DNA of 64,000 bases from an uncultured Rhodospirillaceae bacterium (GTDB lineage Bacteria > Pseudomonadota > Alphaproteobacteria > Reyranellales > Reyranellaceae). The stretch's first letter is position 1. Each line of letters begins with the position of its first letter. Positions 1 to 64,000 of the stretch are shown one piece after another. The notes below the pieces were generated by a model. It ran no database searches. It worked only from the letters and a program-made list of their open reading frames with translations, and had not been told where the DNA came from. The translations under genes were made by a program, and so were the position numbers. Location of the stretch: positions 1 to 64,000 of the forward strand of contig CAMFGZ010000003.1 of the NCBI GenBank assembly GCA_945952105.1. The letters run 5' to 3'.

Positions 1-70
1 AACTACATCCAAAACGCCGGATATGCTCACGTCAAAACGTGAAACGCTCTAGGAATTCTTCGCCGTGGCG

Positions 71-445
71 CTACTCGAAGCAGCGGGCGGCGCGGACGGT
101 GCAGGAGTTGCTGGGGACGCGCGCGTTGCACTCGTTCCAGGCCGATTGTTCGGCATCCCCTTTCGTCGACGCGGCGCCGTAGCCCGAGGCTTGGCCGTTG
201 TCGCTGTGCGCGTAGGCGATGCAGCGCTGCGGCGCGGCCATGCGGACGGCGCATTCAAGCGGACCGCACTGGGCGAGAGCCGATGTTTCGGCGGCCTCGC
301 GCGTCGCCATGCCGGCGGAGAGGCCGAACAGGCGCTCGTTGTCGGTCGCGACGGCGCCCCAGACTTCCTGGGCTCGTGCGGTCGGGGCGAGCGTGGAGGT
401 CGTGGTCAGCAGGATCGCCGCGAGGATCGTGAGTCTGGTCGTCAT
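71..445 (-). CDS. DUF4189 family secreted protein
   Basis: A 124-residue exported protein of unknown function. Residues 1-25 form a signal peptide ending in an ARA-QE type cleavage site. The mature part has the DUF4189 pattern: an EVWGAVATD opening, an alanine-rich helix with a Cys pair (AQCGPLECAV), then RCIAYA, WNEC and a Cys-rich tail, so disulfides in the periplasm are likely. Its ATG overlaps the stop of the upstream alpha/beta hydrolase (ATGA), so the two should be translationally coupled as the last genes of a minus-strand operon. The family has no established biochemical role. The assignment rests on remembered family pattern and is fairly sure. Confidence 0.8.
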   Translation of the reverse strand: MTTRLTILAAILLTTTSTLAPTARAQEVWGAVATDNERLFGLSAGMATREAAETSALAQCGPLECAVRMAAPQRCIAYAHSDNGQASGYGAASTKGDAEQSAWNECNARVPSNSCTVRAARCFE

Positions 446-1182
446 GCCGTGTGCTTCTCGAGAAAGGTGCGGACGCGGTTGATCGATTCCTGCAGGAAGT
501 TCGGCGCCCGCCAGTCCTTCTGGACCTCGATGCCGGGAGCAAGCGCGGCGATCTCGTCGCTCGTGTGCGCGGGATGCGGCTTGTCGGTGCCGGGTTGGAG
601 CAGCAGCGGTGTCCTGCAGTTCTTCACGAAGTCACGCGTGACGGAGAAGACGAAGTCGTTGCCGAACATGTTGTCTCCGAAGCTCCTGATCGTGGCTTCG
701 GAGATCGAGGGATCGCGTGCGCGCACCGTCGCGACGTAGCCCTTGACCGCTTCGTCCCAGGTGTCGCGGTTTTCCCACAGGCCGATCGGGTTCTGGAGGA
801 CCGCGGCGGCGACGCGGTCCGGCGCCTGTTCGATGGCCTCGAAGCAATAGCTGCCGCCGATGCACCCGCCCATCACGGCGAACCGCTTGAAGCCCAGGTG
901 GTCGATGAGCGCCAGATGGTCGGCGGCAAAGGTGTGCCAGCCATGGTCTGGCTTCACGTCGGCGACGGACTTGCCGGCGTTGCGCTGGTCCATGGAGATG
1001 ACGGTGAACCGGTCGGCCAGCGCGATCCGCGGATCCATCCAGGCGCGCGGTGTTCCGTCCGCACCCGGTCCCCAGAACTCGGTCGACGAGCGCAGGCCGC
1101 CCGGCGCATAGAGCAGCAGGGGAAAGCCCTGGCCGTGAACCTCGTAGTGAATCTCGGCGTCGGGCCTTTTCAGGATCGGCAT
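442..1182 (-). CDS. alpha/beta hydrolase with a Cys at the nucleophile elbow
   Basis: A 246-residue cytoplasmic alpha/beta-fold hydrolase. The N-terminal strands (IHYEVHG, PLLLYAPGG) and the MDQRNAGKS segment are typical of the fold. The nucleophile elbow reads MGGCIGG at residues 104-110, so position 107 is Cys where most members have Ser, as in dienelactone hydrolases. A C-terminal PGTDKPHP loop could supply the acid. The ATG at 1182 is preferred over upstream in-frame starts because GGAGA lies 8 bases before it and the extra N-terminal residues look non-coding. It sits between a Bug binding protein and a DUF4189 gene, suggesting a role on an imported or esterified substrate. The substrate is unknown. 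Confidence 0.8.
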   Translation of the reverse strand: MPILKRPDAEIHYEVHGQGFPLLLYAPGGLRSSTEFWGPGADGTPRAWMDPRIALADRFTVISMDQRNAGKSVADVKPDHGWHTFAADHLALIDHLGFKRFAVMGGCIGGSYCFEAIEQAPDRVAAAVLQNPIGLWENRDTWDEAVKGYVATVRARDPSISEATIRSFGDNMFGNDFVFSVTRDFVKNCRTPLLLQPGTDKPHPAHTSDEIAALAPGIEVQKDWRAPNFLQESINRVRTFLEKHTA

Positions 1183-1201
1183 GGGCCAGTTCTCCGTGTG
1201 G

Positions 1202-2197
1202 TCAACCCTGGGGCTTATAGCCGATCGAATCGATGATCGTCTTCCAGCGCGCAAGATCGGCCGACATGCGCTCGGTGAACTGCGCGGGCGTGGAGGTTTC
1301 GACGTCGAGGCCCAGTTCCACCAGCTTCTTCTGGATTTCCGGGATCGCCAGCACCGCCTTCAGTTCCTTGCCCCAGGCATCGATCAGCGGTGCGGGCGTC
1401 CTGGGCGGAGCGAAGAAGACATACCAGCCCAGGATCGAGAGTTGCGGGTAGCCGAGCTGGCTGATCGTCGGGATTTCAGGCGCAGACGTGGTGGGTTTCA
1501 CGCCCGAGGTGAAGATCACCTTCACCTTGCCCGCGCGGTGATGCTCGAGGAAGTCGGTGATGCCGCCGCACCCGGCCGCGATATGGCCGCCCTGCAGGTC
1601 GGCGACCAGCGGTGCGGCTCCGCGATAGGGGATCGGTTCGAGCGGGATACCGACGGCCTTGCCGGCCATGACGCCGAAGAAGTGGGTGAAGGAGCCCAGA
1701 GCCGTCGTGCCGAAGGAGGCACGCGTCGGGTTCTTCTTAAGCCACTCGACATATTCCTTGAGGTCGTTGACGCCGATGGTCGGCGACACGCAGAAGGCGG
1801 TCTGGACCGTGCCGGCGAGGGTGATCGGCGCGATGTCGGTCATGGGATCGAACGGCACGGCGGGCATCGTCAGCTTTTGCACGATCGTGGCCGAGGGTAC
1901 ATAGGCGATGGTCGTGCCATCGGTGCCGGCATTCTTGAGGTCGCCCACGGCGATCGTGCCCGAGGCGCCGGCCTTGTTGTCGATGATGACATTTCTGCCG
2001 GTGCGCTGTTTCAGCGGCTCGGCGATGAGGCGCGCCATCACATCGGTGCCGCCGCCGGCAGGGAAGCCGACCAGGATCTTGAGCGGCTTGTCGGGCAGAC
2101 CGGTCTGCTGGGCGCGTACGCTGGGCACGAGAGGCGTGGCAAGGGCCGCGCCCGCCATCGCGATCGATGTGCGACGGCCGATCTTCTTCATTGTCAT
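1202..2197 (-). CDS. Bug/TTT-family periplasmic substrate-binding protein
   Basis: A 331-residue exported solute receptor of the tripartite tricarboxylate transporter (Bug) family. The N terminus has a twin-Arg-like GRRTS followed by a hydrophobic stretch ending in VRAQQ. The mature part opens with PLKILVGFPAGGGTDVMAR, the family signature for carboxylate binding. Family length is normally 320-330 residues, so it appears complete. It lies 22 bases after the phosphotransferase and 19 bases before the hydrolase in one minus-strand operon. No TctA/TctB membrane subunits are present in the window, so the partner permease is elsewhere or the protein acts as a sensor. The ligand cannot be read from the sequence. 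Confidence 0.92.
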   Translation of the reverse strand: MTMKKIGRRTSIAMAGAALATPLVPSVRAQQTGLPDKPLKILVGFPAGGGTDVMARLIAEPLKQRTGRNVIIDNKAGASGTIAVGDLKNAGTDGTTIAYVPSATIVQKLTMPAVPFDPMTDIAPITLAGTVQTAFCVSPTIGVNDLKEYVEWLKKNPTRASFGTTALGSFTHFFGVMAGKAVGIPLEPIPYRGAAPLVADLQGGHIAAGCGGITDFLEHHRAGKVKVIFTSGVKPTTSAPEIPTISQLGYPQLSILGWYVFFAPPRTPAPLIDAWGKELKAVLAIPEIQKKLVELGLDVETSTPAQFTERMSADLARWKTIIDSIGYKPQG

Positions 2198-2219
2198 TTG
2201 TTTCCTCCAGCTCGTTTTC

Positions 2220-3272
2220 TCAGGACACCAGGCTCCATGCGAGCTCGGCCCGTTCTCTCGCGGACTTGCTCATCTTGATCGATTCGGGGTTGGACGAATT
2301 GCCCTGCAGGCCGCGGCGATAGACGCCCTGCGCGATGGCGGCGAGGCGGAACAGGGAGAAGGCGAGGTAATAGTTCCAGTTGGGAATCGACTCGCGGCCG
2401 GTGCGCTGGCAGTAGGCCGCGACGTAGTCCTTCTCCGTCGGCAGGCCGAGCGCCGCGAAATCGACCGTGGCAAAGCCGTGCGGCGGCTCCTTGAGGTGGT
2501 AGCCCAGGCAATTGTAGGCGACGTCGCACAGGGGATGGCCGAGCGTCGACAGTTCCCAGTCGAGCACGGCCACCACGCGCGGTTCGCTCGGATGGACGAT
2601 CAGGTTGCCGAGGCGGTAGTCGCCGTGGACGATGGTGGTTGGATCGCCGTCGTCGGGGATGTTCTCCGGCAACCAGGCCGTGAGCCTGTCCATTGCCGGG
2701 ATGTCCTCGGTCTTGAGCTCGGCATACTGCCGGCTCCAGCGCGAGATCTGGCGGGCGATGTACTGGCCGCTGCGGCCGTAGTCGCCGAGACCGACCTTCA
2801 CCGGATCGACCTTGTGCAGGCGGGCCAGAACGTCGCTCATCGAATCGAAGATCGCCGCGCGTTCGCCCGGCGTCTGGTCCGGCATCGCCGGATTCACGAG
2901 GATGCGGCCGGGAACGGCCTCCATCACATAGAACATCTGGCCGATGACCGAATCGTCTGCGCAGAGAAGCCGGGCCGGGGCGACCGGTACGTCGGTGGAA
3001 GCGAGGGCCGAGATCACGCGGAACTCGCGATCCACCTGATGCGCAGAGGCAACCAGCTTGCCGGGTGGTTTCTTGCGCAGCACAAAGTCGCGGCGACCCT
3101 CTTCCATGTCGGCGGCAACGAAGAATGTCGGGTTGGAATGACCCGAATCGAACTGCCTGACCTCGAGGCTTCCGCGGTAGCCCGCGAGGTTCTCGCGAAA
3201 GTAGCGGTCGAGGGCGGCCGTATCGAAACGGTGGCGCTCCATCACGGGAACGGTGTCGGCATAAGTGGGCAT
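2220..3272 (-). CDS. APH-fold phosphotransferase family protein
   Basis: A 350-residue protein of the aminoglycoside-phosphotransferase/choline-kinase fold, of the branch often linked to acyl-CoA metabolism. The Brenner-type motif HGDYRLGN is at residues 216-223 and the Mg-binding VLDWE at 236-240. An N-terminal FVLRKKPPG segment supplies the nucleotide-binding Lys. The substrate of this branch is poorly defined and is probably not an antibiotic. It is the first gene of a four-gene minus-strand operon and is divergent from the AI-2E-type permease gene. An alternative ATG at codon 11 is possible. Confidence 0.85.
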   Translation of the reverse strand: MPTYADTVPVMERHRFDTAALDRYFRENLAGYRGSLEVRQFDSGHSNPTFFVAADMEEGRRDFVLRKKPPGKLVASAHQVDREFRVISALASTDVPVAPARLLCADDSVIGQMFYVMEAVPGRILVNPAMPDQTPGERAAIFDSMSDVLARLHKVDPVKVGLGDYGRSGQYIARQISRWSRQYAELKTEDIPAMDRLTAWLPENIPDDGDPTTIVHGDYRLGNLIVHPSEPRVVAVLDWELSTLGHPLCDVAYNCLGYHLKEPPHGFATVDFAALGLPTEKDYVAAYCQRTGRESIPNWNYYLAFSLFRLAAIAQGVYRRGLQGNSSNPESIKMSKSARERAELAWSLVS

Positions 3273-3347
3273 GCGCCGGGAGCGTAAGGTCCGTGCGCGC
3301 CGCCGCGCAAACGGTCCATCCCGCAGGGAGGAACGGGTTGGAACTCG

Positions 3348-4580
3348 ATGCGCGAAAAGGCGTTACTGCCGGTCAGCGAGGGTTCCTTGGCCGAAAATTC
3401 AGTCCTGCGCGTGCCGACCGTCCACGTCCAAGGTGGTTCGGCCATCCGCCGTCCCCTGATCGTCCTCGCAATCTGTGCCGTAGGCGTCGTCGCCTATCTG
3501 GCGCGGGACTTTCTCATCCCGACCGCCGCGGCCATCGTTCTCGCTCTCGTCCTGACGCCCGTCGCCAAGAAGCTGGAGCGTCTGCATCTGCCGCCCACCG
3601 CCGCCGCCGGCGCCTCGGTAACCCTGCTCGGGATCGTCGTCGCGGGCCTGCTGGTCGTCGCGACCCCCGCCCTCACGAGCTGGGCGGAGCAGGCGCCCTA
3701 CCTGACCTACACGCTCGAGCGGAAACTGGAAGGCCTGCGCAAGTCCCTGGCGATCGTGAAGCAGGTCACGGATCGCGTCGAGCAGGCGACGCAGGCCCAG
3801 CCTCCGCGGGCCACCACGGAGAAGGCGCCCCCGGAAAGGGTGGTCGTGCGTGACAAGAGCCTGATTTCCGAGATCATGAGCACGACGCCGGTGCTGCTTC
3901 TGCAGATCGGCTACTCGGCGGTGCTGGCTTTCATGCTCCTCGCCCACCGGAACGACCACAAGCGCCAGATCCTTCGGGTGCCTCTCAATTTCAATGTCCG
4001 TGTTCGTCTGGCCCGCGTGATGCGTGACATCAACGATCGCGTCGGCAGCTACCTGTTCGCCCTGGTCGTGATCTATTCGCTCGTGGCGCTGGCTTCAACG
4101 ATCGTGCTCGCCGTGCTCGGATTTCCCAATCCGTTGCTATGGGGCGTGCTGATGGGGTTGGCATCCTTCGTGCCGTTCGTGGGGCCGCCAGTGGCCATCG
4201 GTCTGGTCGCGTTGGTCGCGCTGATTACCTACGAAGACTGGATGCACATGCTGGCGGCGCCGCTGATCCTGGCGGCCATCCATTTCGTGGAATCGCAGTT
4301 GATCACCCCCGTATTCGTAAGCCGCAGATGCGCCCTGAATACGGTAGCGGTCTTTGCGGGCGTCGCCTTTCTCGGCTGGATGTGGGGGGCGGTTGGCGCC
4401 ATCGTCGCGGTACCGCTGCTCATCCTCGTCAGCACGGTGGCGGCGCATCTTCCGACTCTGCGCTGGCTCTCGGTTCTGTTGTCGGAGGACCGTCCCGTCA
4501 GCGAGCGGCTGGCCGTGAAGCCGCCTGTCGCCTCGGCGCCGCCGGTTCAGTTGCGGCGTCGACGGGTTGCCACGAAATAG
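3348..4580 (+). CDS. AI-2E family transporter (PerM-like permease)
   Basis: A 410-residue inner-membrane protein. Hydrophobic segments begin at about residues 34 (LIVLAICAVGVVAYLA) and 53, and a long soluble insertion at about 125-185 separates two transmembrane blocks, as in the PerM/TqsA family. The C-terminal block contains the PLLWGVLMGLASFVPFVG region and the FVESQLITPVF motif characteristic of the family. Members export small molecules or act as Na+/H+ antiporters; the name AI-2 exporter applies to only a few of them. It stands alone on the plus strand and its last 34 bases overlap the tail of the convergent small membrane protein gene. The start is the first ATG of the frame and is uncertain by a few codons. 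Confidence 0.88.
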   Translation: MREKALLPVSEGSLAENSVLRVPTVHVQGGSAIRRPLIVLAICAVGVVAYLARDFLIPTAAAIVLALVLTPVAKKLERLHLPPTAAAGASVTLLGIVVAGLLVVATPALTSWAEQAPYLTYTLERKLEGLRKSLAIVKQVTDRVEQATQAQPPRATTEKAPPERVVVRDKSLISEIMSTTPVLLLQIGYSAVLAFMLLAHRNDHKRQILRVPLNFNVRVRLARVMRDINDRVGSYLFALVVIYSLVALASTIVLAVLGFPNPLLWGVLMGLASFVPFVGPPVAIGLVALVALITYEDWMHMLAAPLILAAIHFVESQLITPVFVSRRCALNTVAVFAGVAFLGWMWGAVGAIVAVPLLILVSTVAAHLPTLRWLSVLLSEDRPVSERLAVKPPVASAPPVQLRRRRVATK

Positions 4581-4810
4581 CCCAGACCCAACAGGCCCCA
4601 GAAGGTGCCGACGATGGCGGACGCGCTGGCCGGATCGAGCTGACGCTCAATGAGAGCGTAGGCGGAGAAGGACAGGCAGATCGCACTCATGCCAAGGGCG
4701 AGCGCGGCGCCAACCGTCAGCAGGGCGCGGTTCAACGCCTCGTTGGCGGCGGTGCGCAGCGAACGGGTCGCGGCAGCGCTTGCCGCGACCCGGAGCAGGG
4801 GGCCGATCAT
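4547..4810 (-). CDS. small membrane protein with two hydrophobic segments
   Basis: An 87-residue protein starting MIGPLLRVA. Two hydrophobic stretches, at about residues 34-52 (LLTVGAALALGMSAICLSF) and 65-80 (ASAIVGTFWGLLGLGYF), flank a short loop, and the tail is RRRRN. It follows the DUF883 gene by 49 bases. The order resembles the enteric yqjD-yqjE arrangement, where a DUF883 protein is followed by a holin-like membrane protein, but sequence similarity cannot be judged here. Its 3' end overlaps the convergent permease gene. The longer frame up to 4888 runs into the DUF883 gene, so the ATG at 4810 is preferred. Function unknown. Confidence 0.65.
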   Translation of the reverse strand: MIGPLLRVAASAAATRSLRTAANEALNRALLTVGAALALGMSAICLSFSAYALIERQLDPASASAIVGTFWGLLGLGYFVATRRRRN

Positions 4811-4859
4811 AGAGGGTTTCGCTTCTTTTGCAGGCCGTGAGGCTCTGGTCCTGGGCCGG

Positions 4860-5189
4860 CTATTGCCGACGACAAAGCCAGCCTGCAAGGAAGCCGATGC
4901 CCACGACCGCCGCGATGGTCGTCAGCGGGCGGGCCTCGGTATGCTCGATGATCTTGTCCGTCGCCTTGTTGCGAAGGTCGATCGTGTCCTGGGCGATGGC
5001 CTTGGCGGTGTCGCCATACTTGGCGATCAATTCGCGGGCGGACTTGAGCGTCTCCTCGACGGCTTCCTCACCCTTCGCCACCATCGAATGGCCGGTGCCG
5101 CTCATCGACTCGGTGAGTTCCTCGAGCTGGGCCTTGAGGAGGGTGATCTCCTTGGCGAGATCCTTGCCGTTGGCGTGGGTGGCGCGCAT
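4860..5189 (-). CDS. DUF883 (ElaB/YqjD-like) membrane-anchored protein
   Basis: A 109-residue protein: a long amphipathic helix (residues about 10-80, rich in E, K and A with heptad-like spacing) followed by a glycine-zipper membrane anchor TTIAAVVGIGFLAGWLCRR. This is the layout of the ElaB/YqjD/YgaM family, whose E. coli members tether ribosomes to the inner membrane in stationary phase (established for YqjD). The ATG at 5189 follows GGGAG at a 7-base spacing; that site lies in the 3' arm of a strong leader hairpin. An EcfG-like promoter lies just upstream. Both suggest stress or translational control. The small membrane protein gene follows on the same strand. Confidence 0.85.
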   Translation of the reverse strand: MRATHANGKDLAKEITLLKAQLEELTESMSGTGHSMVAKGEEAVEETLKSARELIAKYGDTAKAIAQDTIDLRNKATDKIIEHTEARPLTTIAAVVGIGFLAGWLCRRQ

Positions 5190-5233
5190 TTCTGGTCTCC
5201 CGGACAGGTGCAAGACAGGGTGTCTGGGAGACC
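5190..5233 (-). promoter_or_regulatory. leader hairpin masking the Shine-Dalgarno of the DUF883 gene
   Basis: Two 13-base arms, 5221-5233 and 5194-5206, are complementary except for one position and are separated by 14 bases. Read on the minus strand, GGUCUCCCAGACA pairs with UGUCCGGGAGACC, and the AUG follows after AGAA. The GGGAG that serves as ribosome site is therefore fully paired. Such an arrangement would keep the gene off unless the stem is melted or opened by a protein or RNA. The pairing is seen directly; the regulatory role is inferred. Confidence 0.6.
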
Positions 5234-5234
5234 A

Positions 5235-5259
5235 AACGCCTTGAGCGCCCGGAAGTTGC
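5235..5259 (-). promoter_or_regulatory. possible EcfG-type general stress promoter
   Basis: On the minus strand, GCAAC (5259-5255) is followed after exactly 16 bases by CGTT (5238-5235). The alphaproteobacterial general stress sigma factor EcfG uses GGAAC-N16/17-CGTT, so there is one mismatch in the -35. A transcript from here would begin almost exactly at the leader hairpin. DUF883 genes are common stress-regulon members, which supports the call, but a one-mismatch match can arise by chance. Confidence 0.4.
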
Positions 5260-5292
5260 GACTCCGAAATCACGGCCCCGATGCCAGCGTGT

Positions 5293-6045
5293 CTAGCCGT
5301 CCCAGACGTTCTGAGGCATCGGAAGACGGGCGAAGTCGGCCTCGCGGAGAGGCCGATCGTGCGTCACGCCCTCGCGCTCCAAGAGCATCATCCACTGCCG
5401 GACATGCTGGCCGGAATGCCAGGTCGTGCGTTCGAGAAGTTCGTGCAGGCTCTGGTCGCCATAGTAGGTTGGCAGCATGCGGGCCGCGCCGGTGTCGCCA
5501 TGCGCCCACCAGTCGCGGAAGCGTTCCTGAACCGCCACGCCATAGGCCGCGACAGACGCCATGTCGGCATCCGGCGCGGGCTCCTCGCGAAAGAAGGCCT
5601 GGATCAGCGTCGTGCCCTGCTCGGCATCGAGGAAGGCCGTGACCACGCGGAAGAGATGGAAGGAGAGGGCACGATAGCTGCGCGGGCGCCCTGGGACATG
5701 GACGTGAAGCTTGTCATCCGGCATCAGCGGCAGCAGGGCTATCGCCGCCGTCATGAACTTGTCGAGGCGTGCATAGAGTTCGGCGGGCGAGAGTTCAGGC
5801 CCAGACTTTTCCCGCAGTCCGAGGAAAGCCACGATCTCCCGTGTGCTCTGGCCGAAGATGAAGTCCTTACCCCGCGACAGGACTGGCACGGACCGCGCGC
5901 CCAGCGCCTGCAACTCGGCCAGGCCGGCCGGATCTTCAAGGACATTCACCGAAACGAAGTCGATCCCACGGACCGATAGAAACTCTTTGAGTCTCAGGCA
6001 GCTCGTTCAACCGGGCTGCCAGAAAACCTTCAGTGGCTCTGTCAT
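5293..6045 (-). CDS. glutaredoxin-DinB fusion with in-frame UGA at the first catalytic Cys (candidate selenoprotein)
   Basis: Read from the ATG at 6045, which has AGGAG six bases upstream, the frame gives MTEPLKVFWQPG, then TGA (6009-6007), then TSCLRLKEFLS and on without interruption to 5293. The total is 250 residues if UGA is decoded. Residues 1-75 form a glutaredoxin-like domain: beta strand LKVFW, active site [UGA]-T-S-C at 13-16, cis-proline VP at 53-54, and a final helix STREIVAFLGL. Residues about 85-250 are a DinB-type four-helix domain with candidate metal ligands His130, His210 and His214 (WHSGQH). TGA stands exactly where glutaredoxins have the N-terminal Cys, which points to selenocysteine; a nonsense mutation or sequencing error cannot be excluded. 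Without readthrough, a GTG at 5949 could start only the DinB part plus half a glutaredoxin. It is the last gene of a Bug/VOC/monooxygenase cluster. Function unknown; thiol or peroxide chemistry is likely. Confidence 0.7.
5960..5995 (-). promoter_or_regulatory. tandem hairpins just downstream of the UGA (possible SECIS region)
   Basis: Two stem-loops follow the UGA inside the coding sequence. The first (5995-5979) pairs GAGACUC with GAGUUUC around an AAA loop, starting 11 bases after the UGA. The second (5976-5960) pairs UCGGUCC with GGAUCGA around a GUG loop; its loop is 37 bases after the UGA. Bacterial SECIS elements sit in this distance range and usually carry a G in the first loop positions, which only the second hairpin has. 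The pairing was worked out by hand and no folding energy was computed. Confidence 0.35.
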
Positions 6046-6064
6046 GACGTTCTCCTAGACAGGC

Positions 6065-7048
6065 TCAATTGGCGGCCGGCAGGCCCAGCATGTCAAGCAA
6101 TGTCCGCCAGCGAGCGAAATCGGCCGAAAGTCGCCTCGCGCATTCGTCGGCCCCACTCATACCCACGACGACGCCGTACTGGGTGAGTTGTTCCCTCGTT
6201 TCCGACGCTTCGACGGCATTGTTCAACGTGCGATTCCACGCGGCGACGAGTTGCGACGGCAAGCCGGCGGGTGCGAAGAAGGCATACCAGTCGACGAGCT
6301 TGAGCTTGGGGAAACCCAGTTCGACCACCGTGGGCACATCCGGCAGCACGGGGCTACGCGCCGTCCCCGACGTGGTCATGATCCTGAGCTTGCCGCCCCG
6401 ATGCTGGTGCACGAACGACGCGAGGCCTCCGCAGCCTGCCGGAATACGGCCCTGGCCGAGATCCGACGAGAGCGGGCCGGTCCCGCGGAAGGGCACGGGA
6501 TCGAGCGAAAGATCGTATTGCTGCGCGAGGAGCTGCGCGAAGTATTGCGAGAAGGTGTCGGGCGCGGCCGTGCCGAAGCGGCGCCGCTCGGGCGGACCAT
6601 CCTTCACCCACTGCATGTATTCGGCCACGGTCCGCACGCCGATCGCGGGCGAGACAACGAGCGCCGTCTCGAAGGTTCCGATGATGCCGAGAGGCGCGAG
6701 ATCGCGAAGCGGATCGAACGGGAAGGTCGAGGGCGATGTCAGCCGGCCGATCAGCGTGGTGCTTGGCAGCAGCCCGATCGTGGCGCCATCGGGCGCGGCC
6801 TTCTTCAGCGCATCGCCCATCGCCGCCCCGGCCGCGCCGGGGCGGTTTTCGACGGTGACGGGCCGCCCATGGCGTTGCTGGATGCTGGGCGCGATGGCCC
6901 GCGCCACGACATCGGAGCCGCCGCCCGGCGAAAAGCCGACCCAGATACGCAGGGCGCGATCGGGCAGGCCGGTTTGGGCAGCGGCCTGCAACGGCAGCAG
7001 CGCCGGGCCGGCGGAGGCCAGCAGAATGCGGCGTGAAAGCGGAAGCAT
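6065..7048 (-). CDS. Bug/TTT-family periplasmic substrate-binding protein
   Basis: A 327-residue exported solute receptor. The signal peptide (MLPLSRRILLASAGPALLPLQ...) ends near AAAQT, followed by the Bug signature LRIWVGFSPGGGSDVVARA. It is full length for the family and closely patterned on the two other Bug proteins in the window, though the sequences are clearly diverged. It is followed after 19 bases by the glutaredoxin-DinB fusion and preceded by a VOC protein gene, so it belongs to a minus-strand cluster that also holds an LLM monooxygenase. No cognate membrane subunits are encoded nearby. Ligand unknown; many family members bind small carboxylates or aromatic acids. Confidence 0.92.
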   Translation of the reverse strand: MLPLSRRILLASAGPALLPLQAAAQTGLPDRALRIWVGFSPGGGSDVVARAIAPSIQQRHGRPVTVENRPGAAGAAMGDALKKAAPDGATIGLLPSTTLIGRLTSPSTFPFDPLRDLAPLGIIGTFETALVVSPAIGVRTVAEYMQWVKDGPPERRRFGTAAPDTFSQYFAQLLAQQYDLSLDPVPFRGTGPLSSDLGQGRIPAGCGGLASFVHQHRGGKLRIMTTSGTARSPVLPDVPTVVELGFPKLKLVDWYAFFAPAGLPSQLVAAWNRTLNNAVEASETREQLTQYGVVVGMSGADECARRLSADFARWRTLLDMLGLPAAN

Positions 7049-7085
7049 ACGGTCTATCTACGCGTCGTCCTGGACATCGGATCGG

Positions 7086-7469
7086 CTAGGGGCTGCGGTG
7101 GCAGACCACGCAGATCTTGTTGCCGTCGAGGTCGCGCAGATAACCGCCGTAGTAGTTCGGATGGTAAAGGGCGCGGATGCCGGGGGCACCCTCGTCGGTA
7201 CCGCCCGCCGCGAGTGCCGCTTTGTGGGCGGCATCGACGGCGCCGCGATCGGGCGCCTCCAGCCCGATGGTGATGCCGTTGCCGACGGAGGCGGCCTTCT
7301 TGTCGAGGGGACTGAGCACCCAGAGCTGTGGCCGGCCGCCTGCCGGGCCGTAGCCGACGGCATTCGGATAGTCCATGTGACGCACCAGCCCGAGCGGCAG
7401 GAGGAGCGCGTCATATAAGGCCCTGGCCTTGCCCACATCGTTGCTGCCGATCGTCACGTGGCTGAACAT
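7086..7469 (-). CDS. VOC family (glyoxalase/bleomycin resistance fold) protein
   Basis: A 127-residue single-domain vicinal-oxygen-chelate protein. It starts MFSHVTIGSNDVGKARALYDALL, the usual first beta-alpha unit, and ends with YYGGYLRDLDGNKICVVCH, the classic second metal-ligand strand of the fold (RDxDGN). The ATG at 7469 is chosen because upstream codons give low-complexity Arg/Ser sequence overlapping the preceding Bug gene. VOC proteins include lyases, dioxygenases and resistance proteins; in this cluster with an LLM monooxygenase and Bug receptors a role in breakdown of an organic compound is plausible but unproven. Confidence 0.88.
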   Translation of the reverse strand: MFSHVTIGSNDVGKARALYDALLLPLGLVRHMDYPNAVGYGPAGGRPQLWVLSPLDKKAASVGNGITIGLEAPDRGAVDAAHKAALAAGGTDEGAPGIRALYHPNYYGGYLRDLDGNKICVVCHRSP

Positions 7470-7491
7470 GGATCGTCTTTCCCCGAATATC

Positions 7492-8475
7492 TCAATTGAT
7501 CGGCTTGAAACCGAGTGCCTGGATCGTCCCTTGCCATTTCTGGAGATGGGCTTCCAGTCGCTCGCTGCATTGCTCCGGCGTCGACGCCTCGACCTCCAGG
7601 CCGGTCTGTGACAGCTGGGCGGCGAGTTCGCGGGAGTTGAGGGCGCCCGCCAGTTCCCGGTTCCATGCATCGATCAGTGACGGTGCCGTCCCGGCACGTG
7701 CGAAGAAGCCGTACCACTCTTCCATGTGAAGAGCGGGATAGCCCGCCTCCGCCGCCGTCGGCAGATCGGGCGTCAATGCCGAACGGTTGGATCCGGACAC
7801 GGCGAGCAGCCTCAAGCGGCCGCCGCGATGTGCGACGATCAGCGATGTCAGCGCGCCGACGCCCGCCGGCAGTCTTCCCTCGGCGAGATCGTTGATCATC
7901 GCCGTCGTGCCTCGGAAGGGCACGCCCTCGATCGGCACGCCGAACTCGCGACCGAGAAGGCGCGCATAAAAAGCCAGGGAAATGTCGGTCGCCGTCGCCC
8001 CGATACGTCGGCGACCCGGCTCGTCCGACTTCAGCCAGGCGACGTATTCTGCGATCGTCGTCACACCGATGCGCGGCGAGACGGCCAGCGCCTGGATGAA
8101 ATTGCCCGCGGTCGTGACCGGCGCGAGATCGGACCTGGGATCGAATGGGTAGGACGCCAGCAGAAGCTTCGCGACCATCGACGAGGTCGGCATGAAGGCG
8201 ACCATCGTGCCGTCCGCCGCGGCATGCTTGATCGCCTCTCCCGCCGCCGCCCCCGTGCCGCCGGGCCGGTTCTCGACCACCACCCGTCGCCCCGCACGTT
8301 GCTCCAGGGTTGCGGCGATGGCGCGCGCCATCACATCCGAACCGCCACCGGCCGCGAAGCCCACGACGATGCGCAGCGGGCGATCGGGAAGGAGGGTCTG
8401 GGCGCGCGCGACGAACGGCGCCGCGATCGTGGTGGCGAGAAGGGACCTGCGGAGGAGAGAGCGGTTGGCGTTCAC
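7492..8475 (-). CDS. Bug/TTT-family periplasmic substrate-binding protein
   Basis: A 327-residue exported receptor if started at the GTG at 8475 (VNANRSLLRRSLLATTIAA). This start places the signal peptide correctly and begins 5 bases after the upstream LLM gene ends; a longer frame to 8541 would overlap that gene and add an unlikely N terminus. The signal ends near ARAQT and the Bug signature LRIVVGFAAGGGSDVMARA follows. It lies between the LLM monooxygenase and the VOC gene, the most operon-like association for this receptor. Ligand unknown. Confidence 0.9.
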   Translation of the reverse strand: MNANRSLLRRSLLATTIAAPFVARAQTLLPDRPLRIVVGFAAGGGSDVMARAIAATLEQRAGRRVVVENRPGGTGAAAGEAIKHAAADGTMVAFMPTSSMVAKLLLASYPFDPRSDLAPVTTAGNFIQALAVSPRIGVTTIAEYVAWLKSDEPGRRRIGATATDISLAFYARLLGREFGVPIEGVPFRGTTAMINDLAEGRLPAGVGALTSLIVAHRGGRLRLLAVSGSNRSALTPDLPTAAEAGYPALHMEEWYGFFARAGTAPSLIDAWNRELAGALNSRELAAQLSQTGLEVEASTPEQCSERLEAHLQKWQGTIQALGFKPIN

Positions 8476-8479
8476 TCTT

Positions 8480-9808
8480 TCAGGATGACGCAGTCGCCGG
8501 CCGCGGCAAGCCGAAATGATCGCGTAGCGTGGTGCCTTCATAGGTGGTGCGGAAAATTCCGCGCTTCTGGAGGATCGGCACGACCTCGGCCACGAACACG
8601 TCGAGCATCGAAGGCAGCAGCGGCGGCATCAGGTTGAAACCGTCGGCGGCACCGTCGTTGAACCAGTCCTCGATCAGGTCGGCGATCTGCTCGGGCGTAC
8701 CGGCGGTGGTGTAGTGGCCGCGCGCGCCCGCGAGGTAGGCAAGCAGTTGGCGCAGGGTGAACTTCTCGCGCCGGACCAGCCCGACGATCACTTCGGTGCG
8801 GCTGCGGGCGGCCTGGACCGTGCCTGGATCGGGAAAGTCCTCTTCCGTCAGGGGGCGGTCGAGCGGCAGGTGCGAGAAATCGTGCCCGCCGAACCGGCCA
8901 CTCAGGCGCTTGCGCCCGACTTCCGGATCGGTGAGCTCGTTCAGTTCCTGCGCGAGGCGCCGGGCTTCGGTCTCGGTCGAGGCAATAACCGGGCTGAGGC
9001 CGGGCAGGATCAGGACATGCTCCGAGCGACGGCCTTCGGCCGTCGCCAGCGCCTTGAGGTCGGCGTAGAACTCCTGCGCGGTGTTCTTCTCCATCTGCGC
9101 GGTGAACACGGCCTCGGCATGGCGCGCGGCGAAGCGGCGGCCGGTGTCCGATGATCCCGCCTGAACGAACACCGGACGTCCCTGAGGGCCGCGCGGCATG
9201 TTGAGCGGTCCCGCAACGCGATAGAACTTGCCCTCGTGGTTGATCGGTCTGATACGCTCGGCGCGCGCATACTGGCCGCTCGAGCGATCGTCGAGGACGG
9301 CGTCGTCGGCCCAGCTGTCCCACAGCGCCTTCGCGACCTGCACGAATTCCTCGCCGCGCTCGTATCGTTCGTCATGGCTCACGAGGCCCGAGCCGCCGAA
9401 GTTGCGCGCGGCCGGCGCGAGCCACGAGGTTACGATGTTCCAGCCGACCCGGCCGCCGCTGATATGGTCGAGGGAGCCGAACTGGCGTGCGAGGTTGTAA
9501 GGCTCGGAATAGGTGGTCGATGCGGTGGCGATCAGGCCGATGCGGCTCGTCGCGCCCGCCAGCGCACCCAGTGTCGTGATCGGTTCGAGCCAGGTGCTGG
9601 CGGCGTGCGCCACCGTGTCAGCCAGGGCGAGCTGGTCGGCCAGGAAGATCGAATCGAAGAGACCGGCCTCTGCGCGCCGGGCGACATCGCGGAAATATTC
9701 GATGTCGGTCAGAGCCAGCGGCGAGGAACCGGGATGCCGCCACGACGCTTCGTGATGGCCGCGGCTCTGGATGAATAGATTGATGTGGAGTTGGCGGGTG
9801 GACTTCAT
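8480..9808 (-). CDS. LLM-class flavin-dependent monooxygenase (NtaA/SnaA/DszA type)
   Basis: A 442-residue bacterial-luciferase-like monooxygenase using reduced FMN from a separate reductase. It opens MKSTRQLHINLFIQS, then has the insertion-bearing NtaA/SnaA/DszA pattern: HHEASWRHP, IEYFRDVARRAEAGLFDSIFLAD, the SGRVGWNIVTS loop, and RPVFVQAGSSDTGR. Substrates of this subfamily include aminopolycarboxylates, dibenzothiophene sulfone and alkyl compounds; which applies here cannot be read. The ATG at 9808 begins the conserved sequence, and the frame upstream overlaps the ABC transporter gene. It is followed directly by a Bug receptor. A partner flavin reductase is not in the window. Confidence 0.9.
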   Translation of the reverse strand: MKSTRQLHINLFIQSRGHHEASWRHPGSSPLALTDIEYFRDVARRAEAGLFDSIFLADQLALADTVAHAASTWLEPITTLGALAGATSRIGLIATASTTYSEPYNLARQFGSLDHISGGRVGWNIVTSWLAPAARNFGGSGLVSHDERYERGEEFVQVAKALWDSWADDAVLDDRSSGQYARAERIRPINHEGKFYRVAGPLNMPRGPQGRPVFVQAGSSDTGRRFAARHAEAVFTAQMEKNTAQEFYADLKALATAEGRRSEHVLILPGLSPVIASTETEARRLAQELNELTDPEVGRKRLSGRFGGHDFSHLPLDRPLTEEDFPDPGTVQAARSRTEVIVGLVRREKFTLRQLLAYLAGARGHYTTAGTPEQIADLIEDWFNDGAADGFNLMPPLLPSMLDVFVAEVVPILQKRGIFRTTYEGTTLRDHFGLPRPATASS

Positions 9809-9812
9809 CCCC

Positions 9813-13394
<3,582 letters not shown>

Positions 13395-13465
13395 GAGGGA
13401 ATGGTAGGGCGAACACCTGCATTCGTCAGTCCACAATTCGGAAAGGCCGCTGTACACTTCTGAAC

Positions 13466-14413
13466 ATGGACCCCAACTGGGACGATCTCCGCATTTTCCT
13501 GGCCCTTGCGCGCGGCGGCACGCTGACGACGGCGGCAAAGGCGCTGGGTGTCAGCCATCCGACCGTGTCGCGTCGCGTGCAGGCACTGGAACAGCAGATC
13601 GGCGCGCGCCTGTTCGACCGGCTGCCCGACCGCTTTGTGCCGACCAGCGCCGGCGAGGAGTTGCTGGCCGACACCGAGGCGATGGAGAAGGCGGCGCAAT
13701 CCATCCATCGACGCAGCGCCGGCCTCAGCGACACGGTGAGCGGCACGGTGCGACTGTCGGCGGAGGAGGCGACCGCCGCCCTGATCGCGCGTTTTTCCGC
13801 CCAGCTCAGGAGCCGCCTGCAGCAGATCGAGTTCGAGGTGATCTCGAGCCATACGCTCGCCAACCTGTCGCGCCGCGAGGCCGATCTCCTGATCCGCGAG
13901 CAGGTCCCGGAACTGCACGGGATCGTCGCGCGAAAGCTCGGCCGTCTCGCCTATGCGATCTATGCCGCGCGCGACTTCCCGGTGAAGCGGACCACTCAGG
14001 AAGCGTTGGCCGCTCTGCCGTGGGTCGGCTTCGACGACGATCATCTGCGCATGCAGGGACAGAGCTGGCTGCTGGAGTTCCGCGGCGGCCGCCGGCCGGA
14101 GATCCGCGGCAACAACTGGCTGGTCCTGCACGAGGCGGCGCGGACCGGTGCCGGCCTCGCCGTGCTGCCCTGCCATCTCGCCGACGTCGACCCGCTGCTG
14201 CGCCGGATCGGCGGCATCCTGCCCGATGTCTTTGCTGACCAATGGCTCTTGGTCCATCGCGACCTGCGGGCGCTGCCGCGCGTACGCGCCGTGATGGACG
14301 AGGTCATCGCGCTCTTCCAGCGCGAGCGGCCCCTGCTCGAAGGCCGCCCGCTGGGGGCGCGCCACTCCAGTGGCGCGTCAGGCTTTCAAGCGAGCACTAC
14401 CGTAGACCCATGA
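13466..14413 (+). CDS. LysR-family transcriptional regulator
   Basis: A 315-residue regulator. The N-terminal winged helix-turn-helix is clear (WDDLRIFLALARGGTLTTAA, then SHPTVSRRVQALEQ), followed by a co-inducer-binding domain from about residue 90. It is divergent from the fused ABC exporter with a 71-base gap, the usual layout for a LysR gene controlling its neighbour. The last 20 or so residues (from LGARHSS) are encoded by a REP repeat and the edge of the RAYT element, so the native C terminus was probably replaced when the element arrived. The tail overlaps the convergent transposase gene by 36 bases. Confidence 0.88.
   Translation: MDPNWDDLRIFLALARGGTLTTAAKALGVSHPTVSRRVQALEQQIGARLFDRLPDRFVPTSAGEELLADTEAMEKAAQSIHRRSAGLSDTVSGTVRLSAEEATAALIARFSAQLRSRLQQIEFEVISSHTLANLSRREADLLIREQVPELHGIVARKLGRLAYAIYAARDFPVKRTTQEALAALPWVGFDDDHLRMQGQSWLLEFRGGRRPEIRGNNWLVLHEAARTGAGLAVLPCHLADVDPLLRRIGGILPDVFADQWLLVHRDLRALPRVRAVMDEVIALFQRERPLLEGRPLGARHSSGASGFQASTTVDP
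14353..14380. repeat. REP-like palindrome, left flank of RAYT gene
   Basis: The repeat core is GGGCGCGCCACT, CC, AGTGGCGCG: a near-perfect palindrome preceded by a G-run. It is the inverted partner of the element at 14855-14881 and shares AGTGGCGCGCCCCC with a third copy near 21.9 kb. The stop codon of the transposase gene lies inside it, and the LysR frame reads through it. Confidence 0.8.
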
Positions 14414-14827
14414 GCGAGCGTCGCTGGCGAGGCCCGCTTTGATAGGGTTCTGATCGATATAGTCCTGCGCCGCATGGAAATGGGCTTCGTTCCGGATGAA
14501 CCGATCCCAGTATTCGGTTTGCCGGAATGCTCCTTTACGCCCGAGATGCCGGTTGGCTTCCCGTGCCGTGAAGCGCTTCCAGGATCCGACGATCTCGCCG
14601 AGCGTGGCGCTGGGGAGCACCGTAAACCGCACGTGCACGTGGTTCGGCATGATTGTCCAAGCATGGAGCCGATAGCGAACGCCGTCGAACTTGAGAAATG
14701 CATCTTCGACGAGGTACGCGATGGCATCGACCTTGAGCCAGCAGGCGCCCCAACCTCGATCCAGCATGACGTCGGCCGAATCGAAATGCGGCAGGTAGTT
14801 GCGGGAATGCCAGCCCTTGTGCTGCAT
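14378..14827 (-). CDS. REP-associated tyrosine transposase (RAYT)
   Basis: A 149-residue Y1-family transposase. It contains the paired-His motif in MPNHVHV (HxH, metal binding) and a downstream YIDQNPIKAG segment, the hallmark of the RAYT branch, with conserved W and F residues around GSWKRFTAREAN. The catalytic Tyr is probably that of YWDRFIRN or YIDQNP. The start MQHKGWHSR follows the REP boundary by 27 bases; longer frames run through the REP. It would act on single-stranded REP DNA. Gene and repeats together form the unit at 14353-14881. Confidence 0.88.
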   Translation of the reverse strand: MQHKGWHSRNYLPHFDSADVMLDRGWGACWLKVDAIAYLVEDAFLKFDGVRYRLHAWTIMPNHVHVRFTVLPSATLGEIVGSWKRFTAREANRHLGRKGAFRQTEYWDRFIRNEAHFHAAQDYIDQNPIKAGLASDARSWVYGSARLKA

Positions 14828-14854
14828 GCCGTTTAGGCTAACGATGCCGAAAAA

Positions 14855-14881
14855 GACGCGGCACTGGAGTGGCGCGCCCCC
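14855..14881. repeat. REP-like palindrome, right flank of RAYT gene
   Basis: Inverted copy of the left REP: GACGCGGCACTGGAGTGGCG followed by CGCCCCC. Its palindrome is less perfect than the left copy because one base differs in the first arm. It lies 13 bases before the serine hydrolase start and so forms part of that gene's leader. Confidence 0.75.
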
Positions 14882-14893
14882 AGCGAGGAAACC

Positions 14894-16144
14894 ATGAAGA
14901 CGATCGTTCTTGCCTTGGCGTTGAGTGCGGTTGCAATCGAGGCCCATGCCGAAGGCTGGGTGCTCCCGGTGGCGGCGAAGCCTGAAGACGTCGGGCTTTC
15001 ATCCGTCCAGTTGAAGCGGCTCGAGGCGGCGACGCAGAAGCACATAGACGACGGGCTGGTGCCGGGCGCGGTGATGCTGGTGGCGCGGCGCGGCAAGGTC
15101 GCGTGGGTGTCGACGCTCGGCAAGCGCGATCCGGCTGGGTCGCCCGATCCGATGAAGGCCGATTCGATCTTCCGCATCTATTCGATGACCAAGCCGATCG
15201 TCAGCGTCGCGGTCATGCAGATGGTGGAGGAGGGGCGCTTGCAGGTCAGCGACCCGGTGGCCAAGTACCTCCCCGAACTCGGCAAGATGAAGGTCGCTCA
15301 CGAAAAGACCGGCGCCGACGGTACGCCCACGATGCTGCTCTCCGACGCGGAACGGCCAATGACGGTTCAGGACCTGCTGCGCCATACGTCCGGCCTGATC
15401 TATGGCGGCCGCGGCGCGTCGCTGGTGAACCAGGCCTATGTCGCGGCCAAGATCGGCGACCGGTCGATGAGCAACGAGGAATTCGTCACCAAGCTCTCGG
15501 CCTTGCCGCTGCGCTTCTCCCCCGGCGCCCGCTGGGAGTACGGCGTCTCGACCGACGTGCTGGGCCGCCTCGTCGAGGTGATCGACAAGCGTAGCCTGGG
15601 CGAGTCGCTGTCGGAGCGCATCTTCAAGCCGCTCGGCATGGTCGACACGCAGTTCCAGGTCCCCGCCGCCAAGGTGGCGCGGGCCGCCCAGCCCGGGCCG
15701 CGCCCCGGCGGGCAGCCGATGACCCCCCGCTTCAAGGTCGATGACGGGGCGAAATACGAATCCGGCGGCGGCGGCCTCACCTCCACGATGAGCGATTACC
15801 TGCGCTTCGCTTCCATGCTCGCCAATGGCGGAGAACTGAACGGCAAGCGCCTGCTCGGCAAGCAGACGCTGGCCTTCATGACGGCGGACCATACGGGGAC
15901 ACGGCCGGGCCGGCCGCCGGGCCTGGGATTTGGCCTGGGCTTCGAAGTCCGGACCATGATGGGCGAGGCGGCACTTCCGGGGTCGGTCGGGGAATATGGC
16001 TGGGCGGGCAATGCCGGAACGCTGTTCTGGGTCGACCCGAAGAACGACCTGACTGCAATTTACATGGTGCAGGTGAGCGATCCCGATCGGATAGCGTTAC
16101 GGAATCAATTTCGCACGATGGTGCAAGCCGCGATCATCGATTAG
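14894..16144 (+). CDS. serine hydrolase, class C beta-lactamase/EstB family, exported
   Basis: A 416-residue protein with a signal peptide (about residues 1-19, ending AHAEG). The catalytic SxxK is SMTK at residues 97-100 and the second motif is YGVS at 216-219. The family includes esterases (EstB), peptidases and class C beta-lactamases. The region LLRHTSGLIYG is typical of EstB-like enzymes, so a periplasmic esterase or peptidase is more likely than an antibiotic-hydrolysing enzyme. The start ATG lies 12 bases after the REP repeat. It is followed by the Liv-type cluster 26 bases downstream. Confidence 0.88.
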   Translation: MKTIVLALALSAVAIEAHAEGWVLPVAAKPEDVGLSSVQLKRLEAATQKHIDDGLVPGAVMLVARRGKVAWVSTLGKRDPAGSPDPMKADSIFRIYSMTKPIVSVAVMQMVEEGRLQVSDPVAKYLPELGKMKVAHEKTGADGTPTMLLSDAERPMTVQDLLRHTSGLIYGGRGASLVNQAYVAAKIGDRSMSNEEFVTKLSALPLRFSPGARWEYGVSTDVLGRLVEVIDKRSLGESLSERIFKPLGMVDTQFQVPAAKVARAAQPGPRPGGQPMTPRFKVDDGAKYESGGGGLTSTMSDYLRFASMLANGGELNGKRLLGKQTLAFMTADHTGTRPGRPPGLGFGLGFEVRTMMGEAALPGSVGEYGWAGNAGTLFWVDPKNDLTAIYMVQVSDPDRIALRNQFRTMVQAAIID

Positions 16145-16149
16145 AAGGG

Positions 16150-16164
16150 CCTCCTCTAGGGAGG
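16150..16164 (+). promoter_or_regulatory. short hairpin over the binding-protein ribosome site
   Basis: CCTCC (16150-16154) can pair with GGAGG (16160-16164) across a TCTAG loop. The GGAGG is the ribosome site of the next gene, six bases before its ATG. Only five base pairs are possible, so it may be a weak translational brake or simply chance. Confidence 0.3.
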
Positions 16165-16170
16165 TTCTTC

Positions 16171-17361
16171 ATGATCCGTCGTTCGTTCCTGGCGCTGACC
16201 GGCCTGCTTCTGGCCGGTCCGGCAGCCGCCCAGCAGCCGCCGCTCAAGGTCGCGCTGATCTACAGCAAGACCGGTCCGCTCGAAGCCTATGCGCGCCAGA
16301 CCGAGGCCGGCTTCATGCTGGGCCTGGAATACGCGACCAAGGGCACGATGGAAGTCGACGGCCGCAAGATCCAGGTCATCCTGAAGGACGACCAGTTCAA
16401 GCCGGATCTCGCCAAGGCCGCCCTCGAACAGGCCTATGGCGACGACAAGGTCGACATCGCCGTCGGCACCACCGGTTCGGCGGGCGCGCTCGCCATGCTG
16501 CCGGTGGCCGAGGAATACAAGAAGCTGCTGATCGTCGAGCCGGCCGTGGCCGACCAGATCACCGGCGAGAAGTGGAACCGCTATATTTTCCGCACCGGCC
16601 GTAACTCCACTCAGGATGCGCTGGCCGCTGCCGCGACCCTGAAGGACGAGAACATCAGCATCGCCACGCTCGCCCAAGACTATGCCTTCGGCAAGGACGG
16701 CGTCGCCGCGGTGAAGGCAGCCCTCGCCGCCGTCGGTTCCAAGGCCAAGATCGTGCACGAGGAATATGCGCCGCAGGCCACGACCGACTTCACGGCGTCG
16801 GCCCAGCGCATCTTCGACGCGCTGAAGGACAAGCCCGGCCGCAAGGTCGTGGTCGTGGTGTGGGCCGGCGCCCATCCGCTGCCGAAGCTGATGGACCTGA
16901 AGCCCGAGCGCTTCGGCATCGAGATGGCGCCGGGCGGTAACCTGCTGCCGGTGATGGCCGGCTGGAAGCAGTTCCCCGGCCTCGAAGGCGCGATCTACTA
17001 CTACTGGGGGTTCCCGAAGAACCCGGTGAACGACTGGCTGGTCGCCGAATACAAGAAGAAGAACAACGGCGTGCCGCCGGACTTCTTCGTGGCGGGCGGC
17101 ATGAGCGCGGCCATCGCGCTGGTCGAGGCCGTGAAGAAGGCCAAGTCGACCGACAGCGAGAAGCTGATCGCGGCGATGGAAGGCATGAGCTTCGAGACGC
17201 CGAAGGGCACGATGACCTTCCGCAAGGAAGACCATCAGGCCCTGCAGGAAATGTATCACTGGCGCATGAAGAAAGACGCGCCGGACAACGTCGACCTGCT
17301 CGAACTGGTGCGGGTGATACCGGCCAGCGAGATGACGCTGCCGATCAAGAACAAGCGCTGA
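16171..17361 (+). CDS. Liv-type ABC transporter substrate-binding protein
   Basis: A 396-residue periplasmic receptor of the leucine/isoleucine/valine-binding type I family. The signal peptide ends near AAAQQ at residue 21. The mature start LKVALIYSKTGPLEAYARQ is typical of receptors in Liv clusters that take carboxylates or aromatic compounds as well as amino acids. It heads a five-gene plus-strand importer (receptor, two ATPases, two permeases), separated from the first ATPase by a 101-base gap that contains a large inverted repeat. A strong GGGAGG ribosome site precedes the ATG. Ligand not determined. Confidence 0.92.
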   Translation: MIRRSFLALTGLLLAGPAAAQQPPLKVALIYSKTGPLEAYARQTEAGFMLGLEYATKGTMEVDGRKIQVILKDDQFKPDLAKAALEQAYGDDKVDIAVGTTGSAGALAMLPVAEEYKKLLIVEPAVADQITGEKWNRYIFRTGRNSTQDALAAAATLKDENISIATLAQDYAFGKDGVAAVKAALAAVGSKAKIVHEEYAPQATTDFTASAQRIFDALKDKPGRKVVVVVWAGAHPLPKLMDLKPERFGIEMAPGGNLLPVMAGWKQFPGLEGAIYYYWGFPKNPVNDWLVAEYKKKNNGVPPDFFVAGGMSAAIALVEAVKKAKSTDSEKLIAAMEGMSFETPKGTMTFRKEDHQALQEMYHWRMKKDAPDNVDLLELVRVIPASEMTLPIKNKR

Positions 17362-17370
17362 CGCGAAGAT

Positions 17371-17442
17371 TGTCATCCCGAGCGTAGCGAGGGACCTTTG
17401 CCGAACATTAAAGGTCCCTCGGCCTGCGGCCTCGGGATGACA
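17371..17442. repeat. large intergenic inverted repeat inside the Liv cluster
   Basis: The left arm (17371-17399: TGTCATCCCGAGCG, TAGCGAGGGACCTTT) and right arm (17410-17442: AAAGGTCCCTCGG, then CTCGGGATGACA) are inverted copies around a 10-base centre; the right arm carries an extra CCTGCGG. It can form a long stem. It has no T-run after it, so it resembles a dispersed intergenic repeat more than an intrinsic terminator. Placed after the receptor gene, it could stabilise the receptor message and reduce expression of the downstream ATPase and permease genes. Confidence 0.75.
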
Positions 17443-17462
17443 GCTTTGCTTATCGTCGACAG

Positions 17463-18206
17463 ATGCTAGCTACGGAAAACCTCACCATCCGCTTCGGCGG
17501 ACACGCAGCCGTCGATGGGGTGTCGTGCACCTTCGGCAAGGGCACGCTCACCTCGATCGTCGGACCGAACGGTGCGGGCAAGACGACCTACTTCAACCTG
17601 ATCTCCGGACAGCTCCCGGCCACCTCCGGCCGCGTGACCCTGAATGGCGAGGACATCACGAGTCTCGCGGCGCCGCTGCGGACCCGGCTCGGTCTCGGCC
17701 GTGCCTTCCAGCTCACCAATCTCTTTCCGAACCTTAGCACGCTGGAGAACGTGCGGCTGGCGGTGCAGGTGAAGAGCGGCAAGGGCTATGACCTGTTCAG
17801 CCGCACCTTGACGCATCGCGAACTGATCGACCGGGCGATGGCGCATCTTGCCGCCGTGTCGCTGGCCGACCGGGCGCAGGCGATCGCCGCGACCCTGCCG
17901 CACGGCGACCAGCGCAAGCTCGAGGTCGCGATCCTGCTGGCGCTGGAACCCGACGTCTTCATGTTCGACGAGCCGACCGCCGGCATGAGCATTGACGAAG
18001 TGCCGACCATTCTTGACATCATCGCCGCCATCAAGAAGCGCGGCGACAAGACCATCCTGCTGGTCGAGCACAAGATGGACGTGGTGCGCTCGCTGTCCGA
18101 CCGCATCGTCGTGCTGCACCAGGGCAAGCTGGTGGCCGACGGCAAGCCCGCCGAGGTCATCAATTCCGACATCGTGCGCGAGGCTTATCTGGGAGGCGCC
18201 GCATGA
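17463..18206 (+). CDS. livG: Liv-type ABC transporter ATP-binding protein (LivG-like)
   Basis: A 247-residue cytoplasmic ATPase subunit. Walker A is GPNGAGKTT, the signature region LPHGDQRKLEVAILLAL is the LivG variant, and Walker B is VFMFDEPTAGM followed by the D-loop and the LLVEHKMD switch. It pairs with the LivF-like subunit whose ATG overlaps its stop. It energises import of the ligand delivered by the receptor at 16171. The gene symbol denotes position in the system, not proven branched-chain amino acid specificity. Confidence 0.92.
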   Translation: MLATENLTIRFGGHAAVDGVSCTFGKGTLTSIVGPNGAGKTTYFNLISGQLPATSGRVTLNGEDITSLAAPLRTRLGLGRAFQLTNLFPNLSTLENVRLAVQVKSGKGYDLFSRTLTHRELIDRAMAHLAAVSLADRAQAIAATLPHGDQRKLEVAILLALEPDVFMFDEPTAGMSIDEVPTILDIIAAIKKRGDKTILLVEHKMDVVRSLSDRIVVLHQGKLVADGKPAEVINSDIVREAYLGGAA

Positions 18207-18925
18207 CCGCGCTCCTCTCCCTGCGCGGCGTGCAGACGAACATCGGGCGCTATCACATCCTGCATGGTGTCGAGTTCGACGTCGCCGAGGGTGGGCTCAC
18301 CATGCTTTTGGGGCGCAACGGGGCGGGGAAGACCACCACCCTGCGCACCATCATGGGCATGTGGCGCGCGGCGGCGGGCGAGATTCGCTTCGACGGGCGT
18401 GACATCACGCACCTGGCCACGCCGGACATTGCGCGGCTGGGGATCGCCTACGTCCCGGAGAGCATGGCGATCTTCGCCGACCTGACGGTACAGGAGAATC
18501 TCATCCTGGCCGCGCGGTCCGGCCCGCCGGACGCGAAGCGGCTCGACTGGATCTTCTCGCGCTTCGAGGCGCTGAAGCGGTTCTGGACACTGCCGGCGGG
18601 TTTTCTGTCGGGTGGGCAGAAGCAGATGCTGGCGGTGGCGCGCGCCATCATCGAGCCTCGCCGTCTCCTGCTCATCGACGAGCCGACCAAGGGGCTGGCG
18701 CCGGCCATCATCGCCAACATGATCGACGCCTTCCGCGAGCTGAAAGACGGCCAGTCCACCCTGCTGGTGGTCGAACAGAACTTCGCCTTCGCCCGCCAGC
18801 TCGGCGATGCCGTCGCCGTGATGGACGACGGCAAGGTGGCGCACCAGGGCGGCATGGCGGCCTTCGCCGCCGACTCCGGGCTGCAACAGCATTTGCTCGG
18901 TCTCGGCATGGATACGCATCAATGA
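18203..18925 (+). CDS. livF: Liv-type ABC transporter ATP-binding protein (LivF-like)
   Basis: A 240-residue ATPase with Walker A GRNGAGKTT, signature LSGGQKQMLAVARA and Walker B LLLIDEPTKGL, plus LLVVEQN at the switch His position (Gln-Asn in this family). Both ends overlap neighbours by four bases (ATGA), so it is translationally coupled to LivG and to the first permease. It forms the heterodimeric motor with LivG. Confidence 0.92.
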   Translation: MTALLSLRGVQTNIGRYHILHGVEFDVAEGGLTMLLGRNGAGKTTTLRTIMGMWRAAAGEIRFDGRDITHLATPDIARLGIAYVPESMAIFADLTVQENLILAARSGPPDAKRLDWIFSRFEALKRFWTLPAGFLSGGQKQMLAVARAIIEPRRLLLIDEPTKGLAPAIIANMIDAFRELKDGQSTLLVVEQNFAFARQLGDAVAVMDDGKVAHQGGMAAFAADSGLQQHLLGLGMDTHQ

Positions 18926-19896
18926 AACGAGACTGGCTCCCTCTGCTGCTGATCCCGGCGCTGATGATCGGCGCGCTGCCGCTGATCGGCTCGCCGGCGA
19001 GCTGGGTGACGCTCACGGTCGCGGGCCTCGCGATGGGGCTGATGATCTTCATCATGGCCTCGGGCCTCACGCTCACCTTCGGTCTCATGGACGTCCTGAA
19101 CTTCGGCCATGGCGCGTTCATTGCCGTGGGTGCCTTCGTAGCGGCCAGCGTCATGCTGGCGCTCGCGCCGTGGATGACCGCCGATTCCATCTGGCTGAAC
19201 CTCGCAGCCATCGGGCCGGCCGTGCTGGCGGCCATGGTCGTGAGCGGCGTGCTGGGGCTGGGTTTCGAGCGGGTCATCGTGCGGCCGGTCTACGGCCAGC
19301 ACCTGAAGCAGATCCTGGTGACGACCGGCGGCCTGATCGTGGCCGAGCAGCTCCTCAAGGTGATCTGGGGCCCGGACCAGATAACGCTCAGCCGGCCGGC
19401 GGCGCTGCGCGGCGCCTTCCTGTTCGGCGATATCGCGATCGAGAAGTACCGCGTGCTGGCCGTCGTGGTCGGGCTGGTCGTGTTCGCCGCCCTGGCGCTC
19501 ACGCTCAACCGCACGCGGCTCGGCCTGCTGATCCGCGCCGGCGTCGAGAACGGCGAGATGGTCGAAGCGCTGGGTTATCGCATCCGTCGCCTGTTCGTCG
19601 GCGTCTTCGTGGTCGGCTCCGCGTTGGCGGGCCTCGGCGGCGCCATGTGGGGCCTTTACCAGGAGACGGTGACGGCGGCGATCGGCGCCCAGGTCGCCGT
19701 GCTGGTGTTCATCGTCATCATCATCGGCGGGCTGGGCTCGGTCGGCGGCTGCTTCGTCGGCGCGCTGCTGGTCGGGCTGACGGCCAACTACATCGGCTTC
19801 CTCGCGCCCAAGGTGGCGCTGGGCTCCAACATCCTGCTGATGGCGATGATCCTGCTGTGGCGGCCGCAGGGCCTCTATCCCGTGGCGAAGAGGTAG
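18922..19896 (+). CDS. livH: Liv-type ABC transporter permease (LivH-like)
   Basis: A 324-residue inner-membrane permease with about eight hydrophobic segments. The LMDVLNFGHGAFIAVGAF motif near residue 55 is diagnostic of the LivH branch, and GGLGSVGGCFVGALLVG near the C terminus is the coupling region facing the ATPases. Its ATG overlaps the LivF stop, and the LivM gene starts 5 bases after its stop. Completes the translocation pore with LivM. Confidence 0.92.
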   Translation: MKRDWLPLLLIPALMIGALPLIGSPASWVTLTVAGLAMGLMIFIMASGLTLTFGLMDVLNFGHGAFIAVGAFVAASVMLALAPWMTADSIWLNLAAIGPAVLAAMVVSGVLGLGFERVIVRPVYGQHLKQILVTTGGLIVAEQLLKVIWGPDQITLSRPAALRGAFLFGDIAIEKYRVLAVVVGLVVFAALALTLNRTRLGLLIRAGVENGEMVEALGYRIRRLFVGVFVVGSALAGLGGAMWGLYQETVTAAIGAQVAVLVFIVIIIGGLGSVGGCFVGALLVGLTANYIGFLAPKVALGSNILLMAMILLWRPQGLYPVAKR

Positions 19897-19900
19897 GGCC

Positions 19901-20956
19901 ATGCTTCGCTCGATCCTGTCCGACGACCTGCCCAGAAGCCGCTGGCTGGCGCTCGCGCTGGTCGCGATCCTGGTGGGACTGGCCGTCGCACCCTTCCTGT
20001 TCCCCGGCGCCAAGTCGCTGAACGTCGCGGCCAAGATCTGCGTCTTCATCGTGCTGGCGGCGTCCTTCGACCTGCTGCTGGGCTATACCGGCATCGTCTC
20101 CTTCGCCCACACCATGTTCTTCGGCATCGGCGCCTATGGCGTGGCGATCTCGCTGACGCGCATGGGGGCAGGGTGGGACGCGGTCGCAGTGGGCGTCGTC
20201 GCGGGCCTCGTCGTCGCCATCGTGCTGGCCACCGTGATCGGCCTGTTCAGCCTCAGGGTGCGCACGATCTTCTTCGCGATGATCACCCTGGCAGTCGCCA
20301 GTGCCTTCGCGATCCTGGCCTCGCAGCTCTCCGACCTGACCGGCGGCGAGGATGGGCTGAACTACCGGCTGCCGGCCGCCCTGCGTGCGTCCTTCTCGTT
20401 CGGCGACACGCTGTTCGGCGTTCGGCTCAACGGAAGGCTGCTGGATTACTATCTGGTCTATGCCGCATCGCTTGTCTTGATCCTGGTGTTGCTGCGTGTC
20501 GTGAATTCGCCGTTCGGCAGTGTGCTGATGGCGATCCGCGAGAACCCGTTCCGTGCCGAGGCGATCGGCTACCGCACCGTGGTCTATCGCACCATCGCGA
20601 GCTGCATCGCCGCCGCGACGGCGGCGCTGGCCGGCGCGCTGCTGGCCCTGTGGTCCAGCCAGACCAATCCCGACACGACGCTCAGCTTCGACATCATGGT
20701 GGACATCCTGCTGATGGTGGTGATCGGCGGCATGGGCACGATGTACGGCGCCGTGATTGGCGCGGTCCTGCTGGTCTTCGCCCAGAACTACCTGCAGGAC
20801 CTGCTGGCCATCGCCAACAAGGCGCTGGCCGGCGTGCCGCTGCTGGCCAACCTGTTCCATCCCGACCGCTGGCTGCTGTGGCTGGGCGTGGCCTTCATCC
20901 TTTGCGTCTATTTCTTCCCGGCAGGCATCGTCGGCCGCCTGCGCCAGAAGCGCTGA
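19901..20956 (+). CDS. livM: Liv-type ABC transporter permease (LivM-like)
   Basis: A 351-residue inner-membrane permease. LLGYTGIVSFAHTMFFGIGAY near residue 65 is the LivM counterpart of the LivH motif, and IGGMGTMYGAVIGAVLLV is the coupling segment. It is the last gene of the importer operon and faces the DUF1398 gene, whose stop is two bases away on the other strand. Confidence 0.92.
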   Translation: MLRSILSDDLPRSRWLALALVAILVGLAVAPFLFPGAKSLNVAAKICVFIVLAASFDLLLGYTGIVSFAHTMFFGIGAYGVAISLTRMGAGWDAVAVGVVAGLVVAIVLATVIGLFSLRVRTIFFAMITLAVASAFAILASQLSDLTGGEDGLNYRLPAALRASFSFGDTLFGVRLNGRLLDYYLVYAASLVLILVLLRVVNSPFGSVLMAIRENPFRAEAIGYRTVVYRTIASCIAAATAALAGALLALWSSQTNPDTTLSFDIMVDILLMVVIGGMGTMYGAVIGAVLLVFAQNYLQDLLAIANKALAGVPLLANLFHPDRWLLWLGVAFILCVYFFPAGIVGRLRQKR

Positions 20957-20958
20957 AC

Positions 20959-21351
20959 CTAGCGGCTTGCGGGAAAAGGCTCGACGTAGGTCTCGCCGCT
21001 GCGGCCGTAATAGACGGCGCGCCGGCCCTGCATCGAGACGAGGTAGCCGACGCAACCGGCTTCCATGATCTGGCGGCAGAAGGTCAGGTACTTCGTCCTG
21101 CCGGCCTGGATTGCACGCACCGCGGCCAGCACGCCGTCGGCGGAGAAGGCGTCGGCGGGTCGCGTATCGACCGTCCGGTACGTCACGCGATGGGATTGGC
21201 CGCCGGGCATGAAATAGACCGATTCCCCTCGCACCAGATCGACATGATAACGCTCGACGCCGGCCTCGATCAGGCGTCCCATGACCTCGCCGAAGGTGAT
21301 GCGCTCCTCGTGGGAGGCCTTGGTGCATTCCTCCATGACGGCGATGTCCAT
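20959..21351 (-). CDS. DUF1398 family protein
   Basis: A 130-residue cytoplasmic protein. ITFGEVMGRLIEAGVERYHVDLVRGESVYF is the family pattern (split here as ITFGEVMGRLIE and AGVERYHVDL), and the C-terminal VGYLVSMQGRRAVYYGRSG matches the closing strands. Function is unknown; some members are named phage envelope protein by old annotation without good support. It lies 9 bases after the MarR gene on the same strand, so it is the probable target of that regulator. Confidence 0.8.
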   Translation of the reverse strand: MDIAVMEECTKASHEERITFGEVMGRLIEAGVERYHVDLVRGESVYFMPGGQSHRVTYRTVDTRPADAFSADGVLAAVRAIQAGRTKYLTFCRQIMEAGCVGYLVSMQGRRAVYYGRSGETYVEPFPASR

Positions 21352-21360
21352 GATCCTGTC

Positions 21361-21807
21361 CTATTCGGTGGGAATGGTCTTGAGATCGTGGCGGCGCACG
21401 ATCTCCTTCAGCGCTTTTTCCAGCGCCGCGCGCTCGGCCGGCTTCAGATGGCCGAAGAACTCGGCATCGTTGCGGTCGGCCAGCGCAGACAGGGCCGGTA
21501 CGAGCTTTCGTCCCGCCGCCGTTAGCGACAGCGTTTGCTGCCGCCGGTCCTCGGTCGACGCGGCACGCTCGATGAGCTTCTTGGCGATCAGACGGTCGGC
21601 AAGCTTCGAGATCGCGCCGCGCGTCATGCTCAGCCGGTCGGCCAGCAGGCTGGGCGGTACGCCGTCGCCATCGAAGAGGTCACGCAACACGACCCATTCG
21701 GCGACAGTCACGTCACGCGCCTGAAGCTTGAGGCTGAAGGCATGCGAGACGTGGTTGGACACGAAACGCAGCCAATAGCCGAGGTGGGTTTCAAGATTGG
21801 ATGTCAT
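21361..21807 (-). CDS. MarR-family transcriptional regulator
   Basis: A 148-residue winged-helix repressor. The recognition region LLADRLSMTRGAISKLADRL (residues about 65-85) is followed by the wing containing DRRQQTLSLTAAG, the MarR hallmark. It probably autoregulates: a 14-base inverted repeat begins four bases upstream of its ATG and overlaps the likely promoter. No good Shine-Dalgarno precedes the ATG, and the likely transcription start is within about 10 bases of it, so the message may be nearly leaderless. Co-transcribed with the DUF1398 gene. Confidence 0.9.
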   Translation of the reverse strand: MTSNLETHLGYWLRFVSNHVSHAFSLKLQARDVTVAEWVVLRDLFDGDGVPPSLLADRLSMTRGAISKLADRLIAKKLIERAASTEDRRQQTLSLTAAGRKLVPALSALADRNDAEFFGHLKPAERAALEKALKEIVRRHDLKTIPTE

Positions 21808-21810
21808 TTG

Positions 21811-21848
21811 TTGACAAGGAAACTATATCAGGAAGGTTTCCTAGTCAA
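21811..21848 (-). promoter_or_regulatory. MarR operator palindrome overlapping its promoter
   Basis: Arms 21811-21824 (TTGACAAGGAAACT) and 21835-21848 (GGTTTCCTAGTCAA) are inverted copies matching at 12 of 14 positions with a 10-base centre. On the minus strand TTGACT (-35) and TATAGT (-10, 21827-21822) lie inside or between the arms with a 15-base spacer. A dimeric MarR protein bound here would block RNA polymerase. Symmetry is seen; binding is inferred. Confidence 0.65.
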
Positions 21849-21872
21849 CTAAGTTGCAGGTCAGGAAACGAT

Positions 21873-21925
21873 GACGCGCCACTTCAGCGCGGGGGTTACC
21901 CCGCGCGCAGTGGCGCGCCCCCGGC
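21873..21925. repeat. REP-family palindromic repeat (paired form)
   Basis: GACGCGCCACTTCAGCGCGG lies opposite CCGCGCGCAGTGGCGCG around a GGGTTACC centre, giving a hairpin of about 50 bases. The right half contains the same AGTGGCGCGCCCCC core as the RAYT-flanking repeats at 14.4 and 14.9 kb, so this is a dispersed member of that family, probably mobilised by the RAYT. It lies 6 bases after the dioxygenase stop and could act as its 3' end structure. Confidence 0.7.
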
Positions 21926-21931
21926 GAAGAG

Positions 21932-23005
21932 CTAGAGTTCGACCTGGCGGATGCCGCCGCGCGGGCGGCCGGCCTCGATTTCCTGCCACAGGATCTCGTG
22001 GCCCTTGGGCAGCGGGCGGTTGTTGCGCATGGTCAACCAGAGGCGGAGCAGCATGCGGTCGTTGCCCGAGGAAGCATCGTCCTCGAACGGCGTACGGCCG
22101 TGGTAGGTGACGTGGCTGTTGATGAGCTGAAGGTCGCCGGGCTCGAGCGTCATCTCGAAGCACAGTTCCTCGGCGGTCTGCATCAACACGTCGATCGCCT
22201 CGCGCTGGGCGTCGGTGAGCTTCGGCACGCCGGGCGCCATCTGCGCCGCCTCGATGAAGGTCAGCGAATAGTGCGAGGTGAACTTGCCGTCGCGCAGGCC
22301 GAAGATCGGCAGCGGGTAGGCGGTCTCGCGAGTCGTCGCCTCGCCGTCCTTCTTGGTGCCTTCCTCGCCGAAGCGGCTGCGCCAGTAATCCTGGAACAGC
22401 AGTTCGAGCAGGTCCGGCCGTCGCTCGAGCATGGCATTGTGGATCGCGGGCGTGGAAGCGAGCTTGCTGACGCCGCCGGCGCGTGCCTGGCGCACGCAGA
22501 GCAGACCGACCACGTCCGTGCGGTCGGTGTGGAAGCGCAGCGCGCCGTTGGTCAGGGTGCGGGCATAGGAGGAGAGGAAGGTCGAGCCCTTCTCATCCTT
22601 GGTCTCGCCGTAGGTGCGGCCGACATGGGCGCCCTCGTCGCGAATTGCGCGCATCAGCTCGCCGCTGCGATTCTGGAACACCGGCGTGCCGATATGCGTG
22701 CCGATCGCGAAGTAGAGGCGGCGCAGGTCCTCCTCGTCATAGCGATCGACGGGAATGCCGCGAAGCTTGACGATACCGCTGCCGTTCTCGAGTTCGTCGG
22801 CGATGTCGTCGAACAATTCGTCGAGCGACGGCAGGTAGAAATCCTCGCGGGTGACCTCCTGCCACGGCATGCCGCGCAGGCCCTTGAGGGCGGCGTCGAG
22901 CTCGTCAACGCCATCGGGCGTCAGCTCGCGAATCCAGCGCGAGGAATTCTTGATGTCCTTGCCGTGCCAGACGGATGGACCGGTGAGGGGGGTGCGGTTG
23001 CTCAT
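21932..23005 (-). CDS. TauD/TfdA-family Fe(II)/2-oxoglutarate dioxygenase
   Basis: A 357-residue non-haem iron oxygenase. The facial triad is visible: HTDRTD (HxD, near residue 158) and the distal His in SHVTYHGRTPF (near residue 305), with a following Arg-rich strand LLRLWLTM that binds 2-oxoglutarate. Length and the long N-terminal half fit the larger TauD-like hydroxylases acting on amino acids or small organic acids. The ATG at 23005 is chosen because upstream codons overlap a low-complexity leader. Monocistronic on the minus strand, divergent from the membrane protein gene. Substrate unknown. Confidence 0.88.
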   Translation of the reverse strand: MSNRTPLTGPSVWHGKDIKNSSRWIRELTPDGVDELDAALKGLRGMPWQEVTREDFYLPSLDELFDDIADELENGSGIVKLRGIPVDRYDEEDLRRLYFAIGTHIGTPVFQNRSGELMRAIRDEGAHVGRTYGETKDEKGSTFLSSYARTLTNGALRFHTDRTDVVGLLCVRQARAGGVSKLASTPAIHNAMLERRPDLLELLFQDYWRSRFGEEGTKKDGEATTRETAYPLPIFGLRDGKFTSHYSLTFIEAAQMAPGVPKLTDAQREAIDVLMQTAEELCFEMTLEPGDLQLINSHVTYHGRTPFEDDASSGNDRMLLRLWLTMRNNRPLPKGHEILWQEIEAGRPRGGIRQVEL

Positions 23006-23088
23006 AAACGATACAATAGCAGAGGGAGCCCCCGGTTGCTCAACGGCCAATCGGCCGCGCATAGTGCCTGCGGGGGAGAGAAAATCTC

Positions 23089-24213
23089 ATGATGACCGCA
23101 TTTGCGGAATGGAAGGGCTGGCGCGCCGTGTCCGCGGCCCTGGCCCTTCTCATCGGCTTCTATTTCATCTTTTTCGCGGTGACACGGCCGGCGCTCGACT
23201 GGGACGTGGTCGGCTACACGATGGCGATCCTCAAGCCCGGCGCGATCTCGGCGGACGGCACGCTCGATGTCCTGGCGCTGCACGAGCGGAGCTGGGCCAC
23301 GGTGAAACCCCATCTGTCGCCCGAAGCGCTGGCCTATCTGACGACGGGCAACAGTTATTCCGAGGCGCAGCATCTCGCTCCCACAGCCCTGATCAGCCAG
23401 CTCCCGCTCTATGAGAGCAAGTACGGCTATATCATCGTCCTGAGGTCGGTCGTGCTGGCGCTCGAACCGGTGCGCGCCATCGTCACGGTGAGCCTGGTCG
23501 GGGCGCTCGGCATCCTGATGCTTCTCCTTCACGGCGCCTGGCGTCTCGAGGGGATCGCCACGCTGGCCTGGCTGCCGATCGTGTTGCTGTTCGGGCTTGG
23601 CAGTTTTGCGAGCATGGTGTCGCCGGACACGATCTTCACCTTTGCCTGCGTGGCGGGTATCGCCGCGCTTCTGTCCGAGCGGGTCCGCCTGGCGGTGTTC
23701 TGCTTTCTGGTGGCGGTGCTGCTTCGACCCGACGGGATTGTCTTGAACGTCGTCCTGAGCGGCGTGCTGGCCGTGCGCCGGCAATACGGCCCCGCCCTGG
23801 TGCTTCTGCTGTCATCGGCCGTCGCCTCCGCCGCCGCCCTGTATTTCGGCAAGCACATTGGCTGGTGGGCGCAGTTCCATTTCAACTTCGCCGGACCGCA
23901 GAATATCCTGACCGACTTCCAGCCGCCGTTCGATCCAGCCCTTTATTACAAGGTCCTGCTGACGCAGATCGGCACGGTTTCCCACCTCTCGTGGGTTCAT
24001 GCCGCGCTGGCAGCGGTGCTGATCGCCATTCTGCTCCTGGGACGACCCGCCAGCGGCCGGTGGGCCAGCCTCGTGCTGGGCGCACTGCTGGTCGCGGCGG
24101 GGGTGCGGTTCCTGATGTATCCCTCGTCGGAGATCCGGTTCTACACGCCGCACCTCTTCGGGATCGGCCTGATCATCCTCTACGCGGCACGCCCGAGACC
24201 CGCCGCCGCATGA
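23089..24213 (+). CDS. polytopic membrane protein of unknown function
   Basis: A 374-residue inner-membrane protein with about nine hydrophobic segments: one near the N terminus (LALLIGFYFIFFAV), a periplasmic loop of about 100 residues containing LDWDVVGYTMAI, then clustered helices to the C terminus. The single N-terminal helix followed by a long loop with an acidic pair near its start resembles GT-C-type glycosyltransferases, but no decisive motif is visible. ATG codons at 23089 and 23092 are both possible. It stands alone on the plus strand, convergent with the GNAT gene four bases after its stop. Confidence 0.7.
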   Translation: MMTAFAEWKGWRAVSAALALLIGFYFIFFAVTRPALDWDVVGYTMAILKPGAISADGTLDVLALHERSWATVKPHLSPEALAYLTTGNSYSEAQHLAPTALISQLPLYESKYGYIIVLRSVVLALEPVRAIVTVSLVGALGILMLLLHGAWRLEGIATLAWLPIVLLFGLGSFASMVSPDTIFTFACVAGIAALLSERVRLAVFCFLVAVLLRPDGIVLNVVLSGVLAVRRQYGPALVLLLSSAVASAAALYFGKHIGWWAQFHFNFAGPQNILTDFQPPFDPALYYKVLLTQIGTVSHLSWVHAALAAVLIAILLLGRPASGRWASLVLGALLVAAGVRFLMYPSSEIRFYTPHLFGIGLIILYAARPRPAAA

Positions 24214-24217
24214 AGGA

Positions 24218-24697
24218 TCAGCGCAGCGGTTTGCGCATGTTTATGGAGGTTGGCCGGTCGAAGCCGGGATGGGCCTCGCGCGACGTCTCGCGATAGCCGA
24301 GCGACGCGAACAGGCGCTGGTTGTCGGTGAGAACGATGCGCACCCCCAGCCGGATGCCGGCCAGGCCGCGCCGAAGTGCCTCGGCTTCGACCGCCTCTAT
24401 CAGCCGCCGTGCGAGGCCTTGCCCGCGTGCCGAGGGCAGCACGGAGAGCCGGCCGAAATAGAGGTCGCCCTCCATCTCCTCCATCAGTACGCAGCCCAGC
24501 ACCTCGCCGTTTCGTTCCGCGACGATGGCGCTCGCACCCTTGGCCATTTCGGCCGCGATCCCCTCGGTGGTTTCGCGGAAGGCACCGGATTCCGGTACCA
24601 GCTTGCCGCGATACTGCGCGAAGGAGGCGGCGATGGTGGCCGCAATCGAGGTTGCATCGTGGGTGGTCGCGAGGCGCAGGACTGAAGTGTCGCTCAT
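24218..24697 (-). CDS. GNAT-family N-acetyltransferase
   Basis: A 159-residue acetyltransferase. Strand beta-4 and the acetyl-CoA loop are clear: LYFGRLSVLPSARGQGLARRLIEAVE (residues about 79-104, here split as LYFGRLSVLPSA and RGQGLARRLIEA), with the R/QxxGxG/A pattern RGQGLA. The C-terminal DNQRLFASLGYRETSRE is the usual last helix-strand unit. The acceptor is unknown. The ATG at 24697 is used; a much longer frame on this strand is antisense to the alcohol dehydrogenase gene and is not real. Confidence 0.88.
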   Translation of the reverse strand: MSDTSVLRLATTHDATSIAATIAASFAQYRGKLVPESGAFRETTEGIAAEMAKGASAIVAERNGEVLGCVLMEEMEGDLYFGRLSVLPSARGQGLARRLIEAVEAEALRRGLAGIRLGVRIVLTDNQRLFASLGYRETSREAHPGFDRPTSINMRKPLR

Positions 24698-24745
24698 GCG
24701 CTTTTTCTCGCGTAGGCTCCGCGCAAAATCGAGAGGAAAGAGCGG

Positions 24746-25894
24746 ATGGCCCTTATCACCTACCTGACCCGTATCCAGTTCGACTTCGGCGCGCTCAAGT
24801 TGCTGGAATCCGAACTGCAGCTCATGGGCATGCGCCGGCCGCTGATCGTCACCGACAAGGGCGTCATTTCCGCCGGCCTGTGGGCCAGGGTGAAGGAGCA
24901 GCTTCCCGGTAACATGCCGATCACGATCTATGACGGCACGCCGGAGAACCCGACCGAAGCCGCCATGCGCGACGCGCTCAAGATGTATAAGGACGAGGGC
25001 TGCGACGGCATCATCGCGATCGGCGGCGGCTCGCCGATGGACCTTGCCAAGGCGGTCGCGCTGATGGCGACCCATCCCGGCCCGTCGCTGCAGGCCTATT
25101 CGTTCGTCGAGGGCGGCGCCGGCAAGATCACCGCGGCCGTGGCGCCGATGGTCGCGATTCCCACCACGTCGGGTACCGGCAGCGAGGTGAGCCGCGGCGG
25201 CGTCATCATCATGGACTCCGGCCGCAAGCTCGCGATCGGCAGCCCGTACCTGATCCCGCGGCTGGCGTTGATTGATCCCGAACTCACCATGAGCCTGCCG
25301 CCGCATCTCACGGCCGGTACCGGCATGGACGCGCTCACGCACAATATCGAATGCTACCTCGCCAACGTCTTCAATCCGCCGGCCGATTCGATTGCGCTCG
25401 ATGGTCTGGAAAAGGCCTGGAAATATGTCGAGCGAGCCACGAAGGACGGACAGGACCGCGAGGCGCGCTACAACATGGCCGTGGCTGCCATGGAAGGCGC
25501 CATGGTTTTCCAGAAGGGGCTGGGCGCCGTGCATGCGCTGTCGCATCCGACGGGTGGGCTCAAGGGCTACCGCCTCCATCACGGCACGCTGAACGCGATC
25601 TACCTGCCGGCGGTGCTGCGCTTCAACGAGCCGGCGGTCGGCGACAAGTTCAAGCGCGTGGCGCAGGTCATGGGCCTGCCCGAGAGCGAGGCCAGCGCCG
25701 CGGGCGTGGCCAATGCGGTCTCCGCGCTCAACGAGCGGCTGGGCATCCCGAAGGGCCTGGGCGCGGCGGGGCTGGCGCAGGACACGATCGAGAAGATCGC
25801 CGAGGGCGCGATGGGCGACCACTGCCATCTCTCGACGCCGCGCCAGCCGACCAAGGCGCAGTACATCGAACTCATCGAACAATCGTGGGGCTGA
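24746..25894 (+). CDS. iron-containing alcohol dehydrogenase (group III)
   Basis: A 382-residue NAD(P)-dependent dehydrogenase. The nucleotide-binding GGGSPMDLAKAVAL is near residue 93. The metal site is visible as GTGMDALTHNIECYLA (Asp and His) and GLGAVHALSHPTGGLKGYRLHHG (split as GLGAVHALSHPTGG and YRLHHG). The family oxidises or reduces short-chain alcohols, diols and hydroxy acids. The following SDR gene begins two bases after its stop, so the two enzymes are coupled and probably act on the same carbonyl/alcohol pool. GAGAGGAAAG lies in front of the ATG as ribosome site. Confidence 0.92.
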   Translation: MALITYLTRIQFDFGALKLLESELQLMGMRRPLIVTDKGVISAGLWARVKEQLPGNMPITIYDGTPENPTEAAMRDALKMYKDEGCDGIIAIGGGSPMDLAKAVALMATHPGPSLQAYSFVEGGAGKITAAVAPMVAIPTTSGTGSEVSRGGVIIMDSGRKLAIGSPYLIPRLALIDPELTMSLPPHLTAGTGMDALTHNIECYLANVFNPPADSIALDGLEKAWKYVERATKDGQDREARYNMAVAAMEGAMVFQKGLGAVHALSHPTGGLKGYRLHHGTLNAIYLPAVLRFNEPAVGDKFKRVAQVMGLPESEASAAGVANAVSALNERLGIPKGLGAAGLAQDTIEKIAEGAMGDHCHLSTPRQPTKAQYIELIEQSWG

Positions 25895-25895
25895 C

Positions 25896-26672
25896 ATGAA
25901 GGTCAAGGGCAAGGTCTGCGTCGTCACCGGCGCGGCGGGCGGCATCGGCGAGGCGATCGCGCGGCGCTTTGCGAAGGAAGGGGCCAAGGGTCTCGTTGTC
26001 GCCGACATGGATGCCGGCCGGCTCGACAAGGTGGCCAAGGACATCGGCGCGCTCGCGGTGGCGGGCGACATCGGCCAGGAGTCCGAGGTGAAGCGCCTGA
26101 TCGCCGAGACGGAGAAGAAATACGGCGAGATCGACATATTCTTCTCCAATGCCGGCATCGGTCGCGGCGGCCACGAGGATGCGACCGACAAGGACTGGGC
26201 GGATTCCTGGGCGATCCACGTCATGGCGCATGTCTATGCCGCGCGGGCGCTGGTGCCGCAGATGCTGAAGCGCGGGGAGGGCTATCTGCTCAACACGGCC
26301 AGCGCCGCCGGCCTGCTCGCGTCGATGGGCTCGGCGCCTTATGGCGTCACCAAGCAGGCGGGCGTGGCGCTGGCCGAGCATCTCTCGATCCAGTACGGCG
26401 ACCGCGGCATCCGCGTCTCGGTCCTCTGCCCGCAGGCCGTCGACACCGACATGCTGCGCATGGCCGGCGCGACGGCGGCGTCGGTCGACGGCGTGATCAA
26501 CACCGATGCGGTCGCAGACACGGTGATCGAGGCGATGGACGAGGAGCGGTTCCTGATCCTGCCGCATCCCGAGGTGAAGGAATATATGGCCCGCAAGCTC
26601 GACCGCGACCGCTGGCTGCGCGGCATGCGCCGTCTGCGCGACAAGACGGGCGAGGGACAGGGCAAGCGCTGA
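25896..26672 (+). CDS. short-chain dehydrogenase/reductase
   Basis: A 258-residue SDR oxidoreductase. The cofactor motif TGAAGGIGEAIA (TGxxxGIG) is near residue 12, NAGIG near 85, the catalytic Ser in NTASAAGLLAS and the YxxxK as YGVTKQAG near residue 150. An acidic residue after beta-2 (VVADMDAGRL) suggests NAD rather than NADP. It begins two bases after the iron-dependent alcohol dehydrogenase. Function beyond alcohol or ketone oxidoreduction is not visible. The accessory island starts just after its stop. Confidence 0.92.
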   Translation: MKVKGKVCVVTGAAGGIGEAIARRFAKEGAKGLVVADMDAGRLDKVAKDIGALAVAGDIGQESEVKRLIAETEKKYGEIDIFFSNAGIGRGGHEDATDKDWADSWAIHVMAHVYAARALVPQMLKRGEGYLLNTASAAGLLASMGSAPYGVTKQAGVALAEHLSIQYGDRGIRVSVLCPQAVDTDMLRMAGATAASVDGVINTDAVADTVIEAMDEERFLILPHPEVKEYMARKLDRDRWLRGMRRLRDKTGEGQGKR

Positions 26673-26747
26673 CGGGGAGCAACAGACGTCCTCCCCCGTT
26701 TGGCCCTATCGGATTCACACATCTCACGATCCGAGGGATGCGCCGTA

Positions 26748-27310
26748 TTAGAGGGCTCGGAACTGATCGAGGCCGATGCGCATGACCTTCGGCCCCGGCT
26801 TGCCGTAGTAGCCGGTCCAAACTCCCAGCCTGGCAATCACCCATGCGGCGAAGGCCAGGATGGCTCTGGGACGGGGATTGCGCTCTCTCGCGGTCTTGCC
26901 CTCGAGTCGGGCCGATACGCCTCGAGGATGGGCTGGTCCTGCGGCTCGAAGGCATCGCCGAGACGTTGACCCGTCGCGCCCTCGCGAGCCTGCACGAGTT
27001 GCCCGATGGTGACGGTGGCGATGGTGGCGGCGGTGAGGTTGATCATGGCCCGCGGCTCGCCGATATCGGCGGCCTCGATGTCCCAGCCCGCAGTCTCGAG
27101 CGTGCGGAAGAACGCCTCGATCGTCCAGCGCAGGCGATACAGACGTACAACCGATGGCAGTATCGATTCCAGCCGGCGTTTGCCGTCGGAATTTCCCGCT
27201 TGCAAATTCAAAGTCCGGTTCATCAGCAACTGAAGGGCTCGCTTCTCACGGGAGAGACGTCCTTGGAATCATTCGATGGCCGTGGCGGTGATACCGTCCA
27301 TCCTTCGTTG
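26748..27310 (-). pseudogene. decayed IS4-family transposase (C-terminal part)
   Basis: The C-terminal third of an IS4-type DDE transposase. The YRLRWTIEAFFRTLETAG segment is the Y-(2)-R-(3)-E signature, and AFAAWVIARLGVWTGYYGKP to FRAL-stop at 26748 is the usual end. It is broken twice: a frameshift near 26880 separates these two parts, and an in-frame TGA (27271-27269) stands where FQGRLSREKR would be preceded by Trp. No N-terminal two thirds and no terminal repeats are recognisable. From 27311 to 27517 I see no gene. It marks the left edge of the toxin island. Confidence 0.8.
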
Positions 27311-27517
27311 TCGCCGCCGCTGTTGCCGCGTGCCTTGTCGCGGCCATTGAGCACCGATCACCCGGAAGGTCGACCTGCGGCCTGACGGCAGACCGTCGCC
27401 TCAACCAGGTCGAACGCGCCGAAATCGCAAGCCGACGAGCAGGCGATGACCGGGATGTCCGGCCGTCGGAGCCGCAACGCCCTCCAGGCCCCGAAGGGCC
27501 GCTGAACGGAGACGAAC

Positions 27518-29879
27518 ATGGCAAGCATCGAGACAGAAGGGCTGCCCTCGGCAGCGCCGGCCGCGGACCCATGGCCGCATAACGAGCTGGGGGGGCGACA
27601 CGCTGCTCGGCCTGGAGGCCGACGAGATGTTCGCGCGGCGGCTCGACACCGGGTTCGCGGGCGCGGTGCGCGGGCTGGTGAACGATCCGGCGACGGGTCT
27701 CGCGGGGAAGGACCCCGAGGCAGCACTTGCCGGCATCTCGGGGACCATACCGTTGCTGGCCGAGTTGAAGGACCGGTACCTCGGGCAGGCGAGGGGCCCG
27801 CGGCAGAAGGCGATGCTCGAACCGTTGATCGACCGCCGCCTCGACCGCGCCGGCAGCGAGCTCGGGCGGATCGCGGTGCAGGCGACGTCGGTGCTGGACG
27901 ACCGCATCGTGGCCGAGCGGCTGGCCGACCTGCAACTTGACGCGTCGCTGTCGTGGCAGGACCGGGCGCATCTGCGCCTGCTGGGCCGCACCGCGGTGAA
28001 CGAGCTGCGCTATCAGGGCGAACGAAAGGGCTGGGACGCAGTCCGGACCGACACGGCGGTGCGCACCGGCCTCAGCGATCTCTATGCGGGCGCGGTCGAG
28101 TCGGCGATTGGCCAGGATCCCGAGCGCGCCGCGAAGCTCTACGACCATGCGCGCGAGGTGATCCAGCCGGACCGGCAGACGACCCTTGAACGCAGGATCG
28201 AACGGGCGCGCGAGGAGCGTCGCGTGACGGAGATCGTCGGCGGCCTGGCCGACACGCCGGACGATCCGGCGCGGCGCCCGGACCTCGACGACTACCAGGC
28301 GCGGGCCACCGCAGCGACGCCGCCGGATGCCTCGCCGGAAGTGCGGGCGCAGGTATCGAGGATGGCCAGCATCGAACAGGCGCGCGCCGACCGCGCGTGG
28401 CAGGCGTCGCGGGGCCGCGCGGCCGTGGGCGCGCTCGACTGGCTGGGCGCCAATCCCGGAGCGCCCCTGATGGCGATGCCGGTAGAGCTGCGCGACGGGC
28501 TGAGTCCAGAGCAGATGCAGGCGCTCGACCGGACGGCGATGAACGGCGACCGCGTCGTCACTGATCGCGACCTCTACGACAGGCTCGACGAACAGGCCGT
28601 GCATGAGCCGGAAAGCTTCGCGGCCATTGACCTCACGCAACACCGGCTGTCGCTCGGCGACAGCGAGTACAACCGCCTGACCAAACTCCAGCAGGTTCTC
28701 GCCGAGGGCAAATCCGATCCCGCCTTCGAGCGCCACCGTCTCGGCCGCCTGTTCCTCGGCGAGGGACTGCGCGCTGCCAACGTCGATCCAAACGGCGAGG
28801 AGGGCCGGGCCGCGCGGCAGAAATTCGACAGGCTTTTGGGCGCGTTCGAGGCGGTCGAGGGTAAGCCGCCGACGATGGCGGACATTCGCGGCCTCGTCGG
28901 TGACGTGGTGGGCAGTGTGCCGCCGCGCGTGAATGGCAATCCGAACATCGCGCGGACCTCGGGTGGCGAGCCGGTCGAAACGAACGGCAATACGGAAATC
29001 GCGCCGCCGCAAGAGCTTGAGGCAAAGGATGTATTCGAGGGGGCGGAGCCCCGCGTCGTTCACAACGACGACGGCAGCGCGGAGGTGACGGCCGGCAAAG
29101 TTTCCACTCCGTCCGGCCCGGCCGAGGCCACGGTCCGCATCGATCGCGACCGGCGGGGCGCCTCGGCCGAGATGGCCCTGCCCGATGGCGGTCTGGTGGA
29201 GAGCCGGCGGACCAGCGCGGACGGCAGGACCTGGTCGCAGATCGACACGATTCGCGATCCGCAAGGCACTGTCGTCGGTACGCAGACAACCACCTTCGAC
29301 GGCACACGCTTCACGCAGACCTGGGCACCGGCGGACGGCCCCGCGCGGACAGTAAGTCGCGAGGTTAAGCGGCCTTCCGGGGACGTGCATCTGGCCAACG
29401 AAGAGGCCATCCTCGGCCTTGGGGCGTTCGGAGCGTTGGCGACGCTACCGGTTGCACCCATCGTGGCCGGCGCGATCGTCATTGGCCTGGGCGTATATGC
29501 CGCCAGCAAGGCATACGACCATTTCACGGCGCCGGATGGACTTGAAGATCAATCCAAAGGTGTTATCAGCAAAGCGGTGCCACCAAAGGATCAACCAGAG
29601 GTTGCTCCGAAGGATGGATGGCCAGACGGTCTCGACGAGGAGATTCGCGACAAAACAAAACTTCTTGAGCCCGTCAAAATCAAGGATCTCAAAAAAATTG
29701 CCAAGGGAGAAATCAAGACATTGAAGAAAGGTGGATTCAACATACACGGCGAAAAAAGAGACAGCAGATCGGGGCCAGTCGACTTGTACAAGGATCGGGA
29801 TGGCAACATCTACGCTGGCCGGCAAGATGGCCAAGGCGAAGCCGACCCATTGGGCGACAACATAAACAACTATCGCTAG
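27518..29879 (+). pseudogene. phage-structural-like protein with C-terminal toxin-like tip, frameshifted at a G7 tract
   Basis: A good ribosome site (GGAG, six bases before ATG 27518) starts MASIETEGLPSAAPAADPWP, but the frame shifts at seven G residues (27589-27595); with six G it would run into LLGLEADEMFARRLDTGFAG and on for about 787 residues. The open part begins at ATG 27627 (750 residues). Its first about 430 residues are helical and Ala/Arg/Asp-rich, with units like IGQDPERAAKLYDHAREVI that recall phage internal-virion or tail proteins. Next come beta-rich repeats (ADGRTWSQIDTIRDPQG), a hydrophobic segment at about 594-628, a linker, and a 48-residue tip with VDLYKDRDGNIYAGR and NINNYR. 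That tip resembles small polymorphic-toxin modules (type 33-like, from memory). The 3' part is visibly less GC-rich. A DUF4279 gene follows directly. Function inferred; whether the frameshift is real needs checking. Confidence 0.65.
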
Positions 29880-29885
29880 GAAAAC

Positions 29886-30299
29886 ATGATGAGCGACGAA
29901 GAAGAAACGATGAGAACTGAAGTGAGAGGCTCACTCATCGTGGTAGGCTACACTTGTAGCCACGACGACATCAGCGCCGCCTTTGGTGTCGAACCCTCGG
30001 AAACTTGGAATATGGGAGATCGCACGGCTCGAGGCCGCGTTTTGAAGAAAAACGGCTGGCGCTTCTGGTCCAGCCTGCCGTTGACCGCAACCCAGGAGGA
30101 GCATGCGGCTCACCTGCTGGAGCAACTGAAGCCCGACTTCTCGAAGCTGGAGGCCATCGATCCGACAGGAGCGTCACTTTCGTTCGCAGTGGAGTCCTAC
30201 AACGGCGACCGACCGTCACTAGGTTTGGAACACGAGTTGATGGTCAAGTTTGTGGAGATGAAGTTGGCCTTGGATATCGATCTCTACATTTTTGATTGA
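29886..30299 (+). CDS. DUF4279 protein, putative immunity protein
   Basis: A 137-residue cytoplasmic protein. The pattern SLIVVGYTCSHDDISAAFGV, WNMGDRTARG, NGWRFWSSL and EHAAHLLEQLKP to IDLYIFD fits DUF4279, a family often found next to polymorphic toxins. Its ribosome site (AGGA) overlaps the stop of the toxin-like gene and the ATG is six bases after that stop, so the two are coupled. Codon use is less GC-rich than the window average, like the toxin tip. The immunity role is inferred from family and position. Confidence 0.72.
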   Translation: MMSDEEETMRTEVRGSLIVVGYTCSHDDISAAFGVEPSETWNMGDRTARGRVLKKNGWRFWSSLPLTATQEEHAAHLLEQLKPDFSKLEAIDPTGASLSFAVESYNGDRPSLGLEHELMVKFVEMKLALDIDLYIFD

Positions 30300-30405
30300 T
30301 CGAGAGGTAGATCCTATGAAGGGCAGTTCTGCTCTTCCAATGGAAGAGCTGTGCCACGAATCTTGAGGGCGAGCGCGCCGTCGTCCACCCGCAGCGGAGG
30401 CCGTG

Positions 30406-31200
30406 ATGCCGAGAGTTTTCGAGCCTGAAAAACGTCGCCAGCTCTTTCTCGATTTCGATTTGGCGATTGCGACGAAGTTCGAACCGGAAACAACTGGCCC
30501 GTTCAATCGCTCGCACTATATGGAAAGTAAGCTCGACAGTCTGATCCATGGTCATCTCCTGGGACTGCGGGACCGGGTGTTGCCAGCGATCCGGACACTG
30601 ACGGACTGGATGGCCAATCAGCCCGGGCCAGCCGAGGGTAAGGACACTGCCGAATGCTTCCGCGCCTATCAATGGTGGGAGACGCTGGGCTTGGGCAAGT
30701 GGCTGATCGATGGCGATCCGGCGGTGGTCGAGTTTGGCCGCGCGAGTGAAGCCGACTGGCGGCAATGGGACCAGTTCGACCGCCTCCTGCCCAACGGGAC
30801 GAAGCTGCTGATGCGGGAGGGGCTCGAACTCGCCCTGCCGCTCAACCTCGCGGCGCGACGCCATGAAGTCGGCCTAAAGCTCTGTCAAGAGGCCGGACTC
30901 ACCATCAAGCCTTCGTCGGCACCGGCCATCGTGCGGGCGGAACTGATGTACGGGCAATGGGCCTGTCGTCATCTCGTCGACGGCGGCAAGCCCGACGAGG
31001 CCTATGTCGCCAAAGGCGAGGAGATGCTGCGCAAGGTCATGTCGGAACGCTTCATCATGAACGGCTATCATACGAAGATGGCGATGTGGCTGAAGGCGAT
31101 CTACCACGACAGCGGCGTCACGCGGACGCCGGAGGAGACCATCCTCAAGGCCTACGACACGATGACAGGTGTCGAGAAGCCTGCCTTCGCAAAGGTCTGA
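30406..31200 (+). CDS. hypothetical protein of the toxin island
   Basis: A 264-residue protein starting MPRVFEPEKRRQLFLDFDLA, with GGAGG five bases before the ATG (a GTG one codon earlier is too close). No signal peptide or membrane segment. It looks mostly helical, with Trp-rich patches (YQWWETLGLGKWL, DWRQWDQFDRLL) and a C-terminal SERFIMNGYHTKMAMWLKAI. I do not recognise the family. Lying between a toxin/immunity pair and a truncated second copy of the toxin N terminus, it could be an orphan immunity protein for a lost toxin tip; that is only contextual. The 106 bases before it hold nothing recognisable. Confidence 0.6.
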   Translation: MPRVFEPEKRRQLFLDFDLAIATKFEPETTGPFNRSHYMESKLDSLIHGHLLGLRDRVLPAIRTLTDWMANQPGPAEGKDTAECFRAYQWWETLGLGKWLIDGDPAVVEFGRASEADWRQWDQFDRLLPNGTKLLMREGLELALPLNLAARRHEVGLKLCQEAGLTIKPSSAPAIVRAELMYGQWACRHLVDGGKPDEAYVAKGEEMLRKVMSERFIMNGYHTKMAMWLKAIYHDSGVTRTPEETILKAYDTMTGVEKPAFAKV

Positions 31201-31242
31201 CGTCGGGAAGAGTTTAGCGAGCAACTGCCGCAGTAGAGGGTG

Positions 31243-31430
31243 ATGCCGGCGAACCCGGCAGCGTCGGCCGCGGACCCATGGCCGCGCAACCAGCTCGGGA
31301 AAGACCATCAGCTCGACTTCCAGGCCGACGAGATGTTCGTGCGGCGGTTGGACACCGGGTTCGCGGGCGAGGTGCGCGGGCTGGCGCACGATCCGGCGAC
31401 GGGTCTCGCGGGCGGCAACCGCCAAGGCCA
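31243..31430 (+). pseudogene. truncated second copy of the toxin-like N terminus
   Basis: MPANPAASAADPWPRNQLG, then QADEMFVRRLDTGFAG, EVRGL and HDPATGLAG parallel the first 60 residues of the product of the 27518 gene with the 6-G reading. The match is clear at protein and DNA level (GGCCGCGGACCCATGGCCGC in both). Here the frame is open where the first copy is frameshifted. The similarity stops near 31420, where unrelated sequence and then the IS481-like remnant take over. A remnant of a tandem duplicate whose body was lost. Confidence 0.72.
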
Positions 31431-31499
31431 TCGCCGCCGACATGCTGGCGCTTGGAGCGAGAGCCCTCGGCCTGGCCGGTGTCGCCGTGGCACAGTGCG

Positions 31500-31915
31500 C
31501 CTCGCCATCCGCAGAGCCACGGCAAGAACGAGCGCTTCAACCGCACCCGCGATCTCGAGGTGCCGCAGCGCCAGAGCTTCGAGAACCTGCCCGATGCCCA
31601 GCGGGCGTTCGATGCCTGGTGCGAGCGCTACAATCGTCACCGGCCGCATGACGCGTTGAAGCTGGCCGTGCCGGCCGAGCGCCACGGACCGAGCCCAAAA
31701 GCCTTCCGGAAAGAGATCGAGCCCCTCGACCATGCCACCGACGACATCGTGCGATCGGTCGACGCCAACGGCCGGTTCAGCTTCGTCGACCGGCAGATCG
31801 AGGATTCCAAGGCCCTGGCCGGCAAGTGCATGCGCTCCGGCCCACCGACCAGGACGGTGTCTACGACCTGGTCTTCCGCAATGTCGTGCTCAAGCCCATC
31901 GACCTCCATCGATAA
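31500..31915 (+). pseudogene. IS481/IS3-like transposase remnant (integrase core, C-terminal part)
   Basis: SHGKNERFNRTRDLEV, AFDAWCERYNRHRPHDALKL and DDIVRSVDANGRFSF are the end of an rve-type integrase core, with the second half of the DDE region and the usual C-terminal VxxVDANGR. A one-base shift near 31834 breaks the frame; the intended end, LRPTDQDGVYDLVFRN to IDLHR-stop at 31915, lies in another frame. The N-terminal part is missing. It truncates the second toxin-like copy and closes the island on the right. Confidence 0.78.
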
Positions 31916-31933
31916 GCAAGGCTAACCCGAAAT

Positions 31934-31975
31934 GTGTTCACCATGTCCCCGAACGGGCGTTCACCATGTCTCCGG
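31934..31975. repeat. terminal direct repeats of the IS481-like remnant
   Basis: GTTCACCATGTCCCCG (from 31935) and GTTCACCATGTCTCCGG (from 31959) are tandem near-identical copies 24 bases apart, just after the transposase remnant. Such sub-terminal repeats are typical IS ends where transposase binds. From 31976 to 32154 I see no gene, only the leader of the TauE/SafE gene. Confidence 0.55.
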
Positions 31976-32154
31976 CCCAAACAGAATGGGGAGGTGAAGA
32001 GTTTGAGCGTAATGTTGACGACTCTTTCGCCATCGTCGACACTCCGGCTCCCATGATGCGACTTGCGACGCTTCGAGTTATTCGCTGATCCGCCGCCCTC
32101 GGGCCGCGGATCATCGTCGTCGAACGTCTTCAATCTATCCGAGTCCGTCGCCTC

Positions 32155-32919
32155 ATGATCCTCTACATCCAATCCCTGTTCGTCGAGACCGGCCTGTGGA
32201 CCGCGCTGGGCGTTACCCTGATCGCGGGCCTGATGCGCGGCTTCGCGGGCTTCGGCTCGGCCATGCTGATGGCGCCGATCTTCGCCATCCTGTTCGGTTC
32301 GGCGGAGATGGTGGTGACGGTGGTCGCCATCGAGCTGGTCGTGTCGCTGCAACTCTTCCCGCAGGTCCGCCGGCATGCCGACTGGAAGCTGCTGACGCCG
32401 ATGAGCCTCGCGGCGTGCCTCGCCATGCCGGCGGGGGTCTGGCTGCTGGCGAGCGTCGACAAGAACACGATCGTGACGGCGGTCTCGGCGGTGATCGTGG
32501 CCTTCGTCCTGCTGATGTGGAGCGGCTGGAAATACACCGGCCGGCGTTCGACCGTCGCGACGGTGATCGTCGGAGGGATCTCGGGAGCGATGATGGCCAC
32601 GACCAGCGTCGGTGGCCCACCGGTCCTGCTCTATCTCCTGTCGGGCAATGATCCGCCGCAGGTCAATCGCGCCAACATCGTCACCTATTACTTCCTCACG
32701 CAGTTCCTGCTGATCGTGATCGTGCTGGCGACGGGGGTGGCGGGCGTCGATGCGCTGGTCCGGGCGGTCGTGCTGTTCCCGGTCATGGTGGCGGGCGCCT
32801 GGGCGGGCGGGAGGCTGTTCCACGGCCTCGCCAGCGAGCGGCTGTATCGTAACGTGGCCCTCACGATCCTCTTCCTGACCGGGCTGTTCGGCCTGCTGAG
32901 GAACTGGCTGATGGTCTGA
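32155..32919 (+). CDS. TauE/SafE-family sulfite/organosulfonate exporter-like permease
   Basis: A 254-residue inner-membrane protein with about eight hydrophobic segments. The family repeat appears twice: LIAGLMRGFAGFGSAMLMAPI near residue 22 (split LIAGLMRGFAGFGSA) and GGISGAMMATTSVGGPPVLLY near residue 140 (split GGISGAMMATTSVGGP). Family members export sulfite, sulfoacetate or related anions. The start ATG at 32155 is the first of the frame. It lies right after the island and is followed by a small secreted-protein gene; the substrate is not determined. Confidence 0.88.
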   Translation: MILYIQSLFVETGLWTALGVTLIAGLMRGFAGFGSAMLMAPIFAILFGSAEMVVTVVAIELVVSLQLFPQVRRHADWKLLTPMSLAACLAMPAGVWLLASVDKNTIVTAVSAVIVAFVLLMWSGWKYTGRRSTVATVIVGGISGAMMATTSVGGPPVLLYLLSGNDPPQVNRANIVTYYFLTQFLLIVIVLATGVAGVDALVRAVVLFPVMVAGAWAGGRLFHGLASERLYRNVALTILFLTGLFGLLRNWLMV

Positions 32920-32955
32920 GAGACGGTGTATGATGCCCCATCCATGGAGATTCAC

Positions 32956-33246
32956 ATGCGTATCATCGCCGCCGGATTTGCCGCCCTCGTCATGACCCTG
33001 GGTTTCTCGTCTACCTCCCGTGCCGACGACCTCCTCAACGAGTGCATGGTCACCAGCTCGGAAAAGATGTGCCAGTGCATCATCGCCCGCATCCCGGCCG
33101 ACCAGCGCGCGAATGCGATCCTGGGCCTGCGCAAGTCGAACCAGTCGGTGAGCGTGAGCGGCAACCTGCTCAATCCGTCGAACCTGTCGCCGCAGGAAAT
33201 GCAGGGCCTGAATGCCGTCGTCGCCGCACAGGCCTACTGCATGTAG
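32956..33246 (+). CDS. small secreted Cys-rich protein of unknown function
   Basis: A 96-residue protein with a signal peptide (MRIIAAGFAALVMTLGFSS, cleavage after SRA). The mature part has four Cys (ECMVTSSEKMCQCI and a final YCM), suggesting disulfides, and an internal QSVSVSGNLLNPSNLS segment. GGAGA five bases before the ATG at 32956 decides that start over the ATG at 32944. No family recognised. It is downstream of and probably co-transcribed with the TauE/SafE gene. Confidence 0.7.
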   Translation: MRIIAAGFAALVMTLGFSSTSRADDLLNECMVTSSEKMCQCIIARIPADQRANAILGLRKSNQSVSVSGNLLNPSNLSPQEMQGLNAVVAAQAYCM

Positions 33247-33410
33247 TCGAGGGCTTCGATCCGGAGCGGCGTCCCTTCCAGGGAGCCGCGTGCACCTGGG
33301 ATCGATATATTTCCCCTGCGGGTGAATCCGGAACCTGGTGCCGCGTCGGGAGGAGATGATGGTCTCCTGGCGAGGCGTTTGGCACCCCGGCAATCAAGCC
33401 GCCAAACGAA

Positions 33411-33436
33411 AACGGCGGACCCGAGGGTCCGCCGTT
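33411..33436 (-). terminator. intrinsic terminator of tRNA-Pro
   Basis: AACGGCGGACCC and GGGTCCGCCGTT are perfect inverted copies around two bases. Read on the minus strand the stem is followed by TTCGTTT, a T-rich stretch. It lies 40 bases after the tRNA 3' end. A good Rho-independent terminator for the tRNA transcript. Confidence 0.75.
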
Positions 33437-33475
33437 CGTCTCTCGAACCGATGCATCGGCATCGGTCCCGTCGAT

Positions 33476-33552
33476 TGGTCGGAGCGAGAGGATTCGAACC
33501 TCCGGCCCCTAGCTCCCGAAGCTAGTGCTCTACCAGGCTGAGCTACGCTCCG
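33476..33552 (-). tRNA. tRNA-Pro (anticodon CGG)
   Basis: A 77-base cloverleaf on the minus strand. The acceptor stem CGGAGCG (33552-33546) pairs with CGCTCCG, followed by the discriminator A and an encoded CCA (33478-33476). The D arm contains AGCTCAGCCTGGTAGAGC, the anticodon stem-loop is CTAGC-TTCGGGA-GCTAG with anticodon CGG, and the T loop is GGTTCGAATCC. It reads proline codon CCG, common in this GC-rich genome. A terminator follows. It is divergent from the aspartate dehydrogenase gene; no integrated element is visible at its 3' end. Confidence 0.96.
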
Positions 33553-33681
33553 TCAGGTGTACGGACTCCGGCCCGCGACGAGGCCGGGGTTATAGCCGCG
33601 ACCCCCTTCGGTCGCAAGGGCCGCGCCTGCCCGCTATAGTCGCTCCGTCCGGTCGACTGGAATCCGGCTCGCGGGGTGCAA

Positions 33682-34506
33682 ATGGCTAAGGAAAAACGGC
33701 TGAAAATCGCGCTGATCGGCTACGGGGCGATCAGCCAGATGCTGTTCGAGGTGTTCCGCGAAAAGAAGCCGCCCATCGACATCGTGGGTGTTTTGGTGCG
33801 GAAAGGCCGCGTCGCGGAGACGCAGAAGAAGGTCGGCAAGAAGGTTGCCGTGGTCGACACGCTCAAGGCGCTGCTGAAGCTCGAGCCCGACGTCGTGGTC
33901 GAGGCGGCCAGCCAGCAGGCGGTGCGCGAGTGGGGCGAGACCATCCTGAAGAAGGGCTTCGACTTCATGGTGATCGCCACCGGCGCCTACGGCGATCGGG
34001 CGCTGTGGAAGAAGCATCTCAAGGCGGCGGAAAAGGGCGGCGCTCGCCTGCGTCTGCCCTCGGGCGCCATCGCCGGCCTGGACGGGCTGCTGGCCATGCG
34101 GCTGGGCAAGCTGGAGAAGGTGAAATACATCTCGATCAAGCCGCCGCATGCCTGGACCGGGACGCCCGCCGAGACCGAGTTCGATCTGCCGTCCATCAAG
34201 GAGCCGACGGTGATCTTCCGTGGCAAGCCGGCCGATGCGGGCCGGCTTTATCCGAAGAACGCCAACCTGGCAGTGACCGTCGCCCTCTGCGGGGCGGGTC
34301 TGGACCATACGGAAATCGAGCTGGTGGCGGATCCCACGCTTCCGCCGGGCACCAACGCCAGCAAGCTGGAGGTCGTGGCCGATTCAGGCGAGCTGAAGCT
34401 CGAGCGGCTGGGCCGGGCCATGCCCGACAATCCCAAGACCGGCGTCCTCACGGCACTCACGATGGCGGACGACCTGCTGAAGATCGTCCGCCACAGCGAC
34501 TGGTAG
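33682..34506 (+). CDS. L-aspartate dehydrogenase
   Basis: A 274-residue NAD(P)-dependent enzyme converting L-aspartate to iminoaspartate/oxaloacetate plus ammonia. The Rossmann start LKIALIGYGAISQMLFEVF is followed by VVVEAASQQAVREWG and PSGAIAGLDGL, the pattern of the AspDH family, and IKPPHAWTGTPAE. The iminoaspartate can feed NAD synthesis, but no nadA or nadC is in the window. The ATG at 33682 is preferred over the GTG two codons earlier. The gene is monocistronic and convergent with the Spy-like gene. Confidence 0.88.
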   Translation: MAKEKRLKIALIGYGAISQMLFEVFREKKPPIDIVGVLVRKGRVAETQKKVGKKVAVVDTLKALLKLEPDVVVEAASQQAVREWGETILKKGFDFMVIATGAYGDRALWKKHLKAAEKGGARLRLPSGAIAGLDGLLAMRLGKLEKVKYISIKPPHAWTGTPAETEFDLPSIKEPTVIFRGKPADAGRLYPKNANLAVTVALCGAGLDHTEIELVADPTLPPGTNASKLEVVADSGELKLERLGRAMPDNPKTGVLTALTMADDLLKIVRHSDW

Positions 34507-34513
34507 TCGAGGG

Positions 34514-35101
34514 TCAGCGGGGGCCCGGCCGGCCCATTCCGTGAGCCATATGGCCGAAGCCCATGCGCGGACGGTCAAGGATGGCTTTCTGGTCGGCCGT
34601 CAGGACGCCGACCAGGGCGGTCAGTGACGGCTTGACCGCCTCGATCGTGGCGATCCGGGCCTTCATCAGGTCCTCTTCCATGGTGAGGCGCTCGAGGTAG
34701 CCCGGGCGCTCCTTCATCTCGGTCGGCAGCGTCTGGCAGCGTGCCATCGACTTGGCGCTGGCTTCGTCGGCCGCCTTCTCGAAGGCGTTCCAGGCCGTCA
34801 TCTGCTCGGGCTTCAACTCGAGCCTCGCCTTCACGTAGGCGCGGTCGCCGATACGGCGCGCGACCATGTCGATACAGGCCGCCTTGGGCGAGAAGTTGCG
34901 TTCGACGCGGTCGGCGCGCTCGCCGCCCCTCGCGCGTTCGCCGCGCGGTCCGGGCGGCGGGGGCGGGGCCGGTGGCGTCGCCTGGGCGAGTTCGATTCCG
35001 TCGTCTTCGGCGAAGAGATCGAAGGCGGAGGCCGGCGTGGTGAAGGCGAAGCCCGCCGCCAGGACGAGGGCGGAGGACAGGAGGAGGGAGCGGATCGACA
35101 T
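34514..35101 (-). CDS. LTXXQ/Spy-like periplasmic protein
   Basis: A 195-residue exported protein. The signal peptide covers residues 1-26 (ending ASAFD); then comes a Pro-rich segment and basic stretch, then a helical domain with two LTXXQ-like motifs (LKPEQMTAW and LTADQKAILD). Spy and CpxP of E. coli, periplasmic chaperone or stress-sensor proteins, share these motifs. Two Cys flank the helical region. The ATG at 35101 begins the signal peptide; upstream codons give no sensible protein. A general envelope stress role is likely. Confidence 0.78.
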   Translation of the reverse strand: MSIRSLLLSSALVLAAGFAFTTPASAFDLFAEDDGIELAQATPPAPPPPPGPRGERARGGERADRVERNFSPKAACIDMVARRIGDRAYVKARLELKPEQMTAWNAFEKAADEASAKSMARCQTLPTEMKERPGYLERLTMEEDLMKARIATIEAVKPSLTALVGVLTADQKAILDRPRMGFGHMAHGMGRPGPR

Positions 35102-35178
35102 CAGGAACCTCACCGTTGATCGGGCTGTTCCTGACTTACGGACGGGCCTCGCCGAACGTGCCCGCCCCGAAGGTGAAG

Positions 35179-36717
35179 TTATGTAAAGTTGGGCCGCTGT
35201 TCTTCCAGCCAGACCGCGAAGGCCTCGCGTTCGCCCGCGGTCATGTGCAGGCCTTCCTTGGTCCGGCGCCACAGGATGTCATCGGCGTCGACTGCCCATT
35301 CGTCCCGGATCAGATGGCGCACCTCGACCTCGTAGAGCGAGCCGCCGAAGTGGCGGCCGAGATCGGCCACGGTCTTCACGTTCTCCAGCATGTCCTCGAG
35401 GCCGGAGCCGTGGCGGCGGGCCAGGATGCGCACCAGGTCCTTCGGCAGGCCGGGCTTGCTGGCGGTGGCGCCGTCCACGAACGTGTCGAAAGCCTGCTCG
35501 AAGGTCGGGGCGTCGGCCATTTCGCCGTCGTAGACGGCCCGGCCGTCTGTCCAGGGCCCGCCCATGCGCGGAAAATAGGGCTGCAGGTCCCGCAGCGCAT
35601 GCTCGGCCAGCCGCCGGTAGGTCGTGATCTTGCCGCCGAATACCGAGAGGATGGGCGCCTTCGACTGCGGCGCGCCATCGACTTCGAGGTGATAGTCCCG
35701 CGTAACCTTCGAGGGATTGTCGTCGCCATCGTCGAACAGGGGGCGGACCCCGGAGTAGGTCCAGACCACGTCCTCGGGCCGCACCGGCCGGGCCATGTAG
35801 TGGCCGACGATGTCGCAGAGATACGCGATCTCCTCCGGCGAGCACACCGGATGCTCGCCGTCCTCGACCGCGATGTCGGTGGTGCCGATCAGCGAGAAGT
35901 CGCGCTCGTAGGGTATGACGAACACGATGCGCTTGTCGCTGTTCTGCAGGATGAAGGCGTGATCGCCGTCGTAGAGGCGCGGAACGATGATGTGGCTGCC
36001 CTTCACCAGGCGAACGCGCTTGGGCGTCTTGATCTCGGTTTCCTCGTCGAGGAAGCGTTTCACCCAGGGTCCTGCGGCATTGACCAGGCCGCGCGCCCGC
36101 AGGTGGACGGGTGCGCCGGTGGGGCCGACGAGCTCGATGTTCCACAGCCTGCCGTCCGCGCTGCGTCGGGCCGAGACACAGCGATGGCGGGCATAAATCT
36201 TCGCGCCCATCTCCCGCGCCGATTTCAGGTTGGAGATCACCAGCCGGGCGTCGTCGACCCAGGCGTCGGAGTAGACGAAACCCTTCCGGAAGCTGGACTT
36301 GAGGCCGGCGCCATACTTCGACGTCGGCAGGTCCACCGCGATCGACTTGGGCAGGGTCATGTGCCAGTCGAGATGGTCATACAGCCAGAGGCCGAGCCGC
36401 AGCATCCACCGGGGCCGCAGATGGGGTTCGTGGGGCAGCACGAACCGGAGCGGCCACGACAGGTGCGGCGCCTTCGCCAGCAGGACTTCGCGCTCCTGCA
36501 AGGCCTCCCGCACCAGGCGGAACTCGTAGGTTTCCAGATAGCGCAGTCCGCCATGGATCAGCTTGGTGGCCTTGGACGACGTCGCGCTGGCGAAATCGTT
36601 CATTTCGCAGAGGCCGACTTTAAGGGCCCGTCCGGCCGCGTCGCAGGCGATGCCCGCGCCATTGATGCCACCGCCGACCACGAACAGGTCGAGCGGCTCG
36701 CTCTCCATTCCATTCAT
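35179..36717 (-). CDS. glpD: FAD-dependent glycerol-3-phosphate dehydrogenase
   Basis: A 512-residue membrane-associated flavoenzyme oxidising sn-glycerol 3-phosphate to dihydroxyacetone phosphate and passing electrons to quinone. The FAD site LDLFVVGGGINGAGIACDAA is at the N terminus, with SSKATKLIHGGLRYLE as the second family signature. The C-terminal DAO_C domain (about residue 400 on) contains DEWAVDADDILWRRTKEGLH. The start is MNGMESEP or the Met three codons later; the longer frame to 36762 is less likely. No glpK or glpF is adjacent. Divergent from the zinc-ribbon protein gene. Confidence 0.93.
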   Translation of the reverse strand: MNGMESEPLDLFVVGGGINGAGIACDAAGRALKVGLCEMNDFASATSSKATKLIHGGLRYLETYEFRLVREALQEREVLLAKAPHLSWPLRFVLPHEPHLRPRWMLRLGLWLYDHLDWHMTLPKSIAVDLPTSKYGAGLKSSFRKGFVYSDAWVDDARLVISNLKSAREMGAKIYARHRCVSARRSADGRLWNIELVGPTGAPVHLRARGLVNAAGPWVKRFLDEETEIKTPKRVRLVKGSHIIVPRLYDGDHAFILQNSDKRIVFVIPYERDFSLIGTTDIAVEDGEHPVCSPEEIAYLCDIVGHYMARPVRPEDVVWTYSGVRPLFDDGDDNPSKVTRDYHLEVDGAPQSKAPILSVFGGKITTYRRLAEHALRDLQPYFPRMGGPWTDGRAVYDGEMADAPTFEQAFDTFVDGATASKPGLPKDLVRILARRHGSGLEDMLENVKTVADLGRHFGGSLYEVEVRHLIRDEWAVDADDILWRRTKEGLHMTAGEREAFAVWLEEQRPNFT

Positions 36718-36770
36718 GGGTTCACATATAGCCCGCTTGACCCGGTTTCGCAGGAACCTCAAATGGCCGC

Positions 36771-37049
36771 ATGTTGCTGAAAATCATATTGTTCGGCGTG
36801 GCCGTTTACGGGGCGTACAGGACTTTCCGGCACTGGAAGGGCCTTTTCGACCGTTTCACGGGCAATGCGAATCCGCCGCAACGTCCGCCCACGCCACAAC
36901 CGCCGCCGGCTCCGCGGCCAGAGCCGGCCCCCGTGGTGGCGTCCCGCAAGCCCGCGGTCATCGAGGATACGGTCCAATGCGCGGGTTGCGGTGCCTACAT
37001 ATCGACCGCTGCCGAAAAATGCGGCCATTGCGGCCGTCCGCGGCCATAA
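36771..37049 (+). CDS. small membrane-anchored zinc-ribbon protein
   Basis: A 92-residue protein: an N-terminal membrane helix (LLKIILFGVAVYGAYRTF), a Pro-rich linker, and a C-terminal zinc ribbon CAGC...CGHC. The layout resembles the PP0621 family of small proteins of unknown role. The Cys spacing is CxxC-11-CxxC. The ribosome site is weak, so the start is less certain. Divergent from glpD with a 53-base gap and followed by the glyQ promoter. Confidence 0.7.
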   Translation: MLLKIILFGVAVYGAYRTFRHWKGLFDRFTGNANPPQRPPTPQPPPAPRPEPAPVVASRKPAVIEDTVQCAGCGAYISTAAEKCGHCGRPRP

Positions 37050-37070
37050 GGCCGCAGCGAATTGCCAGCC

Positions 37071-37099
37071 TTGACCAGGTAAGGGGGCGAACCTATTTT
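37071..37099 (+). promoter_or_regulatory. sigma-70-type promoter for glyQ-glyS
   Basis: TTGACC (37071-37076) and TATTTT (37094-37099) are separated by exactly 17 bases, 66 bases before the glyQ start. The region between the promoter and the start is AT-richer than its surroundings. A good housekeeping promoter by sequence; not tested. Confidence 0.5.
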
Positions 37100-37164
37100 G
37101 CCGCACCGCAAAAACGGCCTTAAGTCACGGAAATAAAAGGCCTTCTGAGCCTCGGGGAATACCG

Positions 37165-38064
37165 TTGTCGAACCCCTCAGCAGCGCGCGCCAAGCCGACG
37201 TGCTTCCAGGAACTGATCCTGACCCTGCAGGACTATTGGGCAGCCCAGGGCTGCCTGATCCTCCAGCCCTTCGACATGGAGATGGGCGCGGGTACCTTCC
37301 ACACGGCGACGACCTTGCGCGCACTCGGTCCCAAGCCTTGGTACGCAGCCTATGTCCAGCCGTCGCGTCGTCCCGGTGACGGCCGCTACGGCGAAAACCC
37401 GATGCGGCTGCAGCACTACTATCAGTTCCAGGCAATCCTGAAGCCGTCGCCGGCCGACATCCTCGAGCGCTATCTCGGCTCGCTTCAGGCGATCGGCATC
37501 GACACGACCCTGCACGACATCCGCTTCGTCGAGGATGACTGGGAGAGCCCGACGCTCGGCGCCTGGGGGCTGGGCTGGGAAGTCTGGTGCGACGGCATGG
37601 AGATCACACAGTTCACCTACTTCCAGCAGGTGGGCGGCATCGAGGTCGATCTCGTCGCCGGCGAGATCACCTACGGTCTCGAGCGGCTCGCGATGTACCT
37701 GTTCGACAAGAAGTCGGTCTACGATCTGCCGTTCAACCGCGCCGATTCCGACGTGCCGCTGACCTACGGCGACGTGTTCCTGCAGAACGAGCGGGAGCAG
37801 TCGGCCTACAATTTCGAGCATGCCGACACCGAGATGCTGTTCCGCCACTTCGCCGACGCCGAGAAGGAATGCGGCCGTCTGGTCGAGAAGAAGCTGCCGC
37901 TGCCAGCCTACGAGCAGTGCATCAAGGCCAGCCACGCCTTCAACCTGCTGGACGCGCGCGGCGTGATCAGCGTCGCCGAGCGCCAGAGCTACATCCTGCG
38001 CGTGCGCGAACTCGCCAAGGCCTGCTGCGAGACGTGGCTGGCGACGCAGAAAGAGGCCGCCTGA
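37165..38064 (+). CDS. glyQ: glycyl-tRNA synthetase alpha subunit
   Basis: A 299-residue class II synthetase subunit that with GlyS forms the alpha2-beta2 enzyme charging tRNA-Gly. The core is diagnostic: [34 protein letters not shown] and [17 protein letters not shown]. The start appears to be TTG at 37165 with GGGGAA upstream; no ATG exists before the conserved FQELI. The glyS ATG is two bases after its stop. Length is normal. Confidence 0.95.
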
Positions 38065-38065
38065 G

Positions 38066-40114
38066 ATGGCCGAACTTCTTCTCGAACTGCTCTCCGAAGA
38101 GATTCCCGCGCGCATGCAGACGCGGGCGGCCGACGATCTGAAGCGGCTGATCTGCGATGGACTTAAGGGCGCGGGCATCGGTTTCGAGAAGGCGCAGGCC
38201 TTCGTGACGCCGCGCCGTCTCGCGCTCGTGATCGACGGCATTCCGGCCGTGCGCGACGACGTCAGCGAGGAAAAGCGCGGACCGCGCGTCGGGGCCCCGG
38301 ACCAGGCGGTCCAGGGCTTCCTGAAGGGCGCGGGCCTCGCCTCGCTCGACCAGGCCGAGAAGCGCGACACCGGCAAGGGCGAGTTCTGGTTCGCCGTGGT
38401 GACGAAGAAGGGCGGCCCGACCGCGGATGCGCTGCCCGCCGTCATCGATGGCGCGCTGAAGGCGCTGCCCTGGCCCAAGTCGATGAAGTGGGGCAGCAGC
38501 ACCATGCAGTGGGTGCGCCCGCTGCAGTCCATCGTCGCGCTGTTCGACGGCCAGGTGCTGAAGGGCGAGGTTTCTCCGGGCGGCGCAATGGCGCCGATCG
38601 CCTTTGGCGACACGACGCGCGGCCATCGCTTCCTCTCGAAGGGCACTTTCGAGGTCGCGAACTTCGCCGACTACGTCGCGAAGCTGCGCGCGGCGCACGT
38701 GATCCTCGATGCGGCCGAGCGCAAGGCCATCATACTCGAAGGTGCGCGCAAGCTCTGCGGTGAAGTCCAGGTCACGCTCAACGAGGATGAGGGACTGCTC
38801 GAGGAAGTGGCCGGCCTGACCGAATGGCCGGTGCCGATGCTGGGCTCCATCGACGAACAGTTCATGGACGTGCCGCCGGAAGTGCTGATCGTCTCGATGA
38901 AGGTGCACCTGCGCTTCTTCACGACGTCGGGCGCCAACGGCAAACTGGCCAACCGCTTCGTCGTGGTGGCGAACAACGTGGCGCGCGATGGCGGCAAGAC
39001 GATCGTCGCCGGCAACGAGCGCGTGCTGCGCGGCCGTCTGGCGGATGCCAAGTTCTTCTGGGACCAGGACCGTAGGACCACGCTGGAGAGTCGCGTTCCC
39101 GGTCTGAAGCAGATCGTGTTCCACGCCAAGCTCGGCACCCAGGCCGAGCGGGTCGAGCGCATCGTCAGGCTGGCCGGCGAGATCGCCAAAGCCACCGGCG
39201 CCGATGCCGCTGCGGTCGAGCTTGCCGCGCGTCTCTGCAAGGCCGATCTCGTCACCGGCATGGTGGGCGAGTTTCCCGAGCTGCAGGGCGTGATGGGCCG
39301 CTACTACGCGCTGGGCGAGAAACTGCCGGCGCCCGTCGCCGACGCGATCGGCGACCATTATGCGCCGGCCGGTCCGAACGACCGTTGCCCGACGGCACCG
39401 GTCGCGATCGCGGTCGCGCTGGCCGACAAGCTCGACGCGCTGACCGCGTTCTGGTCGATCGGCGAGAAACCGACCGGCTCGCGCGATCCCTTCGCGCTGC
39501 GCCGCGCGGCGCTGGGCGTGATCCGCATCATCGTCGAAAACAGGCTGCGGCTGCCGTTGCGTCCCTTCCTCGAGGTCGACGACCTGCTGGCCTTCTTCGC
39601 CGAGCGTCTGAAGGTGCAGATGCGCGAGAAGGGCGTGCGGCATGACGTGGTCGACGCGGTCGTGTCGCTGGGCGGTGAGGACGATCTCGTCCGCCTGCTG
39701 GCCCGCGTCGAAGCGCTTCAGGCCTTTCTCGGGACCGAGGCCGGCAAGAACCTGCTCACGGCCTACGGCCGCGCGGCCAACATCGTCCGCGCCGAGGAGA
39801 AGAAGGACAAGGGCCTGGCGGCCACGATCGCCGGCGCGCCCGATGCCGCCCTCCTGGAACAAGCCGAGGAGAAAGCCGTTGCCTCCGCCTTGGATGAGGT
39901 CTCGCGCGCGGTGAAGCCGGCGCTGGCCGCCGAGGATTTCGTGGGCGCAATGGCTGCGTTCGCGGGCCTGCGCGGGCCGATCGACGCCTTGTTCGACAAG
40001 GTCACGGTCAACGTGACGGACAGGCCTGAAATCCGCCTGAACAGGCTGAAACTGCTCAACCAGATTCGCGCTACCATGGATGCGGTAGCCGACTTCTCAA
40101 AGATCGAGGGCTAA
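38066..40114 (+). CDS. glyS: glycyl-tRNA synthetase beta subunit
   Basis: A 682-residue subunit that binds tRNA-Gly. It begins [18 protein letters not shown], the standard GlyS opening, has [31 protein letters not shown] and GHRFLS in the N-terminal half, and the C-terminal DALR-like tRNA-binding domain ending [19 protein letters not shown]. It is coupled to glyQ (two-base gap) and followed by ppdK after two bases. Length is normal. Confidence 0.95.
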
Positions 40115-40116
40115 GC

Positions 40117-42788
<2,672 letters not shown>

Positions 42789-42792
<4 letters not shown>

Positions 42793-43721
42793 CGCTGGCG
42801 GCGCTCCGCAGGGACGGCAAGCGGGCGCTGGCCGCGGCGCTTGCCGGCCTGGAGCGCGATCCCGAAAGCGAGGCTTCGCAGGCACTGCTCGACGCGGCGT
42901 GGCGCGAGCCGCGCGCCCATGTCGTGGGCGTCACGGGCCCGCCGGGCGTGGGCAAATCCTCCCTCTGCGCCGCGCTCGTCTCGGCCTGGCGGCGGGCGGG
43001 AAGAACCGTCGGCGTGATTGCCGTCGATCCCTCGTCGCGGACCAGCGGCGGCGCGCTGCTCGGCGACCGGGTGCGCATCGTCCATGACGGCTCCGACCCC
43101 GGCAGCTTCGTGCGCTCGATGGCGGCGCGCGACCGTCTGGGCGGACTCGCCGACCAGACTTTGGCGGCCATGGTCCTGATGAGGGCACTGTTCGACCGCG
43201 TGCTGATCGAGACGGTGGGAGTCGGCCAGTCCGAGACCGACGTCGCCGGGGTCGCCGACACGGTCGTCTTCTGTGTCCAGCCCGGTTCCGGAGATTCCCT
43301 TCAGTTCATGAAGGCGGGAATCGTCGAGATCCCGCATCTGGTGATCGTCACCAAGGCCGATATGGGCGCCGCGGCCGAGCGCGCGCGGGCCGATGTCGTG
43401 GGTGCGTTGTCGCTCTCGACGGCGGGCGATGCCGGTGACTGGCCGGTCCGGACGCTGGCCGTGTCGTCGCGGAGCGGGGCGGGCATGGACGCCCTGGTGG
43501 CGGCGCTGGAAGCGCACCGGGAGCATCTGGCGGCCGACGGCCGGCTGGCGGTGGCACGCCACCGCCAGAGCCAGGGCTGGATCGGTGAATCGCTGCGCGA
43601 TCGTTTCGGCCGCGACGGCCTTGCCCGGCTGGGACAGATGGGCCTGGATCTGGCCCTCGCGCCGGGAGCCCAACCCTTTCAGAGGCTGCGAGAACTGGGC
43701 CGGGCACTGGAGAGATCGTGA
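42789..43721 (+). CDS. meaB: MeaB-type GTPase (methylmalonyl-CoA mutase chaperone family)
   Basis: A 310-residue G3E GTPase. The P-loop [13 protein letters not shown] is near residue 43, with [19 protein letters not shown] following, and [15 protein letters not shown] as the G3 region. MeaB/ArgK proteins protect adenosylcobalamin-dependent mutases and gate cofactor loading. No mutase gene is in the window. Its ATG overlaps the ppdK stop (ATGA) and its stop overlaps the next start, so ppdK-meaB-HIT form a tight operon. Confidence 0.9.
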
Positions 43722-44149
43722 TGAGCCATCCGACCGACGAAAGCTGCATCTTCTGCAAGATCGTGGCGGGGCAGCTCCCGTGCTTCAAGCTTTTGGAGGA
43801 CGAGACGACCATCGCCTTCATGGACATCAATCCGGTCAATCCAGGCCATGCGCTGGCCGTCGCAAAGGGGCATTGGCCGACGGTCGACGTCATCCCGCCC
43901 GACGTGCTCGCCGATGTCGCGAGAACCGCGCAACGCGTGGCCAAGGCGGCGATCGCGACGTTGAAGCCGACCGGCGTGAACTTGCTGCAGGCCAATGGCG
44001 CGGGAGCGGGGCAGAGCGTGCCCCATCTGCATGTCCACATCCTGCCGCGCCGGCCGGACGACGGCGCGACGCTGAACTGGACTTACAGGCCCGGCGACAG
44101 GGCAGAGATCGAGGAGATCAGCCGGAGGCTGAAAGCCGCCCTCGAGTAG
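43721..44149 (+). CDS. HIT-family hydrolase
   Basis: A 142-residue nucleotide hydrolase/transferase of the histidine-triad type. CIFCKIVAGQLPC opens the fold with a zinc-like Cys pair, and the active site is HLHVHILPR near residue 108. HIT proteins of this size hydrolyse adenosine phosphoramidates or dinucleoside polyphosphates. The ATG at 43721, overlapping the meaB stop by one base, has GGAGAG before it; a GTG one codon earlier is also possible. Last gene of the plus-strand run, convergent with a LysR gene. Confidence 0.9.
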   Translation: MSHPTDESCIFCKIVAGQLPCFKLLEDETTIAFMDINPVNPGHALAVAKGHWPTVDVIPPDVLADVARTAQRVAKAAIATLKPTGVNLLQANGAGAGQSVPHLHVHILPRRPDDGATLNWTYRPGDRAEIEEISRRLKAALE

Positions 44150-44164
44150 CAGAAGCCCGGTGCT

Positions 44165-45139
44165 TCAGGCGGCGACGATCGAGCTGTTGTTGCCGCTTCG
44201 GCTGCGCGGGGTGGTCGAGAACCACTCCCGCTCGTCCTGGCGGAACTGCTCGCGCACATAGTCGATCACGGTGCGGATGCGGGCGCCCTTGTTGGTCTCC
44301 TCGTGGCTGACCAGCCAGATGTCGCGGACGATCTTGAGGTCGATCGGCGCGGCGACCAGATTAGACGACTTGGCGATGTAGTCGGGAAACACCGAGATTC
44401 CGTAGCCGGTCTGCACGGCCTCCATGGCGGCGTAGGAGGAATTTGTGCGCAGCACCACGGACGTGCTCCGCTCGACCACCTCGCTCCACGGCTTCATGGC
44501 CGGGAGGCTGTGGAGGGTGGTGTGATCGACGACGTGATGCTCGCGCATGTCGTCGAGCTTCTGCGGCAGCCCGTAGTGCTCGATGTAGGACGGGGCGGCG
44601 AAGATGGACATGTTCACCTGGCCGACGCGCGCCGCCACGAGCTGGTTCGACGTGGGCCGGAAGAAGCGGATGGCGAGGTCGGCCTGGCGGGTGGCGAGGT
44701 CGAGGACCTGATCGCCGGCGATCACCTGGACGATGATGTCGGGGTGGGTGCGGCGCAGCACGCCGAGCCGGGGCACCAGCCAGTGGGCGGCAATGCCTTC
44801 GGTGGCGGCGATGCGGACGATGCCTGCCATCTCGCGGTCAAGGCCGGCCAGATGACGCTCGATCGCCGTGGCATTGGACATCATCGATTCCGCCTGCACC
44901 AGCACGCCGCGGGCAGCCGGGGTCACTTCCATGCCGTGGCGGTGGCGGTCGAACAGCTTCGCGCCCAGGCGCCGCTCGAGCGCCTGGATCCGGCGTCCGA
45001 CCGTCGTCTGCTTGGTGTTCAACTGGGTGGCGGCGGCGCTGAAGCTTCCGGTCTTTGCAACCGCGAGGAAAAAACGCACGTCGTCCCAATCGCCAAGGAT
45101 GTTGGGAATCTTGGTCTTGCGCGGAGGAGTAGTGACCAT
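44165..45139 (-). CDS. LysR-family transcriptional regulator
   Basis: A 324-residue regulator. The N-terminal domain WDDVRFFLAVAKTGSFSAAA and TKQTTVGRRIQALERR is typical, followed by the LysR substrate-binding domain (GIVRIAATEGIAAHWLVPRL). The ATG at 45139 is preferred: upstream codons give an unlikely N terminus. It is divergent from the membrane nucleotidyltransferase gene, with 232 bases between the two starts, so that operon is a plausible target. The intergenic region is AT-richer than average and has no gene; I could not settle a promoter in it. Confidence 0.88.
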   Translation of the reverse strand: MVTTPPRKTKIPNILGDWDDVRFFLAVAKTGSFSAAATQLNTKQTTVGRRIQALERRLGAKLFDRHRHGMEVTPAARGVLVQAESMMSNATAIERHLAGLDREMAGIVRIAATEGIAAHWLVPRLGVLRRTHPDIIVQVIAGDQVLDLATRQADLAIRFFRPTSNQLVAARVGQVNMSIFAAPSYIEHYGLPQKLDDMREHHVVDHTTLHSLPAMKPWSEVVERSTSVVLRTNSSYAAMEAVQTGYGISVFPDYIAKSSNLVAAPIDLKIVRDIWLVSHEETNKGARIRTVIDYVREQFRQDEREWFSTTPRSRSGNNSSIVAA

Positions 45140-45371
45140 GGTAACAATCGAAACAATATGGTTGCAGCCCCCGCGCTTACCTGACGGGAGCCTCATGGTT
45201 TACCTTACATGATTATCCACGGAATGTCGTTTTCTGTCTCATAACTTGGCAGATTAGGCGGTTTTCGCGGCCATTCGGGCTCGGCGACAACCCCGGCTCA
45301 ACTCATTTGTTAGTCAATCTGCCGGTTGTATGTATCCGGATTGACGCTCGCAACGAGACCAGGAGACGCCC

Positions 45372-46667
45372 GTGGCCGCCATCGGCTCAGACGGAAAAGC
45401 CACGCCGGCAGCGGTTCGCGCCGGCAAAATCAGCCGTTATCTGCGCAGTCCATCGACGCGCATGGCCGCCTTCGGCGGACTTTTAACATACTTGAGCTAT
45501 GCGTACGCGCACGGCAGTTGGGCTAACCCGACGCTGATCGGCGTGTCAATGTTCGTTGGGGTATTCCTCCCGAGCTACGCCAAGCTCAGTAACAAGGCCG
45601 AACTGTGGGCAAACAACCAGTTTGGCTTCGTCACGGGTGGCCGGTTCGGCCGGTTCATCCCGCAATTGGCGTTCAACCTGGTGATGTTCTGGCTGATGTT
45701 ATGGGGGGGTGCGCTCAACCAAGCAGGGATTGCGTCCGTGGGCGGCGTTGCCGGCGCCGCGCTGGTCACGACATTGGCGTCCCAGGGCACGCAGTATCTC
45801 GGCGGCTACCTCGTGGCGCGCGGGGTGGGCGATGCGAACCGCAACACGCTGGTCGGTATCCTGGTCAACGTCACCCTGGCGGCCTTGGGCACTGCCGGCG
45901 TCCCGGGCGCCCGGGAAGCCTTCCTGCTGCTGGGCTTCGGCCTCGGCGGGACGCTCTTCATGGTGGGCCTGCTGTCGGACCTGCGGTCGGTCATGGCGCC
46001 CAAGGGCGGGATCGGCCTGTTCTTCGGCACCTACAACCCGTTTCACAACAGCCACATCTCGCTGCTGCAGTCTGCCATCGACCAGCGCCGTCTCGACAAG
46101 GTCATCATCCATCCGGTGCTGATTCCCAAGCTGCACGTCGACGCCTTCCGCAAGGGGGAGATCCGCGTCGGCCAGTTGAAGGACGGCTTCCAGATCTACG
46201 AGAAGACCGACAAGGCCGATTCCAACGTCGACTACTTCCCGACCGGAAACGTCTTCCTGCCGCCGGAAACGCGCGTTGCGCTGATCGAGCTGTCGCTGGC
46301 CGAGGCCGGCATGGCGGACAAGGTCGAGGTCGCGGTCTACTCCGACATTTACTACGCCCGGGGATTCCAGGGCGTGATCGCCGAGATCAAGCGACGCCAT
46401 CCCGGTGTCCGCCTTCACATCATCCATGGCACGGACTTCGGCGGCATGCTGGTGCGCCAGATCGCCGACGAATGCGGCTGGATCTACCCCTGGTGCATCC
46501 TGCGCCGCGACAAGGTCTCAGCCACGGCGATCCGTCGTGGCGCGAAGGGCATGACGCCGCCCGTCGTCACCGATGTGCTTGCGCAGATTTCACAAAATCT
46601 TCCGACGGTAACGGCCGGTGGCCGGCGCTTCCGGAATGACAATGGCGTACTGACCAAGGGGAATTGA
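45372..46667 (+). CDS. membrane protein fused to an NMN-adenylyltransferase-like domain
   Basis: A 431-residue protein; the GTG start has AGGAG six bases upstream. Residues about 30-205 hold five or six hydrophobic segments (for example AAFGGLLTYLSYAYA, GVSMFVGVFLPSYAKL, LAFNLVMFWLMLWGG, AFLLLGFGLGGTLFMVGLL). Residues about 213-420 form a nucleotidyltransferase domain: FFGTYNPFHNSHISLL is the (H/T)xGH region in a variant form (N-P-F-H-N-S-H), and DKVSATAIRRGAKG is the SxTxxR-like motif. NadD/NMNAT enzymes share both. Fusion to a membrane domain is unusual. The first of two GNAT genes begins one base after its stop. Substrate unknown; a soluble NAD role seems unlikely. Confidence 0.75.
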   Translation: MAAIGSDGKATPAAVRAGKISRYLRSPSTRMAAFGGLLTYLSYAYAHGSWANPTLIGVSMFVGVFLPSYAKLSNKAELWANNQFGFVTGGRFGRFIPQLAFNLVMFWLMLWGGALNQAGIASVGGVAGAALVTTLASQGTQYLGGYLVARGVGDANRNTLVGILVNVTLAALGTAGVPGAREAFLLLGFGLGGTLFMVGLLSDLRSVMAPKGGIGLFFGTYNPFHNSHISLLQSAIDQRRLDKVIIHPVLIPKLHVDAFRKGEIRVGQLKDGFQIYEKTDKADSNVDYFPTGNVFLPPETRVALIELSLAEAGMADKVEVAVYSDIYYARGFQGVIAEIKRRHPGVRLHIIHGTDFGGMLVRQIADECGWIYPWCILRRDKVSATAIRRGAKGMTPPVVTDVLAQISQNLPTVTAGGRRFRNDNGVLTKGN

Positions 46668-46668
46668 A

Positions 46669-47286
46669 ATGACCGACCAACCGACCGCCAACCAGAGCAA
46701 CCGGCCCGAGATCACCATCAAGCTCGCATCGACTTCGGACGAGATGATGCAGTGCTTCATGCTGCGCGCCGCCGTCTTCATGGGGGAACAGCAGTGCCCC
46801 TACTGGGAGGAGTATGACGGCAACGACTACACCGCCAGCCACCTGATCCTGTACGTGGACGGCGAGCCGGCGGCCTCGATCCGCGTGCGCTGGTTCGCGG
46901 GCTTTGCCAAGCTCGAGCGGGCCATCATCCTGAAGCGCTACCGCTCGTACGGCTTGTTCCTGCCGTTCGTGCACTGGGCCAAGGAATTCTGCCGCAAGAA
47001 GGGCTACCCCAAGGCCTATCTGCACGGCCAGAAGCGCCTGTGGCCGATCTTCGAGAAGGACGGCTTCCGCAAGGTCGACGACAAGGTGTTCCATTTCTCC
47101 GACCACGAGTACGGCGCCTTCGCCTGCGATCTAGAGGTCGGCGACAATGCCCCGACGGTGACGACCGATCCGATGGTGCTGAACCGCCCCGAGGACAAGC
47201 TCGACATGCCGGGGATCCTGGAAGAGTCCATGGAGCGGGGAGCGTCCAATCCGCATGCGGAATGGACCGAGCGGCGCGCGGGCTGA
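46669..47286 (+). CDS. GNAT-family acetyltransferase-like protein (first of a pair)
   Basis: A 205-residue GNAT-fold protein. MMQCFMLRAAVFMGEQQCPYWEE, then LILYVDGEPAASIRVRWF give the first helices and strands 3-4; AKEFCRKKGYPKAYLHGQ and FEKDGFRKVDDK are the cofactor-side end of the fold. The usual RxxGxG/A loop is replaced by KRYRSYGLFLPF, so CoA binding may differ. It shares the RAA(V/C)F(M/I)GEQ motif and overall plan with the next gene, so the two are paralogues. It starts one base after the membrane nucleotidyltransferase stop. The C-terminal tail of about 45 residues looks disordered. Acceptor unknown. Confidence 0.75.
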   Translation: MTDQPTANQSNRPEITIKLASTSDEMMQCFMLRAAVFMGEQQCPYWEEYDGNDYTASHLILYVDGEPAASIRVRWFAGFAKLERAIILKRYRSYGLFLPFVHWAKEFCRKKGYPKAYLHGQKRLWPIFEKDGFRKVDDKVFHFSDHEYGAFACDLEVGDNAPTVTTDPMVLNRPEDKLDMPGILEESMERGASNPHAEWTERRAG

Positions 47287-47299
47287 GGGAGTGACGCAC

Positions 47300-47863
47300 A
47301 TGAACACCACCAAGTCGATCGGCGGCCAGGCCGTCACCATCAAGCTCGCCATGAAGATGGAAGACTCCCTCCAGGCCTTCGCGGTCCGCGCCGCCTGCTT
47401 CATCGGCGAGCAGGACATCCCGTACTCCGAGGAGTTCGACGGACACGATTTCGGCGCGACCCACATCATCGCCTATCTCGGCGAGGAGCCGGTGGGCGCG
47501 GTACGCCTGCGCTGGTTTCAGTCCTTCGCGATGCCGGAGCGACTGGCGGTCATGCAGCGCTTCCGCGGCAACGATATCGGCGAGCTCCTCATCGAGCGTT
47601 GCCGCCAGCTCGCCGAGAGCCGAGGCGCGCGGATGCTCTACACGCAGGCCCTGCCGCGGGACATCAAGTACCTCGAAAAGCATGGCTGGCGGCGTCTGGA
47701 GGCTGGTGACACCGGCAAGGGCCCGAAGCGGCTCGTCGCGATGACGAGGCCGGTCGATCCCAACAAGCCGCTCGCGGATGCCGATGCTCCCCAATCCGTG
47801 ACGGTGCGCAACGAGCCCCAACTCGACCCGACCGGGTTGCCGCTCGGCAGCAGCCGCGGCTGA
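47300..47863 (+). CDS. GNAT-family acetyltransferase-like protein (second of a pair)
   Basis: A 187-residue GNAT-fold protein paralogous to its neighbour. It has VRAACFIGEQDIPYSEEFDG, AVRLRWFQSF and a MQRFRGNDIGELLIERC loop (RGNDIG standing for the CoA loop), then LPRDIKYLEKHGWRRLEAGD. The ATG at 47300 follows GAGGGAG and comes 13 bases after the first GNAT stop. The C terminus after about residue 145 is Pro/Asp-rich and probably disordered. Together with the membrane nucleotidyltransferase and first GNAT it forms one operon. Function unknown. Confidence 0.75.
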   Translation: MNTTKSIGGQAVTIKLAMKMEDSLQAFAVRAACFIGEQDIPYSEEFDGHDFGATHIIAYLGEEPVGAVRLRWFQSFAMPERLAVMQRFRGNDIGELLIERCRQLAESRGARMLYTQALPRDIKYLEKHGWRRLEAGDTGKGPKRLVAMTRPVDPNKPLADADAPQSVTVRNEPQLDPTGLPLGSSRG

Positions 47864-47988
47864 CGCCGACCCGGGAAGACTGGCGCCGGATTACCCTCGC
47901 TTGGCATCGCTTTTGCGGTAGGCTGCGGTAACCGGCGACAGCCGGACCAGGGGAAGCGTGCAGGCGTAAAGCGTCAGGCGGGTAAAAG

Positions 47989-48252
47989 ATGGCGGACGTC
48001 TTCGAGATCATCGTCGAACCGAACACCAGGCGGCGCCGCGGACGTGCCCCGCTTTCGGAAAAGAAGCGCGCGGCGGCCTTGTTCCGGGTGTGGCATGCCG
48101 TACGTGAGATGATCGACGAGGCCCAGAGCCTTGGCGACAGCGAACTCGTGCACTTCCTGGCCGTGTCGCAGCTGCTGGTCGAGGAGCGGGTCACGATGCT
48201 GGCCAGCGGCGTGCCGGCCTTCGCAACGACGGATACGTCGCTCCCGAACTGA
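47989..48252 (+). CDS. small hypothetical protein
   Basis: An 87-residue protein, MADVFEIIVEPNTRRRRGRA then a helical EKKRAAALFRVWHAVREMIDEA and ELVHFLAVSQLLVEERVTML. A basic patch near the N terminus and two helices suggest a small nucleic-acid or protein-binding factor, but no family is recognised. It is 125 bases after the second GNAT gene; the gap holds a possible own promoter and no other gene. It is convergent with the Dpp-type permease gene. Confidence 0.6.
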   Translation: MADVFEIIVEPNTRRRRGRAPLSEKKRAAALFRVWHAVREMIDEAQSLGDSELVHFLAVSQLLVEERVTMLASGVPAFATTDTSLPN

Positions 48253-48264
48253 GTGCCGCGTCGC

Positions 48265-49152
48265 CTACTTGTGGCGGGGGTCCAGCGCATCGCGCAGGCC
48301 GTCGCCCAGCAGGTTGAACGACAGCACCGCGAAGAAGATCGCGAAGCCCGGCCAGAAGGCCATCCACGGCGCCTGGGCGATGAAGCGCTGCGCGGAGTTC
48401 AGCATGCTGCCCCAGGAGGGCGCCGGCGGCTGCTGCCCAAGGCCGAGGAAGGACAGCGCCGCCTCGGCAATGATGGCGCCTGCAATGGCGAGAGATGCCT
48501 GGACCAGCAGCGGCGGCACGATATTGGGCAGGACGTGGCGCAGCGCGATTCGCCAGTGCGGGTTGCCCACGGCACGCGCGGCCTCGACATAATCCTCGAC
48601 CTTGGCGGCGAGGGTCTGGCCGCGAGTCAGGCGAATGAAGACCGGCGTGGCCGTGACGCCGATCGCGATCATGGCATTGGTCAGGCTGGGCCCCAGGAAG
48701 GCGGCCAGGGCGATCGCCAGGATCAGGAACGGAATGGCCAGCATCGCATCGACGATGCGCGACAGGACGGCGTCGATCCAGCCGCCGGCATAGCCCGCCA
48801 GCAGACCAAGCGGCACGCCGATGCCGAGCGCGATGCCGACCGACACGAGGCCGGCGCTGAGCGAGGCGCGGGCGCCCCAGATGATGCGGGCCAGCACGTC
48901 GCGGCCGACCTCGTCGGTGCCGAGCCAGTGTGCCCAGGAGGGCGGCTTGCGCACCTGGGTGAAGCTGGTGGCGACGGGATCGTAGGGCGAGATCAGCGGC
49001 GCCAGGATCGCGACCAGGACGAACAGCACCACGACGACGAGGCCGAACATGGCGCCCTTGCGCCGTTTCAGCCGGCGCCAGGCGCGGGCCCACGGATTCT
49101 CCTCGCGGGCGTCGGTGGCGGCAGCGGCGGGGGTGACGGCGGCAACGGTCAT
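48265..49152 (-). CDS. peptide/nickel-type ABC transporter permease (DppC-like)
   Basis: A 295-residue inner-membrane permease with six hydrophobic segments, the first near residue 35. The coupling region EDYVEAARAVGNPHWRIALRHVLPN (split EDYVEAARAVGNPHW, RIALRHVLPN) is the BPD-transporter EAA motif. NPWARAWRRLKRRKGAMFGL is the typical DppC N terminus. Last gene of a six-gene minus-strand importer operon (GGT, DppD, DppF, DppA, DppB, DppC). Its start is 5 bases after the DppB stop. Confidence 0.92.
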   Translation of the reverse strand: MTVAAVTPAAAATDAREENPWARAWRRLKRRKGAMFGLVVVVLFVLVAILAPLISPYDPVATSFTQVRKPPSWAHWLGTDEVGRDVLARIIWGARASLSAGLVSVGIALGIGVPLGLLAGYAGGWIDAVLSRIVDAMLAIPFLILAIALAAFLGPSLTNAMIAIGVTATPVFIRLTRGQTLAAKVEDYVEAARAVGNPHWRIALRHVLPNIVPPLLVQASLAIAGAIIAEAALSFLGLGQQPPAPSWGSMLNSAQRFIAQAPWMAFWPGFAIFFAVLSFNLLGDGLRDALDPRHK

Positions 49153-49157
49153 GTCCG

Positions 49158-50099
49158 TCAGCCTCTCAGCCGAGGATTGACGAGCACGTAAGCCACGTCG
49201 GCCAGCAGGTTCAACACGATGTAGGTCGTGGCCGTGACCAGGACGACTCCCTGTACGACCGCATAGTCGCGGTTGAATACCGAATCGACGATCAGCTTGC
49301 CGAAGCCCGGGATGGTGAAGATCTGTTCGGTCAGCACCGCGCCCGAGAGCAGCGTGCCGAACTCGAGGGCGCCCAGCGTGATGACCGGCGTCATGGCGTT
49401 GCGCAGCGCATGCTTCAGCACGACGCGCTTTTCATAAAGGCCCTTGGCGCGGGCGGTCCGTACGTAGTCCGCCCCCATCGCCTGCAGCATGGCGCTGCGC
49501 GTGTGGCGCATCAGGACGGCGGCGATGGCGTTGCCGAGCACGAAGGCAGGCATCACGGTAGTTGCAAGGCTGGCGCGCCAATCCTCGCCCAACCGGACGT
49601 AGCCCGAGGCCGGCAGCCAGCCCAAGGTCACCGAGAAGAGGAAGATCATCAGGATGCCCAGCCAGAAGTTGGGCGTACTGAGCCCCCAGAGGGCGAAGAT
49701 GTTGGCGCCATAATCCCAGGCGGTATCCTTCTTCACCGCCGAGATGATGCCGGCCGGGATGCCGATGCCCAGCGCCACGATCAGTGCCATGGCGGCAAGC
49801 TGCAGGGTCACCGGCAGCTTCTCCGCGACCAGCGACGATACCGACGTCTTGAGGCGCATCGACTCGCCCAGGTTTCCGGAGAGCACGCCCTTGATCCAGT
49901 AGAAGTACTGGACCGGGATCGGCTCGTTCAGGCGGTACTGCTCGCGGATCTCCTCGAGCACCTTCGGGTCGCGCTCCTCTCCCGCCATGATCAGCGCCGG
50001 ATCGCCCGGCAGGAGCTGCTGCAGGCCGAAGATCAGCATCGACACCAGGATAAGCGTCGGGATGATCTGCAGCAGTCGCTGGGAGAGGAAGGTCAGCAA
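49158..50099 (-). CDS. peptide/nickel-type ABC transporter permease (DppB-like)
   Basis: A 313-residue inner-membrane permease starting MLTFLSQRLLQIIPTLILVS, the standard DppB opening, with the EAA-like loop YVRTARAKGLYEKRVVLKHALRN (split YVRTARAKGLYEKR, VVLKHALRN) and the PGFGKLIVDSVFNRDY C-terminal motif. It forms the pore with the DppC-like subunit. It starts 9 bases after the binding-protein gene stop. Confidence 0.93.
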   Translation of the reverse strand: MLTFLSQRLLQIIPTLILVSMLIFGLQQLLPGDPALIMAGEERDPKVLEEIREQYRLNEPIPVQYFYWIKGVLSGNLGESMRLKTSVSSLVAEKLPVTLQLAAMALIVALGIGIPAGIISAVKKDTAWDYGANIFALWGLSTPNFWLGILMIFLFSVTLGWLPASGYVRLGEDWRASLATTVMPAFVLGNAIAAVLMRHTRSAMLQAMGADYVRTARAKGLYEKRVVLKHALRNAMTPVITLGALEFGTLLSGAVLTEQIFTIPGFGKLIVDSVFNRDYAVVQGVVLVTATTYIVLNLLADVAYVLVNPRLRG

Positions 50100-50108
50100 G
50101 GCGCGGTC

Positions 50109-51626
50109 TTACTTCAGCTTGACGCCGACGACGCGGATCAGCCCATCCGGCATCTGCTTGTAGCCGTCCACCTTGTCGGAAAGCGCGACCAGGACGCGGC
50201 GATGGTAGAGGTACTTGATCGAGCCCTCCGGCAGGTACTTGGCGGTGATCTTCTCGTAGATCTTCTTGCGCTCGGCTGGATCGCTCTTGATGCGGGCCTC
50301 GTTGTGCCAGGCATCGACTTCCTTGTCGCAGTACCCGGAATTGTTCTGCGGCTGGCCGCAGACCTGGAAGATGTAGGAGTTGCCGTCGGGATCGCTGCGG
50401 CCCGACCAGCCGATGAGGTAGAGCTGGTATTCGCCACTTTCCGACTGCTTCAGCGAGGTCGCGAACTCCGTCACGCGGATCTTGAGGTCGAAACCGGTCT
50501 CCGCGACCATCGACTGCAGCACCTCGGCGACCTGCCGGGTCTCAGGGTTGTTCGGCACCATGAAGTCGAGCGACATGCGGCCGGTGACGCCCGCTTCCTT
50601 GAGCAGGGCCTTCGCCTTGGCGACATCCCGCTTCGGCACGGGGAAAGCCTGCTGATAGTAGGGATTCGTCGGGTTGATCCACTGGTTGCCGACGACGAAC
50701 TCGCCGTTGAAGACGACCTGGTTCAGGGCCTCGCGGTCGATCGACAGTTCGAAGGCCTGGCGGACGCGGGCGTTCTTGGCCAGCGGCGTGTCGGCCTTAG
50801 GTCCGTTGGACAGGTTGATGGTGAGGCCCTGGTAGCCGAGCTCCACCGCCGTCACGAGCTTGAGTTTCGGGTTGTCGCGCACCGTCTTGATGTCGGTCGC
50901 CAGCACGCGCTCGATCATGTCGAGGCTGCCCGAGCGAAGGTTGGCCAGGCGCACCGTCGAGTCGGTGATCGGCAGGTAGGTGATCTTGTCGATGAACACT
51001 TGGTCCTTGTTCCAGTAGTCGGCGAACTTCTCGACGACGATACGGTCCTGCTGCACACGCTCGACGAACTTGTAAGGCCCGGCGCAGACGGGCTTCAGGC
51101 CGAACTTGTCGCCCGCGGCCTCGGCGGCCTTGGGCGAGACCATCATGCCGGCGCGGTCGGTGAGCTGCGCGAGCAGGGGCGAGAAGGGCTCCTTCAGGTT
51201 GAGCCTGATTGTCGTGGGGTCGACGACGTCGATCGAATTGACCGAAGCGAGCTCGGGCCTGCGGAACGAGCCCTTCATGTTGAGGTGGCGTTCCAGGCTG
51301 TACTTCGCCGCGGCGGCGTCGAACGCCTCGCCGTCGTGGAACTTCACGCCCGGCCGCAGCTTGATGGTGACGGTCTTGCCATCGGCCGAGGTCTCGTGCG
51401 CGGTGGCGAGTTGCGGCACGACGTTGAGCTTCTCGTCGATGTCGAACAGCTTGTCGCAAATGGACGAGAAGACGATGCGGCCGACATAGGTGCGTGCCAG
51501 CGTCGGGTCGAGGACGTCGGGATCCTCTGCAAGCCCGACCCGCAGATTGCTCTGGGCTGCGGCGCTTCCGAGCGCGAGGCCCATGAACGCGGCGGCGAGC
51601 GCCATCCGGTGGAACGTCTTCTTCAT
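50109..51626 (-). CDS. peptide/nickel-type ABC transporter substrate-binding protein
   Basis: A 505-residue periplasmic receptor of the SBP_bac_5 family. Signal peptide [20 protein letters not shown], cleaved near AAAQ. The mature part has the signatures [20 protein letters not shown] and [19 protein letters not shown]. Its ATG overlaps the stop of the ATPase gene upstream (ATGA). Family members bind oligopeptides, glutathione or opines; the gamma-glutamyltransferase gene at the head of the operon makes gamma-glutamyl compounds or glutathione a reasonable guess. Confidence 0.92.
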
Positions 51627-52702
51627 GTTGCCTCCGTTTGAGAAGTGACGAACGCCGCCTGAAGGCGGGCCAGTCGCAGGCGGTCTTGGTCTTGGCCGGT
51701 GCCCTCGGCGAGCAGGGGCGCAGGCGGGAATTCGGGCCACCACGGGCAGGCCGTCGAGTGGCCCGCGCCGTCGTCGACCAGTACCGGCACGTCGATCCGG
51801 CAGGACTCCCGCGCATAGCGGCAGCGCGTGTGGAAGCGGCAGCCCGGCGGCGGGTTCATCGCGCTCGGGATGTCGCCTTCCAGCAGCGCACGTTCGCGGA
51901 CCACCGTCGGGTCCGGCAAGGGCACGGCGGATAGAAGCGCGCGCGTATAGGGATGACGCGGATTGCGGAACAGCTCGTCGGTCGTCGCGGTCTCCACGAT
52001 CTTGCCGAGGTACATTACGGCGATGCGATCGGCGATGTGCTTCACGACCGCGAGATCGTGGCTGATGAAAACATAGGCGAGACCGAAGCGCGCCTGCAGC
52101 GAGCGCATCAGGTTGATGACCTGCGCCTGGATCGAGACGTCGAGCGCCGATACCGGCTCGTCGGCGACGATGAGCTGCGGCTCGACCGCGAGGGCGCGCG
52201 CGATGGCTAGGCGCTGGCGCTGGCCGCCGGAGAACTCGTGGGGATAGCGGCGCGCATGCTCGGGCCGGAGGCCCACCAGTTCGAGCAGTTCGCCCACGCG
52301 CGCGCGGCGGGCGGCATCCGACGCGGCGAGTCCGTGCAGCATCAGCGGCTCGCTCAACATGGCGCCCACGGTCATGCGCGGATTGAGCGACGCGTAAGGG
52401 TCCTGGAAGATCACCTGCATGCGCCGGCGCTGCGCGCGCATCTGAGAGTCGGAGAGGGCGAGCAGGTCCTGGCCCTCGAAGCGCACGCTGCCGTCGGTCG
52501 GTTCGAGCAGGCGCAGCACCAGCCGCCCGACCGTCGACTTGCCGCAGCCCGACTCGCCCACGATGGCCAGCGTCTCGCCGGCATCGAGATGGAAATCGAC
52601 GCCATCGACGGCGCGCACATGGCCCGACAGCCGGCCGAAGGCGCCCTGCTTGACCGGGAAGTGCTTGGCGAGGCCCTGCACCTCGAGCAGCGGTCCGCTC
52701 AT
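51623..52702 (-). CDS. peptide-type ABC transporter ATP-binding protein (DppF-like)
   Basis: A 359-residue ATPase: Walker [14 protein letters not shown], signature [16 protein letters not shown], Walker [13 protein letters not shown], and the C-terminal oligopeptide-transporter region [17 protein letters not shown] with its Cys cluster. Starts [15 protein letters not shown]. It overlaps both neighbours by four bases, so the whole set is translationally linked. Forms a heterodimer with the DppD-like subunit. Confidence 0.93.
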
Positions 52703-53682
52703 ACGGCGACCTGCGAAAGCGGCGCGCGCCGGCAACGCGAGAGATGGCCCGGCGCAACCTCGACCAGCGGCGGCGGGGCAGCAAGGCACTCGGGCTCGAC
52801 GAAGGGGCAGCGCGCGGCGAAGCGGCAGCCGGCGGGCGGTCGCGTCATGTCGGGCACGCGGCCCTCGATCGAGGGCAGTCGCTCGCGCTTCTCGTCGAGG
52901 CGCGGGATCGAGCCCAGCAGGCCGACCGTATAGGGATGCTCGGGACGGGCGAAGAGATCGCGGACGGCGGCGCGCTCGACGATCTGGCCGGCGTACATCA
53001 CGGCCACATCGTCGGCCATTTCCGCCACCACGCCGAGATCGTGGGTGATCAGGATGATGGCGGTGCCGGTATCGCGACGCAGGCCACGCATCAGGTCGAG
53101 GATCTGCGCCTGGATGGTGACGTCGAGCGCCGTCGTGGGCTCGTCGGCGATCAGCAGCTGCGGGCCGCAGGCCAGCGCCATGGCGATCATGGCTCGCTGG
53201 CGCATGCCGCCCGATAGCTTGTGCGGATAATCGTCGACGCGTTTCTCGGGCGCGGAGATGCGCACCAGCTTCAGCACCTCGATGGCGCGTGCCCGGGCCG
53301 CCGCCTTGTCGAGGCCCTGATGCCGCTGGATCGCTTCGATGATCTGGTCGCCGATCGTGTAGGCCGGGTTGAGCGACGTCATCGGCTCCTGGAAGATCAT
53401 CGCCAGCCGGGCGCCGCGCAGGTCGCGGATCGCATGCGCGTCGAGCGAGAGCAGGTTGCGTCCCTCGAAGACGACCTGGCCACCGACCTTCGAGTTCTCC
53501 GGCGGCAGCAGGCCCATGATGGCAAGCGACGTGACGCTCTTGCCACATCCGGACTCGCCGACCAGGCCGAGCGTCCGACCGCGTCCCAGCGCCAGGTCGA
53601 GCCCGTCGACCGCATGGACGACACCGTCGTCCGTCGCAAAGTCGACCGTCAGCCCGCGGAGTTCGAGCAGCGCTTCGCTCAT
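52699..53682 (-). CDS. peptide-type ABC transporter ATP-binding protein (DppD-like)
   Basis: A 327-residue ATPase: Walker [14 protein letters not shown], signature [16 protein letters not shown], Walker [13 protein letters not shown], and the C-terminal [20 protein letters not shown] region with Cys residues. It begins 20 bases after the gamma-glutamyltransferase stop and overlaps the DppF-like gene. Confidence 0.93.
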
Positions 53683-53702
53683 CGGCGATCAGCAGCCCTT
53701 CA

Positions 53703-55508
53703 TCAACGACCCGCCGCGTAGCCTTGCATGCCGCGTGGATTGGCGGCGGCCTTGCGCCACGGATCGTCGCGCGTCGCGGCCGTGAGACGGCCTTCCGACC
53801 ATTCGTCGTTCACCTCGACCTCATGGCCGCGCTTCTTGAGCTCGGCGACTGTGTCCTTGGGGATGCGGCCCTCCAGCACCAGCACGCCCGGTCGCGCGGT
53901 GCGCGGCCAGAAGGAGGAGGGGAAGTGCTCGCTGTGCCACGCCGGCGCGTCGATCGCCTCCTGCAGGTTCATGTCGCAATGGACGTGGCGGAGGAAGTGC
54001 TGGGTGATCCACTGGTCCTGCTGGTCGCCGCCCGGCGATCCCCAGACCATGTACGGCTTGCCGTCGCGATGGGCCAGGGTCGGTGTGAGAGTGCTGCGCG
54101 GCCGCTTGCCCGGCGCCAGCGATCCCGGCAGGCCTTCTTCCAGCCAGAACATCTGCCCGCGTGTGCCCAGCGGGAAACCGAGTTCGGGGATGACCGGCGA
54201 GCTCTGCAGCCAACCGCCAGAGGGCGTGGCCGAGATCATGTTGCCTTCCTTGTCGATGATGTCGAAATGGACCGTATCGCCGTTGGTCTGGCCGACGCGG
54301 CCGACCGTGGGTTCGCCGGCGCCGCTCGACGCCACGCCCAGCCGCACGCCGTCGGCGCGGCGCAGTTTCACGACGCCGCCGAAGCCGTCGACCTTGCCCG
54401 GCCGCTGCTCCATCGAAGCATAGGCCGGATCGACCAACTCGCGGCGCTCGGCGTTGTAGGCGTCCGAGAGCAGCGTCTCCATCGGCACATCGACGAAAGC
54501 CGGATCGCCGTAGAAGGCCTCGCGATCGGCATAAGCCAGCTTCAGGCATTCTACCTGAAGGTGGATGAAGTCGGGGCTGGTTGGATCCATGCCGTCGAGG
54601 TCGAAGCCCTTGAGCAGGGCGAGTTGCTGCAGGACCACCGGGCCCTGCGTCCAGGTGTGCGCCTTGCAAACCGTGTACCGGCCGTAGTCGTAGGACAGCG
54701 GCGCCTCGACCGTGGCCTGCCATTTCGCCATGTCCTGGCCGGTCAGCACGCCCCGGTTGGGCTTGCCCGAAACGTCCATGACGTCCTGCGTGCGGCAGAA
54801 TTCGTCGATCGCCTCGGCGACGAAGCCCTGGCTCCAGGCCCGGCGCGCACGCTCGATCTCGGCCTCGCGGCCGCCGCCGCCGGCCTCGGCTTCCTTCAGG
54901 ATTCGGGCATAGGTGTTGCCCAGGGTGACGTTGCGGAACAGCGACATGGGCTTGGGCACGTCGCCGCCCGGCAGGAACACCGCGGCCGAGGTCTTCCAGT
55001 GATTGCGGAACTGCTCGGCGACGGTGGCGATGGTGGCCGTCGCGCGCTCGACGATGGCGTGACCGTTCAGCCAGTAGCCGATAGCCGGCGACAGCACGTC
55101 CGCGAGGCGCATCGTGCCGTAGTCGCGCAGAACCAGCATGTAGGCATCGAATGTGCCGGGAATGCAGGCGGGCAGTAGACCCGTGCCGGGGATGAGATCG
55201 AGGCCGAGACCCTTGTAGTGGGCGATCGTGGCGCCGGCTGGCATCGGTCCCTGGCCGCACACGACCTCCGTCTTGCCGCGGCGCACATCGTGCAGGATCA
55301 GCGGCGCGTCGCCGCCGGGGCCGCAGAGATGCGGTTCGACCACCTGCAGCGTGAAGGCCGTGGCGACGGCCGCGTCGAATGCATTGCCGCCCCGCTCGAG
55401 GATACCCATGCCGACCGCGGTGGCGATCCAGTGAGTGGACGTGACGACGCCGAACGTGCCGACGATTTCGGGCCGCGTGGTGAAGGTATTGGGATTGATG
55501 AGTTTCAC
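53703..55508 (-). CDS. gamma-glutamyltransferase family protein
   Basis: A 601-residue Ntn-hydrolase precursor. The N-terminal part has [20 protein letters not shown] and [18 protein letters not shown]; the autocleavage site, at the Thr in [16 protein letters not shown] (about residue 415), splits it into large and small subunits. The ETPSGG-like oxyanion region appears as [12 protein letters not shown]. Unlike periplasmic Ggt no signal peptide is evident, so it may be cytosolic. It heads a Dpp-type operon, suggesting import and then cleavage of gamma-glutamyl compounds. The family also contains acylases, so the substrate is not certain. Confidence 0.88.
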
Positions 55509-55559
55509 GGACCTCTCCTCGCGCGAACGGCGCGGGAAAGACCTTAGAGCCCGTCGCTC

Positions 55560-56441
55560 CTAGCCGCCAGAGGGCGCGGGATCGGGCAGCCGCATCCAGT
55601 CGGGAACTTCCGGCACGATGCGCGCTTCGCCGGCCAGCAAAGTGCCGCCACTCCGGGCGGCGTCGAGGCGTAACATCGCGAGCGCGCGGTCGCCCGTGCC
55701 AGACCGAAGCTCGCCGACGTCCTCGCCATCGCGCTGCACCACGGTTCCCGACTCCGGCAGCGCGCCTTCGACCTTTACCGGAAACAGCCGCTTCCTGATC
55801 AGGGCGCGGTACTTGGTGCGGGCCGTCAGCTCCTGGCCCATGTAGCAGCCTTTCTTCCAGTCGACGCCGTTCAGCTCGTCGAAGCCATTCTCGAGCAGCA
55901 GGGCCTTCTCGACCGGAAGGTCGCGGCTGCCGTCGGGAATGCCGAGCCGCAGGCGGAGGGCGTCGTAGGCGGCAAGGGGGGCCTCGCTGAAGCCGCGAGC
56001 GGAGAGCAGCTGCGCTGCCTGTCCGGCAGGCGCGGCGACACGGACTCCCAGAGCCGCGAGGCGGGGATCGGCGAACGACACCGCGCCGTCGATGCCAAGC
56101 GCCTTCGATGCCTCGTCACCAAAGGCGGCGGCGATTTCGAGCGTGGCGCCGAGGTCCTCGACGGTGACCTTGGAGCGCAGCGTGTACATCTTGAGCTTCT
56201 TCGCAAGGGCCGGCGCCCGCTCGCGCTCGGTTTCCAGGTAAAAAGTGTCCTGGCCCGCGTCGGCAACGAACATGTCATTGAGAAAACGCCCCTGCGGCGT
56301 CAGCAGCGCGGCCCAGATGGCGTGCTCCGGAGCCACTTTCCGCGTGTCGTTCGAAATCAGGCCCTGCAGGAACTCGACGCGGTCGGCACCTGCGACGGAG
56401 ATGACGCTGCGGTGGGGAAGAAGACTGAACTTGGAGGGCAT
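55560..56441 (-). CDS. ygfZ: YgfZ/GcvT-like folate-binding protein
   Basis: A 293-residue protein of the tetrahydrofolate-dependent Fe-S cluster repair family. The diagnostic KGCYMGQELTAR stands near residue 200, and DRVEFLQGLISND near the N terminus. YgfZ helps maintain certain Fe-S enzymes. The ATG at 56441 begins MPSKFSLLPHRSVISVAGA. Same strand as and 83 bases beyond the cysNC stop; there may be a separate promoter. Confidence 0.9.
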   Translation of the reverse strand: MPSKFSLLPHRSVISVAGADRVEFLQGLISNDTRKVAPEHAIWAALLTPQGRFLNDMFVADAGQDTFYLETERERAPALAKKLKMYTLRSKVTVEDLGATLEIAAAFGDEASKALGIDGAVSFADPRLAALGVRVAAPAGQAAQLLSARGFSEAPLAAYDALRLRLGIPDGSRDLPVEKALLLENGFDELNGVDWKKGCYMGQELTARTKYRALIRKRLFPVKVEGALPESGTVVQRDGEDVGELRSGTGDRALAMLRLDAARSGGTLLAGEARIVPEVPDWMRLPDPAPSGG

Positions 56442-56524
56442 GCCGCAGAGTTGGGGGCGCCCAAGGCGCTTGGCAAGCGCCTCATATCCATTGAAAAGGT
56501 ATGGCTAATCCAGAGCCGGTCCCA

Positions 56525-58378
56525 TCAGTCGAGGATGCCGCGCTGCCGCAAGGCCTGCAGCACGAGGTCGACTTCCTGCTCGACGGACATTTCCGCCGTC
56601 CGGAGATGGATGTCGGGGTTGCCGGGCGGCTCGTAGGCTGAATCCAAACCGGTGAAGTTCGCGATCTTGCCGTCACGCGCCTTGCGGTAGAGACCCTTGG
56701 GGTCGCGGCGTTCGCACTCGGCCAGGGAGGTGTCGACGAAGATTTCCAGGAATTCGTCCGCGCCCAGCCGTTCGCGCGCGAGCTGCCGCTCGGCCCGAAA
56801 GGGCGAGATGAACGATACCAGCACGATGAGGCCGGCGTCGGCCAGGAGGCGGGCAACCTCGATGACGCGCCGGATGTTCTCGACCCGGTCGGTGTCCGTG
56901 AAGCCGAGGTCGCGATTGAGGCCGTGGCGGATGTTGTCGCCGTCGAGAATGTAGGTATGGCGCCCCTGGGCCAGCAGCCGACGGTCGATCGCATCGGCGA
57001 CCGTCGATTTGCCCGAGCCGGAGAGGCCGGTGAACCAGAGCACGGCCGGCTTGTGGCCTTTGATCGCCGAGCGCGCGGAGCGGTCGGTGCTGAAGCTCTG
57101 CCAGGTCAGGTTGGCGGCGCGGCGCAGCGGGAAGCGGATCATGCCCGCGCCGACGGTACCGTTGGTGACCCGGTCGATCAGGATGAAGTTGCCGGTGTTC
57201 CGGTTGTCGGCATAGGCATCGAAGGCGGCCTGCCTGTCGAGGGCGAGGTTGGCGAAGCCGATCTGGTTGACGTCGAGCTGCTTTGCAGCGCGGCCGGCAC
57301 CGGTGTTCATGTCGAGCCGGTGCTTCAGTTCGGTCACCGTTGCCGTGTAGGTGGCCGTTCCGAGGCGCATGACATAGGGCCGCCCCGGCAGCATCGGCGC
57401 CTCGTCCAGCCATACGAGATCGGCGGCGAATTGATCGGCGATATGAGGCGGCTGCTCGCTCCCGGCGAGGAGGTCGCCGCGGGCGACATCGACTGCATCG
57501 GCCAGGGTGAGCGACACGGCCTGTCCAGCCCGAGCTTCTTCGAGATCCCCGCCGAATGTGATGATGCGGGAAACGGCGCTGCGGACGCCAGAGGGAAGAA
57601 CGGTGATCTCGTCGCCGACCCGCAGGCGTCCGGCGAGGATCGTGCCCGCGTAGGCGCGAAGACCCGCCGCGCCGCGATTTACCCATTGCACGCCGAATCG
57701 GAAGGGCTTGCTCGACGCATCGACGGTCTCGACCGTCTCGAGGAAGCGAAGCAGCGCCGGCCCATCGTACCACGGCATGGCATCGCTCTTCGCGATGACG
57801 TTATCGCCGCGAAGCGCCGAAACGGGAATGCTTGTCACATCGGCCAGGCCAAGCCGCTCGGCCATCGATGCGTAGGCCGTCACGATGTCGGCGAAGGCGC
57901 CCTGCCGGTAGTCGACAAGGTCCATCTTGTTTACAGCGAGCACGACGCGACGGATGCCCATCGTCGCCACGATCGCGCTGTGCCGCCAGGTCTGGGGGAG
58001 GAGACCCTTCGAGGCGTCCACCAGCACGATGGCGACGTCGGCCGCCGATGCGCCGGTGGCCATGTTCCGCGTGTACTGTTCATGGCCGGGCGTATCGGCC
58101 AGGATGAAGCGGCGGCGCGGTGTGGTGAAGAAGCGGTATCCGACATCGATCGTGATGCCCTGCTCTCGCTCCGCTTGCAGACCGTCGAGGAGCATGGCGT
58201 AGTCGGGAAGGCCGTTATTGCCCGCGTGCGGAATCGCGCTCCGCAGCTGATCTTCGGGAATGGCGCCTGCATCGGCCAGCAGCCGTCCGATGAGCGTACT
58301 TTTCCCGTCGTCGACGCTGCCGCAGGTGATGAGGCGGAGCAGGTCCCGATGCACCGGGCCGAATTCGGTAGCGTCCAT
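56525..58378 (-). CDS. cysNC: bifunctional sulfate adenylyltransferase subunit 1/adenylylsulfate kinase
   Basis: A 617-residue fusion. Residues 1-about 430 are CysN, an EF-Tu-like GTPase (G1 [16 protein letters not shown]3 [13 protein letters not shown]4 NKMDL) that drives APS synthesis with CysD. Residues about 440-617 are the APS kinase CysC (P-loop [15 protein letters not shown]), making PAPS. Its ATG overlaps the cysD stop by one base. With CysD and the upstream sulfotransferase gene it forms a unit that makes and uses PAPS. The linker has no obvious insertion; length is normal for the fusion. Confidence 0.94.
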
Positions 58379-59343
58379 CAGAAATAGCCCTCGGCCTTGC
58401 GACGCTCCATCGAGCCGCCCGCGCCGTGATCGATGGCGCGGCCCTGGCGTTCGGACGTCCGGCCGTCGGCGAGTTCGGCGATGATGTCCTGGATCGTCGT
58501 GGCGCGGGATTCGACGGCGCCGGTGAGCGGATAGCAGCCGAGCGTGCGGAACCTGATCCAGCGCTGCTGTGGCACCTCGTTGGGCCGGAGAGGCAGGCGG
58601 GCGTCATCGACCATGATGAGCATGCCGTCGCGTTCGACGACCGGGCGTTGCGCCGCGAAATAGAGCGGCACGACCTCAATCTTCTCCTGCGCGATGTATG
58701 TCCAGACGTCCAGTTCGGTCCAGTTGGACAGCGGGAAGACACGAGCACTCTCACCCGGGCCGAGGCGGTTGTTGTAGAGTTGCCAGAGTTCCGGCTGCTG
58801 ACGGCGAGGATCCCAGCGATGGGAAGCGTTGCGCCGGGAGAATATCCTCTCCTTGGCGCGGGACGGCTCCTCGTCCCGCCGCGCGCCGCCGATTGCGGCG
58901 TCGAAGCCGTAAAGGTCCAAAGCCTGCTTGAGCGCTTCCGTCTTCATCACGTCGGTGTGCACGGCCGCGCCATGCGTAATGGGGCTGACGCCCGCCTTCA
59001 ATCCTTCCTGATTGGTGTGCACGAGAAGCTCGAGCCCGAGTTCGCGGGCCCGCCGGTCGCGGAAGGCGATCATTTCCCGGAACTTCCAGGTCGTGTCGAC
59101 GTGCAGAAGCCTGAAGGGAGGCTTGGCGGGGTGGAACGCCTTGAGGGCAAGATGGAGGAGGACCGAAGAGTCCTTGCCGATCGAGTAGAGCAGCACCGGA
59201 TTGGAGAAGACCGCAGCGGTCTCCCGCAACACATGGATGCTCTCGGCCTCCAGTTGTTCGAGGTAGGTCAACGAGACTGGCAAGCCGGCTTGTCCTTGAA
59301 TCCAGCAGGAAGACGTCAGCGCGAAGCCTGCTTCCTGCGCCAC
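58378..59343 (-). CDS. cysD: sulfate adenylyltransferase subunit 2
   Basis: A 321-residue (or shorter) catalytic subunit forming APS from ATP and sulfate. The PP-loop is [20 protein letters not shown], followed by [18 protein letters not shown] and [18 protein letters not shown]. The start is uncertain: GTG at 59343 lies within the sulfotransferase gene and gives an odd leader, whereas the family normally begins just before [15 protein letters not shown], where a TTG at 59271 could serve. Neither has a strong ribosome site, so translational coupling is likely. Operon with cysNC and the sulfotransferase. Confidence 0.92.
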
Positions 59344-60524
59344 TTGTCTTCGTTATAGGCCACCCGGATCGACGGAGCACGCTGCGCCGGCCATGAGAAC
59401 AGTCGGCAATCGACACCCAACGCGCCCAGGGCGGAGATCGCCTCGTCCCGCAGTGCGGGGTCCATCGGCTGCTCGCGCTCTGCATCGTCGGAAGGACGCA
59501 TGTGGCTATGGCTGTTGCGGCCGTTGCGGGTGCCATCGAGGGAGCGGCCGAGTTTGCCTTCGATGGCGCGCATATGTTCCTTGCGGGCGAGCCGGACGGC
59601 GGCGGGAAGCATCGGCCAGGGGCGGCGGGTCGCCGAAAAATGATCGAGCAGGTTCGTCAGCGTTTCGACGGGCCGGTCGATCAGGCTTTCATACGGAATG
59701 AGCTTGATGAGGCCGGGGTGACGGGCCGCCTGTTGCTGATAGGAGATGAACTGGCGCGCGTACGAGGTCAGGGCCGCCTCGAAGAGGTATTCGCGAAACG
59801 ACATGTCCGCCACCGGGCGCCCCCGGAACAGATGGTAAGCCGGATTCACATGCGCCTGGCAGTAGCGAAAATACGACGTCGCCTGATCGACGGGGTTTCG
59901 ATAGACGAGCGCGATCGGAGCGCCGCGCCCCTTGCGTGCCGCACGGTCCATTGCCGGAACCTTGATCGGGGCAAAGTCGTAGGCCGCAAGGTCGACGGGC
60001 GTATGGCGATAGCTCTCTTCCTCGTGAAGGCAGTCATAGCCGGGAACATGGAAGCTGGTCCGGTTCCACCACTCTGTCGTGTCGGCGAGGCCCTCGAAGC
60101 CGGGGCACACGGTATGACCAATGAACAGATGATCGTCAGGCAGGGTCCCCGCTACGCGAAACAGCGGGCCGCCCCTGAAACGCTCGAAGTCGAAGGCCGG
60201 TCCCTGTGGATTACCGACAATTTCCCCGGTCAGAAGATCGTCCAGCCGCCCGCCCTGATCGAGATGGCAAACGAACGAAAACACATACCGCAGGAACCAC
60301 GTGCCTGAACGCGGTACGGTTGAGAGTACGGGGAGACGATAATTTCCTAACATGTGCACGATACGAAGGAAGTACCCCCATTCTCCCCGGTCAAATCTTA
60401 CATTTATCTTAACAGGCCAAGGGCGCCCCGGCCTCCCTTTTTTGCGCAAAGATGACTCACCCCATTCGTTCAGGTTGTAGAACGGATCAATCTTTAGCTT
60501 GGCGATTTTCTGCTTTGCGGTCAT
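59316..60524 (-). CDS. PAPS-dependent sulfotransferase
   Basis: A 402-residue cytoplasmic sulfotransferase. The 5'-phosphosulfate loop is [15 protein letters not shown] (residues about 68-82), and the 3'-phosphate segment is probably [17 protein letters not shown] with Arg and Ser. It has a lysine-rich N terminus and a C-terminal extension of about 80 residues that looks partly disordered. It is the first gene of the unit, overlapping or abutting cysD, so the local APS/PAPS pathway probably supplies it. Acceptor unknown: cell-surface polysaccharide or a secreted metabolite are typical. The 5' region is less GC-rich than the rest. Confidence 0.88.
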
Positions 60525-60746
60525 CGGATCCCTTACGCCGGGTTTTGACGGAGGGGCGTTTCACGCCACGGTGGGCGGGCAGTTGCAGATCGCCCATGTC
60601 AGTCGCACGGTCCGGTCGGGTTTGCCCTGCTGATCGTCGCGGCCGGCCGGCTGCGCCGGCGGCGGCCGCGAAACGGGGTTCTCGAGAGGCTGTCTGAGCG
60701 GCTGACGCCTTGCTAGAGAGGGGCCGCCATTCGTTGAGGAGATCCC
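60525..60746. other. divergent intergenic region without a gene
   Basis: Between the sulfotransferase and reductase genes. I see no coding frame of either strand that looks real. A GC-rich palindrome near 60650-60675 (GGCCGGCCGGCTGCGCCGGC region) could form a hairpin. The reductase ribosome site GGAG lies near 60738-60741. Promoters for both flanking genes are expected here but none stands out. Confidence 0.5.
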
Positions 60747-61739
60747 ATGACATTCCGCGCGCTCGTCTTGACCCAGGGTGCCGACCGCAAGGTGAGCGGC
60801 GCTATCGAAGTCCTGCCCGAGGACCGGCTGCCGGCAGGCGATGTCACCGTTGCCATCGACCATTCGACCCTTAACTACAAGGACGGGCTCGTGCTCACGA
60901 GCGGCGGTGGCCTGGTGAAGACCTGGCCGCATGTCGGCGGTATCGACTTCGCGGGTACGGTGGAGACCTCTGAAAACCCGGCATTCAAGCCCGGCGACAA
61001 GGTCGTGCTGAACGGCTATCGGGTCGGCGAGCTGCATTGGGGCGGCTACGCCTCCAAGGCACGCGTCAAAGGTGACTGGCTCGTCAAGTTGCCGGCCTCG
61101 ATCTCGACCAGACACGCGATGGCGATCGGCACGGCCGGCTACACATCGATGCTCTGCGTGAGGGCGCTCGAGAAGCACGGCATCACGCCGGCCTCGGGTG
61201 AAGTTCTCGTCACGGGCGCCGCCGGCGGCGTGGGCTCGGTCGCCGTCGCGATCCTGGCCAAGCTCGGCTACTCCGTCGTCGCCGCCACCGGCCGGCCGCA
61301 GGAAGGCGACTACCTGAAGGCGCTCGGCGCCGCCGCGATCATGGACCGCAAGGAACTGACCGAGGCGCCGGACCGTCCGCTTCTCTCGGAACGTTTTGCC
61401 GGCGTCGTCGACACCGTCTCTGGCGTGATGTTTGCAAGAGCGCTGGCGCAGGTGAAGTACGGCGGCGTGGCGGCAGTCTGCGGCCTCGCCGCCGGACCTG
61501 CGTTCCCGGGCTCGATCCTGCCCTTCATCCTGCGCGGCGTGTCCGTCTACGGCATCGACTCGGTGATGCTGCCGAAGGCGCCGCGCGAGGAAGCGTGGAA
61601 GCGTCTCGGGAGCGACCTGCCGCTCGACAAGCTCGACAGCACCGTGAGCGAGGCGGGGCTGGGCGACCTGATGGCGCTGGCCCCAAAAATCCTCAAAGGA
61701 GAGATACGTGGCCGCGTAGTTGTCGACGTGAACAAGTGA
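60747..61739 (+). CDS. acuI: acrylyl-CoA reductase-like MDR oxidoreductase (AcuI/YhdH family)
   Basis: A 330-residue NADPH-dependent enzyme of the zinc-free medium-chain group. NYKDGLVLTSGGGLVKTWPH and the cofactor loop VLVTGAAGGVGSVAVAIL are diagnostic of the AcuI/YhdH branch, which reduces acrylyl-CoA to propionyl-CoA. SVYGIDSVMLPKAPREEAW near residue 270 is also typical. GAGGAG lies in front of the ATG. It is followed by an aminotransferase gene after 41 bases; together they might serve beta-alanine or propionate-type metabolism, though co-function is only inferred. Confidence 0.88.
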   Translation: MTFRALVLTQGADRKVSGAIEVLPEDRLPAGDVTVAIDHSTLNYKDGLVLTSGGGLVKTWPHVGGIDFAGTVETSENPAFKPGDKVVLNGYRVGELHWGGYASKARVKGDWLVKLPASISTRHAMAIGTAGYTSMLCVRALEKHGITPASGEVLVTGAAGGVGSVAVAILAKLGYSVVAATGRPQEGDYLKALGAAAIMDRKELTEAPDRPLLSERFAGVVDTVSGVMFARALAQVKYGGVAAVCGLAAGPAFPGSILPFILRGVSVYGIDSVMLPKAPREEAWKRLGSDLPLDKLDSTVSEAGLGDLMALAPKILKGEIRGRVVVDVNK

Positions 61740-61780
61740 TAGCTTCGTTTCCAATCCATTCTTAGCCTGAAGGTCTGCCG

Positions 61781-63106
61781 ATGACGCCGTCGAATACCGC
61801 GCCTGCTGCCAACAATCTCGAAGCGTTCTTCATGCCGTTCACCGCGAACCGGCAGTTCAAGAAGAACCCGCGCATGCTGGCCAGGGCGAAGGGTGTTCAC
61901 TATTGGACTCCGGAAGGTCGCAAGATCATCGACGGTACGGCGGGCCTGTGGTGCGTCAACGCCGGTCATGGCCGCGAGGAGATCAAGGCCGCGATCGCCA
62001 AGCAGCTCGACGAGATGGATTACGCGCCCTCGTTCCAGATGGGCCATCCCAAGGCTTTCGAGCTGGCCGCGCGCCACGCCGCGATGCTGCCGGGCGACCT
62101 TAACCACGCCTTCTACTGCAACTCGGGCTCCGAGGCGGTCGACAGCGCACTCAAGATCGCGCTGGCGTACCATCGCGCCAACGGCCAGGGCACGCGGACC
62201 CGGTTCGTCGGCCGCGAGCGCGGCTATCACGGCGTCGGCTTTGGCGGCATCTCCGTCGGTGGCATGGTGAACAATCGCAAGTGGTTCGGCGCGATGCTGC
62301 CGGGCGTCGACCACCTGCCGCACACGCATCTGCCGGAAAATGCCTTCTCCAGGGGCGAGCCGGAGAACGGCGCGCATCTCGCCGACGCGCTGGAAGGCAT
62401 CGTCGGCCTGCACGATGCCTCGAACATCGCTGCCGTCATCGTTGAGCCTTGCGCCGGCTCCACGGGCTTCCTGCCGCCGCCGAAGGGCTACCTGAAGCGC
62501 CTGCGGGAGATCTGCGACAAGCACGGCATCCTGCTGATCTTCGACGAAGTCATCACCGGCTTCGGCCGCCTCGGCACCGGCTTTGCCGCCGACAAGTTCG
62601 GCGTGATCCCCGATCTGATGACGGTGGCGAAGGGCATTTCCAATGCGACCGTGCCGATGGGCGGCGTATTCGTGCGCAAGAACGTGTTCGACGGGCTGAT
62701 GAACGGTCCGGAGAACGCGATCGACCTGTTCCACGGCTACACCTACTCGGCCCATCCGCTGGCCTGCGCCGCGGCCTCGGCCGTGCTCGACATTTACCGC
62801 GACGAGGAGCTGTTCGCCCGCGCCGCCGAGCTGTCGCCGTACTGGGAGGAGGGCATCCACTCGCTGAAGGGCCTGCCGAACGTCACCGACATCCGCAATC
62901 TCGGCATGGCCTGCGGCATCGACCTGGCGCCGGAAGGTGCGGTCGGCACGCGCGGCTACAAGGCCTTCACCAAGGCCTTCGAACTCGGCCTGATGGTCCG
63001 CCAGTCGGGCGACGCGATCGCGATGTCGCCGCCGCTGGTGATCGAGAAGGCGCAGATCGACGAGATCGTCGACATCACCGCCAAGACCATCAAGGCGGTC
63101 GCCTAA
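61781..63106 (+). CDS. class III omega-aminotransferase, beta-alanine:pyruvate type
   Basis: A 441-residue PLP enzyme. Signatures: FMPFTANRQFKKNPRML near the N terminus, GSEAVDSALKIALAYHRA, LLIFDEVITGFGRLGTGFAA and the Schiff-base Lys in DLMTVAKGISNATVPMGG (about residue 290). The start and length fit beta-alanine:pyruvate transaminases, which deaminate beta-alanine or other omega-amino acids to semialdehydes. Next to the AcuI-type reductase this suggests C3 amine/acid catabolism. LysE exporter gene follows after 21 bases. Confidence 0.92.
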   Translation: MTPSNTAPAANNLEAFFMPFTANRQFKKNPRMLARAKGVHYWTPEGRKIIDGTAGLWCVNAGHGREEIKAAIAKQLDEMDYAPSFQMGHPKAFELAARHAAMLPGDLNHAFYCNSGSEAVDSALKIALAYHRANGQGTRTRFVGRERGYHGVGFGGISVGGMVNNRKWFGAMLPGVDHLPHTHLPENAFSRGEPENGAHLADALEGIVGLHDASNIAAVIVEPCAGSTGFLPPPKGYLKRLREICDKHGILLIFDEVITGFGRLGTGFAADKFGVIPDLMTVAKGISNATVPMGGVFVRKNVFDGLMNGPENAIDLFHGYTYSAHPLACAAASAVLDIYRDEELFARAAELSPYWEEGIHSLKGLPNVTDIRNLGMACGIDLAPEGAVGTRGYKAFTKAFELGLMVRQSGDAIAMSPPLVIEKAQIDEIVDITAKTIKAVA

Positions 63107-63127
63107 GGCGGCCTCGAGGAGGGAGAG

Positions 63128-63763
63128 GTGGTCTCGCCGACGGCGCTGGCCGCCTTCGCCGCGGTGGCGCTCGGGATGGTTCTGACACCCGGGCCCAACA
63201 TGGCCTATCTCATCTCCCGCTCGATCTGCCAGGGCCGGGTCGCCGGCCTGGTCTCGCTGGGCGGCGTCGCGCTGGGCTTCGTCACCTATATGCTTCTGGC
63301 GGCGTTCGGCATTACGGCGCTGCTGTTCACCATCCCCTATGCCTATGACGCGCTGCGCCTGGCGGGCGCGGCGTATCTCGCCTGGCTGGCCTGGAGCGCG
63401 CTCCGGCCCGGCGGGCGCTCGCCGTTCGAGGTGCGGGACCTGCCGCCCGATTCGCCTCGGCGACTGTTCATGATGGGATTGCTCACCAACCTCCTCAATC
63501 CCAAGATCGCCGCGCTCTATCTCTCCCTGCTGCCGCAGTTCGTCGATGCCGACCGCGGCAACGTGCTTGGCCAGACACTCCTGCTCGGCGGCAGCCAGAT
63601 CGCGATCAGCCTCACGATCAACGCGTTGATCGTCGTGGCGGCCGGCTCCGTCGCTGCATTCCTCACCGGCCGGCCGTTCTGGATGGCCGCGCAGCGATGG
63701 CTGATGGGAACCGTGCTCGGGGCGCTCGCCGTACGCATGGCGTTCGACACGGGTCGCCGCTAA
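63128..63763 (+). CDS. LysE/RhtB-family amino acid exporter
   Basis: A 211-residue inner-membrane exporter with six hydrophobic segments. LGMVLTPGPNMAYLISRSI near residue 18 and the MGLLTNLLNPKIAALYLSLLP motif near 120 (split MGLLTNLLNPKIA and ALYLSLLP) are the family hallmarks. The GTG start at 63128 has GAGGAGGG upstream. It follows the omega-aminotransferase by 21 bases and may export its amino acid substrate or product. Substrate not determined. Confidence 0.92.
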   Translation: MVSPTALAAFAAVALGMVLTPGPNMAYLISRSICQGRVAGLVSLGGVALGFVTYMLLAAFGITALLFTIPYAYDALRLAGAAYLAWLAWSALRPGGRSPFEVRDLPPDSPRRLFMMGLLTNLLNPKIAALYLSLLPQFVDADRGNVLGQTLLLGGSQIAISLTINALIVVAAGSVAAFLTGRPFWMAAQRWLMGTVLGALAVRMAFDTGRR

Positions 63764-63808
63764 AAAGGTGCCTCGACCAGCCGTTACAAGGGCCGGGGAA
63801 CGGGCGAA

Positions 63809-64000
63809 GTGATTCTCGACGACAATGTAACGGCTTTGGTGGGGGCGGCTGCTGCGGTGGCCCATGTCGCCATTGCCGGCGCCGTCACGATCCACGTGCT
63901 GCTTTACAAGCGCAGCGTCGGTGCGGCCGTTTCCTGGATCGGCATCGCCTGGCTGTCTCCTTTCATGGGAGGGCTGCTCTACGCCATCATGGGGATCAAC
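63809..64000 (+). CDS. cardiolipin synthase, N-terminal part (cut by window end)
   Basis: The first 64 codons of a gene that continues past the window. From GTG at 63809 the frame gives an N-terminal helix (VGAAAAVAHVAIAGAVTIHV), then LLYKRSVGAAVSWIGIAW and LSPFMGGLLYAIMGIN, the PLDc_N region of cardiolipin synthases, where a two-helix anchor precedes the catalytic domain. The HKD motifs lie beyond the window. The start could also be elsewhere in this GC-rich leader. Confidence 0.75.
   Translation, partial: MILDDNVTALVGAAAAVAHVAIAGAVTIHVLLYKRSVGAAVSWIGIAWLSPFMGGLLYAIMGIN

Follow-up and report, generated by a model that had tools for sequence, protein, structure and literature searches.

An in-frame UGA at the active site of a glutaredoxin-DinB fusion points to a new family of selenoproteins in Reyranellaceae and other Alphaproteobacteria

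A minus-strand gene on contig CAMFGZ010000003.1 of an uncultured member of the Reyranellaceae, in which a glutaredoxin (Grx) is fused to a DinB domain, almost certainly encodes a selenoprotein, as far as this can be judged from sequence. We found the gene in a stretch of 64,000 nucleotides (positions 1 to 64,000 of the contig, hereafter called the window), where its frame reads MTEPLKVFWQPG, then TGA, then TSCLRLKEF, and contains no other in-frame stop over the 237 codons that separate this TGA from a terminal TAG (Table 1). The selenoprotein status is considered near certain since it is supported by independent lines of evidence, namely the split of the homologues into UGA and Cys forms, the presence of a selenocysteine (Sec) machinery, the co-occurrence of the two, and an RNA element downstream of the UGA. 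The best explanation as a whole, which includes the recoding mechanism, is held with high but slightly lower confidence, there being no mass spectrometry or 75Se evidence of Sec. The gene had originally been predicted from the DNA letters and their open reading frames alone, and on re-reading the frame the predicted coordinates and motif were exact, including the AGGAG six bases before the ATG. As was also anticipated, conventional gene calling would start at a GTG at 5949, which would give a product of 218 aa without the active site.

Table 1. Position of the gene, its domains and the RNA features near the UGA (window coordinates; H2 and H1 are hairpins described in the text, and signed positions are relative to the UGA).
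Feature	Coordinates	Strand	Details
Sec-glutaredoxin/DinB fusion gene	5293..6045	(-)	250 aa incl. Sec13; stop TAG at 5293-5295
AGGAG ribosome-binding site	6052..6056	(-)	6 nt 5' of ATG
UGA codon for selenocysteine	6007..6009	(-)	codon 13; UxxC first residue; TGC/TGT in Cys homologues
Glutaredoxin/NrdH-like domain	5821..6033	(-)	residues 5-75; UxxC, resolving Cys16, invariant Pro54
DinB/YfiT-like helical domain	5374..5787	(-)	residues 87-224; invariant His130, His210, His214 (HxxxH)
4-bp helix CAGC/GCUG	5999-6018	(-)	-9..-6 with +7..+10, UGA enclosed
Hairpin H1	5979..5995	(-)	7-bp stem with an AAR loop, adjoining H2 on its 5' side; +14..+30
SECIS-like hairpin H2	5960..5976	(-)	6-7 bp stem, loop C-GU-G-N; conserved pairing

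The domain assignment of the original prediction, a glutaredoxin-DinB fusion whose redox domain is otherwise intact (resolving Cys and cis-Pro), was upheld by structure comparison and, for the glutaredoxin part, by a profile match. The N-terminal part matched Pfam Glutaredoxin (PF00462) with an E-value of 5e-10 (39.8 bits, cut-off 22.9) and has the active-site motif UTSC. The match of the window protein to DinB_2 (PF12867) remained just under the cut-off of 24.8 bits (22.3 bits, 2e-4), which two homologues exceeded with 29.6 and 38.9 bits (1e-6 and 1e-9, respectively). AlphaFold returned a confident two-domain model (pLDDT 92.7, pTM 0.88), for which the best PDB match found by Foldseek was the DinB protein DR0053 (TM 0.79 by target length), followed by YfiT and then by Grx/Trx-like proteins for the N-terminus. 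The UxxC/CxxC context, Pro54, H130, H210 and H214 are invariant in Sec and Cys forms, and the three histidines fit a putative DinB metal triad, metal binding being inferred from the family.

If the UGA indeed stands for the first Cys of the glutaredoxin CxxC, as predicted, relatives should carry either UGA or a Cys codon at this place. In an alignment of homologues, the codon for residue 13 was TGA in 84 distinct genes and TGC or TGT in 40 others, exactly at the predicted position. That all 84 genes have one TGA, at this one residue of an otherwise open frame, and that the Cys homologues have TGC or TGT there, indicates that the in-frame TGA is no product of chance, in line with the argument in the original prediction that a random nonsense mutation was improbable. 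That prediction would have failed if the homologues had all been broken by further stops or frameshifts; they are undamaged and fall into two clean groups, with UGA or with Cys. UGA genes occur in Reyranellaceae and, beyond them, in several family groups of the Alphaproteobacteria (seven in a class-wide sample of 385 genomes), and Cys forms in Burkholderiales (Paraburkholderia, Caballeronia, Variovorax and others), Caulobacteraceae, Magnetovibrio and other Alphaproteobacteria. Within the window's own family, for which we sampled 75 genomes from five genera (named relatives include Reyranella and Vineibacter), the gene is present in 68 genomes, each time with exactly one internal stop, which is always TGA. 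The cultured Reyranella massiliensis and R. aquatilis are among the carriers of the UGA form. In a tree computed with the active-site and SECIS columns left out, as few as three switches between Sec and Cys are needed, and a single, moderately supported clade takes in 47 of the 52 Sec forms sampled.

Some genomes carry both types of gene. Two Reyranella genomes have a Cys-type paralogue alongside the Sec gene, and a UGA copy occurs together with a stop-free copy in one further alphaproteobacterial genome; such genomes hold natural Sec/Cys pairs within one cell. Reyranellaceae-like copies were also present on contigs labelled Asaia bogorensis and Caenispirillum bisanense (75% and 71% identical, respectively), which are probably mislabelled metagenome bins.

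The original prediction also implied that the genome should encode the Sec machinery, without which it would have fallen. We found selA (563 bits), selB (467 bits), selD (301 bits) and a tRNA-Sec (selC; 71.5 bits) with anticodon UCA. The three next-best matches in the tRNA-Sec search are tRNA-Ser genes. The window's contig carries, within a span of about 20 kb, a formate dehydrogenase gene with the Rfam SECIS_3 element, fdhE, selA, selB and tRNA-Sec, in this compact order (positions 84000-103000 of the contig). The selD gene is on a different contig (131912-132820), within a 777-codon open frame that matches the oxidoreductase/SelD fusion model TIGR04369 with 244.8 bits, below its cut-off, and it is possibly a SelD fusion. 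Since selB is nearly universal within the window's family (above cut-off in 72 of the 75 genomes), the discriminating test is the comparison at the level of the class. Of the 385 alphaproteobacterial genomes, 19 have the UGA form and 18 of these have selB; of the 13 whose only form is Cys, 3 have it, as do 34 of the remaining 353. The sole UGA-form genome without selB is 77% complete. Without correction for genome relatedness, the association of selB with the UGA form gave Fisher P values of 7e-16 against all other genomes, 1e-11 when the window's own family was left out, and 4e-5 when UGA and Cys genomes were compared.

Evidence at the mRNA level, on which the original prediction had been silent, comes from a hairpin (H2) with the fold UCGGUCC-GUG-GGAUCGA, the loop of which begins 36 nt after the UGA. 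All six core pairs of H2 are formed in each of 75 distinct regions. In five regions, which belong to two separate lineages, C-G takes the place of the pair U37-A45, and in one region G-C takes that of U33-A49 (double changes in both cases), and the remaining stem changes preserve pairing as G-U or A-U. Codons 11-17 past the UGA have a synonymous-site identity (counted only where the amino acid is the same) of 0.95-1.00 in Sec genes; for the six H2 codons the mean is 0.98, versus 0.53 outside the element. Among the 16 Sec genes that are most distant the mean still reaches 0.92; the value for Cys homologues is 0.59. Since the protein in this stretch also differs from the Cys family (SVRG in the Sec family, mostly T-K-Q-G in the Cys family), it looks as if the amino acids here were dictated by the RNA. 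According to a published model, a bacterial SECIS has an apical loop of 3-9 nt, a stem of 4-16 bp, a distance of 16-37 nt from the UGA, a G within the first two loop positions (N1-G-[G/U]-N-N2), and an MFE <= -7.5 (PMC13188914). The window's H2 satisfies every one of these rules (loop CGUGG or GUG, 6-7 bp, 36 nt, -7.5 kcal/mol), with a spacing close to the permitted maximum and an energy exactly at the limit; the commonest form of the hairpin satisfies the energy rule as well, and some divergent members are weaker, with -4.6 to -7 kcal/mol. Folding energy alone was only marginally better than that of shuffled sequence (P about 0.04-0.05), and the case for H2 as a putative SECIS rests on conservation and covariation instead. 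An Rfam scan of the region, with the SECIS models included, gave no match even at E 10, and a SECIS-motif pattern scan of the genome gave no exact match beyond the fusion gene (this refers to exact matches alone, those with 1-2 mismatches being left aside).

Two further structures lie close to the UGA. The hairpin H1 is conserved in Reyranellaceae, with one double change from A-U to G-C, and its register is not kept in distant Sec forms. As a SECIS candidate, H1 was rejected on account of its poor pairing in those distant forms (for example 3/16 at 15-29) and an AAR loop without GU. A version with an extended lower stem (+7..10 with +34..37) was also rejected, because one pair (C8-A36) fails in 10 of 75 regions and the same changes are explained by H2. 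Of 75 Sec-gene regions, 71-75 can form the CAGC/GCUG helix around the UGA, in which two codons, CAG for Gln and AGC for Ser, are unusually fixed.

Could the TGA be explained without selenocysteine? A pseudogene or sequencing error, with nothing but a nonsense mutation setting the gene apart from the Cys type, would account for a frame with one in-frame TGA and a possible downstream start at GTG 5949, but we regard this explanation as already refuted by the conservation of the UGA across genera. TGA at this place in dozens of independently assembled genomes, with no further damage to the gene, means that the base is not a sequencing error hiding a TGC or TGT, as the original prediction had conceded it might be. 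Moreover, there is protein-level selection on either side of the UGA, and the codons just past it are frozen. Hardly more credible is that the UGA is a real stop which ends a short leader peptide, the DinB protein being initiated separately from the GTG at 5949 where a mechanical open reading frame begins. This start codon is unconserved, its third base being G in only 45% of the Sec genes, while the TSCLRLKEFLS between UGA and GTG is nearly invariant and matches the active site of the Cys homologues; a leader peptide would also leave the co-occurrence with selB unexplained. That some other suppressor tRNA inserts Cys or Trp at the UGA is not directly excluded, the tRNAs of the genome being incompletely catalogued, and would be very surprising given the tight link to selB, the model-conforming SECIS-like hairpin and the tRNA-Sec with its UCA anticodon. 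In addition, UGA serves these bacteria as an ordinary stop, since many homologues themselves terminate in TGA. We therefore retain the reading of the UGA as selenocysteine. By sequence comparison, with no protein data to draw on, it is supported by a UGA that appears to be recoded, an encoded Sec machinery, a conserved SECIS-like element, and an apparent exchange of Sec for Cys in species mostly without selB.

Glutaredoxin-type selenoproteins were known as a class, as the original prediction had said: a Sec-containing glutaredoxin (UxxC, PF00462) is listed as experimentally verified in a recent inventory (PMC13188914). The fusion resembles it in having Sec for the first Cys of the Grx CxxC, with SelB-dependent recoding and a downstream SECIS predicted likewise, but differs in the DinB domain with a putative metal site behind the Grx, in a Grx that is NrdH/YruB-like rather than stand-alone, and in being alphaproteobacterial. 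With the DinB/YfiT thiol S-transferases (BstA/YfiT, Mst; PDB 1rxq, 6iz2) it shares the four-helix fold and the three-His HxxxH arrangement, whereas the reviewed members of that group are not described as glutaredoxin-fused or as selenoproteins. Uxx-star proteins (NF041212, NF041114, NF041211) have a Grx-like fold with U or C at the same active-site place; however, they lack a DinB domain, and the fusion scores only 29.5 bits against NF041212 (cut-off 66). Alike in full-length architecture are the Cys-type Grx-DinB fusions of Paraburkholderia, Caballeronia, Variovorax and Roseomonas (closer ones ~38-48% identical), which have Cys for Sec and no frozen SECIS codons; these proteins, including plasmid-borne ones, are annotated merely as 'DinB family protein' or 'glutaredoxin domain-containing protein'. 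The 2026 inventory of 119 prokaryotic selenoprotein families contains no family naming a DinB protein (PMC13188914), no model of NCBIfam release 20 has a cut-off that the fusion protein passes, and full-text searches of open-licence papers for DinB with selenoprotein/glutaredoxin or selenocysteine returned unrelated papers only. Because of these three results we conclude that, while Sec-glutaredoxins are already known, the Grx-DinB fusion is a new family among the UxxC bacterial selenoproteins; like the original prediction, which could name no such selenoprotein, we found no paper or family model describing one.

With regard to the mechanism, we propose that SelB with Sec-tRNA(UCA) would bind H2 during translation (this contact is inferred), and that the selenocysteine inserted at the UGA would act as the nucleophile of the UxxC active site (catalysis is likewise inferred). 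The chain would then continue into the four-helix DinB/YfiT-type domain with its three-histidine putative metal site, where the Sec-Grx domain may supply or regenerate a thiol/selenol. Among DinB proteins there are S-transferases for bacillithiol, mycothiol and glutathione (PMC4360819). From this, the invariant His triad, and a glyoxalase/VOC-like gene upstream on the same strand (7089-7469), we infer, only tentatively, as the most likely function that of a thiol-dependent (probably glutathione-dependent), metal-assisted transferase/reductase that detoxifies electrophiles or oxidised thiols, with thiol and metal binding presumed from the family and catalysis likewise inferred. In many Reyranella genomes the glyoxalase/VOC-like gene lies directly before the Sec gene, and in others ~1 kb upstream with one gene between. 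Beyond Reyranella, the neighbourhood comparison showed no conserved operon partner, and gene neighbourhood was dropped as a guide to function, synteny being restricted to that genus. In the window, TctC-type (tripartite tricarboxylate) receptor-like open reading frames surround the gene (1202-2197, 6065-7048 and 7492-8541, minus strand; only 6065-7048 was checked against Pfam).

The main functional rival leaves the selenoprotein status untouched and bears on the function alone: the role could be plain reduction of disulfides or GSH-mixed disulfides, or metal handling, with the DinB domain as a docking or regulatory module and not a transferase. We hold this to be quite possible, if short of probable, as the best scores of the Grx domain are to NrdH/YruB-type redoxins and the DinB profile match is weak in the window sequence. 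Against it stands that all three DinB histidines are invariant in Sec and Cys forms alike, which suggests a working metal site. A new selenoenzyme class in which a Sec-Grx domain acts directly with a three-His DinB metal centre on the same chain, the selenolate supplying or recycling the nucleophile of a DinB-type thiol transferase and an unusually distant SECIS being preceded by a second hairpin, remains a speculative reading that we would not yet call likely in either of these aspects.

Altogether, the prokaryotic selenoproteome gains a widespread family, present in 68 of 75 genomes of one bacterial family and scattered in other Alphaproteobacteria, whose genes are cut short by gene callers. 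Selenium has apparently not been connected with the DinB thiol-transferase fold before, and the clean split into Sec and Cys forms offers a natural experiment on why one lineage retains Sec where others use Cys.
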